Part shown: positions 1-46,173 of the stretch, piece by piece
Numbering within the stretch: the first letter of the stretch is position 1
How the letters are laid out: each line of letters opens with the position of its first letter
Origin: Acidimicrobiaceae bacterium
GTDB taxonomy: Bacteria > Actinomycetota > Acidimicrobiia > Acidimicrobiales > Bog-793
DNA length: 46,173 nucleotides
Assembly (NCBI GenBank): GCA_003159795.1
Contig: PLPK01000059.1
Coordinates: forward strand, 1 to 46,173
Direction of reading: 5' to 3'
Notes under the pieces: model-generated
What the model was told of the DNA's origin: nothing
Database searches by the model: none
Seen by the model: only the letters and a program-made list of their open reading frames with translations
Made by a program: the position numbers and the translations under genes

Positions 1-1
1 C

Positions 2-124
2 GCCGCGACGGCGCGGCGGGGCCTGCGGCCCGGCCCGAGGGCCCGCGCCCGGCGCACGCCCGTGGACGCCGGCGCGGCGACGGTGATCCTCCAGGCGTAC
101 GTCGATGGGGAGCGATCGCGATGA
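2..124 (+). CDS. ruvX: RuvX/YqgF Holliday junction resolvase-like nuclease, C-terminal end only
   Basis: This is the last 40 codons of a gene that begins before the window. The visible tail contains VDAGAATVILQAYVDGERSR and then a stop. RuvX/YqgF proteins characteristically end with a 'VDxxAAxxILQxyLD' helix after the RuvC-like nuclease fold, and ruvX often lies upstream of aroE in actinobacteria. Its TGA overlaps the aroE ATG, so the two are probably translationally coupled. The mltG gene that often sits between ruvX and aroE is absent here. The catalytic part is not visible, so the call rests on this short tail and on context. Confidence 0.65.
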   Translation, partial: AATARRGLRPGPRARARRTPVDAGAATVILQAYVDGERSR

Positions 125-981
125 TCGGCCTCGAGGGGGCCATCCCCGTCGGCAGGACGCTCGCCGCCGGGCTGATCGGCGACCCGGTGGCGCACTCGCT
201 CTCGCCGGTGATCCACAACGCGGCCTACGCCGCGCTCGGACTTGACTGGTGCTACAAGGCGTTCCTCGTGCACGACGGCGACGTGACCCGCGCCCTCGCC
301 TCGGCGGCCGCCCGGGGCATGCGGGGGCTCTCGGTGACGACGCCGCACAAGGTCGCCGCCGCGGCCGCCTGCGACGAGCGCTCGGCGGCGGTCGCGCGGA
401 TTGGCGCGGCGAACACCGTCGTGCTGGCCGGCGGGCGCACCCGGGCCGAGAACACCGACGGGCCGGGCCTGCTCGACGACCTGGCCGCCAAGTGGTCCTT
501 CCGCCCGGCGGGCCAGGTCTGCGCCGTCGTGGGCGCCGGCTCGACGGCCCGCGCGATCGTCGCCGCCCTCGGCGACGCCGGGGCCCGGGAGGTCCTCGTC
601 ATCGACCGCACCCCGGCCCACGCCGAGGCCGCCGCGACGCTCGCCGGGGCGGCCGGCCGGGTCGCAGCACCCCGTGAGGTCGCCTCGGCGGCGCTCGTCG
701 TCCAGGCGACCTCGGTCGGCTTCGCGGGCGAGTCGGGGGGGTTCGAGGGCGGCTGGGAGGCGGTCACCCACCACCTCGGCGCCGCGCACCTCGCCGTTGA
801 CGTCGTCTACGCCCCCCCCGTGACCGAGTTCCTCGCCCTGGCGGGCGCGCAGGGCGCCCGGGTGCGCAACGGCCTCGGCATGCTCGTCCACCAGGCGGCC
901 CACCAGGTGGCGCTCTTCACGGGTCGAACGCCGCCGGTCGAGGTGATGTTCGCCGCTCTCGGGATCGCACCGACGACCTGA
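121..981 (+). CDS. aroE: Shikimate dehydrogenase
   Basis: AroE reduces 3-dehydroshikimate to shikimate with NADPH in the chorismate pathway in the cytosol. At 286 aa it is of normal length. The N-terminal substrate domain shows GDPVAHSLSP (the shikimate-binding serines), SVTTPHK with the catalytic lysine, and NTDGPG with the catalytic aspartate. The Rossmann half has the nucleotide loop GAGSTARAIVAAL. A C-terminal GLGMLVHQAAHQ carries the conserved glutamine. The ATG at 121 overlaps the preceding stop as ATGA, which fixes the start. A gap of 79 nt separates it from the next gene, which appears to have its own promoter. Confidence 0.97.
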   Translation: MIGLEGAIPVGRTLAAGLIGDPVAHSLSPVIHNAAYAALGLDWCYKAFLVHDGDVTRALASAAARGMRGLSVTTPHKVAAAAACDERSAAVARIGAANTVVLAGGRTRAENTDGPGLLDDLAAKWSFRPAGQVCAVVGAGSTARAIVAALGDAGAREVLVIDRTPAHAEAAATLAGAAGRVAAPREVASAALVVQATSVGFAGESGGFEGGWEAVTHHLGAAHLAVDVVYAPPVTEFLALAGAQGARVRNGLGMLVHQAAHQVALFTGRTPPVEVMFAALGIAPTT

Positions 982-1046
982 TCGCGGGCGATCGCGACGG
1001 GCGGGCGGGGCCGCGGGGGCTGGGGCCGTTCTCGGTGCGGCCCCGG

Positions 1047-1052
1047 TAACCT
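1047..1052 (+). promoter_or_regulatory. -10 element of a probable leaderless promoter for the rodA-like gene
   Basis: TAACCT lies 8 nt before GTG 1061. With a normal 6-8 nt distance from -10 to the transcript start, transcription would begin at or next to the start codon. No clear -35 is seen. The placement favours GTG 1061 over TTG 1052, which lies inside the -10 box. Confidence 0.5.
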
Positions 1053-1060
1053 TGCGGGTC

Positions 1061-2221
1061 GTGGCGGTCCACCTGTTCGAGCGACGCGCGCGCGCCGCAT
1101 CCCGGCGGGGTGACAGCGCCGTCGTCGCCATCCTGCGCCACGTCGATCTCGTGCTGGTCGGGTCGATCTTCGCGCTGGCGGCGTTGGGGATCGTGATGGT
1201 CTACTCCGCCTCGCGCTCGATCTACCCGCTCGAGCCGACCTACTTCCTGAAGCGTCAGATCGCCTACGACCTGGTGGGCATGGGGGCGATGGTGGCGTGC
1301 GCCCTCGTCGATTACCGCCGGCTCGAGGAGTGGGCCTACGTCATCTACGGGATCGTCATGGTCGCCCTCGTCGCCGTGAAGGGCATCGGGCGCTCGCAGA
1401 ACGGGGCAGAGCGCTGGATCTCGTTCGCCGGGATCCAGTTCCAGCCGTCGGAGTTCGCCGTGCTCGCCGTCGTCATCGCCGTGGGGGTGTATCTCGCGGG
1501 CCACGAGCGGGTGCTGAACGCGCGGTCGGTCGCGATCCTCGTCGGCATGGCGGGACTGCCGATGCTGCTCGTCGTGGTGCAGCCGGACCTCGGCACGGCG
1601 ATCCTGCTCGCCGCGGTGCTTTTCGTCATGCTCTTCGTCGGCGGGGTCCGCCTGCGCTTCCTGGCGGGGCTCGTCGTGCTGGCGATCGCCGGCTTCGCCT
1701 GCGCGGTCGTGCTCCACGTCCTCAACCGCTACCAGCTCGACCGGCTGACCGCTTTTTTGCACCAGGACTCGGGCGGGAGCCAGACGCTCAACTACAACGT
1801 CATCCAGTCCAAGACGGCGATCGGCGCCGGGGGGCTGCGGGGCACGGGGATGTTCAACGGGCTGGAGACGAACCTCGCCTACGTACCGATCCAGTACGCC
1901 GACTTCATCTTCTCGGCCGTCGGCGAGCAGCTCGGCTTCGTCGGCTCGGCGCTCGTCATCGGCCTGTACAGTGTCGTCGCGTTCCGGGTCGTGCGGGCCA
2001 TCCAGACCGCCCGCGACTCCCTCGGGCGCCTGCTCGGCGCGGGCGTGCTGGCGTTCCTGGTTGTTTCGGTCTTCGAGAACATCGGCATGACGACGGGGAT
2101 CATGCCGATCACGGGGATCCCGCTCCCGCTCATCTCCTACGGGGGCTCAGCGCTCGTCGCCTTCTTCATCGCGATGGGCCTCGTACTCAACGTCGAACTG
2201 CACCGGAGCCGCCCACGATGA
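1061..2221 (+). CDS. rodA: SEDS-family peptidoglycan glycosyltransferase, RodA-like
   Basis: SEDS proteins polymerise lipid II into glycan strands in the membrane, usually with a class B penicillin-binding protein. This 386-aa protein has about ten hydrophobic segments. Family hallmarks are VMVYSASRS near the N terminus, the ERWISFAGIQFQPSEFAVLA loop, QPDLGTAILLAA, YADFIFSAVGEQLGFVG and the C-terminal ITGIPLPLISYGGSALVA. The QPSEF and QPDLGTA motifs fit RodA better than FtsW, although the split is not sharp. TTG 1052 is an alternative start. The stop overlaps the next ATG. A second SEDS gene lies only 0.5 kb downstream on the other strand. Confidence 0.88.
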   Translation: MAVHLFERRARAASRRGDSAVVAILRHVDLVLVGSIFALAALGIVMVYSASRSIYPLEPTYFLKRQIAYDLVGMGAMVACALVDYRRLEEWAYVIYGIVMVALVAVKGIGRSQNGAERWISFAGIQFQPSEFAVLAVVIAVGVYLAGHERVLNARSVAILVGMAGLPMLLVVVQPDLGTAILLAAVLFVMLFVGGVRLRFLAGLVVLAIAGFACAVVLHVLNRYQLDRLTAFLHQDSGGSQTLNYNVIQSKTAIGAGGLRGTGMFNGLETNLAYVPIQYADFIFSAVGEQLGFVGSALVIGLYSVVAFRVVRAIQTARDSLGRLLGAGVLAFLVVSVFENIGMTTGIMPITGIPLPLISYGGSALVAFFIAMGLVLNVELHRSRPR

Positions 2222-2802
2222 CACCCAGACCCCGCAAGTCCACCGCCAAGGCCGCCAAGCCGGCCGAGCCCGCTGCCGCAGGCGTCGAGGGCGCCGCCCC
2301 CGCCGGGGCGCCCGTGAAGGCGGCCCCCGCCAAGGCCCCCGCCCGCCGCCGCGCGGTCCCCGCCGCGCCGGTGGAGGAGGGCTACACGACCGTGCGAGTG
2401 CTCGACGTGGCGATGGCGCTACCGAGCCCGAACCCGATCCTCATCCTCGAGGAGGTCGACCAGCCCTACCGGCGGGTCTCCATCCCGATCGGGCTCCCCG
2501 AGGGCACGGCGATCGCCTTCGTGCTGCGCGGCCGGCCAACCCCCAAGCCGCTCACCCACGAGCTCTTCGTCGACGTCCTCGGCGTTCTCGGCGCACGGGT
2601 GCTCGTCGCCCGCGTCACCCGCTACGCCCAGGGCGCCTTCTTCGCCGAGCTCGTCGTGCGAGCCGCCAGCAAGCAGCACGTGGTCGCGTGCCGGCCCTCC
2701 GACGCGATCGCCCTCGCGCTGCGTCAGGGGACGGGGGCGACCGTCGTCGTCGCCTCGTCGTTGCTCGACCAGCTCGGCACGGCGGGCACGGCGACCGGCT
2801 GA
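2218..2802 (+). CDS. Bifunctional nuclease domain (DUF151) protein with an Ala/Lys/Pro-rich N-terminal tail
   Basis: The protein has 194 aa. Residues 1 to about 55 are a low-complexity Ala/Pro/Lys/Arg-rich tail, probably disordered. The rest matches the DUF151/BFN fold: VRVLDVAMA, PILILEEVDQPYRRVSIPIG, the central LTHELFVDVLGVLGARVLV and the closing RPSDAIALALR. Plant BFN-domain proteins have DNase and RNase activity, but most bacterial members are uncharacterised, so the substrate is unknown. Its ATG overlaps the rodA stop (ATGA), so it is co-translated. Its 3' end overlaps the convergent SEDS gene by 79 bp. Confidence 0.85.
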   Translation: MTPRPRKSTAKAAKPAEPAAAGVEGAAPAGAPVKAAPAKAPARRRAVPAAPVEEGYTTVRVLDVAMALPSPNPILILEEVDQPYRRVSIPIGLPEGTAIAFVLRGRPTPKPLTHELFVDVLGVLGARVLVARVTRYAQGAFFAELVVRAASKQHVVACRPSDAIALALRQGTGATVVVASSLLDQLGTAGTATG

Positions 2803-4091
2803 TTCCCCTCGTGGGAGATCCGCATCAGCAGTGCCAGCAGCACCCAGTTGGCCACGAGCGAGGACCCGCCATAGGAGACGAACGGGAGGGTCACGCCCGT
2901 TAGGGGCAGCAGGCGCGTGTTGCCCGCCATGATGAGGAAGGCCTGGATGCCGAGCGTGGCGGTCAGCCCGGCGGCGACGAGGCGGGCGAACTCGGAGCGC
3001 GCGCGGCGCGCGGCGCGCAGCCCCGCACCGACGATGATGCCGTAGCAGCAGACGACCGCCGCCGCCCCGACGAGCCCGAGCTCCTCGCCGATCACGGCGA
3101 AGACGAAGTCGCTCGAGGAGACGGGGAGCACGCGGGCGGCGATCCCGAAGCCGATCCCCGTGCCCCAGAGCCCGCCGCGCGCGAAGGCGAGCTCGCCCTG
3201 GATCGGCTGGTAGCCGGTCCCGCTGGCGTGCGCCCAGGGGTTGATCCAGTCCGTGATGCGCTCGTTCACCTGCCCGAGCACGTGGCTCGCGGCGAAGGTC
3301 GCCACGACGAAGACAACGACCCCGATCGCGACGTAGGACCAGCGCCCGGTCGTCATCCAGAGCATGACGAGGAAGACGGCGAACAACAGCAAAGAGAAAC
3401 CGATGTCGTGCTCGGCGATGATGATGAGGAGCGCCATCGCCCCGGCGACGAGGATCGGCCCAAGGGCGCGCACGTCCGGGAGGAGGCGGTTGCCGAAGCG
3501 CCTCGTCGCGATGGTCAGCAGTTCCCGCTTGTCGACGAAGTAGGACGCGAAGAAGATGACCAGCGCCAGCTTGGCGATCTCGACCGGCTGGAACTCGATC
3601 GTGGAGAAGTGGACCCACAGCCTCGCCCCGTTGATGTTCTCGCCGATCCCCGGGAGAAGCGGCGAGATGAGGAGCAGGAAGGCGAAACCGGCGAGGAGGT
3701 AGCGGTAGCGCTCGAGGTCGCGGCTGCGCCTGATGACGACGAGGACGAGCGTGTAGAGCCCCAGCCCGATCGCGGTCCAGGCAAGCTGCTGGCCCGCCCG
3801 CGTCGGGTCGCCCCGCTCGATCATCACGTAGCCGAGGCCGTTGAGGAAGAGGGCCACCGGCACGATCACCGGGTCGGCGTGCGGCACGCACCAGCGGTTG
3901 ACGACCTGCACGCCGACGGCGATGACGACGAGGGCGGCGAGGAACGCGATCACGTGGTCCGGCAGCGCGTCCGTCGTGGCGAGCGACGCCATGAGGGTGG
4001 CCGAGAGCACGACGATGGCACCGACCGCGAGTAGCCCCATCTCGGTCCGCCGACGGGGCTTCGCGCGGCGCCGGAGGGCGGCGAGCGTCAC
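2724..4091 (-). CDS. SEDS-family cell-wall polymerase, actinobacterial RodA/FtsW type
   Basis: This 455-aa membrane protein has a SEDS core: WVHFSTIEFQPVEIAKLALV, FFASYFVDKRELL, SSSDFVFAVIGEELGLVGA and TGVTLPFVSYGGSSLVANW. The 'FFAxYFVDKRELL' stretch and the length resemble the RodA-type protein that mycobacteria encode beside pbpA and pknB, but no such partners lie nearby. I chose GTG 4091 because TACCGT lies 7 nt upstream, as in other leaderless genes here. An upstream start at 4151 would overlap the ppk start, and ATG 4040 is also possible. The C-terminal tail is Ser/Thr/Val-rich. It is divergent from ppk and convergent with the DUF151 gene. Confidence 0.85.
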   Translation of the reverse strand: MTLAALRRRAKPRRRTEMGLLAVGAIVVLSATLMASLATTDALPDHVIAFLAALVVIAVGVQVVNRWCVPHADPVIVPVALFLNGLGYVMIERGDPTRAGQQLAWTAIGLGLYTLVLVVIRRSRDLERYRYLLAGFAFLLLISPLLPGIGENINGARLWVHFSTIEFQPVEIAKLALVIFFASYFVDKRELLTIATRRFGNRLLPDVRALGPILVAGAMALLIIIAEHDIGFSLLLFAVFLVMLWMTTGRWSYVAIGVVVFVVATFAASHVLGQVNERITDWINPWAHASGTGYQPIQGELAFARGGLWGTGIGFGIAARVLPVSSSDFVFAVIGEELGLVGAAAVVCCYGIIVGAGLRAARRARSEFARLVAAGLTATLGIQAFLIMAGNTRLLPLTGVTLPFVSYGGSSLVANWVLLALLMRISHEGNQPVAVPAVPSWSSNDEATTTVAPVP

Positions 4092-4098
4092 GCCCCGT

Positions 4099-4104
4099 AC
4101 GGTA
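4099..4104 (-). promoter_or_regulatory. -10 element of a probable leaderless promoter for the minus-strand SEDS gene
   Basis: On the minus strand TACCGT is followed by 7 nt and then GTG 4091. It lies only 29 bp from the ppk -10 on the other strand, so the two promoters are back to back and could interfere. Confidence 0.45.
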
Positions 4105-4132
4105 GTTGAAAGGGCGCCCCGCACCAGGCAGG

Positions 4133-4138
4133 TAGCCT
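4133..4138 (+). promoter_or_regulatory. -10 element of a probable leaderless promoter for ppk
   Basis: TAGCCT is followed by 6 nt and ATG 4145. TTGAAA at 4106-4111 is a possible -35, but the 21-bp spacer is long. No PhoB-like direct repeat was recognised by eye. Confidence 0.45.
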
Positions 4139-4144
4139 GGTGCG

Positions 4145-6355
4145 ATGGCAACTGAGCCCCTCATCGAGGACGCCCGGTCCGAGCCGGCGGAGGTTCCCGC
4201 CGCACCTGCGGCACCCGGCGTCACCGATCGCGAGAGCTTCGGGCCGGCGCGTTTTCTCAACCGGGAGCTGTCGTGGCTCGACTTCGCCCGCCGGGTCCTC
4301 GAGCTCGCCGACGACGCGTCGCTGCCGCTGCTGGAGCGGTCGAAGTTCCTGGCGATCTTCTCGACCGGGCTCGACGAGTACTTCCAGGTCCGGGTGGCCG
4401 GGCTGAAGAACAAGGCTGACGCCGGCCGGCGCGGGCGCTCAGCCGACGGCCGAAGCGTCCTCGAGATCCTCGCCGCGGCGCGCGAGAAGGTGACGGCGCT
4501 CCTCGACTACGAGGCCCGGATCTTCAACGAGACCGTCCGCCCGGGACTGGCGGCCTCGGGCGTCGGGATCGTCGACTGGGCCGACCTCGATCGGGCCGAC
4601 CAGCTGAGGCTGCGGCGCCAGTTCGAGACCGACATGTTCCCGGTCCTCACGCCCCTCGCCGTCGACCCCGGCCACCCCTTCCCGTACATCTCGAACCTGT
4701 CGCTCAACCTCGCCGTCTCGGTCGAGGACCCCGTGACGAGTGAGGGCCGCTTCGCGCGGGTGAAGGTTCCGCCGTCGCTGCCGCGCTTCGTGCGGGTCGA
4801 CACCCAGCGCTTCGTGCCCCTCGAGCAGGTGATTGCCGCGAACCTCAACGATCTGTTCCCGGAGATGCGGATCGGCTCGTGCCACGCCTTCCGGGTCACG
4901 CGCAACGCCGACATCGACCTCGACGACAGCGAGGACGATGACCTGCTCGCCGCCATCGAGTTCGAGCTGCACCAGCGGCGCTTCGGCCGGGCCGTCCGGC
5001 TTGAGGTCGGGCCGGACATGCCCACCGAGATCATCGGCTTTTTGCGCCGGGAGCTCGAGCTCGGCGAGGTCGACGTCTACCGCTCGGCCGCGCCGCTCGA
5101 CCTCGGCCAGCTCTGGGCGATCGCCGGGCTCGACCGTCCCGACCTCGCCATGCCGCCGTTCTCGCCGCGCGCGCCCCACCAGCTCATGACCGACGCGGGC
5201 ACCCCGGTCGACATTTTCGCCCTGCTGCGCGAGCGCGACATCCTCGTCCACCACCCCTACGACTCGTTCTCCGCCTCCGTCGAGGAGTTCATCTCGCAGG
5301 CGGCCGCCGACCCCGACGTGCTCGCCATCAAGCAGACGCTGTACCGGACCTCGGGGGACACGCCCTTTGTGACGGCGCTCGCCCAGGCGGCCGAGGCCGG
5401 CAAGCAGGTCGCCGTCCTCGTGGAGCTGCAGGCGCGCTTCGACGAGCAGCGCAACATCACCTGGGCGAGACAGCTCGAGGAGTCCGGCGTCCACGTCGTC
5501 TACGGCGTCGTCGGCCTGAAGACGCACTCCAAGACGGCGCTCGTCGTGCGCCGCGAGTCCGACGGGATCCGCCGCTACTGCCACATCGGGACCGGCAACT
5601 ACAACTCCCAAACCGCCCGCATCTACGAGGACCTGGGGCTGCTCACCGCCAATCCGGTCCTCGGCGAGGATCTCACCTCGCTTTTCAACCACCTGACGGG
5701 GTTCTCGCGCGGCATCGAGACCCGCCAGCTGATCGTCGCGCCGACCCAGTTCCGCCCCTGGGCGCTCCGCGAAATCACCCGCCAGCGCGACCTCGGCCCC
5801 GCCGGCTGGATCGCCATCAAGGTGAACGGGCTGACCGACCCGGTGACCATCGACGCCCTCTACGAGGCCTCCCAGGCTGGGGTGAAGGTGGAGCTGCTGG
5901 TCCGGGGACTGTGCTGCCTGCGTCCCGGGATCCCCGGGCTCTCGGCGAACATCACGGTGAAATCGATCGTCGGCCGCTTTCTCGAGCACTCGCGCATCTA
6001 CCGCTTCGGCGTGCCGACGCCCGAGGTCTTGGCGGCGACGAAGCTCGAGCGGCGGGAGCCGCTGGACGCGCTCGGGAACCCGGCGACCTACTTCATCGGC
6101 TCGGCCGACCTCATGGAACGGAACCTCGACCACCGAATCGAGGAGGTCGTGCCGGTCGCGGACCCGGAGCTGTGCGGCCGGCTCGAGGACATTCTCACCC
6201 TCGACCTCGCCGACGACGAGTCCAGCTGGGACCTGAAAAGCGACGGGACCTACTCGCGGGTCGTGCCGCAGGTGGGCGTCTGCGCCCAGCAGCGTTTCGA
6301 GGAGCTCGCCCGTGACCGCACGCGTCGCCGGCGCGACGGCGACGGCGCGACCTAG
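4145..6355 (+). CDS. ppk: Polyphosphate kinase 1
   Basis: PPK1 reversibly transfers the gamma phosphate of ATP to polyphosphate. The 736-aa protein is of normal length. After a short Pro/Ala-rich N-terminal extension it shows RFLNRELSWLDFARRVLELA (start of the N domain), DEYFQVRVAGLKNK, and the phospholipase D-like core. GLKTHSKTALVVRR carries the histidine expected to be autophosphorylated, CHIGTGNYN follows it, and FLEHSRIYRFG holds the second active-site histidine. The Mg-binding and C-terminal region GSADLMERNLDHRIE is present. The end overlaps ppx by 44 nt, so synthesis and degradation enzymes are co-expressed. Confidence 0.97.
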   Translation: MATEPLIEDARSEPAEVPAAPAAPGVTDRESFGPARFLNRELSWLDFARRVLELADDASLPLLERSKFLAIFSTGLDEYFQVRVAGLKNKADAGRRGRSADGRSVLEILAAAREKVTALLDYEARIFNETVRPGLAASGVGIVDWADLDRADQLRLRRQFETDMFPVLTPLAVDPGHPFPYISNLSLNLAVSVEDPVTSEGRFARVKVPPSLPRFVRVDTQRFVPLEQVIAANLNDLFPEMRIGSCHAFRVTRNADIDLDDSEDDDLLAAIEFELHQRRFGRAVRLEVGPDMPTEIIGFLRRELELGEVDVYRSAAPLDLGQLWAIAGLDRPDLAMPPFSPRAPHQLMTDAGTPVDIFALLRERDILVHHPYDSFSASVEEFISQAAADPDVLAIKQTLYRTSGDTPFVTALAQAAEAGKQVAVLVELQARFDEQRNITWARQLEESGVHVVYGVVGLKTHSKTALVVRRESDGIRRYCHIGTGNYNSQTARIYEDLGLLTANPVLGEDLTSLFNHLTGFSRGIETRQLIVAPTQFRPWALREITRQRDLGPAGWIAIKVNGLTDPVTIDALYEASQAGVKVELLVRGLCCLRPGIPGLSANITVKSIVGRFLEHSRIYRFGVPTPEVLAATKLERREPLDALGNPATYFIGSADLMERNLDHRIEEVVPVADPELCGRLEDILTLDLADDESSWDLKSDGTYSRVVPQVGVCAQQRFEELARDRTRRRRDGDGAT

Positions 6356-7949
6356 CCACCCGGTGCGGATCGCCGCCCTCGACCTCGGCAGCAACTCGTT
6401 CCACATGATCGTCGTCGAGGCGCGCCCCGACGGCAGCTTCATCCCCCTCGTGCGGGAGCGGGAGATGCTCCGCCTCGGCGACCTGGTCGCGCGCGACCGC
6501 GTCATCGGCCGCCGGGCGGCCGACGAGGCGATCGCGGTGATCGCCCGCTTCCGGTCGATCGCCGAGGCGAACGGGGCCGACGAGATCATCGCCCTCGGCA
6601 CCTCGGCGATCCGCGAGGCGCTCGACGGGAACCTGCTCGTCGACCGGGTCCGTGTCGAGACCGGCGTGAAGATCACCGTCGTCGACGGCACGCGCGAGGC
6701 GGAGCTCATCTTCCGGGCGATCCGCTCGAGCGTGGTCATCGACCCGGGTCCGGCCCTGGCCGCTGATCTCGGCGGCGGGAGCCTCGAGCTCACTGTCGGC
6801 GACCGCGCCGAGCTCGCCTTCGCGACGAGCGTCCACCTCGGCGTCGGGCGCTTGACCACCGAGCTCGTGGCGAACGACCCCCCGAGCGACAAGGACCTGA
6901 AAAGGCTGCGCGCCCGGATCGCCGGGACGATCGAGCCGGTGCTCGGGGAGATCCTGGCACTGCGGCCCCGCCAGCTGATCGGCTCGTCGGGGACCTTCGT
7001 CGCGCTGGCGCGCATGGCGGCGGCGGGCCGCGACGGCATCGTCCACGAGGCGGTCAACCAGCTGACGGTGGGGCGGGCCGAGCTGGAGGCGCTGCGCGAC
7101 CGCCTGTACTCCCTGCCCGCCGCGCAGCGGGGCAAGCTCCCGGGCGCCGAGCCGCGCCGCACCGACCACCTGCCGGCGGGGATGGCCGTGCTCGAGTACC
7201 TGATGGATGCGACGCGCCTCGCGGAGCTGACCGTGAGCGACTGGGCGTTGCGCGAGGGGATCGTGCTCGACGCCATCGCAACCCGCGACCGCGTGGAGCT
7301 GCTCGGCGATTCGCAGGCCCTGCGGCGCTGGTCGGTACTGGCGCTGTGCCGGCGGTCGAACTGGCGCCAGCCGCACTCCCGGCAGGTCGCGGCCCTCGCC
7401 CTCGGGCTGTTCGACGCCACGGCCGGGCTCCACAGAATGGGCCCGGCCGAGCGGGACCTGCTTGAGTTCGGGGCGCTGCTCCACGACATCGGCGGGCACA
7501 TCAGCCGGCAGAACCACGACCGTCACAGCGCCTATCTCATCGAGAACGGGGGCCTGCGCGGCTTCTCGCCCCAGGAGGTGCGAATCCTCACGACGATGGG
7601 CCGCTACCACGTGAAAGGGACGCCGAGGGCCACGTTCGAGCCGTTCGCCCAGCTGGGCAAGCGCGACCGCTCGCGGGCCGTCGCGCTGACCTCGATCCTG
7701 CGGATCGCCGAGGGCCTCGACTCCTCGCACCGCGGGCTCGTGCAGGCGATCCGGGCCGAACCACCGGGAGATGCGGGCCGGCTCAGCTTCGTGCTCACGG
7801 CGAGAGCCGAACCCGAACTCGAGCTGTGGACCGTCCGGCGCAAGCAGGCGCTCCTAGAGCGGACCTTCGGGGTCGAGTGCGTCTTCCGCGCCGAGGTGAC
7901 GGGGCGTCCCGGCCCCGATGCCGGCCCGCTCGGCGCCGGACTCGGCTGA
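6312..7949 (+). CDS. ppx: Exopolyphosphatase / pppGpp phosphohydrolase family (Ppx/GppA) with C-terminal HD-like domain
   Basis: Ppx removes terminal phosphate from polyphosphate; some members also hydrolyse pppGpp. The N-terminal two-thirds is an ASKHA ATPase-like fold, with VRIAALDLGSNSFHMIVVEA (phosphate loop 1), ALGTSAIREA, and DLGGGSLEL (phosphate loop 2). The C-terminal part contains LLHDIGGHISRQNHDRHSAY, an HD-type region seen in long Ppx proteins. At 545 aa it is the long form. The start GTG 6312 lies inside ppk. The neighbour suggests polyphosphate as the main substrate. Confidence 0.93.
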   Translation: MTARVAGATATARPSHPVRIAALDLGSNSFHMIVVEARPDGSFIPLVREREMLRLGDLVARDRVIGRRAADEAIAVIARFRSIAEANGADEIIALGTSAIREALDGNLLVDRVRVETGVKITVVDGTREAELIFRAIRSSVVIDPGPALAADLGGGSLELTVGDRAELAFATSVHLGVGRLTTELVANDPPSDKDLKRLRARIAGTIEPVLGEILALRPRQLIGSSGTFVALARMAAAGRDGIVHEAVNQLTVGRAELEALRDRLYSLPAAQRGKLPGAEPRRTDHLPAGMAVLEYLMDATRLAELTVSDWALREGIVLDAIATRDRVELLGDSQALRRWSVLALCRRSNWRQPHSRQVAALALGLFDATAGLHRMGPAERDLLEFGALLHDIGGHISRQNHDRHSAYLIENGGLRGFSPQEVRILTTMGRYHVKGTPRATFEPFAQLGKRDRSRAVALTSILRIAEGLDSSHRGLVQAIRAEPPGDAGRLSFVLTARAEPELELWTVRRKQALLERTFGVECVFRAEVTGRPGPDAGPLGAGLG

Positions 7950-7952
7950 GGG

Positions 7953-9056
7953 TCAGGTCGCCGCAGGCGGTTCCGGCGGGGGGAGGCGGACGGCCAGGTC
8001 GGCGAGCGCACGCCTGCTCGCCCGCAGGCCTTCCCCGCGGTGCAGCTTCAGCGACAGGTAGGCGCCGGCGCCGACCGGGATCGGCAGCCAAAAGTTGACG
8101 ATCCGCCAGCCGAGCACACCCAGCAGCGCGACGTTCTTCGTCACGCCGAAGCTCGCGAGCAGAAGTGGCAGGGACGCCTCGACGAAGCCGAGGCCGCCCG
8201 GGGTGATCGGGATGGCGGCCAGCACGTTGGCGATGCCGTAGGCGGCGAATAGCTCGATCGGGTTGACGTAGCGACCGAGGGCGGCGAGGAACGACCACAG
8301 GGCGGCGGCGTCGAGCAGCCAGTTGCCCGCCGCCCAGCCGAGGGCGGAGCGCAGCCGGTCGGAGTTTGTCGCGAGGGTCCGCAGCGCGTCGCCGAGGTGG
8401 CGGAAGGTGGCCTCCAGGTGGTCCGGGTCCATGCGGGGCAGCACCCGGCCGATCCGCCGCACGAGACGCGTCGCCGGTTCCTCGCCCCGGGTGAGGAGGT
8501 AGATGAGGATGGCGAAGAAAGCCAGCGCGATCATGCCGAGCAGCGCCACGACGATGTAGATGGTGTGGAAGCCGGCGATCGGGATCGAGATCACGAGCGC
8601 CAGCCACAGCATCACGTTGAGCACGACCGCCGAGCCGATGCCCTGGGTCGCCATGGTGAACCCGGCGTCGGCGCCGGTGACGCCGTTCGAGGTGAGCAGG
8701 CGGTAGCCGAGGCCGGCCGAGGCGGCCGTCCCCCCCGGCATCGTGTGGGCGACCGCCGTCGTCGACAGGTCGATCCGGAAGAGGCGCGAGATGCTCGGGC
8801 GATGGTGCGGCAGCACGGTCCAGGTGAGGAGGGCGTAGGCGAAGAGCGATGCCGCCTCGAACCCGACGCCGGCGGCGAGCCAGCCGATGTTCAGCCGCTC
8901 GAGGTAGTGGATGTTCCTGCTCGCGCCGACGAGCTCCGGCACGACGAGGTACTCGACGACGATGACGATGAGGAAGATGAGGATCCCGTGGCGCAAAGGC
9001 GCCGGGACGACCGCTTTCCAGCGCGATCGCAAGGGAAGCTTCCCCTCGGCAGGCAT
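7953..9056 (-). CDS. Flippase-like integral membrane protein (YbhN/UPF0104, lysylphosphatidylglycerol synthase TM-like)
   Basis: This 367-aa polytopic membrane protein resembles the membrane domain of lysyl-phosphatidylglycerol synthases (MprF) without the catalytic domain. Visible signatures are HTMPGGTAASAGLGYRLL, GNWLLDAAALWSFLAALGR, and GIANVLAAIPITPGGLGFVE, which is the family's most conserved block. Members are often found beside glycosyltransferases and are presumed to move lipid-linked substrates; a polyprenol-phosphate mannose synthase lies 1.3 kb away. The substrate is unknown. Its ORF ends 4 nt from ppx on the opposite strand. Confidence 0.8.
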   Translation of the reverse strand: MPAEGKLPLRSRWKAVVPAPLRHGILIFLIVIVVEYLVVPELVGASRNIHYLERLNIGWLAAGVGFEAASLFAYALLTWTVLPHHRPSISRLFRIDLSTTAVAHTMPGGTAASAGLGYRLLTSNGVTGADAGFTMATQGIGSAVVLNVMLWLALVISIPIAGFHTIYIVVALLGMIALAFFAILIYLLTRGEEPATRLVRRIGRVLPRMDPDHLEATFRHLGDALRTLATNSDRLRSALGWAAGNWLLDAAALWSFLAALGRYVNPIELFAAYGIANVLAAIPITPGGLGFVEASLPLLLASFGVTKNVALLGVLGWRIVNFWLPIPVGAGAYLSLKLHRGEGLRASRRALADLAVRLPPPEPPAAT

Positions 9057-9159
9057 CCGACCATGCTTCCACGTTGGCGAGGCGGCCCGTCAATCCCTGC
9101 GGGCCGGCGCCGGATCGAAATGCACGGCCCGGACACCCCGGTCGGCTTGACTGGGGTCC

Positions 9160-10323
9160 ATGGACGAGCCGGCCAGACCGGTGGGCCGGACGCGGTCGGG
9201 GCGGTCGAGGGACGCAGCGGTCGCCTCCCGTGAGCGCGCGACGGAGTGGCTCGTCGTGCGGTCCGCGGTCTACGTGCTGCTGGCAGGTCTCGTCGTGCTC
9301 GTTCTCGCGCTGCTCGCCTGGCGCCTGCGGGCGACGATATTGCTGCTCGCCGTGTCGATCTTCATCGCGGTGCTGTTGAACCCGTTCGTGCGGATGCTGT
9401 GCCGGCGGGGGATGCGGCGGGTGAACGCCGTCTTCATCGTCTACGGCGTGCTCGTCGTCCTGGCGCTGGCGTTCGGGTATCTGCTCTTCCATCCGCTCGT
9501 GTCGTCGGCGACCCGCTTCGCGCATGACCTGCCGGGCATTGTGCGCGAGGCCCAGCACGGGCGGGGGACGGTCGGCCACCTCGTCGCGCGCCTCCACCTC
9601 GAGAACTGGGTCCGCCGCAACGTGCCGAACCTCGAAGCCGCCATCGCCAAGTTCTCGAAGCCCGCCTTCGCCATCGGCAAGACGGTCGTCTCGGGGATCG
9701 TCGGCCTCGTCACGATCGCCTTCATCTCGTTTTTCGTACTGCTCGAGGGACCCCGCACGTATGGCGCGGCGCTCGGGTTCATGACCGAGGAGCACGCGGC
9801 GCGCCTGCGCCGGATCACCGACGCGATGGCGCGCGAGGTGACCGGCTTCATGATCGGCGACTTCGCCACCTCGGTGATCGCCGGCGTCGTCGTGTTCGTG
9901 ACCCTCGAGGTGACCCACGTGCCCTTCGCGCCGCTGCTCGCCGTGTGGGTCGGCCTCGTCGACTTCCTGCCGCTCGTGGGCGGGCTGCTCGCCGGCGTGC
10001 CGACGGTCGGGTTGGCGTTCCTCCACTCGACCGTGGCGGGGATCGTGACGGTCGTCGTCTTCCTCATCTACCAGCAGATCGAGAACCACGCCCTCTACCC
10101 GCTCATCGTCTCGCGCTCGGTCCGGCTCTCGCCGTTGTGGGTGCTGCTCGCCGTGCTCGTCGGCGCCGAGACCGGCAACATCGTCGGCGCGACCTTCGGC
10201 GCGATCGCCGGTGCGATCCTCGCCGTCCCGGCGGCGGGATCGATTCAGGTGGCGGTGCGCGAGCTGCTTTCTGGGCGCCTGGGCGCGCCGGAGCGCCCGG
10301 GCGAAGTGGTGGCCGAAGGTTAG
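9160..10323 (+). CDS. AI-2E/PerM-family permease
   Basis: The protein has 387 aa and about eight membrane segments. An Arg-rich cytoplasmic N terminus is followed by two helices (VYVLLAGLVVLVLALLAWRL and the next), a central soluble stretch, then FISFFVLLEGPRTY, VWVGLVDFLPLVGGLLAGVP, IYQQIENHALYPLIVSRSVR and a final GATFGAIAGAILAVPAAG. The 'DxIPxvGgxla' and 'QxxEnxxlxPxi' blocks typify the family. Some members export autoinducer-2 or sodium, so transport is likely but the substrate is not predictable. Its stop codon lies inside the -10 box of the next gene. Confidence 0.85.
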   Translation: MDEPARPVGRTRSGRSRDAAVASRERATEWLVVRSAVYVLLAGLVVLVLALLAWRLRATILLLAVSIFIAVLLNPFVRMLCRRGMRRVNAVFIVYGVLVVLALAFGYLLFHPLVSSATRFAHDLPGIVREAQHGRGTVGHLVARLHLENWVRRNVPNLEAAIAKFSKPAFAIGKTVVSGIVGLVTIAFISFFVLLEGPRTYGAALGFMTEEHAARLRRITDAMAREVTGFMIGDFATSVIAGVVVFVTLEVTHVPFAPLLAVWVGLVDFLPLVGGLLAGVPTVGLAFLHSTVAGIVTVVVFLIYQQIENHALYPLIVSRSVRLSPLWVLLAVLVGAETGNIVGATFGAIAGAILAVPAAGSIQVAVRELLSGRLGAPERPGEVVAEG

Positions 10324-10326
10324 GGT
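10321..10326 (+). promoter_or_regulatory. -10 element of a probable leaderless promoter for the mannose synthase gene
   Basis: TAGGGT overlaps the stop codon of the permease gene and is followed by 6 nt and ATG 10333. The downstream gene may therefore be transcribed independently as well as by read-through. Confidence 0.4.
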
Positions 10327-10332
10327 CTACCT

Positions 10333-11073
10333 ATGCGCGTCCTCGTCGTCCTCCCCACCTACAACGAGGCGGAGAACATCGGGGCGATCCTTGCCGCCGT
10401 GCGCGCCTCGGTGCCCGGGGCCTCCGTTCTCGTCGTCGACGACTCGAGCCCGGACGGGACCGCCGAACTCGCCGAGAAGGCGGCGGCGGACCTCGGCTCG
10501 ATCGAGGTGCTGCGCCGTGGGGCGAAGAACGGGCTCGGCCCCGCCTACCGCGAAGGCTTCCGCTGGGGCCTCGGGCGCGGCTACGAGGCGTTCGTCGAGA
10601 TGGACTCGGACTTCTCGCACGACCCCGGCGCGCTGCCAGAGCTCCTCGCCGCCCTCGGTGACGGTGTCGAGCTCGTCATCGGCTCGCGCTACATCCCGGG
10701 CGGTTCCATCCCGAACTGGTCGTTGCTGCGCCGGCTCATCTCCCGCTTCGGCAACATCTACGCCAAGCTCCTCCTCGGGCTTGGCGTCGAGGACTCGACG
10801 GCGGGGTACCGCGTCTACGCCGCGAGCCTGCTGGGGCGGCTCGACCTCGACCGGGTGCGCGCCGACAGCTACGGCTTCCAGATCGAGATGACGTACCTCA
10901 CCCGCCAGGCGGGAGCGGGCATCGTCGAGGTGCCGATCCACTTCGTCGACCGCGTCGCAGGGACTTCGAAGATGTCGACGTTCACCGTCACCGAGGCGTT
11001 CACTCTCGTGACGGGGTGGGGGCTGCGCCGGATGTTGTGGCCAAGAAAGGGCCCTCGGCGGGACCTGAGGTGA
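10333..11073 (+). CDS. Polyprenol monophosphomannose synthase (GT2, DPM1-like)
   Basis: This GT-A fold glycosyltransferase transfers mannose from GDP-mannose to polyprenyl phosphate, giving the lipid donor for periplasmic mannosylation. At 246 aa it is the catalytic domain only, with no fused membrane or acyltransferase domain as in some Ppm1 proteins. Motifs: VLPTYNEAENI at the N terminus, VVDDSSPDGT, the metal-binding EMDSDFSHDP, and GYRVYAASLL with FQIEMTYLTRQAGAGIVEVP near the end, closing with FVDRVAGTSKMS. In actinobacteria such enzymes serve lipomannan and protein O-mannosylation. The flippase-like protein nearby is a plausible partner, by inference only. Confidence 0.92.
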   Translation: MRVLVVLPTYNEAENIGAILAAVRASVPGASVLVVDDSSPDGTAELAEKAAADLGSIEVLRRGAKNGLGPAYREGFRWGLGRGYEAFVEMDSDFSHDPGALPELLAALGDGVELVIGSRYIPGGSIPNWSLLRRLISRFGNIYAKLLLGLGVEDSTAGYRVYAASLLGRLDLDRVRADSYGFQIEMTYLTRQAGAGIVEVPIHFVDRVAGTSKMSTFTVTEAFTLVTGWGLRRMLWPRKGPRRDLR

Positions 11074-11378
11074 ATTGCGCGCCTTATGGCGCGCGTGCCA
11101 TAGGCGAGGGCGTTGGTGGGGAATCCTGGTGGTAGTCGTGGTCCTCGTCGGCCCGGGTATCGATCTGGCCGCGAACGTCGCGTTCGCCGTCGCCGCTGAG
11201 GGCACCGGCCGCGCCGTCGGCTTCGGCTCGTGGGCGCCAAGGTCCCCGGCGGCGAGGAGTCGGTCTCGAGCGGACCACCGACCCCAAGCGCGACTGGACG
11301 AGGCTCCGTGTGTTCCGTGTCGTGCGGTCAGGCGGGACGGGGACCCAACGGGGGAGACGGCGGCGTCGGGCCCCAGGC
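11074..11378. other. Intergenic stretch with no supported gene
   Basis: About 300 bp lie between the mannose synthase gene and the convergent kinase. Apart from the hairpins at its left end I see nothing conserved. A forward ORF from 11075 has one hydrophobic run but then becomes Arg/Pro/Ser-rich and runs into the kinase gene antisense. I see no ribosome site, so it is not called. Confidence 0.5.
11077..11094 (+). terminator. GC-rich hairpin just after the mannose synthase stop codon
   Basis: GCGCGCC (11077-11083) and GGCGCGC (11088-11094) form a perfect 7-bp stem around a TTAT loop, 3 nt after the stop. No T-tract follows, so it may only pause polymerase or protect the 3' end. A second, mutually exclusive palindrome with TATGGC/GCCATA arms spans 11085-11102. 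Confidence 0.35.
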
Positions 11379-12899
11379 TCAGCGGGCCGTGCTGTGGCGG
11401 GGGAGACCGGCGACGGCACCGAGGTCGTCGATGAGCGGGGCGAGCGAGTTGCGGAGACCCGCGTAGGTCGCGACGAGGTCACGGCTCACGGCGACGGGAG
11501 CCGGCGCGGGGGCGCCGTTCCCGGCGAGCTGCGCCAACGCCTCGGCCGGCGAGGCGGCCGTCCCCAGTGCGATGAGCCCGAGGGCGGCGGCACCGAGCGC
11601 CGTGCCCTCGGCCTCGTCGACGACGTAGAAGGGGCGGTCGAGGGTGGCCGCCATCACGTCGCGCCACAACTGCGACCGGAAAGCGCCGCCGGTCGCCCGC
11701 ACGGACTCGACGAAGACCATCGCGTCGAGGCGGTCGAGGATGAACCGCATCTGGGTGCAGACCCCCTCGACGGCGGCGCGGATCAGGTGGGCCCGGGTGT
11801 GGTGGTCCCGCAGACCGAGATAGGCGCCGGGAAGGTCCGGGTCCCAGTGCGGCGCCCGCTCGGCGATGAGGTACGGCACCATCGCAAGCCCGTCGGCGCC
11901 CGCCGGGACGCTCGCCGCGAGTTCGAGGAGCGCGGCATCCGGGTCGGTGCTCGCCGCCACGAGGTCCGGGGCGAGGGCACGCCCGGCCCAGCCGACCACG
12001 TTGCCGCCGTTGCTGATCGCCCCGCCGGTGACCCAGAGCGTCTCGGTCAGCGCGTAGCAGAAAAGCGCGCGTCCCGCACCGAGGCGCGGTCGGTCGAAGG
12101 CGAGCCGCAGGGCGCCGCTCGAGCCGAGCGTCAACCCGGCGACCCCCGGCGTGATCGCCCCCGTGCCGAGGTTGCCGAGCGGGCCGTCGGCTGCACCGAC
12201 GACGACGGGCGTTCCCGATGGAAGGCCGACTTCGGAGGCAACGCCCGGCGTCAGTTCGAGGACGGTCGTGGGGGAGAGGATCTCCGGCAGCCGGTCGATG
12301 GATACCCCGGCGATGTCGAGTGCCTGCCGGCTCCAGGTGCATGTCGCCATTTCGACCAGCCCCGTTCCCGAGGCCGATGACAGCTCGGTCGCGAGCGTGC
12401 CGGTGAGCCGGTAGATGAGGTAGTCCTTGAGGCCGACCCACCACCGGGCCGCCGTCCAGATCTCGGGCTCGTGACGGGCGAACCACATGAGCTTGGTAAG
12501 CGGCGACATCGGGTGCACCGGGACCCCGGTGAGGCTGTGCAGCTCGGCTGCCTGGCCGGAGTCACGGAGCGCGCGCGCCTCGTCGACGGCGCGCGTGTCG
12601 GCCCACGTGAGGAGCGGTGTCAGAGGTCGGAGGTCGGCGTCGAGTGCCATCAGTCCGTGCATCGCGGCCGACAGCGAGATCGCCGCCACCTCGGTGCCGC
12701 CCCCGGCCGCCACACACTCGGCGAGCGCCGCCTGCGCCGCGGCGCCGATCACGTCCGGGTCCTGTGTCTGCCATCTGGGCGCGGGCTGGTCGACCGGGTA
12801 GCCACGGATCGCGACGTGCCGCCGCGCCGTGCCGAGGTCGATGGCGACGGCCTTGACACCGGTCGTCCCGACGTCGAGCCCGACGATCGTCGAGGGCAT
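11379..12899 (-). CDS. gntK: FGGY-family sugar kinase, probably gluconokinase
   Basis: FGGY kinases phosphorylate sugars with ATP. The 506-aa protein begins IVGLDVGTTGVKAVAIDLG, the N-terminal phosphate loop. SLSAAMHGLMALDADLRP followed by LLTWADTRA is closer to gluconokinases than to xylulokinases. PMSPLTKLMWFARHEP, GLKDYLIYRLTG and LTLGSSGALRL (second ATP loop) follow, and the C-terminal FGGY signature region is around VRATGGAFRSQLWRDVMA. Xylulokinase remains possible. I chose ATG 12899; an in-frame upstream start at 12956 would add a basic tail. A perfect inverted repeat lies just upstream of the start. No sugar transporter or other pathway gene adjoins it. Confidence 0.85.
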   Translation of the reverse strand: MPSTIVGLDVGTTGVKAVAIDLGTARRHVAIRGYPVDQPAPRWQTQDPDVIGAAAQAALAECVAAGGGTEVAAISLSAAMHGLMALDADLRPLTPLLTWADTRAVDEARALRDSGQAAELHSLTGVPVHPMSPLTKLMWFARHEPEIWTAARWWVGLKDYLIYRLTGTLATELSSASGTGLVEMATCTWSRQALDIAGVSIDRLPEILSPTTVLELTPGVASEVGLPSGTPVVVGAADGPLGNLGTGAITPGVAGLTLGSSGALRLAFDRPRLGAGRALFCYALTETLWVTGGAISNGGNVVGWAGRALAPDLVAASTDPDAALLELAASVPAGADGLAMVPYLIAERAPHWDPDLPGAYLGLRDHHTRAHLIRAAVEGVCTQMRFILDRLDAMVFVESVRATGGAFRSQLWRDVMAATLDRPFYVVDEAEGTALGAAALGLIALGTAASPAEALAQLAGNGAPAPAPVAVSRDLVATYAGLRNSLAPLIDDLGAVAGLPRHSTAR

Positions 12900-12902
12900 G
12901 TC

Positions 12903-12921
12903 GCGCACCGACGTGGTGCGC
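12903..12921. promoter_or_regulatory. Perfect inverted repeat upstream of the sugar kinase start
   Basis: GCGCACC and GGTGCGC flank GACGT, ending 4 nt from the kinase start codon. Its position suits a repressor site or an mRNA hairpin limiting translation. No regulator gene is adjacent. Confidence 0.35.
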
Positions 12922-12989
12922 CCGTCCTTACTTCGACGATCAGGGCCGAATCTCACGCGCTCGCCGTCGGCGTTCTCGTGGCGAGTCTC

Positions 12990-14006
12990 TCAGCGACCGA
13001 GGATCTCGTTGATGCGGCCCAGGTGTTCGGCCGGCAGGGGGCCGAAGCGGACCGCGCCGACGTCCTCCTCGACCTGGGCGGGGGTCTTGAACCCGGGGAT
13101 CGGCACGGCCGTCGGGCTGCGGGCCCACAGCCAGCCGAGCGCCCCCTGCACGAGGCTGCGCCCGCCGTCGGTGAGGATCTCGCGCAGCGCGTCGAGCTTG
13201 GAGAGCCACTTCGGCTCGGCGCTCCCGTCCGGCCGGAACATGTCCCCCCAGCCCAGCGAGGTCGCCTGGGCCCGCCAGTCGTCGGCGGGGAGGCGCGAGT
13301 CGACGCCGTACTTGCCCGAGAGGAACCCTGAGGCGAGCGGGCTGCGGATGAGGGCGGCCATCGAGGCCCCCTCGCAGAGCGCGAAGAACTCCGGCTTGTC
13401 CTCGAGGACGTTGCAGGCGAACTGCACGGCCGCGCAGGTGCCGCGCGCGGCCCAGCGCGCCGCCTGGGCCGGCACGTCGCTGCTCCACCCGAAGTGCCGG
13501 ATCAGCCCCTCGCGCTGCAGGACCTCGAGCGCGCCGGCGGCCTCGTCGGCCGCGGCGTCGGGCAGTCCGCCGACGTGGAGCTGGTAGAGGTCGATGTGGT
13601 CGCGGCCGAGCCGTCGCAGTGACGCCTCGCACGCCGACCTGATCTCGCCCGGCGTCACGCGGATGCCATCGACGTTGTCGTCGCCCTCGTCTCCCATGCT
13701 GAAGCCGAACTTCGTGGCGATGAGGGTCTCGTCGTGGCCCTTCAGCGTGCTTCCGACGAGCTGCTCGGAATGGCCGCGGCCGTAGACGTTGGCGGTGTCG
13801 AAAAGCGTCACGCCAAGCTCAACGCCCCTTTGGATCGCGCGCACCGACTCGGCGTCGTCGACGGCACCCCAACCGATGGTGTGGCCGTCGTCGTGGGTGA
13901 CCGGTCCGCCAATGGCCCAGCAGCCGAGCCCCATCGCGCCGAGCACGAGGCCGTCGGTGCCGAGGCGGTGTACCGGAATGGCGTTCACCTGCGGGTTCTC
14001 GTTCAT
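12990..14006 (-). CDS. Aldo/keto reductase
   Basis: This 338-aa NADPH-dependent TIM-barrel oxidoreductase has the catalytic tetrad region: VTLFDTANVYGRGHSE (Asp and Tyr), LIATKFGFS (Lys) and DLYQLHVGG (His). The C-terminal AVPIPGFKTPAQVEEDVGA is the usual NADP-phosphate binding stretch. It resembles the YajO/Tas-like class of reductases acting on small aldehydes and ketones; the natural substrate is unknown. The ATG at 14006 has a strong Shine-Dalgarno AAAGGAGG, unlike many genes in this window. The sugar kinase lies about 90 bp downstream on the same strand, so they may share a transcript. Confidence 0.92.
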   Translation of the reverse strand: MNENPQVNAIPVHRLGTDGLVLGAMGLGCWAIGGPVTHDDGHTIGWGAVDDAESVRAIQRGVELGVTLFDTANVYGRGHSEQLVGSTLKGHDETLIATKFGFSMGDEGDDNVDGIRVTPGEIRSACEASLRRLGRDHIDLYQLHVGGLPDAAADEAAGALEVLQREGLIRHFGWSSDVPAQAARWAARGTCAAVQFACNVLEDKPEFFALCEGASMAALIRSPLASGFLSGKYGVDSRLPADDWRAQATSLGWGDMFRPDGSAEPKWLSKLDALREILTDGGRSLVQGALGWLWARSPTAVPIPGFKTPAQVEEDVGAVRFGPLPAEHLGRINEILGR

Positions 14007-14091
14007 CGCCCTCCTTTAAGGGACACATTCTTGCTCATCGCACCCGCGGCCGACAGGTCTCCCGTCTCGTCCCCCGGCGGTGTTCAGCCGC

Positions 14092-14400
14092 TTACCGCAT
14101 CCGGAACCAACCGCGCCCTTGGTGAGTCCCCAAGCCGACGAGGCTCCACCAGATTCTCGTTGGCCCGGGGAAGGCGCCGACCGGTATCGCCATCTCCATC
14201 TGGTAGCGGACCTCACCGCGGGCCGGGATGGGGGCACGCTCCGGCGGTTGAGCCTGTGCTCGAGCTTGGTGGGAGTGGTGGACGACTCGAGGTACGAGAG
14301 GCAAGGCAGAGCGGCGCCGCGTGATCGCCGGGATTGGCGAGATCGACCTCGAAGGTGAGCGACTTCCCGGCCCGCTCCGCCGCGGGGAGCCTCTGGTGCG
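14092..14400 (-). pseudogene. Decayed gene remnant with at least two frameshifts
   Basis: Three minus-strand frames join into one sensible protein end. The first reads AGKSLTFEVDLANPGDHAAP, the next CLSYLESSTTPTKLEHRLN, and the last GEVRYQMEMAIPVGAFPG then IWWSLVG and WFRMR to a TAA at 14092. Each frame alone turns into Pro/Arg/Ser-rich nonsense at the junctions, near 14310 and 14230. The pattern (a beta-rich domain with 'F.M.lPvga.pG...l.Wsl') looks like the C-terminal domain of secreted actinobacterial proteins, but I cannot name the family. Its N-terminal part, towards 14500, is not recognisable. Confidence 0.5.
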
Positions 14401-14495
14401 GGACGAGGCCGGCGGGCGGGCCATCTCCTGCCCGGCTCGGGCGTGGCTTCTCGAGCGGCCCGCCGCGGACCAGGGCCGCCCGGCTGCGTTCGGGC

Positions 14496-15349
14496 TCAGG
14501 GCGCAAGTTGTTTTCGCGTCGGACCGGCGTCGATGCGCGCCCGCGCGCCCGGTACGTCGCCGTGCCACCAGCCCAGCGCCTCGACCCACCAGGTGAGCCC
14601 TGCCTCCACGTAGGCGCCGATCCGTGCGGTCTCGTCAGCACCCGCAGCCGTCACGCCCTCGACGGCGACGTCGAAGGGAGCGCCGTCCCGGTGTGCCGCG
14701 ACGTAGTCGACGACCGCGCGCAGCTCGCTCGAGGGCGTCGCTCTCCGGAACCGTAGGAGGTGTGGATCGGGAAGACGCCGTCGAAACGCGCCGCCCGGCG
14801 GAACGGGGGGCGGTGCGGCCACCGGCCCCCGACCCAGATCGGGACGCGCGGGCGTTGCAACGGCACCGGCCGCATCGGGGGCGCCGTCACCTGAAAGTGC
14901 TTGCCCTCGTGGGTGAAGGACTCGCCGGACCACGAGGCGGTGACGATGTCGAGCGCTTCATCGAGCCGCTCGGCGCGCGAGCGATCGTCGGGTGACTGCC
15001 CGAAAGCGGTGTACTCCTCGAGGCGCGACCCCAGGCCGACACCGAGGATGAACCGGCCACCGGACAGCTGGTCGATCGTCGCCGCACGCTTCGCGACCTC
15101 CCAGGGGAGCTGTCGCGCGAGCAGCGCCACCCAGAGCCCGAGGCGGATGCTCTCGGTCCGGGCCGCGATCGCGGCCAGGGTCACCCAGGGATCGACGACC
15201 GGCCAGTCGTCGGCGTACAGGAGGTGATCCCAGAGGGAAAAGCCGTCCCAACCGGCCTGCTCTGCGGCGACGGCGAACTCGCAGAGCAGCCTCGGGTCGG
15301 CGAAGAGACCGACGTTGGGCAGGTCGATCGCGTAGCTGGGTTCGTGCAT
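14496..15349 (-). pseudogene. Luciferase-like (LLM-class, probably F420-dependent) monooxygenase, broken by a frameshift
   Basis: The first part, from ATG 15349, reads IDLPNVGLFADPRLLCEFAV, GWDGFSLWDHL, LTTG-like ATIDQLSGGRFILGVGLGS and VPIWVGGRWPHRPPFRRAAR, typical of LLM-class F420-dependent oxidoreductases. It is intact to PIHTSYGSGE near 14750 and then turns into Arg/Ser/Thr-rich nonsense ending at 14651. The adjacent frame continues sensibly with ATPSSELRAVVDYVAAHRDG, then AGLTWWVEALGWWHGD, to a stop at 14496. The span of 854 nt is not a multiple of three, consistent with one net indel. It is either a real mutation or a sequencing error. An upstream in-frame start exists at 15379. Confidence 0.8.
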
Positions 15350-15384
15350 CACCGCGCCATCATGCCCGCCGCGCGCCACGGCGG

Positions 15385-15390
15385 CAGGAT
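15385..15390 (+). promoter_or_regulatory. Possible leaderless -10 element for the double-GNAT gene
   Basis: CAGGAT is followed by 6 nt and ATG 15397. The first base differs from the TANNNT pattern, so support is weaker than for the other sites. Confidence 0.3.
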
Positions 15391-15396
15391 GTCGGC

Positions 15397-16404
15397 ATGG
15401 AGGTGCGCGACGCGACCGCCGGCGACCGGGCGTGGCTGGCAGGCGTGTTGGCGGAAAGGTGGGGCTCGACCCTCATCGCCCGGCGCGACGCGCTCGTCGA
15501 CGCGGGGGAGCTGCCGGGGCTGATCGCCGAGATCGACGGCGAACCGGTGGGTCTCGCGACCTACGAGGAAACCGACGGGATGATCGAGATCGTGACCCTC
15601 GACGTCCTGGGCGAGCGCCAGGGAGTCGGTACGGCGCTCGTCGAACGGCTGGTGGCGCTCGCCGGAGAGCGCCACTGCAGCCGGGTCTGGCTCGTTACGA
15701 CGAACGACAACCTGCGGGCCCTGCGCTTCTACGAGCGGCGCGGGTTCCGGCTCGCCGCCCTCCACGCCGGGGCGGTCGACCGGGCCCGCGCCCTGAAGCC
15801 CGGCATCCCCACGGTCGGCTCCGGCGGCCTGGAGATCCACGACGAGATCGAGCTCGCCTGGGAGATCCCCCCGGCGGGCGTGGCAGGCCACGCCAGGACC
15901 GGCGGGGCCGCGGACCCGGGCGAGGTCGTGCTGGAGAGGGTCACCGAGCCCGACAAGGCCGTGCTGGCGAGGCTCCTCCAGTTCTACCGGCACGACTTCT
16001 CGGCGTTCCGTCATGACGAACTGGCCGAGGACGGCACCTTCGCCTATCGGTTCCTCGACCTGTACTTCCGGGAATCCGATCGGGAGGCCTGGTTCATCCG
16101 CCACGCGGGGAAGCTCGCCGGGTTCGCGATGACGCGGACGATGCCGGACTGCGGGGCAGAGGTCGCCGAGTTCTTCGTCTTGCGCGCCCACCGCCGCGTC
16201 GGCGTCGGGCGCCAAGCGGCGGGGGACCTCTTCTGTGGCCGGCCGGGTCGCTGGGAGGTCGCCTTCGACGTGGCGAACGAGGAGGCAGCCCGTTTCTGGC
16301 CGGCGGTCGTCGCGTCGGCGGCGACAGGACCGGTCGACTGCACACGCGCAACGCCGTCGGCCCGCACCCACGAGCAGGTGGTGCTGCGGTTCTCGACGGC
16401 CTAG
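15397..16404 (+). CDS. Tandem GNAT acetyltransferase-domain protein
   Basis: The 335-aa protein has two GNAT-like halves. Residues 1 to about 150 form a standard domain, with VTLDVLGERQGVGTALVERL (the acetyl-CoA-binding RxxGxG loop region) and NDNLRALRFYERRGFRL. Residues about 170-335 form a second, more divergent domain with LLQFYRHDFSAF, FIRHAGKLAGFAMTR, AEFFVLRAHRRVGVGRQAA and DVANEEAARFW, like small stand-alone predicted acetyltransferases. Both halves keep an RxxGxG-type loop. Substrates are unknown. It diverges from the broken monooxygenase gene, and a TnpB element begins directly after its stop. Confidence 0.85.
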   Translation: MEVRDATAGDRAWLAGVLAERWGSTLIARRDALVDAGELPGLIAEIDGEPVGLATYEETDGMIEIVTLDVLGERQGVGTALVERLVALAGERHCSRVWLVTTNDNLRALRFYERRGFRLAALHAGAVDRARALKPGIPTVGSGGLEIHDEIELAWEIPPAGVAGHARTGGAADPGEVVLERVTEPDKAVLARLLQFYRHDFSAFRHDELAEDGTFAYRFLDLYFRESDREAWFIRHAGKLAGFAMTRTMPDCGAEVAEFFVLRAHRRVGVGRQAAGDLFCGRPGRWEVAFDVANEEAARFWPAVVASAATGPVDCTRATPSARTHEQVVLRFSTA

Positions 16405-16417
16405 GTTCGGCAAATGG

Positions 16418-16580
16418 GTGAGACGGCCGGGACAAACCCGGCGGCTTACTGCCTCGCCATCTCAGCCACTGCGAACCGGGCGCCGTTGCCGGTGCCCCGT
16501 CCAAGTCTCACGCACTGCCTCCTTTCGGGTCGCAGTGCTGCTTGGTTCTGCCCTCAGGCGGCCGCTGCCGGCGGAGACTG
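16418..16580 (-). ncRNA. Candidate omega (reRNA) guide RNA scaffold at the 3' end of tnpB
   Basis: In TnpB systems the guide RNA covers the end of tnpB and the right end of the element. Downstream of the stop the minus strand contains GCACTGC/GCAGTGC (7-bp stem), then GGGC-CCG/CGG-GCCC around GCAA, then GCCGGG-TTTGT-CCCGGC. A 7-bp long-range repeat, GTGAGAC (16505-16511) with GTCTCAC (16418-16424), would close the last two. The guide would lie beyond the right end, toward 16400. This is inferred from position and folding by eye. Confidence 0.4.
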
Positions 16581-17945
16581 AGCTCTACCGGTCTGACGCG
16601 ACCTCAGGTCAGCGTTTTGCGTCTCGGGTCGTAGCCCCGCGACGTCGTGCTCTTTGGCTCTCTCGGCAAGGAGGCGTGCTCCCTCCCGGGCGATGTTGCG
16701 CGCGGCGTTGACGTCCCGGTCAAGGGACATCGCGCAGCGCCCACACTCGAAGACCCGGGAGGACAGAGGCAGCTTGGCTCTCACTGCCTCGACACCTCGG
16801 TCCGCACATTGCGAACAGGTCTTTGACGATGGGTAGAACCGGTCCACCACGACGAGGGTGGCGCCCCGCTCGGAGCACTTGTAGGCGAGCTGGCGCCGGA
16901 GCTCACCGAGGGAGGCATCGGCGACGGAGCGCCCCAGGTGGCCCTTCTTGTTCCCCATCCCGGTCAGGTTGAGGTCCTCGATGGCCACGGCGTCGAAGCG
17001 GTCGACCAGGGCGTTGGTGAGGTGGTGGAGATACAAGGCCCTGGTCGTGGCGATGCGGCCGAGCAGGCGGGCGCGCCGGCGGCGGAGCTTGGCCCGGTTC
17101 TTCGAGCCCTGCTTCGTCCGGGACGAGGCCCGGTTCAGCTTCGCTGGCCTCTCGAGTTGGTTCTCGAGGATCCGGGGATTGGCGATGTGGCCAGCTTCGT
17201 CGGTGAGACCTGGCACGGATTGATCGAGCGTGGCCAGATGAACCAGACCCACGTCGACCCCCACAGTGCCGCCGAGGCGAGCGGAGCGGGCAATCGCTCT
17301 ACGCGCTGGCAACCCCGCCAGGTAGCGCACGGAGTACGCGGCCTGCCAGCGGCCGCCGCGATACGAGATGGTGACCTTTTGGATGCGGGCCCGGCCCGAT
17401 GCGACCAGGTTGTAGAGCCGCCGCGTCGAGGTGGTGGTGTGGATCCAGGCCAGCTGGTCACGACGGCGGCGGATTGTGGGATCGGACGGCGACCGGGGCA
17501 ACATGAGGCGGACCGCGTGGCGCGACGGGCTGAGCCACGAGAGCTGATGGTTGATCTCGACGAAGCTCACCGAGGGGGTGGAACGGTTCCGTGACTTGAA
17601 CCGGGGGAAGCCCACCGGCTTGCCGGCTCGGATGCCCAACTTGGAGTCCGAGAAGTTGGCCAGCCCGGCCGCGGCGTCGCGGATCCCAGAGCGGAAGGCG
17701 TGCATGGAGACCTCGCGCCACCAGGGAGCCTCGGTCTCCTTGACCTCGTTCCAGAGCCTCGACAACGAGTAGGCCGACCATGACAACGAGCCTGAGAGCT
17801 GGTCCTCGGAGATCCCGGCTGCGCGCTCGGCTGATCTGGTGCTCAGGTTCTGTCTGACCTGGTCGAGAGCCCAGTTGTGAGCCCGACGCGCCGCCCCGGC
17901 ATAGGAGCGCAACAGCCGCTCTTGGGCCGGGGTCGGGTCGAGCAC
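16554..17945 (-). CDS. tnpB: TnpB RNA-guided nuclease (IS605 OrfB family)
   Basis: TnpB is the RuvC-type RNA-guided DNA nuclease ancestral to Cas12. In this 463-aa protein the RuvC residues appear intact: Asp231 in VGVDVGLVHLATL, Glu323 in AIEDLNLTGM and Asp411 in LDRDVNAARNI. The zinc finger has two CxxC pairs, Cys377/380 and Cys401/404. The N-terminal LDPTPAQERLLRSYAGAARR is the usual OrfB opening, but the normal short basic stretch before it is missing. The reading frame is closed by a TGA 36 nt upstream, so GTG 17945 is the likely start. The tail after about residue 425 is rich in Arg, Gln and Ala. Confidence 0.93.
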   Translation of the reverse strand: MLDPTPAQERLLRSYAGAARRAHNWALDQVRQNLSTRSAERAAGISEDQLSGSLSWSAYSLSRLWNEVKETEAPWWREVSMHAFRSGIRDAAAGLANFSDSKLGIRAGKPVGFPRFKSRNRSTPSVSFVEINHQLSWLSPSRHAVRLMLPRSPSDPTIRRRRDQLAWIHTTTSTRRLYNLVASGRARIQKVTISYRGGRWQAAYSVRYLAGLPARRAIARSARLGGTVGVDVGLVHLATLDQSVPGLTDEAGHIANPRILENQLERPAKLNRASSRTKQGSKNRAKLRRRRARLLGRIATTRALYLHHLTNALVDRFDAVAIEDLNLTGMGNKKGHLGRSVADASLGELRRQLAYKCSERGATLVVVDRFYPSSKTCSQCADRGVEAVRAKLPLSSRVFECGRCAMSLDRDVNAARNIAREGARLLAERAKEHDVAGLRPETQNADLRSRQTGRAQSPPAAAA

Positions 17946-17983
17946 GAAGACGACCCTCGGGTGAGCACGTCCTCGGAGTCAGG

Positions 17984-18013
17984 CCCGGGCATGGCTTTAG
18001 TGTCATCCCCGGG
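17984..18013. repeat. Imperfect palindrome, candidate left-end hairpin of the TnpB element
   Basis: CCCGGGCATG and CATCCCCGGG pair over 9 of 10 positions around GCTTTAGTGT. It lies about 40 bp upstream of the tnpB start, where an IS605-type left end is expected. Confidence 0.4.
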
Positions 18014-18101
18014 TGTATTGGCCCCCGCCTTCACCCGCCGCCATCTCACCTATTTGCCGCACTCTCGACGGGCTGACCACTGGCCGCACGGGCCCGGGGG
18101 T

Positions 18102-18650
18102 TCAGCCTCCCGATCGGCTTCCGGCGAACAGACCGGCATTGGGGTGCGCGAGCCCCATCGCCGCGCCGAGGACCTTCCAGAACTCAGGCGAGCGCGCGAC
18201 CCAGCGGACGGCTCCGAGGCCCTTGACCCCCTGACATCCCGTCGCGTCGACATCGACCGCCGGGAAGGCGTGACCCTTGGCGAAGAACGCGAGGTGGTAG
18301 GTGATGCCCCAGTCGGCCGGGCAGTGCAGGCCCTTTCTCGGCATCACCGGTAGCGCGCACAGCGCCGTGGCCGCGTCGCGCACCGCGGCGGCCTTCGTGA
18401 CGGTGACCGAGGCGGGGAAGGCGAAGCGGAAGTGGTTCTGGGGGATCGAGTTGGTGCGGGTCACCACCAGGCGGTCGAGGCTGCCGATCGAGCCACATAG
18501 TGACGGCGTCGTCGCCGACCGGGCGTTCGCCGAGGACGGATGGGAGATAGCACCGGCGTTGGGGCCCGCGGCCAGCAGTACCACTGCGGCCAGAAGCGTC
18601 GCCACGCCCACCCCGCTCCCGAGCCGAGGACGTTCCGCGCGTAGTCTCAC
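18102..18650 (-). CDS. Secreted protein of unknown function
   Basis: The 182-aa protein starts with a basic stretch and the hydrophobic segment VGVATLLAAVVLLAAGPNAGA, a signal peptide with a likely AxA cleavage site. The mature part has paired cysteines (PSLCGSIGSLDRLVVTRTN, TALCALP, GLHCPADWG, ATGCQG) and reads as a compact extracellular domain. The stretch DRLVVTRTNSIPQNHFRFAF with alternating polar and aromatic residues suggests beta structure. I do not recognise the family. The GTG start at 18650 has a good Shine-Dalgarno AAGGAGG. It lies between the TnpB element and a hairpin that resembles a tRNA T-arm. Confidence 0.75.
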   Translation of the reverse strand: MRLRAERPRLGSGVGVATLLAAVVLLAAGPNAGAISHPSSANARSATTPSLCGSIGSLDRLVVTRTNSIPQNHFRFAFPASVTVTKAAAVRDAATALCALPVMPRKGLHCPADWGITYHLAFFAKGHAFPAVDVDATGCQGVKGLGAVRWVARSPEFWKVLGAAMGLAHPNAGLFAGSRSGG

Positions 18651-18706
18651 AGGTCCTGCCTCCTTACCAGCACGCCAATCTCGCCGACCTATAGACGCTC
18701 CGCGAG

Positions 18707-18728
18707 CCCGGGAGGTTCGAATCCCGGG
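18707..18728. repeat. Perfect hairpin with a tRNA T-loop-like sequence
   Basis: CCCGGGA (18707-18713) and TCCCGGG (18722-18728) flank GGTTCGAA. GGTTCGAATCCC resembles the T-arm of a tRNA, but no D-arm, anticodon arm or acceptor stem can be built around it. It may be a tRNA fragment left at an integration site, or chance. Confidence 0.3.
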
Positions 18729-18889
18729 AAGGGCGGGGAGAAGCCCTGGTCACGGGGGTGGCCCCAAGACCGGAAGACGGGTCCCTCGCGGTCCCCGCCG
18801 CGGTGTCGAAGGGTGAGCGCCCCGGCGGGGCGCACCTCGATCGTCGGGGCCCGGTCGCGGACGAGCCCCGGAGGCGCGCCGGAACGTCC

Positions 18890-19384
18890 TCAACGGCGCG
18901 GGAAGTGCACCTCCGCCTGCCATTTGCCGGTGAGACGCACGTTGCACAGGGCCCGGCCGGCCCGCAGGGCCCAGTCGAGGACCTTCTCGGGTGGCTCCCC
19001 GGCGGGCACCCGCAGGACCAGTCCCCTCCGCGGGTGGTCCTGCTCGACGAACCAGCCCTCGGGAACCGGGACGTCCTGGGAGCGCAGTCGCTGGGCGGCG
19101 AGCCGGCCGCAGGCGTGCATGATGCCGAGCCGGGTGGGCTCACGCTGCCGGCGGTCCTGACCGGCAGGGACCCACGAGCACATCGTGACGCCGGGGTTGG
19201 CCCCGCCGAACAGGGCCGTGAGCCCGGTCGGCATCGTCGGCGCATCCGCGTCGTCGACGATCGCGGGCAGCAGGTTGATCCAGCCGTCCCGGGCCGCGGC
19301 GAGCTGCGCCATGCAGGCGACGACCATCGCCGCATCCTCGGGCACGAACTCGAACCGCTCGACCCGTCGGCTGCCCGCTACCAC
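18890..19384 (-). CDS. Conserved-looking hypothetical protein
   Basis: The minus-strand frame reads as a believable 164-aa soluble protein from GTG 19384: RRVERFEFVPEDAAMVVACM, AARDGWINLLPAIVDDAD, PGVTMCSWVPAG, RLGIMHACGRLAAQRL, VPEGWFVEQDHPRRGLVLRV and WALRAGRALCNVRLTGKWQA. Composition is balanced, unlike shadow frames. I see no membrane segment, signal peptide or known motif and assign no function. The frame extends upstream to 19501, but that stretch is Arg/Pro/Ser-rich and unlikely to be translated. No ribosome site is obvious at the chosen start. It is flanked by two exported-protein genes on the same strand. Confidence 0.6.
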   Translation of the reverse strand: MVAGSRRVERFEFVPEDAAMVVACMAQLAAARDGWINLLPAIVDDADAPTMPTGLTALFGGANPGVTMCSWVPAGQDRRQREPTRLGIMHACGRLAAQRLRSQDVPVPEGWFVEQDHPRRGLVLRVPAGEPPEKVLDWALRAGRALCNVRLTGKWQAEVHFPRR

Positions 19385-19541
19385 GCGGCCAGCATCGCAG
19401 GTCCGCGGGCGACTTCGGGGCTCCGTTCTGTTCGCCGAGCCCGTCTTTCGCCGGGGACTGGCGCACGGCGGGCAGGAGGAACCTCTCCGGGGGCCCGACA
19501 CCGGTTGGGCGCCCGGTCGGTTCCGGTCGCGCCTGCCAGCT

Positions 19542-20318
19542 CTACAGGCCCCGGAACCCGACCGTCAGGTTCCTCGTCGCAGTGAGGCCGTCCGTCGTGA
19601 TGAGGTCGACCGGCGTGCCGATCACCAGGCCGGAGTTGTTGTCGGGCCGGTAGTAGGCGGCGACGGCCCATTGCCCGGGGGGCAGGTCGATCGAGTAGGC
19701 GTGCCCCGGCAGGACGCCCTCGAAGTCCTGGCGACCGTTGCGGCAGCCGATCCCGAAGGCCCCGGTGCCCGGGCACGCCTGCACGCCCAAGTAGGCCTGG
19801 CGCGCGAAGTCCGCGGGCGCGCCCGTCAGCTCGACGAGCCCGGCCACGGCCGGCCTGGTGTAGGTCTCGGTGAGGTCCCGGTGGATCACCCCGCGGCCCC
19901 GGGTGGTGACCGAGACCGGCGCGCCCTCGACGATCTGGCCGTAGTCCGTGTAGTAGTACAGCCCGATCCACCATCGGCCGGACGTGGCCAGCAACACGGT
20001 GTAGCTGTCCTGGTTCCCGGAGAAGGCCGTCACCGTGGAGTCGCCGAACAGCGTGTCGCCGCCGTCGACGACGTGCGATCCCGACGGTGTCCCCGTCGCG
20101 CCGCCCGGGCAGGCGACGATGAACGGCTCCGGGGCGGGGCAGGCCTGGACATAGAAGCCGGTGTCGTGCCAACCGGCCGGCGCGCCGACGATCAGTGCCG
20201 TCCCGGTGGCCGTCGCGACCCCCGGTGGAGTGCGCGCCGGCGTCGTGCTGCAGGCGGCGAGCACCGTCGCCGCGCCGAGGAGGGTGAGCAGATGCACGGG
20301 TCGCACGCGCCACGCCAT
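19542..20318 (-). CDS. Putative lipoprotein with an internal duplication
   Basis: The 258-aa protein starts MAWRVRPVHLLTLLGAATVL and continues AAC, giving a lipobox with Cys23 as the lipidated residue. The mature part is two repeats, about 38-153 and 159-255. Each contains a VQACP-x4-F-x3-C segment (Cys60/Cys70 and Cys182/Cys192, same spacing). Each then has a 'sGrWwiglYYytd' or 'pGqWaVAaYYrpd' stretch and a 'GaPVsVtTrg' or 'GTPVDLITTdG' stretch. It is presumably a surface protein with two disulfide-stabilised beta domains; I do not recognise the family. GATACT lies 6 nt before ATG 20318, favouring this start over 20333. Confidence 0.75.
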   Translation of the reverse strand: MAWRVRPVHLLTLLGAATVLAACSTTPARTPPGVATATGTALIVGAPAGWHDTGFYVQACPAPEPFIVACPGGATGTPSGSHVVDGGDTLFGDSTVTAFSGNQDSYTVLLATSGRWWIGLYYYTDYGQIVEGAPVSVTTRGRGVIHRDLTETYTRPAVAGLVELTGAPADFARQAYLGVQACPGTGAFGIGCRNGRQDFEGVLPGHAYSIDLPPGQWAVAAYYRPDNNSGLVIGTPVDLITTDGLTATRNLTVGFRGL

Positions 20319-20324
20319 GGATCC

Positions 20325-20330
20325 AGTATC
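20325..20330 (-). promoter_or_regulatory. Possible leaderless -10 element for the lipoprotein gene
   Basis: On the minus strand GATACT is followed by 6 nt and ATG 20318. It matches the spacing of the other sites in this window but not the first T of TANNNT. Confidence 0.35.
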
Positions 20331-20500
20331 CACCTGCAGTAGGGGGAAGGCGAGAACCCTTCCCGGTGGCTGGCACCGGGGACGAGCCGACCGTGGCGCG
20401 TCGGTCCGTGGCGTGCCCGGGTTCGAGGCGAGCCGTGCGCTAGCTGAGCGCGCCCGGATCCAGCTCGGCCCGTCGGGGGTCGCGAGCCTGGCCCCGGCGG

Positions 20501-21196
20501 TTACGCGCGTCCCCCGGCGGACGGAGCGGGCCGCGGCCGCGGGGCGGGCGGCCGAAAGCCGTCGCGGGTCGCCGTGATGATCTGGGCGATCCCGCCGTGG
20601 AGCGGGATCCGCTGTACCGCGACGAAGCCGGCACCCTCGACGAGGGTTGCCATCTCGCTCGGCGACGGCAGGTAGGCGACCGAGCGGGGCAGGTAGCGGT
20701 AGGCGGCGGCGTCGGAGAACAGGGCGCCGAGGCGGGGGACTACCCCGCGGAACCAGACTCGGTGCCCGACGCCGAGAACCCGCGAGCGCGGCTCGTCGAC
20801 CTCGAGGAGCGAGATCCGGCCCGCGGGGCGCACGACCCGCCCGGCCTCGGCGAGGACGGCGGCGAGATCGGCGAAGTTCCGCAGGGCGAACCCGCAGACA
20901 AGCCCGTCGGCGGCGGCGGTCGCGATCGGCAGCATCGCCCCGTCGGCCCGGACGAGCGGCACGGGGCCGGCCCTCGCCGCGGCGAGCATGTTCGCCGTGA
21001 AGTCCACACCGATGCCGCGGTGGTCAGCTCTCGTGAGCTCGCGGCACAGGTCGCCGGTCCCGCAAGCGAGATCGACGACGACCGATGGCGGCGCGAGTCC
21101 GAGCGCCGCGACGGCACGCCGCCGCCAGGTGCGGTCCAGGCCGAGCGAGATCAGCCGATTCATCAGGTCGTAGCGGGAGGCGATGCGGTCGAACAT
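20501..21196 (-). CDS. menG: Demethylmenaquinone C-methyltransferase (MenG/UbiE family)
   Basis: The enzyme methylates demethylmenaquinone with S-adenosylmethionine, the last step of menaquinone synthesis. Signatures are MFDRIASRYDLMNRLISLGL, DRTWRRRAV, VVVDLACGTGDLCRELTRA (SAM-binding loop), GFALRNFADLAAVLAEAGRV (the NF/RN motif of UbiE/MenG) and GRISLLEVDEPRS. From ATG 21196 it has 231 aa. The family usually has a few residues before MFD, and GEEKAAAVEA upstream fits well. No ATG, GTG or TTG occurs there, only CTG codons such as 21235, so a CTG start or a shortened protein is possible. The Pro/Arg-rich C-terminal tail is not conserved. Confidence 0.9.
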   Translation of the reverse strand: MFDRIASRYDLMNRLISLGLDRTWRRRAVAALGLAPPSVVVDLACGTGDLCRELTRADHRGIGVDFTANMLAAARAGPVPLVRADGAMLPIATAAADGLVCGFALRNFADLAAVLAEAGRVVRPAGRISLLEVDEPRSRVLGVGHRVWFRGVVPRLGALFSDAAAYRYLPRSVAYLPSPSEMATLVEGAGFVAVQRIPLHGGIAQIITATRDGFRPPAPRPRPAPSAGGRA

Positions 21197-21300
21197 CGCC
21201 TCGACGGCGGCGGCCTTCTCCTCGCCGCGCAGCAGCGTCCCGTCGCCGGTCGCGGGCGCGCCCCGCCGGGTGGATCCCTCGTCGTTGCGCGGGTCGGGCG

Positions 21301-21669
21301 TCAGCGGTACCAGAGCCTGTAGTAGTCGCGGCTTTGCGGGTGGAGGAGGAGCGCGACGAGCGCGACCTGGAAGAGCAGGTAGAGGATCCCGGCGCCGAGG
21401 AAGCCCGCGACGACGACGACGAGGACGAGCGGGATGATCGCGGCCAGGAGCGCCACCACGTAGCCCCAGCGGCGTTCGTTGGCGATCCCGTAGGCGCCGG
21501 CGGCCTCGGCGACCCCAAGTGCGAGCGCGTAGCGCCCCGCACCACCGACCAGCAGGCCGGAGGCGACGCCGAGGAAGGCGTTCCAGTAGAGAAGCAGGCC
21601 CGCGACCTGCAGCGTCTGGGGCTGGCGGACGGGGAACCAGTGCCGCCTGGCGGAAACCCGGTTCACCAT
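21301..21669 (-). CDS. Small integral membrane protein of unknown function
   Basis: The 122-aa protein has a basic N terminus and three or four hydrophobic segments: LQVAGLLLYWNAFLGVASGLLV, an Ala/Gly-rich segment, and a long VVALLAAIIPLVLVVVVAGF followed by ILYLLFQVALVALLL. It ends with HPQSRDYYRLWYR, a polar aromatic tail seen in small actinobacterial membrane proteins. No catalytic motif is seen. The ATG at 21669 has GGGGAG just upstream. It precedes menG on the same strand by about 100 bp, so the two are probably co-transcribed; any link to quinone metabolism is inference. Confidence 0.75.
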   Translation of the reverse strand: MVNRVSARRHWFPVRQPQTLQVAGLLLYWNAFLGVASGLLVGGAGRYALALGVAEAAGAYGIANERRWGYVVALLAAIIPLVLVVVVAGFLGAGILYLLFQVALVALLLHPQSRDYYRLWYR

Positions 21670-21743
21670 CTCCCCAGTCTGCCAGCAGATCCGGGCGGAA
21701 GGCCGGTGGTGACGCCCCGGCGGTGGGGGAGCGACGAGGTGCG

Positions 21744-22163
21744 ATGGCCCACTGGCGCAAGCCCGACTGGTTCACCGTCCACGTCTTCAACGCCTGGTGG
21801 CGCTCGCCGCGAGGCGCGGGCTGAGCGTCGGGGGGCGGGGGTGCTGCGGGTGCGGGGGAGTGACGGAGCTTGCCGGTGAACCTGCTCACGTCGGGAGGGC
21901 GGCGCTACTTGTTGCGGTGCGCAGGGAGACCGTGTGGGTGCGCAATCTGCGTGCGGCTAGTTCCGGCGAGCTCCTCTCGGGCGGGGAGTGGAGCCCTTGG
22001 CGGCCGAGGAGCCGGCCGACGCCGACAGGCTCGAGGCCCTCGCGCCCGCCTCGGGCGCTGGGGTGGCGGTCGCCGCCTTCTTAGAAGGCGCGCGGGCCGA
22101 TTCGGCGGAGGAATGGCTGCGCCGGGTCGCCCCAGCATCTGGTCTTGGGCATCTCGGCGCGGT
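21744..22163 (+). pseudogene. Deazaflavin (F420)-dependent nitroreductase (DDN family), heavily frameshifted
   Basis: Fragments in all three forward frames line up in the order of a DDN-family protein. They are MAHWRKPDWFTVHVFNAW (ATG 21744), VALAARRGLSVGG, VLRVRG, PVNLLTSGGRRYLL, VRRETVWVRNLRAASSGELL, then VEPLAAEEPADADRLEALA and FLEGARADSAEEWLRRVAP. The family normally reads 'KPxWFTxHVFNpLVAxLTRxGxSVwGsRvLxVRGRKSG...PVNLLtxdGxRYLVAPRGxTxWVRNLRAAG'. At least four indels are needed to join them, and the RKSG region is partly lost. The locus is therefore dead rather than misread once. Confidence 0.8.
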
Positions 22164-22304
22164 AGCGCCCCAGGGGCGGTCGTGCGCCGGGTCGGTTCGG
22201 GCGGCTAACCCGTCAGCGACGGGTTGCGACCGGCAGTCCGGCTCCGTGCCGCCGTCATCGGCGCGGCCCCACATTGCGCGCCGCGAGGTTGTGCCCCGGG
22301 GGAG

Positions 22305-23249
22305 TCACCTCGACTGCGCGGCCGTGTCCTTCGGTTCGGCGACGAGGTCGATGACGCCCACCTCCGCCGGGGTCGCGTTCGTCTTCTGCGGGGAGATGAT
22401 GAGCACCCGGCTGCCGAGCGGCGTTCCGACCAGCGAGTCGAGCAGGCTCGAATCGCCCGGGATCCCGACAGGCGAGGCGGCCGGGGTCTTGTTCGCCCAG
22501 GTCGAGTCGATGACCCCGCCGCCCCAGGCTTGCTCGACGCCTTGGATGACGACGAAGCCGGGCTCCAGCAGCGGGCCGTTTCCCCGGGCGAGCAGGACGG
22601 TCAGCGTCGTCTTCGGCGCGACCGCCTTCTTGGCGAAGGTGATCGTGGGCTTCTCGCCGGGCGCCCCGATGACGCGCACGCCGTCCGCCCCGTGCCGCAG
22701 CACGACAGCGTGGATGCCGAGGCCGATGTTCGGACCGTAGGTGCCGAGGAGGTCCATGACGTAGATGATCGTGGTACTCGCCGTGATCCCTTCCTGCGAG
22801 AGGCCCAGCTTGCCGTAGCCGTCGACGGGTGGGACGACGAGGAGCACGCGGCTGCCGACCCTCATGCCGACGAGGGTCTTGTCCCAGCCGGCTATGACCC
22901 GCTTCTCGCCGACCTGGAAGGCGTCCGGGACCCGCGCGTCGAACGTCGTGTCGAAGACCTTGCCTTGCCAGATCTGGCCGACGTAGTTCGCGATGACGAG
23001 GTTTCCGCGGGCGATGACGCGGCCGGTCCCCTCGTGGAGGACCTTCGCCATGAGCTTGTTCGGTGGCGCGTTCGACGGGAAGGTGATCACCGGCGTGTGG
23101 CCAAAGGCCGTCGAGACGGCCGGCAGCGGGCCGCGCGCGGTCGGGCCGCCATTGCCGATGCCCACGACGATACCGATGGTCGCGCCGGCGATGAGGAGAA
23201 CGACTAGGACGACGACAGCCACGGTGCGACGCAACGGGGGTCCCTTCAC
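22305..23249 (-). CDS. Membrane-anchored FKBP-type peptidyl-prolyl isomerase with two FKBP-like domains
   Basis: The 314-aa protein has an N-terminal membrane anchor or signal (TVAVVVLVVLLIAGATIGIV). The first FKBP domain, about 70-165, is canonical: ANYVGQIWQGKVFDTTFD, FQVGEKRVIAGWDKTLVGM, GSRVLLVVPPVDGYGK and IIYVMDLLG. The second, about 195-310, repeats the layout (PTITFAKKAVAPKTTLTVLL, then SLVGTPLGSRVLIISP) but lacks several active-site residues. Each is preceded by a 'PxITF...P' segment, so the unit is duplicated. It probably assists folding of exported proteins. Start GTG 23249 has no clear ribosome site; TACGCT lies 14 nt upstream. Confidence 0.88.
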   Translation of the reverse strand: MKGPPLRRTVAVVVLVVLLIAGATIGIVVGIGNGGPTARGPLPAVSTAFGHTPVITFPSNAPPNKLMAKVLHEGTGRVIARGNLVIANYVGQIWQGKVFDTTFDARVPDAFQVGEKRVIAGWDKTLVGMRVGSRVLLVVPPVDGYGKLGLSQEGITASTTIIYVMDLLGTYGPNIGLGIHAVVLRHGADGVRVIGAPGEKPTITFAKKAVAPKTTLTVLLARGNGPLLEPGFVVIQGVEQAWGGGVIDSTWANKTPAASPVGIPGDSSLLDSLVGTPLGSRVLIISPQKTNATPAEVGVIDLVAEPKDTAAQSR

Positions 23250-23305
23250 TTGGCGGTAGGACGAGCGTAACCGCCGAACCTGTGGGTGCGCCGTGCGGAC
23301 CCGCG

Positions 23306-24334
23306 CTAGGGTGTCGGCCCGACGGCGAGCTGGCCGCAGGCGGCGGCGATCGCGCGGCCCCGCGTCCGGCGGACGGTGGCGTTGACGCCGCGTCGGCCGA
23401 GGCGGGCCTGGAAGGCGAGAACGCGGGTCCGTGGCGAGCCGGCAAGCTGGCGCGCGATCCCGCCGGGAGTCGGGTTGAGCGGGATCAGGTTGACGTGGGC
23501 GCGCAGCCCGGCGGCGAGGGTCGCGAGCTCGTCGGCGTCGTCATCGGAGTCGTTCACGCCGGCGATGAGCGCCCACTCAAAGGAGATCCGGCGGTGGGTC
23601 GCGGCGACGTAGTCGGCGCAGGCCCCGAGGAGCTGTCCGAGCGGGTACTGGTGGTTCAGGGGCACGAGCTCGTCGCGCAGCGCATCGTTGGCGGCGTGCA
23701 GCGAGACGGCCAGGTTGACCTGGCGCGGCGACTCCGCCAGGCGTCGGATCCCGGGGACGACCCCGACGGTCGAGAGGGTGACGTGGCGCGCGGCGATGCC
23801 GAGGTCGTCGATGATCCGCTCGACCGCGCGCCAGACGTTGTCGAAGTTGGCGAACGGCTCGCCCATCCCCATGAACACGACGTGGTCGAGCCGCCGCGCC
23901 ACCCTCCTCGCGGCGCGCGCCGCCAGCACAACCTGCTCGACGATCTCGCCGGTGGACAGCTGCCGGGTGAAGCCCGCGTCGCCGGTCGCGCAGAACGAGC
24001 AGGCCATCGCGCACCCGGCCTGGGACGAGACGCACACCGTCGAGCGGCGCGGGTGGTGCATGAGCACCGCTTCGATCCTTCCGCCGCGGGCGAGCGAGAG
24101 GAGCCACTTGATTGTCGTCCCGGCATCGGCGGTGAGTTCGCGTTCGACGCCGAGCGCCTCGGCGAGGGCGGGTTCGGTCGCGAGCCGCTCGCGCAGTGAG
24201 GCCGGGAGAACCTGCAGCTCGGCCGGGTCGGCGAGCTGGGAGTAGAGGCCCTCCCACAGCTGACCTGTCCGGAAACGGGGCAGGTCGGCCAGGAGCGCGG
24301 CGATTCCGTCGCGGTCGAGGTCGTAGCGGCTCAC
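23306..24334 (-). CDS. rlmN: 23S rRNA (adenine2503-C2)-methyltransferase / tRNA A37 methyltransferase
   Basis: RlmN is a radical-SAM enzyme methylating C2 of A2503 in 23S rRNA and A37 in some tRNAs. The 342-aa protein has the CxxxCxxC cluster motif GCAMACSFCATG (Cys108/112/115), the helper cysteine Cys101 in STVCVSSQAG and Cys333 in AACGQL, the pair needed for the methyl-Cys mechanism. Further marks are HHPRRSTVCVSSQAGC, FMGMGEPFANFDNV, STVGVVPGI, LAVSLHAANDALRDELVP and NLIPLNPTPGG. The GTG start overlaps the mshD stop by 4 nt. Confidence 0.97.
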   Translation of the reverse strand: MSRYDLDRDGIAALLADLPRFRTGQLWEGLYSQLADPAELQVLPASLRERLATEPALAEALGVERELTADAGTTIKWLLSLARGGRIEAVLMHHPRRSTVCVSSQAGCAMACSFCATGDAGFTRQLSTGEIVEQVVLAARAARRVARRLDHVVFMGMGEPFANFDNVWRAVERIIDDLGIAARHVTLSTVGVVPGIRRLAESPRQVNLAVSLHAANDALRDELVPLNHQYPLGQLLGACADYVAATHRRISFEWALIAGVNDSDDDADELATLAAGLRAHVNLIPLNPTPGGIARQLAGSPRTRVLAFQARLGRRGVNATVRRTRGRAIAAACGQLAVGPTP

Positions 24335-25242
24335 CGCGCCGGCTCGATCCGGACGAGATAGGCCCGGTCGTCGTGGTCAACGCTGAAGCCGGCGGCGCGG
24401 TAGAACTTGACGGCCCTCAAGTTCCCGGCGTCGACGTAGAGCATCGCGGTCCTGAGTTCCCTCGACTGGAGCGAGACGAGGCCCGCACGGAGCATCGCCT
24501 GGCCGAGGCCGCGTTTCTGCGCGTCCGGCTCGACGCCGAGCACCCAGATCTCGCCGACGGGCGGCTCGCCGTCGTGGATCTTCGTCCAGCAGAAGGCGAG
24601 CATCAGCCCGTCGCTTTCGTGGACGAGGAGGCCCCCGGGGTCGAACCACGGCTCGCGCTCGGCCTCGAGGAGCGTCCCGGTGCTCCACGCCCCCTGCTCG
24701 GGATGCCCCGCGAAGGCGCGGTTGTTGAGCGCGAGCAGGGCGGGCTCGTCGAGGCCGACCCGGAAGGCGCGTGTCGCGATCTGCGGCGACGGGTCCGGCT
24801 CGACCGGCAGTGGGCGCCGCATCTGGTGGAGGTCGCGCTCGCGGTCCATGCCGACCGCGGTGGCGATCTCGTCGTCCGTCGCCGAAGGCAGCCGGACCCA
24901 GCAGCGGACGGGGCCGCCGCCTGCGGCCGCGACGACGCCGAGTGCCGCCCGGCAGAGCTCACGTCCGATCGCGAGATCCTCCTCGGCGTCGGGGTCGAGC
25001 ACGTAGGCGAGTCGCCAGGCGTCGGGCCCAGCGTCGAGCTGCGCGTAGCCGACGACCGCTGTCGCGCCGGGGGCGCGCACGAGAAAGGCGGCGCGGCCCG
25101 ATGGCCGCCCGGCCTCGAGCTCGCGCCACGTGTCGTCGTCGATGAGCAGGTGACCGCGGGCCTCCGCCGCCGAGGCGACGAGCGCGGCGATCGCCGCCGC
25201 CTCCTCGGTGCCGTTCCGCCGCACCGCCTCGATCCGGTCCAC
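24331..25242 (-). CDS. mshD: Mycothiol synthase (acetyltransferase)
   Basis: MshD acetylates Cys-GlcN-Ins, the last step of mycothiol synthesis, the main actinobacterial thiol. The 303-aa protein is a tandem GNAT fold. The C-terminal active half shows ALLALNNRAFAGHPEQGAW, EREPWFDPGGLLVHE, WVLGVEPDAQKRGLGQAML (acetyl-CoA loop) and YVDAGNLRAVKFYRAAGF. The N-terminal half, with GHLLIDDDTWRELEAG, is degenerate as usual in this enzyme. I prefer GTG 25242 because TACCCT lies 6 nt upstream; GTG 25263 is in frame. It overlaps rlmN and diverges from nth. Confidence 0.93.
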   Translation of the reverse strand: MDRIEAVRRNGTEEAAAIAALVASAAEARGHLLIDDDTWRELEAGRPSGRAAFLVRAPGATAVVGYAQLDAGPDAWRLAYVLDPDAEEDLAIGRELCRAALGVVAAAGGGPVRCWVRLPSATDDEIATAVGMDRERDLHQMRRPLPVEPDPSPQIATRAFRVGLDEPALLALNNRAFAGHPEQGAWSTGTLLEAEREPWFDPGGLLVHESDGLMLAFCWTKIHDGEPPVGEIWVLGVEPDAQKRGLGQAMLRAGLVSLQSRELRTAMLYVDAGNLRAVKFYRAAGFSVDHDDRAYLVRIEPAR

Positions 25243-25248
25243 CCACCG

Positions 25249-25254
25249 AGGGTA
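25249..25254 (-). promoter_or_regulatory. -10 element of a probable leaderless promoter for mshD
   Basis: On the minus strand TACCCT is followed by 6 nt and GTG 25242. The nth -10 lies about 40 bp away on the other strand, making a compact divergent promoter region. Confidence 0.45.
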
Positions 25255-25294
25255 CCGGCCCACGGGCGCCGAGGGCGGGGACGGACCGTCTCAC

Positions 25295-25300
25295 TACGAT
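25295..25300 (+). promoter_or_regulatory. -10 element of a probable leaderless promoter for nth
   Basis: TACGAT is followed by 8 nt and GTG 25309. No clear -35 is visible in the G-rich upstream stretch. Confidence 0.5.
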
Positions 25301-25308
25301 CGAGAGCG

Positions 25309-26004
25309 GTGGCCAAACCGGGGAGCATCGCGGGCCGGGCCCGGGTCGTCGCGCAGCGCCTTGCCGCGCAGTACCCGGGCGATGCCGCGCAGCTGTGCGC
25401 GCTCCCGCACGACGGGGCGTTCCAGCTCCTCGTGGCGACGATCCTCTCGGCGCAGACGACCGACGCGCGGGTGAACACCGTCACTCCGGCGCTGTTCGCG
25501 GCGTTCCCCGCCCCCGAGGATCTCGCCGGCGCGGACCTCGACGAGCTCGAGAGCATCATCCGCCCAACGGGCTTCTTCCACGCCAAGGCGCGCAGCCTCA
25601 CCGGCGTGGCCCAGGCGCTCGTCGAACGGTTCGACGGCGCGGTGCCCCGGACGATCGACGGGCTCGTGACGCTGCCCGGCGTCGGTCGCAAGACCGCGAA
25701 CGTCGTGCTCTCCGTGGCTTTCGGACTGCCCGGACTGCCCGTCGACACCCACGTCGGCCGGCTCGCACGGCGTCTCGGGCTGAGCGTCGCCGAGGACCCG
25801 GTCGTCGTGGAGCGCGATCTGTGTGCGCTCGTCCCGCCCGACGAGTGGGGCGCGCTGAGCGTGCGGCTGATCCTCCACGGGCGCAACGTCTGTGACGCTC
25901 GGAGGCCGCGTTGTGACGTCTGCCAACTCGCCGACGTCTGTCCGCGAGCCGGCGTCGGTTCTGTGGCGCCGCCGGCGCGCCCGACCCGGAGGGCGAAGGA
26001 CTGA
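25309..26004 (+). CDS. nth: Endonuclease III
   Basis: Nth removes oxidised pyrimidines and cuts at abasic sites in base excision repair. The 231-aa protein has LLVATILSAQTTDARVN, the helix-hairpin-helix LPGVGRKTANVVL with the catalytic lysine, PVDTHVGRLARRLGL with the catalytic aspartate, and the C-terminal 4Fe-4S loop C-x6-C-x2-C-x5-C (VCDARRPRCDVCQLADVC). The start GTG is set by the -10 element immediately upstream and by family length. It diverges from mshD; both protect against oxidative damage, though a functional link is only inferred. Confidence 0.97.
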   Translation: MAKPGSIAGRARVVAQRLAAQYPGDAAQLCALPHDGAFQLLVATILSAQTTDARVNTVTPALFAAFPAPEDLAGADLDELESIIRPTGFFHAKARSLTGVAQALVERFDGAVPRTIDGLVTLPGVGRKTANVVLSVAFGLPGLPVDTHVGRLARRLGLSVAEDPVVVERDLCALVPPDEWGALSVRLILHGRNVCDARRPRCDVCQLADVCPRAGVGSVAPPARPTRRAKD

Positions 26005-26160
26005 TCCTGAGGGGACCTGGGGTCGGGGCTGACAGGTCTCTCCGTCGGGCGGGTGACGATCCGGACCCGCGGGCGCCCGTGACGGGCCCGTGCGGGTGCC
26101 CGTGCGGCGAGCCGTCAGCGTCCCTTGCGCGGGCCGGCTGGTATCCGTACCCGGTCGGGG

Positions 26161-26355
26161 TCAGCGACGCGTGACACGGACGAGGCGGGAGAGCTTCCGC
26201 GTCGCGCCAGCGAGGGCTCGTTCGACGGCGTACAGCTCGGCGGCGGTGTCGTCGTCCATCTGCGCCTTGGCGGCGTCGCCGATCTTCCCGACGCGGCGCG
26301 CGAGAGCTTCGATCGATTCCGCCATCGAGGCGAGCTCCGAGTAGTTGACCGGCAT
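26161..26355 (-). CDS. Small helical protein of unknown function (64 aa)
   Basis: The ATG at 26355 follows a G-rich ribosome site (AGGGGGG), and the 64-aa product reads MPVNYSELASMAESIEALAR, then KIGDAAKAQMDDDTAAELYA, then VERALAGATRKLSRLV, ending in basic residues. The heptad-like spacing of hydrophobic residues predicts an amphipathic helix or short coiled coil, with an acidic middle and a basic C terminus. Composition is much less Arg/Pro-biased than shadow frames. It diverges from hisD with 60 bp between the starts. No function is known to me. Confidence 0.75.
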   Translation of the reverse strand: MPVNYSELASMAESIEALARRVGKIGDAAKAQMDDDTAAELYAVERALAGATRKLSRLVRVTRR

Positions 26356-26402
26356 CCCCCCTATCCTTACCGCCTCCACCGGGGGTTGGACCGGTCGTTC
26401 GC

Positions 26403-26408
26403 TACGCT
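26403..26408 (+). promoter_or_regulatory. -10 element of a probable leaderless promoter for the his operon
   Basis: TACGCT is followed by 7 nt and GTG 26416. There is no room for a leader peptide or attenuator before hisD. Confidence 0.5.
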
Positions 26409-26415
26409 CGGCGTC

Positions 26416-27717
26416 GTGCTCACCACGCTCGACCTGCGCGGGACGTCGCCCGGCGTGCCGGCGGACCTGCCCCGCCCAGACCAGGCGGGAGATGAACCCG
26501 TCGCCGCCGTGCGGGCCATCCTCGCCGCCGTGCGCGATGGCGGCGACAAGGCCCTGCGCGAGCTGACCCGGCGTTTCGACGGGATCGAGCTCGGCGAGCT
26601 GCGCGTGCCCGCCTCTGAGGTCGCCGACGCCCCCGCCAGGGTCGGCGCGGGCCTCGCCGCTTCGTTGCGCGCCGCGGCAGGGTCCATCGAGGCCTTCCAC
26701 CGGCACGGCCGCGCCCAGCCGAAGACCTTTGTCGACGACGGGATCGAGATCTCCGACCTGCTGATCCCGGTCGACCGCGTCGGGGTCTACGCGCCGGGGG
26801 GGCGGGCGACCTACCCCTCCAGCGTGCTAATGACGGCGATCCCGGCGCGTGTCGCCGGCGTCGGTTCGATCGCCTGCTGCGCGCCGCCGGGTCCCGATGG
26901 CTCGGTGCCCGCGGTGATCCTCGCCGCGGCGGCGATCGCCGGGGTCGACGAGGTCTACCGGGTCGGCGGGGCCCAGGCGATCGGCGCGCTCGCCTACGGG
27001 ACCGAGTCGATCCGCAAGGTCGACGTCGTCGTGGGACCGGGCTCGAAGTGGGTCTCGATCGCTGAGCGCGAGGTGCGGGGTACGGTCGGCGTGCCGGCCG
27101 CCTTCGCCGGCCCCTCGGAGGTCGTCGTCGTCGCCGACGAGTCGGCCCCCGTCGAGTGGGCCGCGATCGACGTCATCGTGCAGGCCGAGCACGGTCCGGA
27201 CGGGTTCGCCTGGCTCGTGACGTGGTCCGCCGCCGTCGCCGCCGATGTCGACGAGGCGGTCTGCCGCCTTGTCGAGGCCTCGCCGCGCCGCGACGAGACC
27301 CGGGCGGCGCTCGGGTCCGGGGGCTACGCTGTGCTCGTCGACGGGCCGGAGCACGCGATGGCGGTCGTGAACGCCATCGCCCCGGAGCACCTCGAGCTGA
27401 TGGTGGCCCAGCCCGAGGTCCTCGTGCCGCTCGTGCGGCACGCCGGGGCGGTCTTCGTCGGTGCGTTCGCGCCGGCGTCGTTCGGTGACTACCTGGCCGG
27501 CCCCAGCCACGTGCTGCCGACGTTCGGCACGGCGCGTTTCTCCTCGGTCCTCGGCACGGAGGACTTCCTGCGGCGCTCGCACGTCATCCGCTTCACCGAG
27601 GCCGCGGCGGGACGCGTGGCCGGCGACGTCGCCGCGATCGCCGACGCCGAGGGGCTCCCCGCCCACGCCGAGTCGGCGCGGCTGCGCGCCGGCCGGCCGA
27701 CCTGGAGCGCGCGGTGA
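26416..27717 (+). CDS. hisD: Histidinol dehydrogenase
   Basis: HisD oxidises histidinol to histidine in two NAD-dependent steps with zinc. The 433-aa protein shows VDRVGVYAPGGRATYPSSVL, GVDEVYRVGGAQAIGALAYG, VVGPGSKWVSIAEREV, the zinc and substrate region DVIVQAEHGPDG, NAIAPEHLELM and FGDYLAGPSHVLPTFGTARF. GTG 26416 gives the expected family N terminus with no extension. It is the first gene of hisD-C-B-H-A-F and its stop overlaps hisC by 4 nt. Confidence 0.97.
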   Translation: MLTTLDLRGTSPGVPADLPRPDQAGDEPVAAVRAILAAVRDGGDKALRELTRRFDGIELGELRVPASEVADAPARVGAGLAASLRAAAGSIEAFHRHGRAQPKTFVDDGIEISDLLIPVDRVGVYAPGGRATYPSSVLMTAIPARVAGVGSIACCAPPGPDGSVPAVILAAAAIAGVDEVYRVGGAQAIGALAYGTESIRKVDVVVGPGSKWVSIAEREVRGTVGVPAAFAGPSEVVVVADESAPVEWAAIDVIVQAEHGPDGFAWLVTWSAAVAADVDEAVCRLVEASPRRDETRAALGSGGYAVLVDGPEHAMAVVNAIAPEHLELMVAQPEVLVPLVRHAGAVFVGAFAPASFGDYLAGPSHVLPTFGTARFSSVLGTEDFLRRSHVIRFTEAAAGRVAGDVAAIADAEGLPAHAESARLRAGRPTWSAR

Positions 27718-28814
27718 CACCGGCGGGCGCCGATCGTCCCGGTCCGGAACCGCGCCCCGGTGGGGCGCTGTGGTCCGGCTACCACTCCCCGCAGGTCGAC
27801 GTGGCGGTCCGCCTCAACACGAACGAGGCCCCGGAGCCGCCGCCCCCCGAGTTCATCGCCGCCGTCCGGAAGGCCGTCGGGGACATCGCCCTCAACCGCT
27901 ACCCCGACCGGCGGGCGAGCGCGCTGCGCGCCGCCATCGCCGCCCAGCACGGCCTCGGGGCCGAGCAGGTCTTCTGCGCCAACGGCTCGAACGAGGTGAT
28001 CCAGTCGCTCTTCCTCGCCTACGGCGGACCGGGGCGGAGCTGCGCGCTCTTCGAGCCGACCTACGCCCTGCACTCGCATATCGCCCGGCTCACCTCGACC
28101 GCCGTCGTCACGGGGGAACGCGACGACGGCTACCTCATCGATCCCGCCGAGGTCGACCGGGTGCTCGAGGCGGCGGCGGCGCACGGTGACGCCGGGCCCG
28201 CCATCGTGTTCTTGTGCTCGCCCAACAACCCGACGGGTCTCGTCGAGCCGGTGTCGACGATCGAGGCCGTCCTCGCGGCCGCTCCCGGCCTCGTCGTCGT
28301 CGACGAGGCCTACGTCCAGTTCGCCCGCTCCTCGGTGCTCGGCCTCGTCGCCACCCATCCGCACCTCGTCGTGCTGCGCACGTTCTCGAAGACCTGGTCG
28401 CTCGCCGCCCTCCGCCTCGGCTACGCGCTCGGCGCGCCCGACGTGATCGAATCGCTCTTCTCGGCGGCGCTCCCGTATCACCTCGACGCCGTGAAGCAGG
28501 CGGCGGGGATCGTCGCGCTGGGATTCACCGAGGAGATGGACGGGCGCGTCGCCCGCATCGTCGCCGAGCGAGACCGGTTGCTCGCGGGCCTCGGGGCCCT
28601 CGGATTCGCCGCCATCCCGTCGGAGTCGAACTTCATCCTCTTCTCGACGGGCGACCATGACGCCCACCGCGTGTGGGAGGACCTCGTGCAGCGCTCCGTG
28701 CTCGTGCGCGACCTGACGGGCTGGCCGCGCCTGGCCGGCCACCTGCGGGTGACGATCGGCACCGCCGCCGAGAACGACGCCTTCCTCGCCGCCCTCGCCC
28801 AGGTGATCAGCTGA
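27714..28814 (+). CDS. hisC: Histidinol-phosphate aminotransferase
   Basis: HisC is a PLP-dependent class I/II aminotransferase making histidinol phosphate from imidazole acetol phosphate. The 366-aa protein shows RLNTNEAPEPPPPEFI, ALNRYPDRRASALRAAIA, CANGSNEVIQSLFLAYGG, LCSPNNPTG, VVDEAYVQFA (Asp and Tyr for PLP) and RTFSKTWSLAALRLGYALG with the PLP lysine. The GTG start overlaps hisD by 4 nt. Forty-seven nt separate it from hisB, including a small hairpin with CCGGC/GCCGG arms at 28828-28841. Confidence 0.96.
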   Translation: MTPAGADRPGPEPRPGGALWSGYHSPQVDVAVRLNTNEAPEPPPPEFIAAVRKAVGDIALNRYPDRRASALRAAIAAQHGLGAEQVFCANGSNEVIQSLFLAYGGPGRSCALFEPTYALHSHIARLTSTAVVTGERDDGYLIDPAEVDRVLEAAAAHGDAGPAIVFLCSPNNPTGLVEPVSTIEAVLAAAPGLVVVDEAYVQFARSSVLGLVATHPHLVVLRTFSKTWSLAALRLGYALGAPDVIESLFSAALPYHLDAVKQAAGIVALGFTEEMDGRVARIVAERDRLLAGLGALGFAAIPSESNFILFSTGDHDAHRVWEDLVQRSVLVRDLTGWPRLAGHLRVTIGTAAENDAFLAALAQVIS

Positions 28815-28861
28815 GACGGGTGAACCGCCGGCAAAGGCCGGGAAAGCGCGAGGCTGTGGCC

Positions 28862-29488
28862 ATGGCGGCGACCGATGTCCCCGCGGTCATGGCCCCGGGA
28901 CGGCGCGCCACGCGGCACCGCAAGACGAGGGAGAGCGAGGTCCTCGTGGAGGTCGACCTCGACGGCGCCGGCCGGGTCGAGGTGACGACGGGGCTGCCTT
29001 TTTTCGACCACATGCTCAGCCAGCTCGGCACGCACGCCGGGCTGGACCTCGTCGTCCGGGCGACGGGCGACCTCGAGGTCGACTCCCACCACACCGTCGA
29101 GGACACCGGGATCGCGCTCGGCGAGGCCCTCGTGGAGGCGTTCGGCGACAAGGCGGGCATCCGCCGCTTCGCCTCGGTCGCGGTCCCCCTCGACGAGGCG
29201 CTCGTCGAGGCGGCGCTCGACGTCTCGGGACGGGCGTACCTGAGCTACGAGATCGACTTCGCGCCGGACACGCCGGGGCTCGGCTCGCCGCCTTTCGACC
29301 CGCAGCTCGCCGAGGAGTTCTGGCGCGCCCTCGTCACCGCCTCGGCAGTGACGCTGCACGTCGCCCTGCGCCACGGCAAGAACACGCACCACGTGCTCGA
29401 GGCCTCGTTCAAGGCGGTCGCCCGGGCGCTGCGCGACGCGAAGCGACTCGAGGGCACCGCGGTGCCCTCCACCAAGGGGGTCCTCTAG
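28862..29488 (+). CDS. hisB: Imidazoleglycerol-phosphate dehydratase
   Basis: HisB dehydrates imidazole glycerol phosphate, using two manganese ions. This is the single-domain form of 208 aa, without the phosphatase domain of enterobacterial HisB. Metal and active-site motifs are GLPFFDHMLSQLGTHAGLDL, DSHHTVEDTGIALGEAL, RFASVAVPLDEALVEAALD and LRHGKNTHHVLEASFKAVAR. ATG 28862 follows GAGG at a suitable distance; in-frame GTG 28856 is an alternative. The histidinol-phosphate phosphatase it would need is not in the window. Confidence 0.97.
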   Translation: MAATDVPAVMAPGRRATRHRKTRESEVLVEVDLDGAGRVEVTTGLPFFDHMLSQLGTHAGLDLVVRATGDLEVDSHHTVEDTGIALGEALVEAFGDKAGIRRFASVAVPLDEALVEAALDVSGRAYLSYEIDFAPDTPGLGSPPFDPQLAEEFWRALVTASAVTLHVALRHGKNTHHVLEASFKAVARALRDAKRLEGTAVPSTKGVL

Positions 29489-29491
29489 GCC

Positions 29492-30130
29492 GTGATCGCG
29501 GTCCTCGACTACGGGATCGGCAACCTGCGCTCGGCCCAGAAGGCGCTCCTCCACGTCGGGGCCGACGCTCAGCTCGTCACGTCGGCCGCCGAGGCGGTGG
29601 GGGCCGCCGGGGTGGTGCTCCCGGGCGTCGGAAACTTCGGCGCCTGTGCGGTGGCGTTGCGGGAGTCGGGGCTCGACCGCACGGTTCTCGACGCCGTCGC
29701 GGCGGGCACGCCGATGCTCGGCGTCTGCATCGGGTTCCAGCTGCTCTTCGCGGACTCCGAGGAGAGCCCGGGGGTCGCCGGGCTCGGGGTCTTCGACGGC
29801 ACGGTGGCGCGCCTCGCCGGCGCAGAGAAGTTGCCACAGATGCAGTGGAACGCTCTCGACCGGGTGCCGGGCCGCGACTCGGCGCTGCTCGCCGGGCTCG
29901 AGGAGCACCCCTGGTTCTACTTCGTCCACTCTTACGCGCCCGTGCCCACCGGCCCGAGCCGCGCGGCGGTCGTCGCGACCTGTGATTACGGGGGCGTCGT
30001 GACCGCGATGGTGGAGCGGGACAACTGCTTCGGGACCCAGTTCCACCCAGAAAAGTCAGGAAAATCGGGGCTCGCCGTCCTCGCCGCTTTCGCGGCGCGC
30101 TGCGGCGTCGTCCCCACTATGCGAACCTAG
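29492..30130 (+). CDS. hisH: Imidazole glycerol phosphate synthase, glutaminase subunit
   Basis: HisH releases ammonia from glutamine and channels it to HisF. The 212-aa class I amidotransferase has VLDYGIGNLRS at the N terminus, LPGVGNFGAC (oxyanion strand), the nucleophile Cys79 in GTPMLGVCIGFQLLF, WFYFVHSY, and the His/Glu of the triad in GTQFHPEKSGKSG. In many HisH proteins the nucleophile loop is GICLGMQ, so the GVCIGFQ here is a mild variant. Gaps of 3 and 6 nt flank it in the operon. Confidence 0.96.
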   Translation: MIAVLDYGIGNLRSAQKALLHVGADAQLVTSAAEAVGAAGVVLPGVGNFGACAVALRESGLDRTVLDAVAAGTPMLGVCIGFQLLFADSEESPGVAGLGVFDGTVARLAGAEKLPQMQWNALDRVPGRDSALLAGLEEHPWFYFVHSYAPVPTGPSRAAVVATCDYGGVVTAMVERDNCFGTQFHPEKSGKSGLAVLAAFAARCGVVPTMRT

Positions 30131-30136
30131 GCGGGG

Positions 30137-30898
30137 GTGACCGAGATGGAATGTATCCCTTCGATTGACATCCGCGGGGGCCAGGCTGTGCGGCTCGTGC
30201 GCGGCGAGTTCTCCCGGGAGACCGTCTACGGCGACCCGATCGAGCAGGCCCTCGCCTACGTGGCGGACGGCGCGAGCCAACTGCACCTCGTCGACCTCGA
30301 CGCGGCGCGCACCGGCCGCCCGGTGAACGGGGAGATCGTGCGCGAGCTCGTCCGCCAGGTCCAAGTCCCAGTGGAGTTCGGCGGCGGGGTGCGCACGATC
30401 GAGTCGGCCGACGCGCTCTTCGGCGCCGGCGTCGGCCACGTCGTAGTTGGCACGGCCGGCATCGAGGACCCCGAGTTCCTCCGCCGTCTCGCCACGCGCT
30501 ACCCGGGCCGGGTGCTCGCCGGGCTCGACCACCGGCGCACCACGGTGGGGGACCGGACGGTCCGTGAGCTCGCCGTGCGGGGCTGGGAGGAGTCGACCGG
30601 GGTCGACCTCGGCGCCGCGCTGCGCGCGCTCGAAGGGCTGCCGCTGGCGGGCGTCGTCGTCACCGACATCACTCGTGACGGGACCCTCGAGGGTCCTGAT
30701 CTCGACGGTTGCCGCTACGTGCTCGGCGCGACGCACCTCCCGGTCGTCGCCGCCGGCGGCGTCGCGAGCGTCGCGGACCTCTCGGCGCTCGCCGGGCTGC
30801 GCGTCCTCGAGCGCGGGCTTGCCGGCGTGATCGTGGGGCGGGCGTTCGCCTCGGGCGAGCTCGCCGTCGCCGACGCCGTCGCGGCATGCGAAGCCTGA
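30137..30898 (+). CDS. hisA: ProFAR isomerase
   Basis: HisA opens the ribose ring of ProFAR to PRFAR. The 253-aa beta/alpha barrel has [19 protein letters not shown] with the first catalytic Asp, the phosphate-binding [15 protein letters not shown] and [15 protein letters not shown], and [16 protein letters not shown] with the second Asp. Many actinobacteria use a dual HisA/TrpF enzyme (PriA). Here a separate trpF lies 5 kb downstream, so this is probably a dedicated HisA. Start GTG 30137 or ATG 30146; the former is used. It overlaps hisF by 13 nt. Confidence 0.94.
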
Positions 30899-31647
30899 GG
30901 ATCATCCCCTGCCTCGACGTCGACCACGGTCGCGTCGTGAAAGGCGTGAACTTCGTCGGCCTGCGTGACGCCGGTGACCCCGTCGAGCTGGCCCGCCGGT
31001 ACGACGCCGCGGGCGCCGACGAGCTGATCTTTTTGGACATCACTGCGTCGTCGGACGATCGCGCCATCCTCATCGACGTCGTCGCGCGCACGGCCGACGT
31101 GGTCTTCATCCCACTCACCGTCGGCGGCGGGATCCGCAGCCTGGACGACGCCCGGCAGATCCTGCGCGCCGGGGCGGACAAGATCGCCATTAACTCCGCT
31201 GCCATCGCCCGCCCCGGGCTCATCAGCGAGATCGCGGCGACCTTCGGCAACCAGTGCGTTGTCGTGGCGATCGATGGCCGCCGGCGCGAGGAGGGCTATG
31301 AGGTCTACTCCCACGGCGGTCGCCACCCGACGGGTCTCGACGCCGTCGCGTGGGCGGGCGAGGCGGAACGGCTCGGCGCCGGCGAGATCCTGCTCACCTC
31401 GATGGACCGCGACGGCACCGAGACCGGCTACGACGCCGAGCTCACCGGGCTGGTCGCGGCGAGCGTCGGCATCCCGGTCATCGCCTCGGGCGGGGTCGGC
31501 AACCTCGGGCACCTTGTGGAGGGGGCCGCCGCCGGGGCCGACGGCGTGCTCGCGGCGTCGGTGTTCCACTACGAGGCGACGACGATCGCCGAGGCGAAGC
31601 GCTACCTCGCGGCGCACGGCGTCGTCGTCCGGCCGCCCGGAGGCTAG
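30886..31647 (+). CDS. hisF: Imidazole glycerol phosphate synthase, cyclase subunit
   Basis: HisF joins HisH-derived ammonia to PRFAR, giving imidazole glycerol phosphate and AICAR. The 253-aa barrel has [20 protein letters not shown] (Asp11), [38 protein letters not shown], and [14 protein letters not shown] with the second catalytic Asp, then [14 protein letters not shown]. The ATG lies inside the end of hisA. A 40-nt gap follows, in which the promoter of the GroES-like gene sits. Confidence 0.97.
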
Positions 31648-31674
31648 GCCCGACCGGTACGGGGAATCGCGCAC

Positions 31675-31680
31675 TACCGT
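31675..31680 (+). promoter_or_regulatory. -10 element of a probable leaderless promoter inside the his operon
   Basis: TACCGT is followed by 7 nt and ATG 31688 of the GroES-like gene. It would allow that gene, hisI and ygfZ to be transcribed apart from hisD-F. Confidence 0.45.
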
Positions 31681-31687
31681 CGTAGCC

Positions 31688-32047
31688 ATGGCCGTCGCTC
31701 CCTCTTCCCATCGTGGCGACAAATCGCCGGGCGGGGTGAAGCAGCCGATCACGATGGTGAACGACCGCGTCCTCGTCCAGGTTCCGGACCCCGAGGGCGA
31801 GCGGCGAAGCCGCGCCGGCATCCTCATCCCCGCCACGGCGCAGCTGACGAGGCGGCTCACCTGGGCCGAGGTGGCGGCGACGGGGCCGAATGTGCGCACG
31901 GTTAAGGTCGGCGACAAGGTGCTTTTCAACCGGGACGACTGCTTCGAGGTCGAGGTGCAGGGCGAGGACTACCTCATCCTTCGCGAGCGCGACGTCCAGG
32001 CCCTCGCGACCGAACGCCTCGACGGCGGGACCGGCCTGTACCTGTGA
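31688..32047 (+). CDS. GroES-like co-chaperonin family protein
   Basis: The 119-aa protein carries a Cpn10 fold: [40 protein letters not shown] (where the mobile loop of GroES lies), [20 protein letters not shown] and [15 protein letters not shown] roughly 18-aa polar N-terminal extension precedes the domain. Classical GroES lies beside groEL, and no chaperonin gene is here, so this is probably a second, specialised paralogue. It sits between hisF and hisI and overlaps hisI by 4 nt. Whether it still binds GroEL is unknown. Confidence 0.85.
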
Positions 32048-32421
32048 GCGGGCGGGCAGCGGGGGACGCCACCGGCCCCCGGCCGGAGGCCGAGCCGGCG
32101 GGGTCCGACGTCGTGGCCTTCGGGCCCGACGGGCTCGTCCCGGCGGTCGTCCAGGACGCGACCTCCCACGAGGTCCTGATGGTCGCCTACATGAACGCCG
32201 AGTCGCTGCGGCGCACGCTCGAGACGAAAAGGACGTGGTTCTACTCCCGGAGCCGCCGTGAGCTGTGGCCGAAGGGCGAGACCTCGGGCAACCGCCAGTG
32301 GGTGCGCGGCGTGCTCGTCGACTGCGACGGCGACGCGCTCGTCATCGAGGTCGACCAGGAGGGCTCGGGCGCCTGCCACACCGGCGCGCGCACCTGTTTC
32401 CTGCGCCGCCTCGAGGTCTGA
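32044..32421 (+). CDS. hisI: Phosphoribosyl-AMP cyclohydrolase
   Basis: HisI opens the adenine ring of phosphoribosyl-AMP in the third step of histidine synthesis. The 125-aa protein is the single-domain form without the HisE domain. It has [51 protein letters not shown], and the zinc/magnesium site [16 protein letters not shown] followed by [10 protein letters not shown]. The first 20 residues are a variable tail. Its GTG start overlaps the GroES-like stop by 4 nt. hisE and hisG are not in the window. Confidence 0.95.
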
Positions 32422-32437
32422 TAGGCAAGACCTCCCC

Positions 32438-33358
32438 GTGGGCCGACTGAGCGCCGCGGAGACCTACGCAGCTCTCCACGAGGGCGTGGTCGGGCTCGTC
32501 GTCCCCGCCGACGTGGTCCGCGTCACCGGCCCCGACGCCCTGAGCTACCTGCAGGGCCAGGTTTCCCAGGATCTGGGCGCACTGGCCCCCGGGGACAGTG
32601 CCGAGACCCTCGTGCTCTCGCCGCAGGGCAAGCTCGACGGCTACGGCCGGGTTGCCCGCACCGACGACACGACGGTGTGCCTCGTCGTCGATGGCGGTCT
32701 CGGCGAAGCGATGCTCGAGCGCCTTCGCCGCTACAAGGTGCGAGTGGACGCGGACCTCGAGCTGGTTTCGTGGCGGGCGCTTTTGCTGCGCGGCCCCGCG
32801 GCACGGCCGGCCGCGTCGGAGGTGGCCGCCGAGATCTCGCTCGAAGTCGACGATCCGGGATTCTCGGGCTGCGACCTCGTCGGCCCCGCGGTGAGAAATC
32901 CCGCCGGCGTGGCCCTGGGGGATGCCGCGGGCTACGAGGCGGCGCGGATCGAGGCGGGCGTGCCCGTCATGGGGCGCGAGCTCACCGGCAAGACGATCCC
33001 CCAGGAGGCGGGACTAGTTCCCCGCGCCGTCAGCTTGACGAAGGGCTGCTACACGGGCCAGGAGCTCGTCGCGCGCCTCGACGCGCGGGGCAACCGCGTC
33101 GCCCGCCGCCTCGTCGGCTTCACCGTCACCTCCGGCATCCCCGCCACCGGCGACACCGTCGTCGTTGCGGGTAGGGTCGTCGGTTCGGTGACGAGCGTGG
33201 CGTACTCGCCGCGTACCGGGGGTTGTGTCGCCCTCGGCTACCTGCGGCGCAGCGTCGCGACCCCGGCGGTGGTGGAGATCGTCCACGACGGCTCGCCCTG
33301 TGCCGCGCAGGCGGCCGAGCTGCCGCTGTGGCACGACCAGGGGGCGCCGCGCGCTTAG
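32438..33358 (+). CDS. ygfZ: Folate-binding YgfZ/CAF17-type iron-sulfur cluster assembly protein
   Basis: YgfZ-type proteins bind tetrahydrofolate and help mature or repair some Fe-S enzymes. The 306-aa protein has the T-protein (GcvT)-like fold with LSYLQGQVSQDLGALAPGD, TLVLSPQGKLDGYGRVARTD, MGRELTGKTIPQEAGLV and the diagnostic KGCYTGQELVARLDARGN with the conserved cysteine. It lies 16 nt after hisI. The link with histidine genes is positional only. The end is 4 nt from the convergent histidine kinase gene. Confidence 0.93.
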   Translation: MGRLSAAETYAALHEGVVGLVVPADVVRVTGPDALSYLQGQVSQDLGALAPGDSAETLVLSPQGKLDGYGRVARTDDTTVCLVVDGGLGEAMLERLRRYKVRVDADLELVSWRALLLRGPAARPAASEVAAEISLEVDDPGFSGCDLVGPAVRNPAGVALGDAAGYEAARIEAGVPVMGRELTGKTIPQEAGLVPRAVSLTKGCYTGQELVARLDARGNRVARRLVGFTVTSGIPATGDTVVVAGRVVGSVTSVAYSPRTGGCVALGYLRRSVATPAVVEIVHDGSPCAAQAAELPLWHDQGAPRA

Positions 33359-34713
33359 TCGGCGCGGTTCAGCGAGACGGTGATGCACGTCCCGTGGCCG
33401 GGCGCGGCGGGCGAGGTGACCTCGAGCCCGCCGTGCATCGCCGCCACGAGCTCGGCGACGATCGCGAGGCCGAGCCCGCTCCCGGCGGCACGGGCGGGGA
33501 ACCGGCTCGAGCTGAAGTGGCGTTCGAAGACGTGCCCCAGGTCGGCGGGATCGATCCCGGGGCCGTCGTCGCTGACGGCGACGGTGACCGCCGACCGGCC
33601 GAGCTCGCACGAGACGGCGACGCCGCTCGCCGCGAACTTGAGCGCGTTCTCCACGAGGTTGGTGACGACCTGGGCGAGCCGGTCGGGGTCGGCCTCGACG
33701 AACGCACCCTCGATGGCCGAGACCTGGAGCCCGACCCCGGCGGCGTCGAACTCGTAGCGCAGGGCGTCGGCCGCTTCGGCGACCACCCGGCCGGCGTCGA
33801 AGCGTCCGGTGTGCAGCGAGAACTGGTGGGCGCCAAGGCGCGCGAGGTCGAGGAGGTCGCCGATCAGGCGCTCGAGCCGGACCGCCTCGGTGACGACGAT
33901 CGAGGCGGCCTGCGCCGTGTCCGGCGTCACGCCCTCGGCGATCGCCTCGGCGTAGCCGCGGATCGAGGTGAGCGGCGTGCGCAGGTCGTGCGACACCGAG
34001 AGGAGGAACTGTCGGTCGAGGTCGCGCAGGTCCTCCAGGTGCTCCGCCATCTGGTTGAGCGACGTGCTGAGGGTTGCGAGCTCGGCGTAGTCGTGGCTGC
34101 CGGCCTCGAGTCGCGTCGAGAAGTCGCCGCCGGCGATTCGCTCCGCGGCGCCTGCGGCCGCCACGACGCGCCGCGCGACGCGCCGCGAGATGACCGCGGC
34201 GGCCGCCGCCGCGACGAGCAGCGAGATGCCGCCGGCGAGGACGAAGTACCAGACGCTCGCGCCCGAGGTTGAGACCGTGCGGGCGAGGAGGAACGAGAGG
34301 TGGACCCCGGCGGCCGAGATGAGTGGCACCGCCGCGAAGGCGAGGCCGCGGTCGATGCCCGAGGTCGCCAGCCCCTCGGAGAGCGCCCGGCAGTCGAGCG
34401 AACGCGGCGAGAAGTCGAGCTTCGGCACGGCACTGACGAAGGTGCCCTTCGCCGAGGTGGTGACGATCGCCGCCTGCTTGATCCCGGCGACCGAGGCGAC
34501 GAGCGGGAGGGCCGCGGCGATGATCCGGGAGGCGTCCTTGTCGTTGCGGTAGATCGCCTGCTCGCGGTGCGCGAGGTCGTAGGTCTGTTGCAGGACGAGA
34601 CGCCTCGTGTCGTCGGCGGCGGCGTGGCGGACGAGGTAGAGGCTCACCCCGCCGGCGAGGGTGAGCGCGAGGGCGAGCACGGCGACGAAGGCGAGGGTGA
34701 TGCGCGCCCCCAT
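33355..34713 (-). CDS. Sensor histidine kinase
   Basis: This 452-aa membrane kinase has TM1 (ITLAFVAVLALALTLAGGVS, about 5-27), an extracytoplasmic domain of about 125 aa, and TM2 near 153-175. A HAMP domain follows (RRVARRVVAAAGAAERIAGG). The H box SVSHDLRTPLTSIRGYAEA carries the phosphorylated His near 245, then come the N box NLVENALKFA, G1 DDGPGIDP and G2 AGSGLGLAIVAELVAAMHGG. It pairs with the response regulator 38 nt upstream. The sensor domain has no recognised ligand motif. The ATG at 34713 was chosen because the longer frame runs antisense through the regulator. Confidence 0.93.
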   Translation of the reverse strand: MGARITLAFVAVLALALTLAGGVSLYLVRHAAADDTRRLVLQQTYDLAHREQAIYRNDKDASRIIAAALPLVASVAGIKQAAIVTTSAKGTFVSAVPKLDFSPRSLDCRALSEGLATSGIDRGLAFAAVPLISAAGVHLSFLLARTVSTSGASVWYFVLAGGISLLVAAAAAAVISRRVARRVVAAAGAAERIAGGDFSTRLEAGSHDYAELATLSTSLNQMAEHLEDLRDLDRQFLLSVSHDLRTPLTSIRGYAEAIAEGVTPDTAQAASIVVTEAVRLERLIGDLLDLARLGAHQFSLHTGRFDAGRVVAEAADALRYEFDAAGVGLQVSAIEGAFVEADPDRLAQVVTNLVENALKFAASGVAVSCELGRSAVTVAVSDDGPGIDPADLGHVFERHFSSSRFPARAAGSGLGLAIVAELVAAMHGGLEVTSPAAPGHGTCITVSLNRAD

Positions 34714-34751
34714 CGGCCAGTGGCGCGGGCCGGGATCGACGGGCCTCCGCC

Positions 34752-35450
34752 TCAGTCGCACCGGTAGCCGACGCCCCAGATCGTCTTCAGCGGCAGCGCA
34801 TCGCCGAGCTTGCGGCGCAACTGGCGCACGTGGACGTCGACGGTCCGCTCGTCGCCGATCCAACCCATACTCCAAACGGAGTCGAGGAGTTGCCGGCGGG
34901 TGAAGACGATCCTCGTGTTCTGTGCGAAGTGGGCGAGAAGGTCGAATTCCCGGGCGGTGAGCTGTACCGCACCTTGCTCGGTCGTCACCTCGCGCCGCAC
35001 CGTGTCGATGGTGACACCGCCGACGGTGATCGGGCTCTCCGCCGGCCGGCGGGATCCCTCGGTGCGCCGCAGGATCGCCCGCACCCGGGCGACGAGCTCC
35101 CGGGGCGAGAACGGCTTCACGATGTAATCGTCGGCGCCGAGCTCGAGACCGAGGACGCGGTCGACCTCGTCGTCGCGCGCCGTGAGGAAGACGACGGGGA
35201 CCTGGCTCGTGCGGCGGATCTCTCGGCAGACCTCGATGCCGTCGACCGGCCCGGGCAACCCGATGTCGAGGAGTACAAGGCTCGGGTGCTCGGTTGAGAC
35301 GAGGGCGAGGCCGCGGGTGGCCTCGGCCGCCTGGAGGACGCGGAAGCCGGCGTTGCGCAGCCACAGGTCGACGAGGTCCGCGATGTTGTGGTCGTCCTCG
35401 ACGATGACGACCGTGCCGTGGTCGGTCCGGGGAACGCGCTCTTCAGTCAC
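34752..35450 (-). CDS. OmpR/PhoB-family response regulator
   Basis: The 232-aa regulator has a receiver domain (about 12-127), with VVIVEDDHNIADLV, the phosphoacceptor Asp in LVLLDIGLPGP, VVFLTARDD and DYIVKPFSPRELVARVRAIL. A winged-helix output domain follows (about 140-230), with LTAREFDLLAHFAQN, FTRRQLLDSVW and RTVDVHVRQLRRKLGD, then IWGVGYRCD. It precedes its kinase on the same strand. Start GTG 35450; CATGCT lies 6 nt upstream on the minus strand, a possible leaderless -10. The regulon is not evident from the window. Confidence 0.95.
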   Translation of the reverse strand: MTEERVPRTDHGTVVIVEDDHNIADLVDLWLRNAGFRVLQAAEATRGLALVSTEHPSLVLLDIGLPGPVDGIEVCREIRRTSQVPVVFLTARDDEVDRVLGLELGADDYIVKPFSPRELVARVRAILRRTEGSRRPAESPITVGGVTIDTVRREVTTEQGAVQLTAREFDLLAHFAQNTRIVFTRRQLLDSVWSMGWIGDERTVDVHVRQLRRKLGDALPLKTIWGVGYRCD

Positions 35451-35541
35451 CCGACAAGCATGGCGCGCGCCGTGCGGACGGGCGCGTCAAGCCGGGTCGC
35501 TCGTCCCGCCGGTGTGCCCGGGTCGGCGCCGCGGCCACCGT

Positions 35542-35547
35542 TACGCT
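35542..35547 (+). promoter_or_regulatory. -10 element of a probable leaderless promoter for the trpF leader ORF
   Basis: TACGCT is followed by 6 nt and ATG 35554, the start of a 26-codon ORF that overlaps the trpF start. Confidence 0.45.
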
Positions 35548-35553
35548 GTGACG

Positions 35554-35634
35554 ATGGTCCGGCAACCGGCGAGGCGCGGCGCGCCGATCAGCGTCGAGGA
35601 CCGCGTGGGATCCCGGGGTGCAGCGTGTTTGTGA
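35554..35634 (+). CDS. Short leader ORF (26 aa) overlapping the start of trpF
   Basis: ATG 35554, placed 6 nt after a TACGCT box, opens 26 codons reading MVRQPARRGAPISVEDRVGS and then RGAACL, with TGA at 35632-35634. It ends 10 nt inside trpF in another frame, so a ribosome finishing it could restart at trpF GTG 35625 or 35631. It has no tryptophan codon, so classical trp attenuation is not suggested. It could be a translational-coupling leader or a chance ORF. Confidence 0.4.
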   Translation: MVRQPARRGAPISVEDRVGSRGAACL

Positions 35635-36278
35635 AGATCTGCGGGGTGACGAACGAGGAGGACGCCCTCCTCGCCGTGGCGATGGGCGCCGACGCGATCG
35701 GGTTCGTGCTCGCGCCCTCGCCGCGCCAGGTCGCGATCGGCGCGGCCCGCGACATCGCGCGACGCCTGCCAGCCGATGTCATCACCGTTGGGGTCTTCTG
35801 CGACGCCCTCCCGCAGCGCGTCGTCGACCTCGTCTACCAGGCGGGGCTGCGCGCCGCCCAGCTGAACGGCCACGAGACCAGCGAGGACGTCGCCTTCGTC
35901 GCCGAGAAGGTGCCGCTCGTCATCAAGGCCTTCACCGCCAACGCGGTGGTGACCGCCGACGTGTCCGGCTACCGCGCCGACGCGATCCTCGTCGACGCCC
36001 CCGCCCCCGGTCCGGGCAAGGTCTTCGACTGGCGGCTCGCCGAGCGGATGCCGCGCTCTCACCGGCTGATCCTCGGCGGCGGGCTCGACCCCGGCAACGT
36101 CGCCGACGCCATCCAGCGCCTCCGACCGTGGGGGGTGGACGTCTCGGCGGGCGTGGAGACGGGGTCGCGCAAAGACCCCCGAAAGGTGCGTGCCTTCATC
36201 CTGGAGGCCCGCGCCGCGTTGCCCGAGGACACGGAGCCGGCTGCGGACGGCCCCTACGACTGGCAAGAGGAGTGGTGA
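35625..36278 (+). CDS. trpF: Phosphoribosylanthranilate isomerase
   Basis: TrpF isomerises phosphoribosylanthranilate to CdRP in tryptophan synthesis. The 217-aa barrel begins VFVKICGVTNEEDALLAV, with the catalytic Cys in KICG, then GADAIGFVLAPSPRQV, TVGVFCD, AAQLNGHE, AILVDAPAPGPGKVFDW with the catalytic Asp, LILGGGLDPGNVADAI and VDVSAGVETGSRKDPRKV. GTG 35625 matches the family start. It is isolated from other trp genes. Its presence suggests that HisA here is not a dual PriA enzyme. Confidence 0.95.
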   Translation: MFVKICGVTNEEDALLAVAMGADAIGFVLAPSPRQVAIGAARDIARRLPADVITVGVFCDALPQRVVDLVYQAGLRAAQLNGHETSEDVAFVAEKVPLVIKAFTANAVVTADVSGYRADAILVDAPAPGPGKVFDWRLAERMPRSHRLILGGGLDPGNVADAIQRLRPWGVDVSAGVETGSRKDPRKVRAFILEARAALPEDTEPAADGPYDWQEEW

Positions 36279-36563
36279 CAGGCCGCGCGCGATCCGTCCG
36301 TCCGGCCCGCGGCGGCGGGCGGGATGAGGGTCGCGCCGTACGCCGCGTCGGGCCGCGGCCGGGGGTGAGCTGGACGGGCTGGTGAGGTCGTCGGCAACGG
36401 CACTAGCTGGGGTGTCGTTGTCGTCGTGTGGGCGGCCGGCCGGTGTACAACGCGGCGCGCGCCCCGTCTCACCTGCAGTTACGCGAACGGGTCGTCAAAC
36501 TCGGGTCCGAGCTGAACCCCTCCGCCAGTCGGGTCATTCGCGTCCGCGCGACACCGCAACTAT

Positions 36564-36579
36564 TCGCATCTATATGCGA
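36564..36579. promoter_or_regulatory. Candidate ArgR operator (ARG box) upstream of argC
   Basis: TCGCAT and ATGCGA form a perfect palindrome around CTAT, resembling AT-centred ARG boxes with 'GCAT' half-sites. It covers most of a possible -35 (TTCGCA 36563-36568) and part of the spacer, so ArgR bound here would block argC transcription. A weaker half-site pair follows at about 36582-36597. Confidence 0.55.
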
Positions 36580-36586
36580 GGTGCAG

Positions 36587-36592
36587 TATGTT
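36587..36592 (+). promoter_or_regulatory. -10 element of a probable leaderless argC promoter
   Basis: TATGTT is followed by 6 nt and ATG 36599. TTCGCA lies 18 bp upstream as a possible -35 inside the ARG-box palindrome. Confidence 0.5.
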
Positions 36593-36598
36593 CATGCC

Positions 36599-37612
36599 AT
36601 GAAAGCGGCCGTCATTGGGGCGTCGGGCTATCTCGGTGCGGAGCTCTTGCGGCTGCTCGCGTCCCATCCCGATCTCGAGGTCGTGACGGCCCAAGCCGAC
36701 GCGTCGGCTGGCATGGCGATCGCCGAGCTCTTCCCGGGCATTGGCGGGGCGTATGTCGGCCTCACGACGACGCCGACCGACCCCGTGGCCTGCGCGGGAT
36801 GCGACGTTGTCTTCGTCGCCGTGCCGTCGGGGCGATCGCAGATGATCGTGCCGCCGCTCATGGAGTCGGTCCCCGTGGTCGTTGATCTCGGCGCTGACTT
36901 CCGACTGCGCGATCCCGCGGCCTACAGACGTTGGTACGGGTTCACCCACACGGCTCCCGAGCTCCTCGGCCGCGCCGTCTACGGCCTGCCGGAGCTGCAC
37001 CGCACCGAGCTCGCGGGCGCGCGGCTCATCGCCGCGCCGGGTTGCTACGTGACGGCCGCCGCCCTCGGACTGCAGCCCCTCCTCGCGGCAGGCGTGATCG
37101 AGCCGGACGGGCTGATCGTCGACGCGGCGAGCGGGACCTCGGGTGCCGGGCGTCAGCCGTCGGCGACGACCCACCACGCTGCGGTGAACGAGAACTTCGT
37201 TGCCTACGGGTTGCTCGACCACCGGCACACCCCGGAGATGGCCCAGGCAATCGGGGCCGAGGTGCTCTTCACGCCGCACCTCGCTCCGATGACCCGGGGC
37301 ATCCTCGCCACCTGCTACGCGCGGCCGGTGCAGCCGGTCACGACCGACGACCTCCTTGCGGCGCTCGCCGCCCGCTACGCGGGCGAGCCCTTCGTCGAGG
37401 TCGTGGCGCACCCGCCCTCGACCCGGGAGACCTACGCCTCGAACGTGGCGCGACTGACCGCGCGTGCCGATGCCCGCACCGATCACGTCATTGTCCTTGT
37501 TGCGATCGACAACCTCACCAAGGGCGGCGCCGGGCAGGCGATCCAGGCGGCGAACATCGCGCTCGGCCTCGACGAGACTTCGGGCCTGCCCCGGGTGGCG
37601 GTGACGCCGTGA
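36599..37612 (+). CDS. argC: N-acetyl-gamma-glutamyl-phosphate reductase
   Basis: ArgC reduces N-acetylglutamyl phosphate to the semialdehyde with NADPH. The 337-aa protein shows AAVIGASGYLGAELLRLLAS (Rossmann loop), VFVAVPSGRSQ, VVDLGADFRLRDPAAYRRWY, the nucleophile Cys in IAAPGCYVTAAALGLQPLL, ASGTSGAGR, and the C-terminal DNLTKGGAGQAIQAANIALG. ATG 36599 is set by family alignment and the promoter. It heads an operon with 4-nt overlaps: argC, argJ, argB, argD, argF, argR. Confidence 0.97.
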   Translation: MKAAVIGASGYLGAELLRLLASHPDLEVVTAQADASAGMAIAELFPGIGGAYVGLTTTPTDPVACAGCDVVFVAVPSGRSQMIVPPLMESVPVVVDLGADFRLRDPAAYRRWYGFTHTAPELLGRAVYGLPELHRTELAGARLIAAPGCYVTAAALGLQPLLAAGVIEPDGLIVDAASGTSGAGRQPSATTHHAAVNENFVAYGLLDHRHTPEMAQAIGAEVLFTPHLAPMTRGILATCYARPVQPVTTDDLLAALAARYAGEPFVEVVAHPPSTRETYASNVARLTARADARTDHVIVLVAIDNLTKGGAGQAIQAANIALGLDETSGLPRVAVTP

Positions 37613-38775
37613 GCGTGACCTGGGCTCGGGGCTTCGTCGCGAACGGCGCGGCGGCCGGGATCAAGCCCGGCGGTCTCGCCGACCTCGCGCTCGTTGCCGC
37701 CGTGTCCGGTGCGGTCCCGGCGGCGGCGACCTTTACGACGAACAAGTCCTGCGCCGCGCCGGTCGTGGTGAGCCGCGCCCATCTCGCGGCGACCGCGGGT
37801 AGGGCCGCGGCCGTCATCCTCAACAGCGGCTGTGCCAATGCCGCGACCGGGGCCGCCGGACTGGTGGCCGCGGAGCGCATGGCCACCGCCGTCGCCGGCC
37901 CGCTCGGCGCCGGCGTCGAGGAGGTGCTCGTCTGCTCGACGGGTCTCATCGGTTTCGCCCTCCCGATCGAGACCATCGAGGCCGCCGCGCCCGCCCTCGT
38001 CGGAGGGCGGGGCCGTTCGCCCGACCACGCCACCGCGGCGGCGACGGCGATCCTCACGACCGACACGCACCCGAAGCAGGTGACCCGTGACGGGGGGACC
38101 TTCCGGGTGGGTGGGATGGCCAAGGGCGCCGGGATGATCGCCCCGAACATGGCGACGATGCTCGCCGTCCTCACGACCGACGCGCAGGCGTCACCGGAGG
38201 TGCTCTCGGCCGCGCTCAGCCGCGCGGTCGAGGGTACCTTCAACGCCCTCATCGTCGACGGCTGCACCTCGACGAACGACACCGTCATCGTGCTGGCGAG
38301 CGGGGAGGCCGGTGCGCCAAGCCCGGCGGAGCTGACCGCGACCTTGGCCGATGTCTGCGCCGACCTCGCCTACCAGCTCGCTGCCGATGCGGAGGGTGCG
38401 ACCCGCGTCGCCGAGATCCGGGTTGTGGGCGCCGCGAGCGACGCCGACGCGCGGCTCGCCGCCCGCGCCGTCGCGGGGAGCCTGCTCGTGAAGGTCTCCC
38501 TCTTCGGCGCCGACCCGTACTGGGGCCGGATCGTCTCCGAGCTCGGCGCCTCGGGGGCGGCGTTCGACCCGGACCGGGTGCGCGTCGCCTACGGCGCGAC
38601 GACGGTCGTCGAGGAAGGCGTCGGCGTCGCCCATGACGCCGCCGCCGCGGCGGCGCACCTCGCAGGGAGCGACGTCGAGATTTCATGCGACCTCGGGCTC
38701 GGCAGCGGCACGGCGAGCGTGCTGACCACCGATCTGGGACACGCCTACATCGACGAGAACATGAGGACCTCGTGA
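37609..38775 (+). CDS. argJ: Glutamate N-acetyltransferase / amino-acid N-acetyltransferase
   Basis: ArgJ recycles the acetyl group from N-acetylornithine to glutamate; bifunctional forms also use acetyl-CoA. The 388-aa precursor cleaves itself before a conserved Thr, visible in GMIAPNMATMLAVLTTDA. Other blocks are GFVANGAAAGIKPGG, AVILNSGCANAATGAAGL, STGLIGFALPIE and VDGCTSTNDTVIVLASG. Presence of argJ together with argB and argD indicates the cyclic acetyl pathway. The GTG start overlaps argC by 4 nt. Confidence 0.97.
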   Translation: MSVTWARGFVANGAAAGIKPGGLADLALVAAVSGAVPAAATFTTNKSCAAPVVVSRAHLAATAGRAAAVILNSGCANAATGAAGLVAAERMATAVAGPLGAGVEEVLVCSTGLIGFALPIETIEAAAPALVGGRGRSPDHATAAATAILTTDTHPKQVTRDGGTFRVGGMAKGAGMIAPNMATMLAVLTTDAQASPEVLSAALSRAVEGTFNALIVDGCTSTNDTVIVLASGEAGAPSPAELTATLADVCADLAYQLAADAEGATRVAEIRVVGAASDADARLAARAVAGSLLVKVSLFGADPYWGRIVSELGASGAAFDPDRVRVAYGATTVVEEGVGVAHDAAAAAAHLAGSDVEISCDLGLGSGTASVLTTDLGHAYIDENMRTS

Positions 38776-39656
38776 GCGCCGGTGCCGCCCGGGACGCCGC
38801 CCATACGGCATCGACGCTCGCCGAGGCGATCCCTTACATCAGGCGGTTCACCGGCGCCGTCATCGTCGTGAAGTTCGGCGGCAGCACGCTCGGCGCCGGG
38901 AAGCAGGGCGAGGGTGTGATCCTCGATCAGTTCGCGCAGGACATCGTCCTCATGCGCAGCGTCGGCATGCTCCCCGTCGTCGTGCACGGCGGAGGCCCGC
39001 AGATCGGCGCGCTGATGGAGCGGCTCGGCAAGACGCCGGAGTTCCGGGACGGGCAGCGGGTTACCGACGCCGAGACCCTCGAGATCGCGCGCATGGTGCT
39101 CGTCGGCAAGGTGAACCGCGAGATCGTGGGGGCCCTCAACGTCCACGCGCCCGTCGCCGTCGGGCTTTCGGGCGAGGACGGAGGGTTCATCACCGCCGTC
39201 GAGCGCGACCCCTCGCTCGGCTTCGTCGGTGACGTGGAATCGGTCGACCCCGTGCTCCTGCGTCACCTCCTCGCCGAGGGCCTCGTCCCGGTGGTCGCGA
39301 CGGTCGCCCCCGACGCGAGCGGCCAGGCCTACAACATCAACGCCGACGCCGTGGCCGGCGCCATCGCCGAGTCGCTGGGTGCCCGCCGTCTCATCTTCCT
39401 CACCGACGTCTCCGGCGTGCGAACCGACCCTGCCGACCCCGCGAGCGCGCTGTCCAGGACGACCGCCGGCGAGCTCGAGGCGCTCATCGACTCGGGCGCC
39501 ATCGTCGGGGGGATGATTCCCAAGGCGCGGGCGTGCGCGAAAGCGGTGCGGCACGGCGTCGAGGCCGGCCACATCCTCGACGGACGGGTCGAGCACTCGC
39601 TGTTGCTCGAGCTGTTCACCGGGTCGGGAGTGGGCACGATGGTGGTGGCGTCGTGA
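38772..39656 (+). CDS. argB: Acetylglutamate kinase
   Basis: ArgB phosphorylates N-acetylglutamate. The 294-aa amino-acid-kinase fold shows VIVVKFGGSTLG, LPVVVHGGGPQIGALMERLG, QRVTDAETLEIARMVLVGKV, the NINADAVAGAIAESLGA substrate site, and GGMIPKARACAKAVRHGV. An N-terminal extension of about 25 residues, including ASTLAEAIPYIRRFTGAVIV, matches the helix found in arginine-inhibited hexameric forms, so feedback control by arginine is plausible. The GTG start overlaps argJ by 4 nt. Confidence 0.97.
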   Translation: MSAGAARDAAHTASTLAEAIPYIRRFTGAVIVVKFGGSTLGAGKQGEGVILDQFAQDIVLMRSVGMLPVVVHGGGPQIGALMERLGKTPEFRDGQRVTDAETLEIARMVLVGKVNREIVGALNVHAPVAVGLSGEDGGFITAVERDPSLGFVGDVESVDPVLLRHLLAEGLVPVVATVAPDASGQAYNINADAVAGAIAESLGARRLIFLTDVSGVRTDPADPASALSRTTAGELEALIDSGAIVGGMIPKARACAKAVRHGVEAGHILDGRVEHSLLLELFTGSGVGTMVVAS

Positions 39657-40846
39657 CCCACCTCATGCCGACCTACCGCGAGCCGACCGTCCGGTTCGTC
39701 TCGGGGCACGGCTGCCGGCTCGTCGACGACGGGGGGAAGGTCTACCTCGACTTCCTCTCCGGGCTCGGGGTCACCTCGCTCGGCCACGCCGACCCCGTCG
39801 TCGGCACCGCAATCGCGGCCCAGGCGGCTCGCCTCCTCCACGTCTCGAACATCTTCGGCAACGAGTTCAACGAGGACGTGGCGGCGCAGCTCGACTACCT
39901 CGTCGGCGACGGGATCTCACTCGGCGGTCAGGTGTTCTTCGCCAACTCCGGGGCCGAGGCGAACGAGTGCGCCATCAAGCTCGCCCGCCGTTACGGCGGA
40001 CCGGGGCGCTACGGGATCGTGTCGGCGTTCGGCTCGTTCCACGGGCGGACGCTCGCGACCCTGCACGCGACGGGTCAGCCCGCCAAGCACGAGGCGTTCC
40101 TGCCCCTGCCGGCGGGCTTCAGCCACGTCCCCTACGGCGACCCAGAGGCGCTACGGGCGATCGATCCGACCGCCGTCGTCGCCGTGCTCCTCGAGCCGAT
40201 CCTCGGCGAGTCCGGCGTCGTGCCGCCGCCGCCCGGCTACCTCGCCAGCGTGCGTGCGATCTGCGACGAGCTCGGGCTACTGCTGATCGTCGACGAGATC
40301 CAGACCGGGCTCGGTCGCACGGGGCGGTGGTTCGCCTTTCAGCACGAGGCGGTCGTGCCGGACATCGTGACGGTCGCCAAGGCGCTCGGCAACGGTGTCC
40401 CGGTCGGCGCCTGCTGGGCCCGTCCGGAGGTCGCCAAGGCCTTCCGGCCCGGCGACCACGGGTCGACGTTCGGGGGACAGCCGTTCGCGATGGCCGTCGC
40501 GCAGGCGACGCTCGGGCGGCTGCGCTCGATCGACGCGCCCGGGATCGCCGCGCGGCTCGGGCCGCGTCTCGCGCGTTCGTTCGCCGGAATCGACGGGGTC
40601 GCGAGCGTGCGCGGCGCGGGGTTCCTGCTGGGCGCGGTGCTCGAGGACGGCATCGACTCGCGGGCCGTCTTCGGCGAGGCGCTGGCAGCCGGGCTCGTCG
40701 TCAACGCGCCGGTGCCCGGTGTCGTCCGCCTCATGCCGCCGTTCATCGTCACCGAGGCGGACTGCGACGAGGCGGTGGCTCTGCTTGGTGTGGCGATCGG
40801 ACGGGCGGGAGCATCGGCTCGGAAGTCCACAGGCGAGAGGGGATGA
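39653..40846 (+). CDS. argD: Acetylornithine aminotransferase
   Basis: ArgD is a class III PLP aminotransferase producing N-acetylornithine. The 397-aa protein has YLDFLSGLGVTSLGHADPVV, NSGAEANECAIKLARRYGG (PLP phosphate), SAFGSFHGRTLATLHATGQP, LLIVDEIQTGLGRTGRWFAF and TVAKALGNGVPVGACWAR with the PLP lysine, then HGSTFGGQPFAMAVA. The start is GTG 39653, overlapping argB by 4 nt. The last 10 residues are polar and variable, and the argF ribosome site lies inside this gene's end. Confidence 0.96.
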   Translation: MTHLMPTYREPTVRFVSGHGCRLVDDGGKVYLDFLSGLGVTSLGHADPVVGTAIAAQAARLLHVSNIFGNEFNEDVAAQLDYLVGDGISLGGQVFFANSGAEANECAIKLARRYGGPGRYGIVSAFGSFHGRTLATLHATGQPAKHEAFLPLPAGFSHVPYGDPEALRAIDPTAVVAVLLEPILGESGVVPPPPGYLASVRAICDELGLLLIVDEIQTGLGRTGRWFAFQHEAVVPDIVTVAKALGNGVPVGACWARPEVAKAFRPGDHGSTFGGQPFAMAVAQATLGRLRSIDAPGIAARLGPRLARSFAGIDGVASVRGAGFLLGAVLEDGIDSRAVFGEALAAGLVVNAPVPGVVRLMPPFIVTEADCDEAVALLGVAIGRAGASARKSTGERG

Positions 40847-40847
40847 A

Positions 40848-41768
40848 GTGACGCGCAACCTGCTGCTGGTCTCGGATCTCGCACCGGGGGAGATCACGAA
40901 CGTGCTGGATCTCGCCGAGCGCGCCGCGCTGCCGCGCTGTCTTGAGGGGCGCGGCGCGGCCCTCGTCTTCGAGTTCCCCTCGGCGCGCACGCGCAACGCC
41001 GCCGAGATGGCCGTCGTCGACCTGGGTGGGCATCCTGTGACGATCCGTGGCGAGGAGATCGGCTTCGACGTGCGCGAGTCGGTCGAGGACGTGGCACGCA
41101 CCTTGGGCGGCTACCACGCGCTCATCGCCGCCCGCGTCGCCGACCACCAGACGCTGACCCAGTTGGTCGCGGCGCTCGGCGCCGCGGGGATGCCGGTCCC
41201 GGTCGTCAACCTGCTCTCGAACGTCGAGCACCCGACCCAGGCGCTCGGCGACCTCTTGACGATCCGGCAGTGCCTGGGCTCGCTCGAGGGCAAGAAGGTC
41301 GTCTTCATCGGGGACGCCAACAACGTCTGCCGCTCGCTCGTCGCCGCCTGCGCGGCCGTAGGCGCGGCGATCACCGTCGCCTCGCCGCAGGGCTGGGGCC
41401 TCGATGCGGAGTCCGTCTCGGCGGCGCGTGCCGCGGGCGGCACGGTCGAGGCCACCGACGACCCGGGCGAGGCGGTCGGTGGCGCCGACGTCGTCTACAC
41501 CGACGTGTGGGTGTCGATGGCCGACAAGGACGAGGCGGCGGCGAAGCGGGCCGCCTTCGCCGGCTTTACCGTCGACGCCGCGCTCGTCGCGAGGGCCTCC
41601 CCCGGGGCGATCGTGCTGCACTGCCTGCCTGCCCACCGCGGGGAGGAGATCACGGCCGAGGTTCTCGAGGGGCCGCAGAGTCGGGTGTGGGTCCAGGCGG
41701 CGAATCGCCGGCACTCCAAGCGCGGACTCTTCTCGTTCCTCCTGTCGGCCGGGGGGGATGCGTCGTGA
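40848..41768 (+). CDS. argF: Ornithine carbamoyltransferase
   Basis: ArgF condenses ornithine with carbamoyl phosphate to citrulline. The 306-aa protein shows ALVFEFPSARTRNAAEMAVV, the carbamoyl-phosphate loop, here SARTR where most enzymes have STRTR. It also has GGYHALIAARV, NLLSNVEHPTQALGDLLTI (HPTQ motif), VVFIGDANNVCRSL, VYTDVWVSMADKDEAA, and the ornithine-site HCLPAHRGEEI. GTG 40848 lies 5 nt after GAGAGGGG. An ATG at 40843 leads to an immediate stop and is not the start. Confidence 0.94.
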   Translation: MTRNLLLVSDLAPGEITNVLDLAERAALPRCLEGRGAALVFEFPSARTRNAAEMAVVDLGGHPVTIRGEEIGFDVRESVEDVARTLGGYHALIAARVADHQTLTQLVAALGAAGMPVPVVNLLSNVEHPTQALGDLLTIRQCLGSLEGKKVVFIGDANNVCRSLVAACAAVGAAITVASPQGWGLDAESVSAARAAGGTVEATDDPGEAVGGADVVYTDVWVSMADKDEAAAKRAAFAGFTVDAALVARASPGAIVLHCLPAHRGEEITAEVLEGPQSRVWVQAANRRHSKRGLFSFLLSAGGDAS

Positions 41769-42241
41769 GCCGCGTCCCGAAGAACCGACGACAGCACCTG
41801 CTCTCACGCCTCCTCGCCGACAATGCCGTCGTGAGCCAGTCCCAGCTCGTCGAGCTGCTGCTGGCGGAGGGCATCGACGCCACCCAGGCGACGATCTCGC
41901 GGGACCTCGAGGAACTCGGCGCACTGAAGGTGCGGATGCCCGGGATCAGCCACCCCGTCTACGCCATCGCCGAGCTGCCCCAGGCCCAGCAGACGCCCAT
42001 CGAGCATCTGCGCCGGGTGCTCGGCGAGTGGGTCGTCGAGATATCGTCGTCGGCCAACCTTGTCGTCGTCCGCACGCCGCCCGGATCGGCCCACGTCGTC
42101 GCCTCGGCGCTCGACCGTTCCCGGGTCGACGGCATGGTCGGCACGGTGGCGGGGGACGACACGGTGCTCGTCGTCGCCGACGCGGCGACCGGGGGAGCGG
42201 GCCTCGCGAGCCTGCTCGGCCGGCTCGCCGGGCGGCAGTAA
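41765..42241 (+). CDS. argR: Arginine repressor
   Basis: ArgR is a hexameric, arginine-dependent regulator. The 158-aa protein has an N-terminal winged helix: RRQHLLSRLLADNAVVSQSQ, LVELLLAEGIDATQATISRD, LEELGALKVR. A C-terminal oligomerisation and arginine-binding domain follows, ending GMVGTVAGDDTVLVVAD with the Asp-Asp pair for arginine. Its GTG start overlaps argF by 4 nt. Sitting inside the operon, it is expected to repress its own expression through the palindrome at the argC promoter. Confidence 0.96.
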   Translation: MSRVPKNRRQHLLSRLLADNAVVSQSQLVELLLAEGIDATQATISRDLEELGALKVRMPGISHPVYAIAELPQAQQTPIEHLRRVLGEWVVEISSSANLVVVRTPPGSAHVVASALDRSRVDGMVGTVAGDDTVLVVADAATGGAGLASLLGRLAGRQ

Positions 42242-42286
42242 CCAGATCATCGCAACAACCGGCGCAGCCGGAGGAAGAGGTCCAAA

Positions 42287-43492
42287 GTGACAACACGGGT
42301 GGTGCTCGCCTACTCGGGGGGACTCGACACGTCCGCCGCGGTGCACTGGCTCGGAGCCGAACGCGGCTACGAGGTCATCGCCGTCGCCGTCGACGTCGGC
42401 CAGGGCGGTGATTTCGAGGCGATCCGCCAGCGGGCGCTCGCCGCCGGGGCGGTCGAGGCGGTCGTCATCGACGCCCGGGCCGATTTCGCCGCCGACTACG
42501 CGGTGCCGGCGCTGCAGGCGAACGCGCTCTACGAGGGTCGCTACCCGCTCGTCTCAGCGCTCTCGCGCCCCGTGATCGTCTGGCACCTCGTCGACCAGGC
42601 GCGCCGTCACGGTGCGACGGTGGTCGCGCACGGCTGTACCGGGAAGGGCAACGATCAGGTCCGCTTCGAGGTGGGCACGCGGGCGCTCGCGCCGGAGCTA
42701 GAGATCGTCGCGCCCGCCCGCGAGTGGCAGTGGACCCGCGAGCAGACCATCGAGTACACGGAGGCCCACGACATCCCCGTCGAAGTGACGCGGGAGAAGA
42801 TCTACTCGATCGACGAGAACCTCTGGGGGCGTGCGATCGAGTGCGGGGCGATCGAGGACCCCTGGGTCGCACCGGTCGAGGACATGTACTCCCTGACGCA
42901 CGAGACGGCGACGGAGCCGGTCGAGGTGACGGTCGGGTTCGAGGCGGGTGTGCCCGTCTCGCTCGACGGGGAGCCGCTCGGGCTCGTCGAGCTCATCGAC
43001 CGGATCGGCAGGATCGCCGGCTCGGCCGGGTTCGGGCGGATCGACATGGTCGAGAACCGGCGGGTCGGGATCAAGAGCCGGGAGGTCTACGAGTGCCCGG
43101 CCTCACTGGCCCTCGTCTTCGCCCACGCCGACCTCGAGGGGTTAACGCTGGAGCGTGACCTCGCCCACGAGAAGGCGCGGCTCGAACCGCGCTTTGCCGA
43201 ACTCGTCTACGACGGGATGTGGTTCTCGCCGTTGCGGGAGGCCCTCTCGGCCTTTGTCGCCTCGTCACAGCGTCACGTCACCGGCGAGGTCCGCCTGCGC
43301 TTCACGCTGGGCGGCCACGTCGCCGTCACGGGCCGGCGCAGCCCGGTCGGACTGTACGACTACGGGCTCGCGACCTACGACGCCGCCGACGCCTTCCGTC
43401 ACGAGGACGCCGAGGGCTATATCCGCATCTATGGTCTGGGGATCAAGACGTGGGCGTGCCGGCAGAAGGCGGCGCACGCCGGAAAGGACTGA
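42287..43492 (+). CDS. argG: Argininosuccinate synthase
   Basis: ArgG joins citrulline and aspartate using ATP. The 401-aa protein shows the PP-loop VVLAYSGGLDTSAAVHWL, VAVDVGQGGDFEAIRQRAL, YPLVSALSRPVIV, AHGCTGKGNDQVRFEVG, REWQWTREQTIEYTEAHDIP and YSIDENLWGRAIECG. The start GTG 42287 follows GAGGAAGAGG with good spacing. A 45-nt gap after argR contains a small hairpin with CCGGC/GCCGG arms (42259-42271) directly before the ribosome site. I found no second ARG box there. Confidence 0.97.
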   Translation: MTTRVVLAYSGGLDTSAAVHWLGAERGYEVIAVAVDVGQGGDFEAIRQRALAAGAVEAVVIDARADFAADYAVPALQANALYEGRYPLVSALSRPVIVWHLVDQARRHGATVVAHGCTGKGNDQVRFEVGTRALAPELEIVAPAREWQWTREQTIEYTEAHDIPVEVTREKIYSIDENLWGRAIECGAIEDPWVAPVEDMYSLTHETATEPVEVTVGFEAGVPVSLDGEPLGLVELIDRIGRIAGSAGFGRIDMVENRRVGIKSREVYECPASLALVFAHADLEGLTLERDLAHEKARLEPRFAELVYDGMWFSPLREALSAFVASSQRHVTGEVRLRFTLGGHVAVTGRRSPVGLYDYGLATYDAADAFRHEDAEGYIRIYGLGIKTWACRQKAAHAGKD

Positions 43493-43494
43493 CC

Positions 43495-44892
43495 GTGGCG
43501 CTCTGGTCGAGACGGATGAGGACGCCGCCCGCCAAGGCGATGATGGCGTTCACCGAGAGCCTCTCGTTCGACCGGGCGCTCTGGCGTGACGACCTCGACG
43601 GATCGATCGCCCACGTGCGCGGTCTCGAACACACGGGCGTTCTCGACGAGGCCGACACCGCGAAGCTGCTCGCCGCGCTGGACGCCGTCGGCGCCGAGTT
43701 CTCGTCCGGGCGGTTCGAGTTCGTCGCCGACGATGAGGACATCCATACGGCGATCGAGCGGCGCGTCACGGAGCTGGCGGGGGACGCCGGTGCCAAGCTC
43801 CACACGGCGCGCAGCCGCAACGACCAGGTGGCGACGGCGTTGCGGCTCTACACGCGCCGCCGCCTCGGCGAGGTCGGCAACCTGGCTCTCGACCTCGGCG
43901 AGACACTGCGCGAGCGGGCCGCCCGCGCCGAGGGGATCATGCTGCCGGGGTATACCCACCTGCAGCGGGCCCAACCCGTCGCACTGGCGAGCCAGCTGCT
44001 CGCCCACGGCTGGGCGCTCGCCCGCGACGTCGACCGCCTGCTCGACACCCGGCGTCGCCTCGACGTCTCGCCGTTGGGGGCGGGCGCGCTCGCCGGTTCG
44101 TCGCTGCTCCTCGACCCGGACTGGGTGGCGGGCGAGCTCGGATTCGCCGGGCGGTTCGACAACTCGCTCGACGCCGTCGCCGACCGCGATTTCGTCGCCG
44201 AGACGCTGTTCGACCTCGCCCTTCTCGGTGTCCACCTCTCGCGTCTCGGCGAGGAGTTTGTCCTCTTCTCGACGACCGAGTTCGGCTTTTACCAGCTCGA
44301 CGACGCCTGGTCGACGGGGAGCTCGATGCTGCCCCAGAAGAAGAACCCCGACATCGCCGAGCTCGCCCGCGGCAAGGCCGGCCGGCTGATCGGCCACCTC
44401 ACCGGGTTCCTCGCCACGCTCAAGGGTCTGCCGTTCGCCTACAACCGAGACCTCCAGGAGGACAAGGAGCCGCTCTTCGATGCCTTCGACCAGGTGACGA
44501 GGGCGCTCGTCGCCGTGCGCGGGCTCGTCGACACGGTCCGTTTCGACGAGGAGACGATGAGTACGGCGGCCGCCGATCCGGCGCTCTACGCCGTCGACCT
44601 CGCCGAGTGGCTGGTCGAGCGGGGGATGCCCTTCCGGCGGGCGCACGGCCTCGTCGGCGACCTGGTGCGGCGCTCGCTCGAGGAGTCCAAGCCCCTCGCC
44701 GAGCTCGTGCTCGCCGAGCCGGCCCTCGGGCGCAACGCCGTGCCGGTGGTCGAGCCCGACCTCGCGGGGGCGACCCGGCCGAAGGGCGCTCCCGCGGCCC
44801 GCGGCGGCGTCGCCGATCAGCTCGAGCGCTTCGCCGAACGCCTGCGGGCGGACCGGGCGCGCCTCGACGGAACCGGCCGGCCGACCCGCTAG
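43495..44892 (+). CDS. argH: Argininosuccinate lyase
   Basis: ArgH splits argininosuccinate to arginine and fumarate. The 465-aa member of the fumarase/aspartase superfamily shows LHTARSRNDQVATALRLYTR, LPGYTHLQRAQPVALASQLL (His base region), the DSVADRD-like LDAVADRDFVAETLF, and the signature GSSMLPQKKNPDIAELARG with the catalytic Ser. A flexible C-terminal region carries GMPFRRAHGLVGDLVRRSLE. GTG 43495 lies 2 nt after the argG stop. It ends 2 nt before the glycosylase gene. Confidence 0.97.
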   Translation: MALWSRRMRTPPAKAMMAFTESLSFDRALWRDDLDGSIAHVRGLEHTGVLDEADTAKLLAALDAVGAEFSSGRFEFVADDEDIHTAIERRVTELAGDAGAKLHTARSRNDQVATALRLYTRRRLGEVGNLALDLGETLRERAARAEGIMLPGYTHLQRAQPVALASQLLAHGWALARDVDRLLDTRRRLDVSPLGAGALAGSSLLLDPDWVAGELGFAGRFDNSLDAVADRDFVAETLFDLALLGVHLSRLGEEFVLFSTTEFGFYQLDDAWSTGSSMLPQKKNPDIAELARGKAGRLIGHLTGFLATLKGLPFAYNRDLQEDKEPLFDAFDQVTRALVAVRGLVDTVRFDEETMSTAAADPALYAVDLAEWLVERGMPFRRAHGLVGDLVRRSLEESKPLAELVLAEPALGRNAVPVVEPDLAGATRPKGAPAARGGVADQLERFAERLRADRARLDGTGRPTR

Positions 44893-44894
44893 CG

Positions 44895-45503
44895 GTGGCC
44901 GGTTCAGGGCGGCTGACCAGGGAGTTCTTCGCCCGCGACGCGATTGTGGTCGCGCCCGAGCTGCTCAACCTTGTCCTCGTCGGCCGAGGTGCTGCCGGGC
45001 GGATCGTCGAGGCCGAGGCCTACGGGGGCGAGCTCGACGCCGCGAGCCACGCCTACCGGGGCGCAACGCGCCGCAACGCGACGATGTTCGGCCCGCCCGG
45101 GCACCTCTACGTCTACTTCACCTACGGGATGCACCACTGCGCCAACGTCGTCTGCGGGCCGGAGGGTGTCGCCCGCGCCGTCCTCATCAGGGCGTTGGCG
45201 CCGCTCAGGGGGCTGGGCGCGATGCGGCGACGCCGCGGCGGCCATCTATCGGACGTGGAGCTCTGTTCCGGCCCGGCCAAGCTCTGCCAAGCCCTCGGGA
45301 TCGACCGTGCCGACGACGGGGCGGACCTGGTCAGCGGGGGTGGGCTCGCCCTCGTTGACGACGCGACGCCCCCGCCCGCCGACCCCCGGTGCGGGAGGCG
45401 GGTCGGGCTGTCCGCACGGACCGGCGAGGCCGCGGTCCACCCGTGGCGGTTCGCCGTGCCCGGCGACCCCAACGTGTCGGCAGCCGGCTGGGCGCTTGAA
45501 TGA
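44895..45503 (+). CDS. mpg: 3-methyladenine DNA glycosylase (AAG/MPG family)
   Basis: The enzyme excises alkylated purines. The 202-aa protein matches the AAG fold: RLTREFFARDAIVVAPELLN, GRIVEAEAYGGELDAASHAY with the catalytic Glu, RNATMFGPPGHLYVYFTYGM, HHCANVVCGPEGVARAVLIR, CSGPAKLCQALGID and WRFAVPGDPNVS. The GTG lies 2 nt after argH, so it is co-transcribed with the arginine genes, without a metabolic reason that I can see. The -35-like hexamer of the rRNA promoter overlaps its last codons. Confidence 0.95.
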   Translation: MAGSGRLTREFFARDAIVVAPELLNLVLVGRGAAGRIVEAEAYGGELDAASHAYRGATRRNATMFGPPGHLYVYFTYGMHHCANVVCGPEGVARAVLIRALAPLRGLGAMRRRRGGHLSDVELCSGPAKLCQALGIDRADDGADLVSGGGLALVDDATPPPADPRCGRRVGLSARTGEAAVHPWRFAVPGDPNVSAAGWALE

Positions 45504-45526
45504 CACCCCGAACGGGGTGCTAAGGT
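45496..45526 (+). promoter_or_regulatory. Candidate rRNA promoter with a palindrome in its spacer
   Basis: TTGAAT (45496-45501) and TAAGGT (45521-45526) are separated by 19 bp that contain the perfect palindrome CACCCCG-AA-CGGGGTG (45504-45519). The palindrome could also act as a hairpin terminator for the argH-mpg transcript. A long spacer with a central palindrome is unusual for a constitutive promoter. Confidence 0.5.
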
Positions 45527-45878
45527 GACCCGCAGCTCGGAAATCGGTTTTGACGCCGAGCAGTGTCCTCAGGCGGGTTACCGCCGGGGGGCTGCGCTGC
45601 GGATCCCCGACTCGTAAGGGCCGGTGTGGTCTGCAGAACGCCCGGGTACCTCCTTCCGCAAGGAAGTGTGCCTCGTCGTCGCTCTTTGAGAACGGAATAG
45701 GAACAGCCAAAAGCCAGTGCGGGCGACCGCGCAGGCCCTTCGGGGTCCGCGGGGTCGCTAAGTCAATAAGCACTGAACACGGACAACGTCCGTTTTGGTG
45801 CCAGTCGGTGGGAGGGCGTCCGAAGCCCTCGCGCCGGCTCTCCAGATCGAAACGGCAGCTTTCAGCCGCCGTACGATC
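45527..45878 (+). other. 16S rRNA leader region
   Basis: About 350 bp lie between the promoter and 16S, with no protein gene. It holds a CTTCC/GGAAG hairpin near 45655, a boxA-like site (listed separately), and at 45779-45796 the hairpin ACGGAC-AAC-GTCCGT followed by TTT, which looks like a weak intrinsic terminator or a processing signal. RNase III stems cannot be assigned because the 3' end of 16S is outside the window. Confidence 0.55.
45681..45693 (+). promoter_or_regulatory. boxA-like rRNA antitermination site
   Basis: GCTCTTTGAGAAC matches the boxA core (GCTCTTT) found in bacterial rRNA leaders, where NusB/NusE bind to prevent premature termination. Position about 190 nt before 16S is suitable. 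Confidence 0.55.
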
Positions 45879-46173
45879 TCGATGGAGAGTTTGATCCTGG
45901 CTCAGGACGAACGCTGGCGGCGTGCCTAATACATGCAAGTCGAACGGGGTCCATTTGGTGGTAACACCGAAGAAGACCTAGTGGCGAACGGGTGCGTAAC
46001 ACGTGAGCAACCTACCCCGAAGACCGGGATAACATCGGGAAACTGATGCTAATACCGGATACCCCCACGAGCCCGTATGGGCTCGCGAGGAAAGGGTTTC
46101 CGCTTCGGGAGGGGCTCGCGGCCTATCAGCTAGTTGGTGCGGTAACGGCCCACCAAGGCGACGACGGGTAGCT
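45879..46173 (+). rRNA. rrs: 16S ribosomal RNA, 5' part (truncated by window end)
   Basis: The universal 5' segment AGAGTTTGATCCTGGCTCAG starts at 45886, followed by ACGAACGCTGGCGGCGTGCC, TAATACATGCAAGTCGAACG and AACGGGTGCGTAACACGTGA. The mature end is placed about 7 nt before AGAG by analogy with E. coli. The stretch GAGCAACCTACCCCGAAGAC with CTAATACCGGATA is, from memory, like Acidimicrobiia. About 295 nt are present; 23S and 5S would follow outside the window. Confidence 0.97.

What the first reader, a model, noticed from the sequence alone, without database searches (positions are those of the whole stretch)
16405..18013. TnpB with intact catalytic residues and a possible omega RNA, without tnpA
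Seen: all three RuvC acidic residues and two CxxC pairs are present, structured hairpins lie at the 3' end, and a 7-bp long-range repeat (16418-16424 with 16505-16511) could close the RNA scaffold. Known: TnpB proteins are RNA-guided nucleases whose guide RNA overlaps the 3' end of the gene. Inference: the locus may be active, with a guide read from sequence next to the GNAT stop codon. The surrounding accessory genes are decaying while this ORF stays open over 463 codons, suggesting recent arrival or selection.
Basis: partly seen in the sequence, partly recalled or inferred. Interest (0 to 1): 0.6.

Follow-up and report, generated by a model that had tools for sequence, protein, structure and literature searches.

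The report
TnpB cassette inserted at stop codon
A bacterial gene for an RNA-guided DNA-cutting enzyme (TnpB) sits not in its usual kind of mobile element but in a cut-and-paste-type transposon with inverted-repeat ends, which landed exactly at the stop codon of a neighbouring gene and brought a replacement stop codon with it.

Summary
The tnpB gene is real (463 codons, RuvC D-E-D and both CxxC pairs intact) and no tnpA lies nearby. Four relatives (59-63% protein identity) share the right end, three both repeats. The same ends flank a hydrolase cassette and a ~4-kb autonomous transposon with a DDE-like transposase and a DnaQ-type exonuclease. So this is most likely an IS607-type TnpB plus omega-RNA module captured by a Mutator-like TIR transposon and moved in trans. 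All five complete tnpB cassettes sit exactly before the stop codon of an intact gene (here GNAT); the element's first three bases restore a stop. The omega RNA is supported (RF03015, 39.5 bits, just below threshold), but its recognised core ends about 70 nt inside the element, so whether the guide comes from flank or transposon end is unresolved. This copy looks damaged: native start out of frame, no transposase homologue found in the genome. A 2023 paper says TnpBs occur only in IS200/605 and IS607 elements; this is an exception.

The parts
15397..16404 (+). Host gene: GNAT acetyltransferase, complete; its stop codon TAG (16402-16404) is supplied by the element
   Evidence: Pfam Acetyltransf_1 3e-23; frame ends exactly at the element end
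16394..16401 (+). Left copy of 8-bp target duplication CGACGGCC (last coding bases of GNAT)
16402..18065 (-). Whole element (1664 bp), begins with the stop codon TAG and ends ...CTCT
   Evidence: boundaries from target duplications and relatives
16405..16427 (+). Terminal inverted repeat, right end (downstream of tnpB)
   Evidence: I1, 87% complementary; conserved in relatives
18040..18062 (-). Terminal inverted repeat, left end (upstream of tnpB)
16402..16464 (-). Transposon-end DNA outside the omega RNA core; also present in a second own-genome locus (C60) where no tnpB sequence follows
16474..16555 (-). Omega RNA core (two hairpins), Rfam RF03015 Transposase-2, full model 1-69
   Evidence: 39.5 bits, E 5.7e-6, gathering 42.7
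16554..17945 (-). tnpB, IS607-type RNA-guided endonuclease, 463 aa from GTG
17950..17960 (-). Site of a 1-bp deletion relative to the partial copy on C7; the native ATG at 17990-17992 is out of frame
18066..18073 (+). Right copy of 8-bp target duplication CGACGGGC
18074..18076 (+). Displaced original stop codon TGA of the GNAT gene
   Evidence: directly follows the right target duplication, in frame

Best explanation
The locus is a non-autonomous transposon cassette: an IS607-type tnpB with its omega RNA, captured between the ends of a Mutator-like DDE transposon and moved in trans by that transposon's transposase. Shown by sequence: conserved terminal inverted repeats, 8-bp target duplications, the same ends on an autonomous transposase element and on another cargo, and insertion exactly before the stop codon of an intact gene, with the element's first three bases acting as the new stop. 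Inferred: transposition in trans, the DDE/Mutator nature of the transposase, and a TnpB/omega-RNA complex that cuts DNA and so favours retention or spread of the element. Not settled: whether the guide is read from the host flank (antisense 3' end of the host gene) or from the transposon end itself.
For: TIR pair 87% complementary; the right-end sequence is shared by four relatives at 59-63% protein identity, the left-end TIR by three of them. 8-bp duplications match 7-8 of 8 in seven of eight elements, against at most 6 in 56 mismatched pairings. Same TIRs on a hydrolase cassette (L073) and on an autonomous element with a 560-630-aa transposase and a DnaQ-type exonuclease in G183. Of the three other genomes with tnpB cassettes, G183 and G091 also carry the transposase; G077 does not. 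Host ORFs end exactly at the element's stop codon in 5/5 complete tnpB cassettes, with Pfam domains complete to the C-terminus in L007, L008, L042 and L043. The TIR tnpBs form one clade, support 100/99. IS607 elements have no TIRs and no target duplications (PMC6188088); Mutator-like prokaryotic transposases give 18-39-bp IRs and 8-9-bp duplications (PMC3942029).
Against: The transposase has no Pfam match, and its link to the Mutator/IS256 group is weak (NF033544 IS1249, E 0.007); no structure was predicted. Mobilisation in trans was not observed, and the window's own genome holds no detectable transposase, though the assembly is a 95%-complete draft. One autonomous element (L082) lacks a clean duplication.
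Confidence: 0.8

Rival explanations
1. Flank-programmed guide: the omega RNA runs through the transposon end, with the end hairpin as third stem-loop, and the guide starts at the host stop codon, so TnpB re-cuts the empty site and helps keep the element.
For: [quoted passage not shown] All five right-end regions form a hairpin between the RF03015 core and the TIR. On the RNA strand most left flanks read TC before AG at the target site, giving a constant TAM-like dinucleotide. That paper also reports that reRNAs of Fanzors in eukaryotic transposons overcome constraints of the new transposases in analogous ways.
Against: The near-invariant scaffold stops at ...GTTCG (about 16470), followed by DNA that also occurs at tnpB-less transposon ends. 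The canonical third hairpin plus (R)GGNAACGG end is missing. The proposed 7-bp closing pairing is not conserved.
Confidence: 0.45
2. Internal guide (the alternative within the best explanation): the omega RNA scaffold ends near 16465-16474 and the guide is the adjacent transposon-end sequence, so TnpB targets other copies of the transposon end rather than the host gene.
For: RF03015 matches over its full length and ends at 16474. Conservation stops abruptly there in five copies. The following 60 bp are transposon-end DNA shared with C60, where no tnpB follows.
Against: In canonical IS607 elements the RF03015 match ends about 30-45 nt before the guide, so the model end is not itself the scaffold end. 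The first ~8 nt after the scaffold differ between copies, and by eye no good match to a tnpB-less copy was seen.
Confidence: 0.3
3. This particular copy is an inactive relic (compatible with the best explanation of its origin).
For: 1-bp deletion puts the native start out of frame; three other own-genome matches are partial ends; no transposase homologue in the genome.
Against: All catalytic and zinc-binding residues are intact and the ORF is open from GTG 17945. A single-base error in a draft assembly is possible.
Confidence: 0.5
4. An ordinary decayed IS607/IS605 element whose inverted repeats are chance.
For: TnpB scores best against the IS607 TnpB model, and orphan tnpB genes are common (general knowledge).
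Against: The TIR is conserved across relatives with unrelated flanks, comes with an 8-bp duplication, and occurs on two other cargoes.
Confidence: 0.03

Closest known systems
IS607-family elements with Transposase-2 RNA (RF03015)
   Same: TnpB subfamily and omega RNA core
   Different: No serine recombinase TnpA, no canonical right-end tail (third hairpin + GGNAACGG); has TIRs and an 8-bp target duplication
Mobile insertion cassettes (MICs), e.g. of IS231 (named from general knowledge)
   Same: Transposon ends around a passenger gene without transposase, presumably moved in trans
   Different: Passenger is an RNA-guided nuclease; insertion exactly before stop codons, which the element restores
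Prokaryotic Mutator-like (p-MULT/IS256-type) DDE transposons (PMC3942029)
   Same: ~20-bp TIRs, 8-bp duplications, oriented insertion specificity
   Different: Transposase unassigned in Pfam, paired with a DnaQ-type exonuclease (fused in L095); targets stop codons rather than promoters
Fanzor2* elements (IS607 Fanzor2s captured by eukaryotic cut-and-paste transposons, PMC10711439)
   Same: IS607-type nuclease moved into a TIR/TSD transposon
   Different: Bacterial, and another transposon family; [quoted passage not shown]

Membership tests
TnpB RNA-guided endonuclease | RuvC D-E-D and zinc-ribbon CxxC pairs | tested here: met
TnpB RNA-guided endonuclease | omega RNA overlapping the 3' end | tested here: inconclusive
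   RF03015 39.5 bits, E 5.7e-6, but below gathering 42.7; relatives 31.9-41.7
TnpB RNA-guided endonuclease | RNA-guided DNA cleavage | not testable with these tools
   needs a bench assay
IS607 family element | serine recombinase TnpA | tested here: not met
   no such ORF seen in the list for 13-22 kb
IS607 family element | no terminal inverted repeats | tested here: not met
   conserved TIRs; definition from PMC6188088
IS607 family element | no target duplication | tested here: not met
   8-bp duplication; definition from PMC6188088
IS607 family element | IS607-type TnpB protein | tested here: inconclusive
   best model NF038280, 317.8 bits against cut-off 350
IS200/IS605 element | Y1 TnpA | tested here: not met
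   no such ORF nearby; TnpB scores 170 bits against NF038281's cut-off of 425
Mutator-like DDE transposon | TIRs of 18-39 bp | tested here: met
   23 nt; definition from PMC3942029
Mutator-like DDE transposon | 8-9 bp target duplication | tested here: met
   definition from PMC3942029
Mutator-like DDE transposon | Mutator-type DDE transposase (in autonomous relatives) | tested here: inconclusive
   invariant D256/D257, D332, H357, E461, but no Pfam match and only E 0.007 to IS1249
Mobile insertion cassette | transposon ends around a passenger gene, no transposase inside | tested here: met
   window and L073

The most novel reading that the evidence does not exclude
A bacterial IS607-type TnpB was captured once by a stop-codon-targeting DDE transposon family, and its omega RNA was rewired to the new ends, either absorbing the transposon end into the scaffold or taking its guide from it. 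The nuclease would then help spread or keep a cut-and-paste transposon, a bacterial counterpart of Fanzor.
Probability: 0.4. Interest if true: 0.8.

Novelty: new variant of a known kind. Interest (0 to 1): 0.62.

Why it matters
A 2023 study (PMC10711439) asks why bacterial TnpBs are found only in IS200/605 and IS607 elements while their eukaryotic descendants, Fanzors, occur in many transposon families. This lineage is a bacterial TnpB living in a DDE-type transposon, so the question can be tested in bacteria. The transposon family is also notable in itself: it appears to insert just before stop codons and restores the stop from its own end, leaving the host protein intact.

Tried and rejected
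Chance TIR: rejected by conservation and other cargoes. 10-bp target duplication: fitted at first, but 8 bp fits more elements. Viral contigs: neither the TnpB nor the exact TIR pattern gave a confirmed match. Plasmids: TnpB relatives only below 60% identity, no transposase match. Transposase against solved structures: no match. Structure prediction of the transposase was not attempted, because its loci come from tools outside the predictor's stated list.

Full report
What is there. The window is contig C35 of a 2.08-Mb draft genome, 95% complete; the closest named relatives are Acidimicrobiia. The tnpB ORF is 16554-17945 on the minus strand. It matches Cas12f1-like_TNB, OrfB_IS605 and HTH_OrfB_IS605, and the IS607 TnpB model better than the IS200/IS605 one, both below their curated cut-offs. 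Catalytic and zinc residues are invariant against eight relatives.

Ends. The strongest inverted repeat in the region, 16405-16427 with 18040-18062, brackets the gene. The right-end sequence recurs in four relatives at 59-63% identity, and the left-end TIR in three of them (L007, L042, L043; L008 keeps only the right end). Comparing the two flanks of each element gives an 8-bp duplication: 7, 8, 8, 7, 8, 8, 2 and 8 matches of 8 in eight elements, while 56 mismatched pairings never exceed 6. IS607 elements have neither TIRs nor target duplications (PMC6188088).

Other cargo and the transposase. A TIR search over 397 genomes of the order found a cassette with a BAAT-like hydrolase (L073) and three copies in G183 of an element with a ~600-aa protein and a DnaQ-type exonuclease. 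That protein has relatives in six of 397 genomes, none in plasmids. Conserved D, D, H and E positions and a weak IS1249 match suggest a Mutator/IS256-type DDE transposase; this is inference, since Pfam and a search of solved structures by sequence found nothing. In L095 transposase and exonuclease are one ORF. The window's own genome has no homologue.

Stop-codon insertion. In all five complete tnpB cassettes a long open frame (323-452 codons) ends exactly at a stop codon formed by the element's first three bases. Four of these frames carry Pfam domains complete to the C-terminus (alpha/beta hydrolase, anti-sigma factor RskA, LytR_C, tRNA_edit); the fifth is the window's GNAT gene. The hydrolase cassette (behind an epimerase gene) and L095 (behind a luciferase-like gene) show the same. 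On the far side the original TGA follows the duplication in window, L007, L043, L073 and L095. Three transposase-bearing elements (L082, L088, L093) do not show it, so the rule is strong for cassettes but not universal.

Omega RNA. RF03015 matches 16474-16555(-) over the whole model, slightly below the curated threshold; the relatives score similarly. In canonical IS607 relatives the match is followed by a further hairpin and (R)GGNAACGG before the flank. Here that tail is absent, and the next ~60 bp are transposon-end DNA, shared with own-genome contig C60, where no tnpB follows. Conservation stops at ...GTTCG. All five right ends still fold into a hairpin before the TIR. A flank guide and an internal guide both remain possible.

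State of this copy. Relative to the partial copy on C7, one base is missing near 17950-17960, putting the native ATG out of frame. The ORF restarts at GTG 17945 and lacks the first conserved strand. This may be real decay or an assembly error.

Relationships. The five TIR tnpBs form one clade (100/99) apart from the 12 other TnpBs in the tree, several of them canonical IS607, consistent with a single capture. A parallel is known in eukaryotes, where IS607 Fanzor2s were captured by cut-and-paste transposons; [quoted passage not shown] My literature check covered open-licence papers only, so earlier reports elsewhere cannot be excluded.

Noticed in passing
L074:2026 and L075:2000 (G183 C78 and C159): Two transposase copies with left ends facing inward share the duplication CCCTCGGC followed by TGA, as expected for a composite transposon inserted at a stop codon.
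   Followed up: partly
L095:1716-4913: Transposase and DnaQ-type exonuclease fused in one 1065-aa ORF, suggesting a functional link.
   Followed up: no
L073:2473-3574: TIR cassette carrying a BAAT-like alpha/beta hydrolase gene, no transposase.
   Followed up: partly
G000:C60:2068-2133 (L005): Right-end remnant beside an IS1634-like transposase and a HEAT-repeat-like gene next to a toxin-like C-terminus (read by eye).
   Followed up: no
G000:C3:18517-18564 (L006): Perfect left-end TIR with different inner sequence; right end not found.
   Followed up: partly
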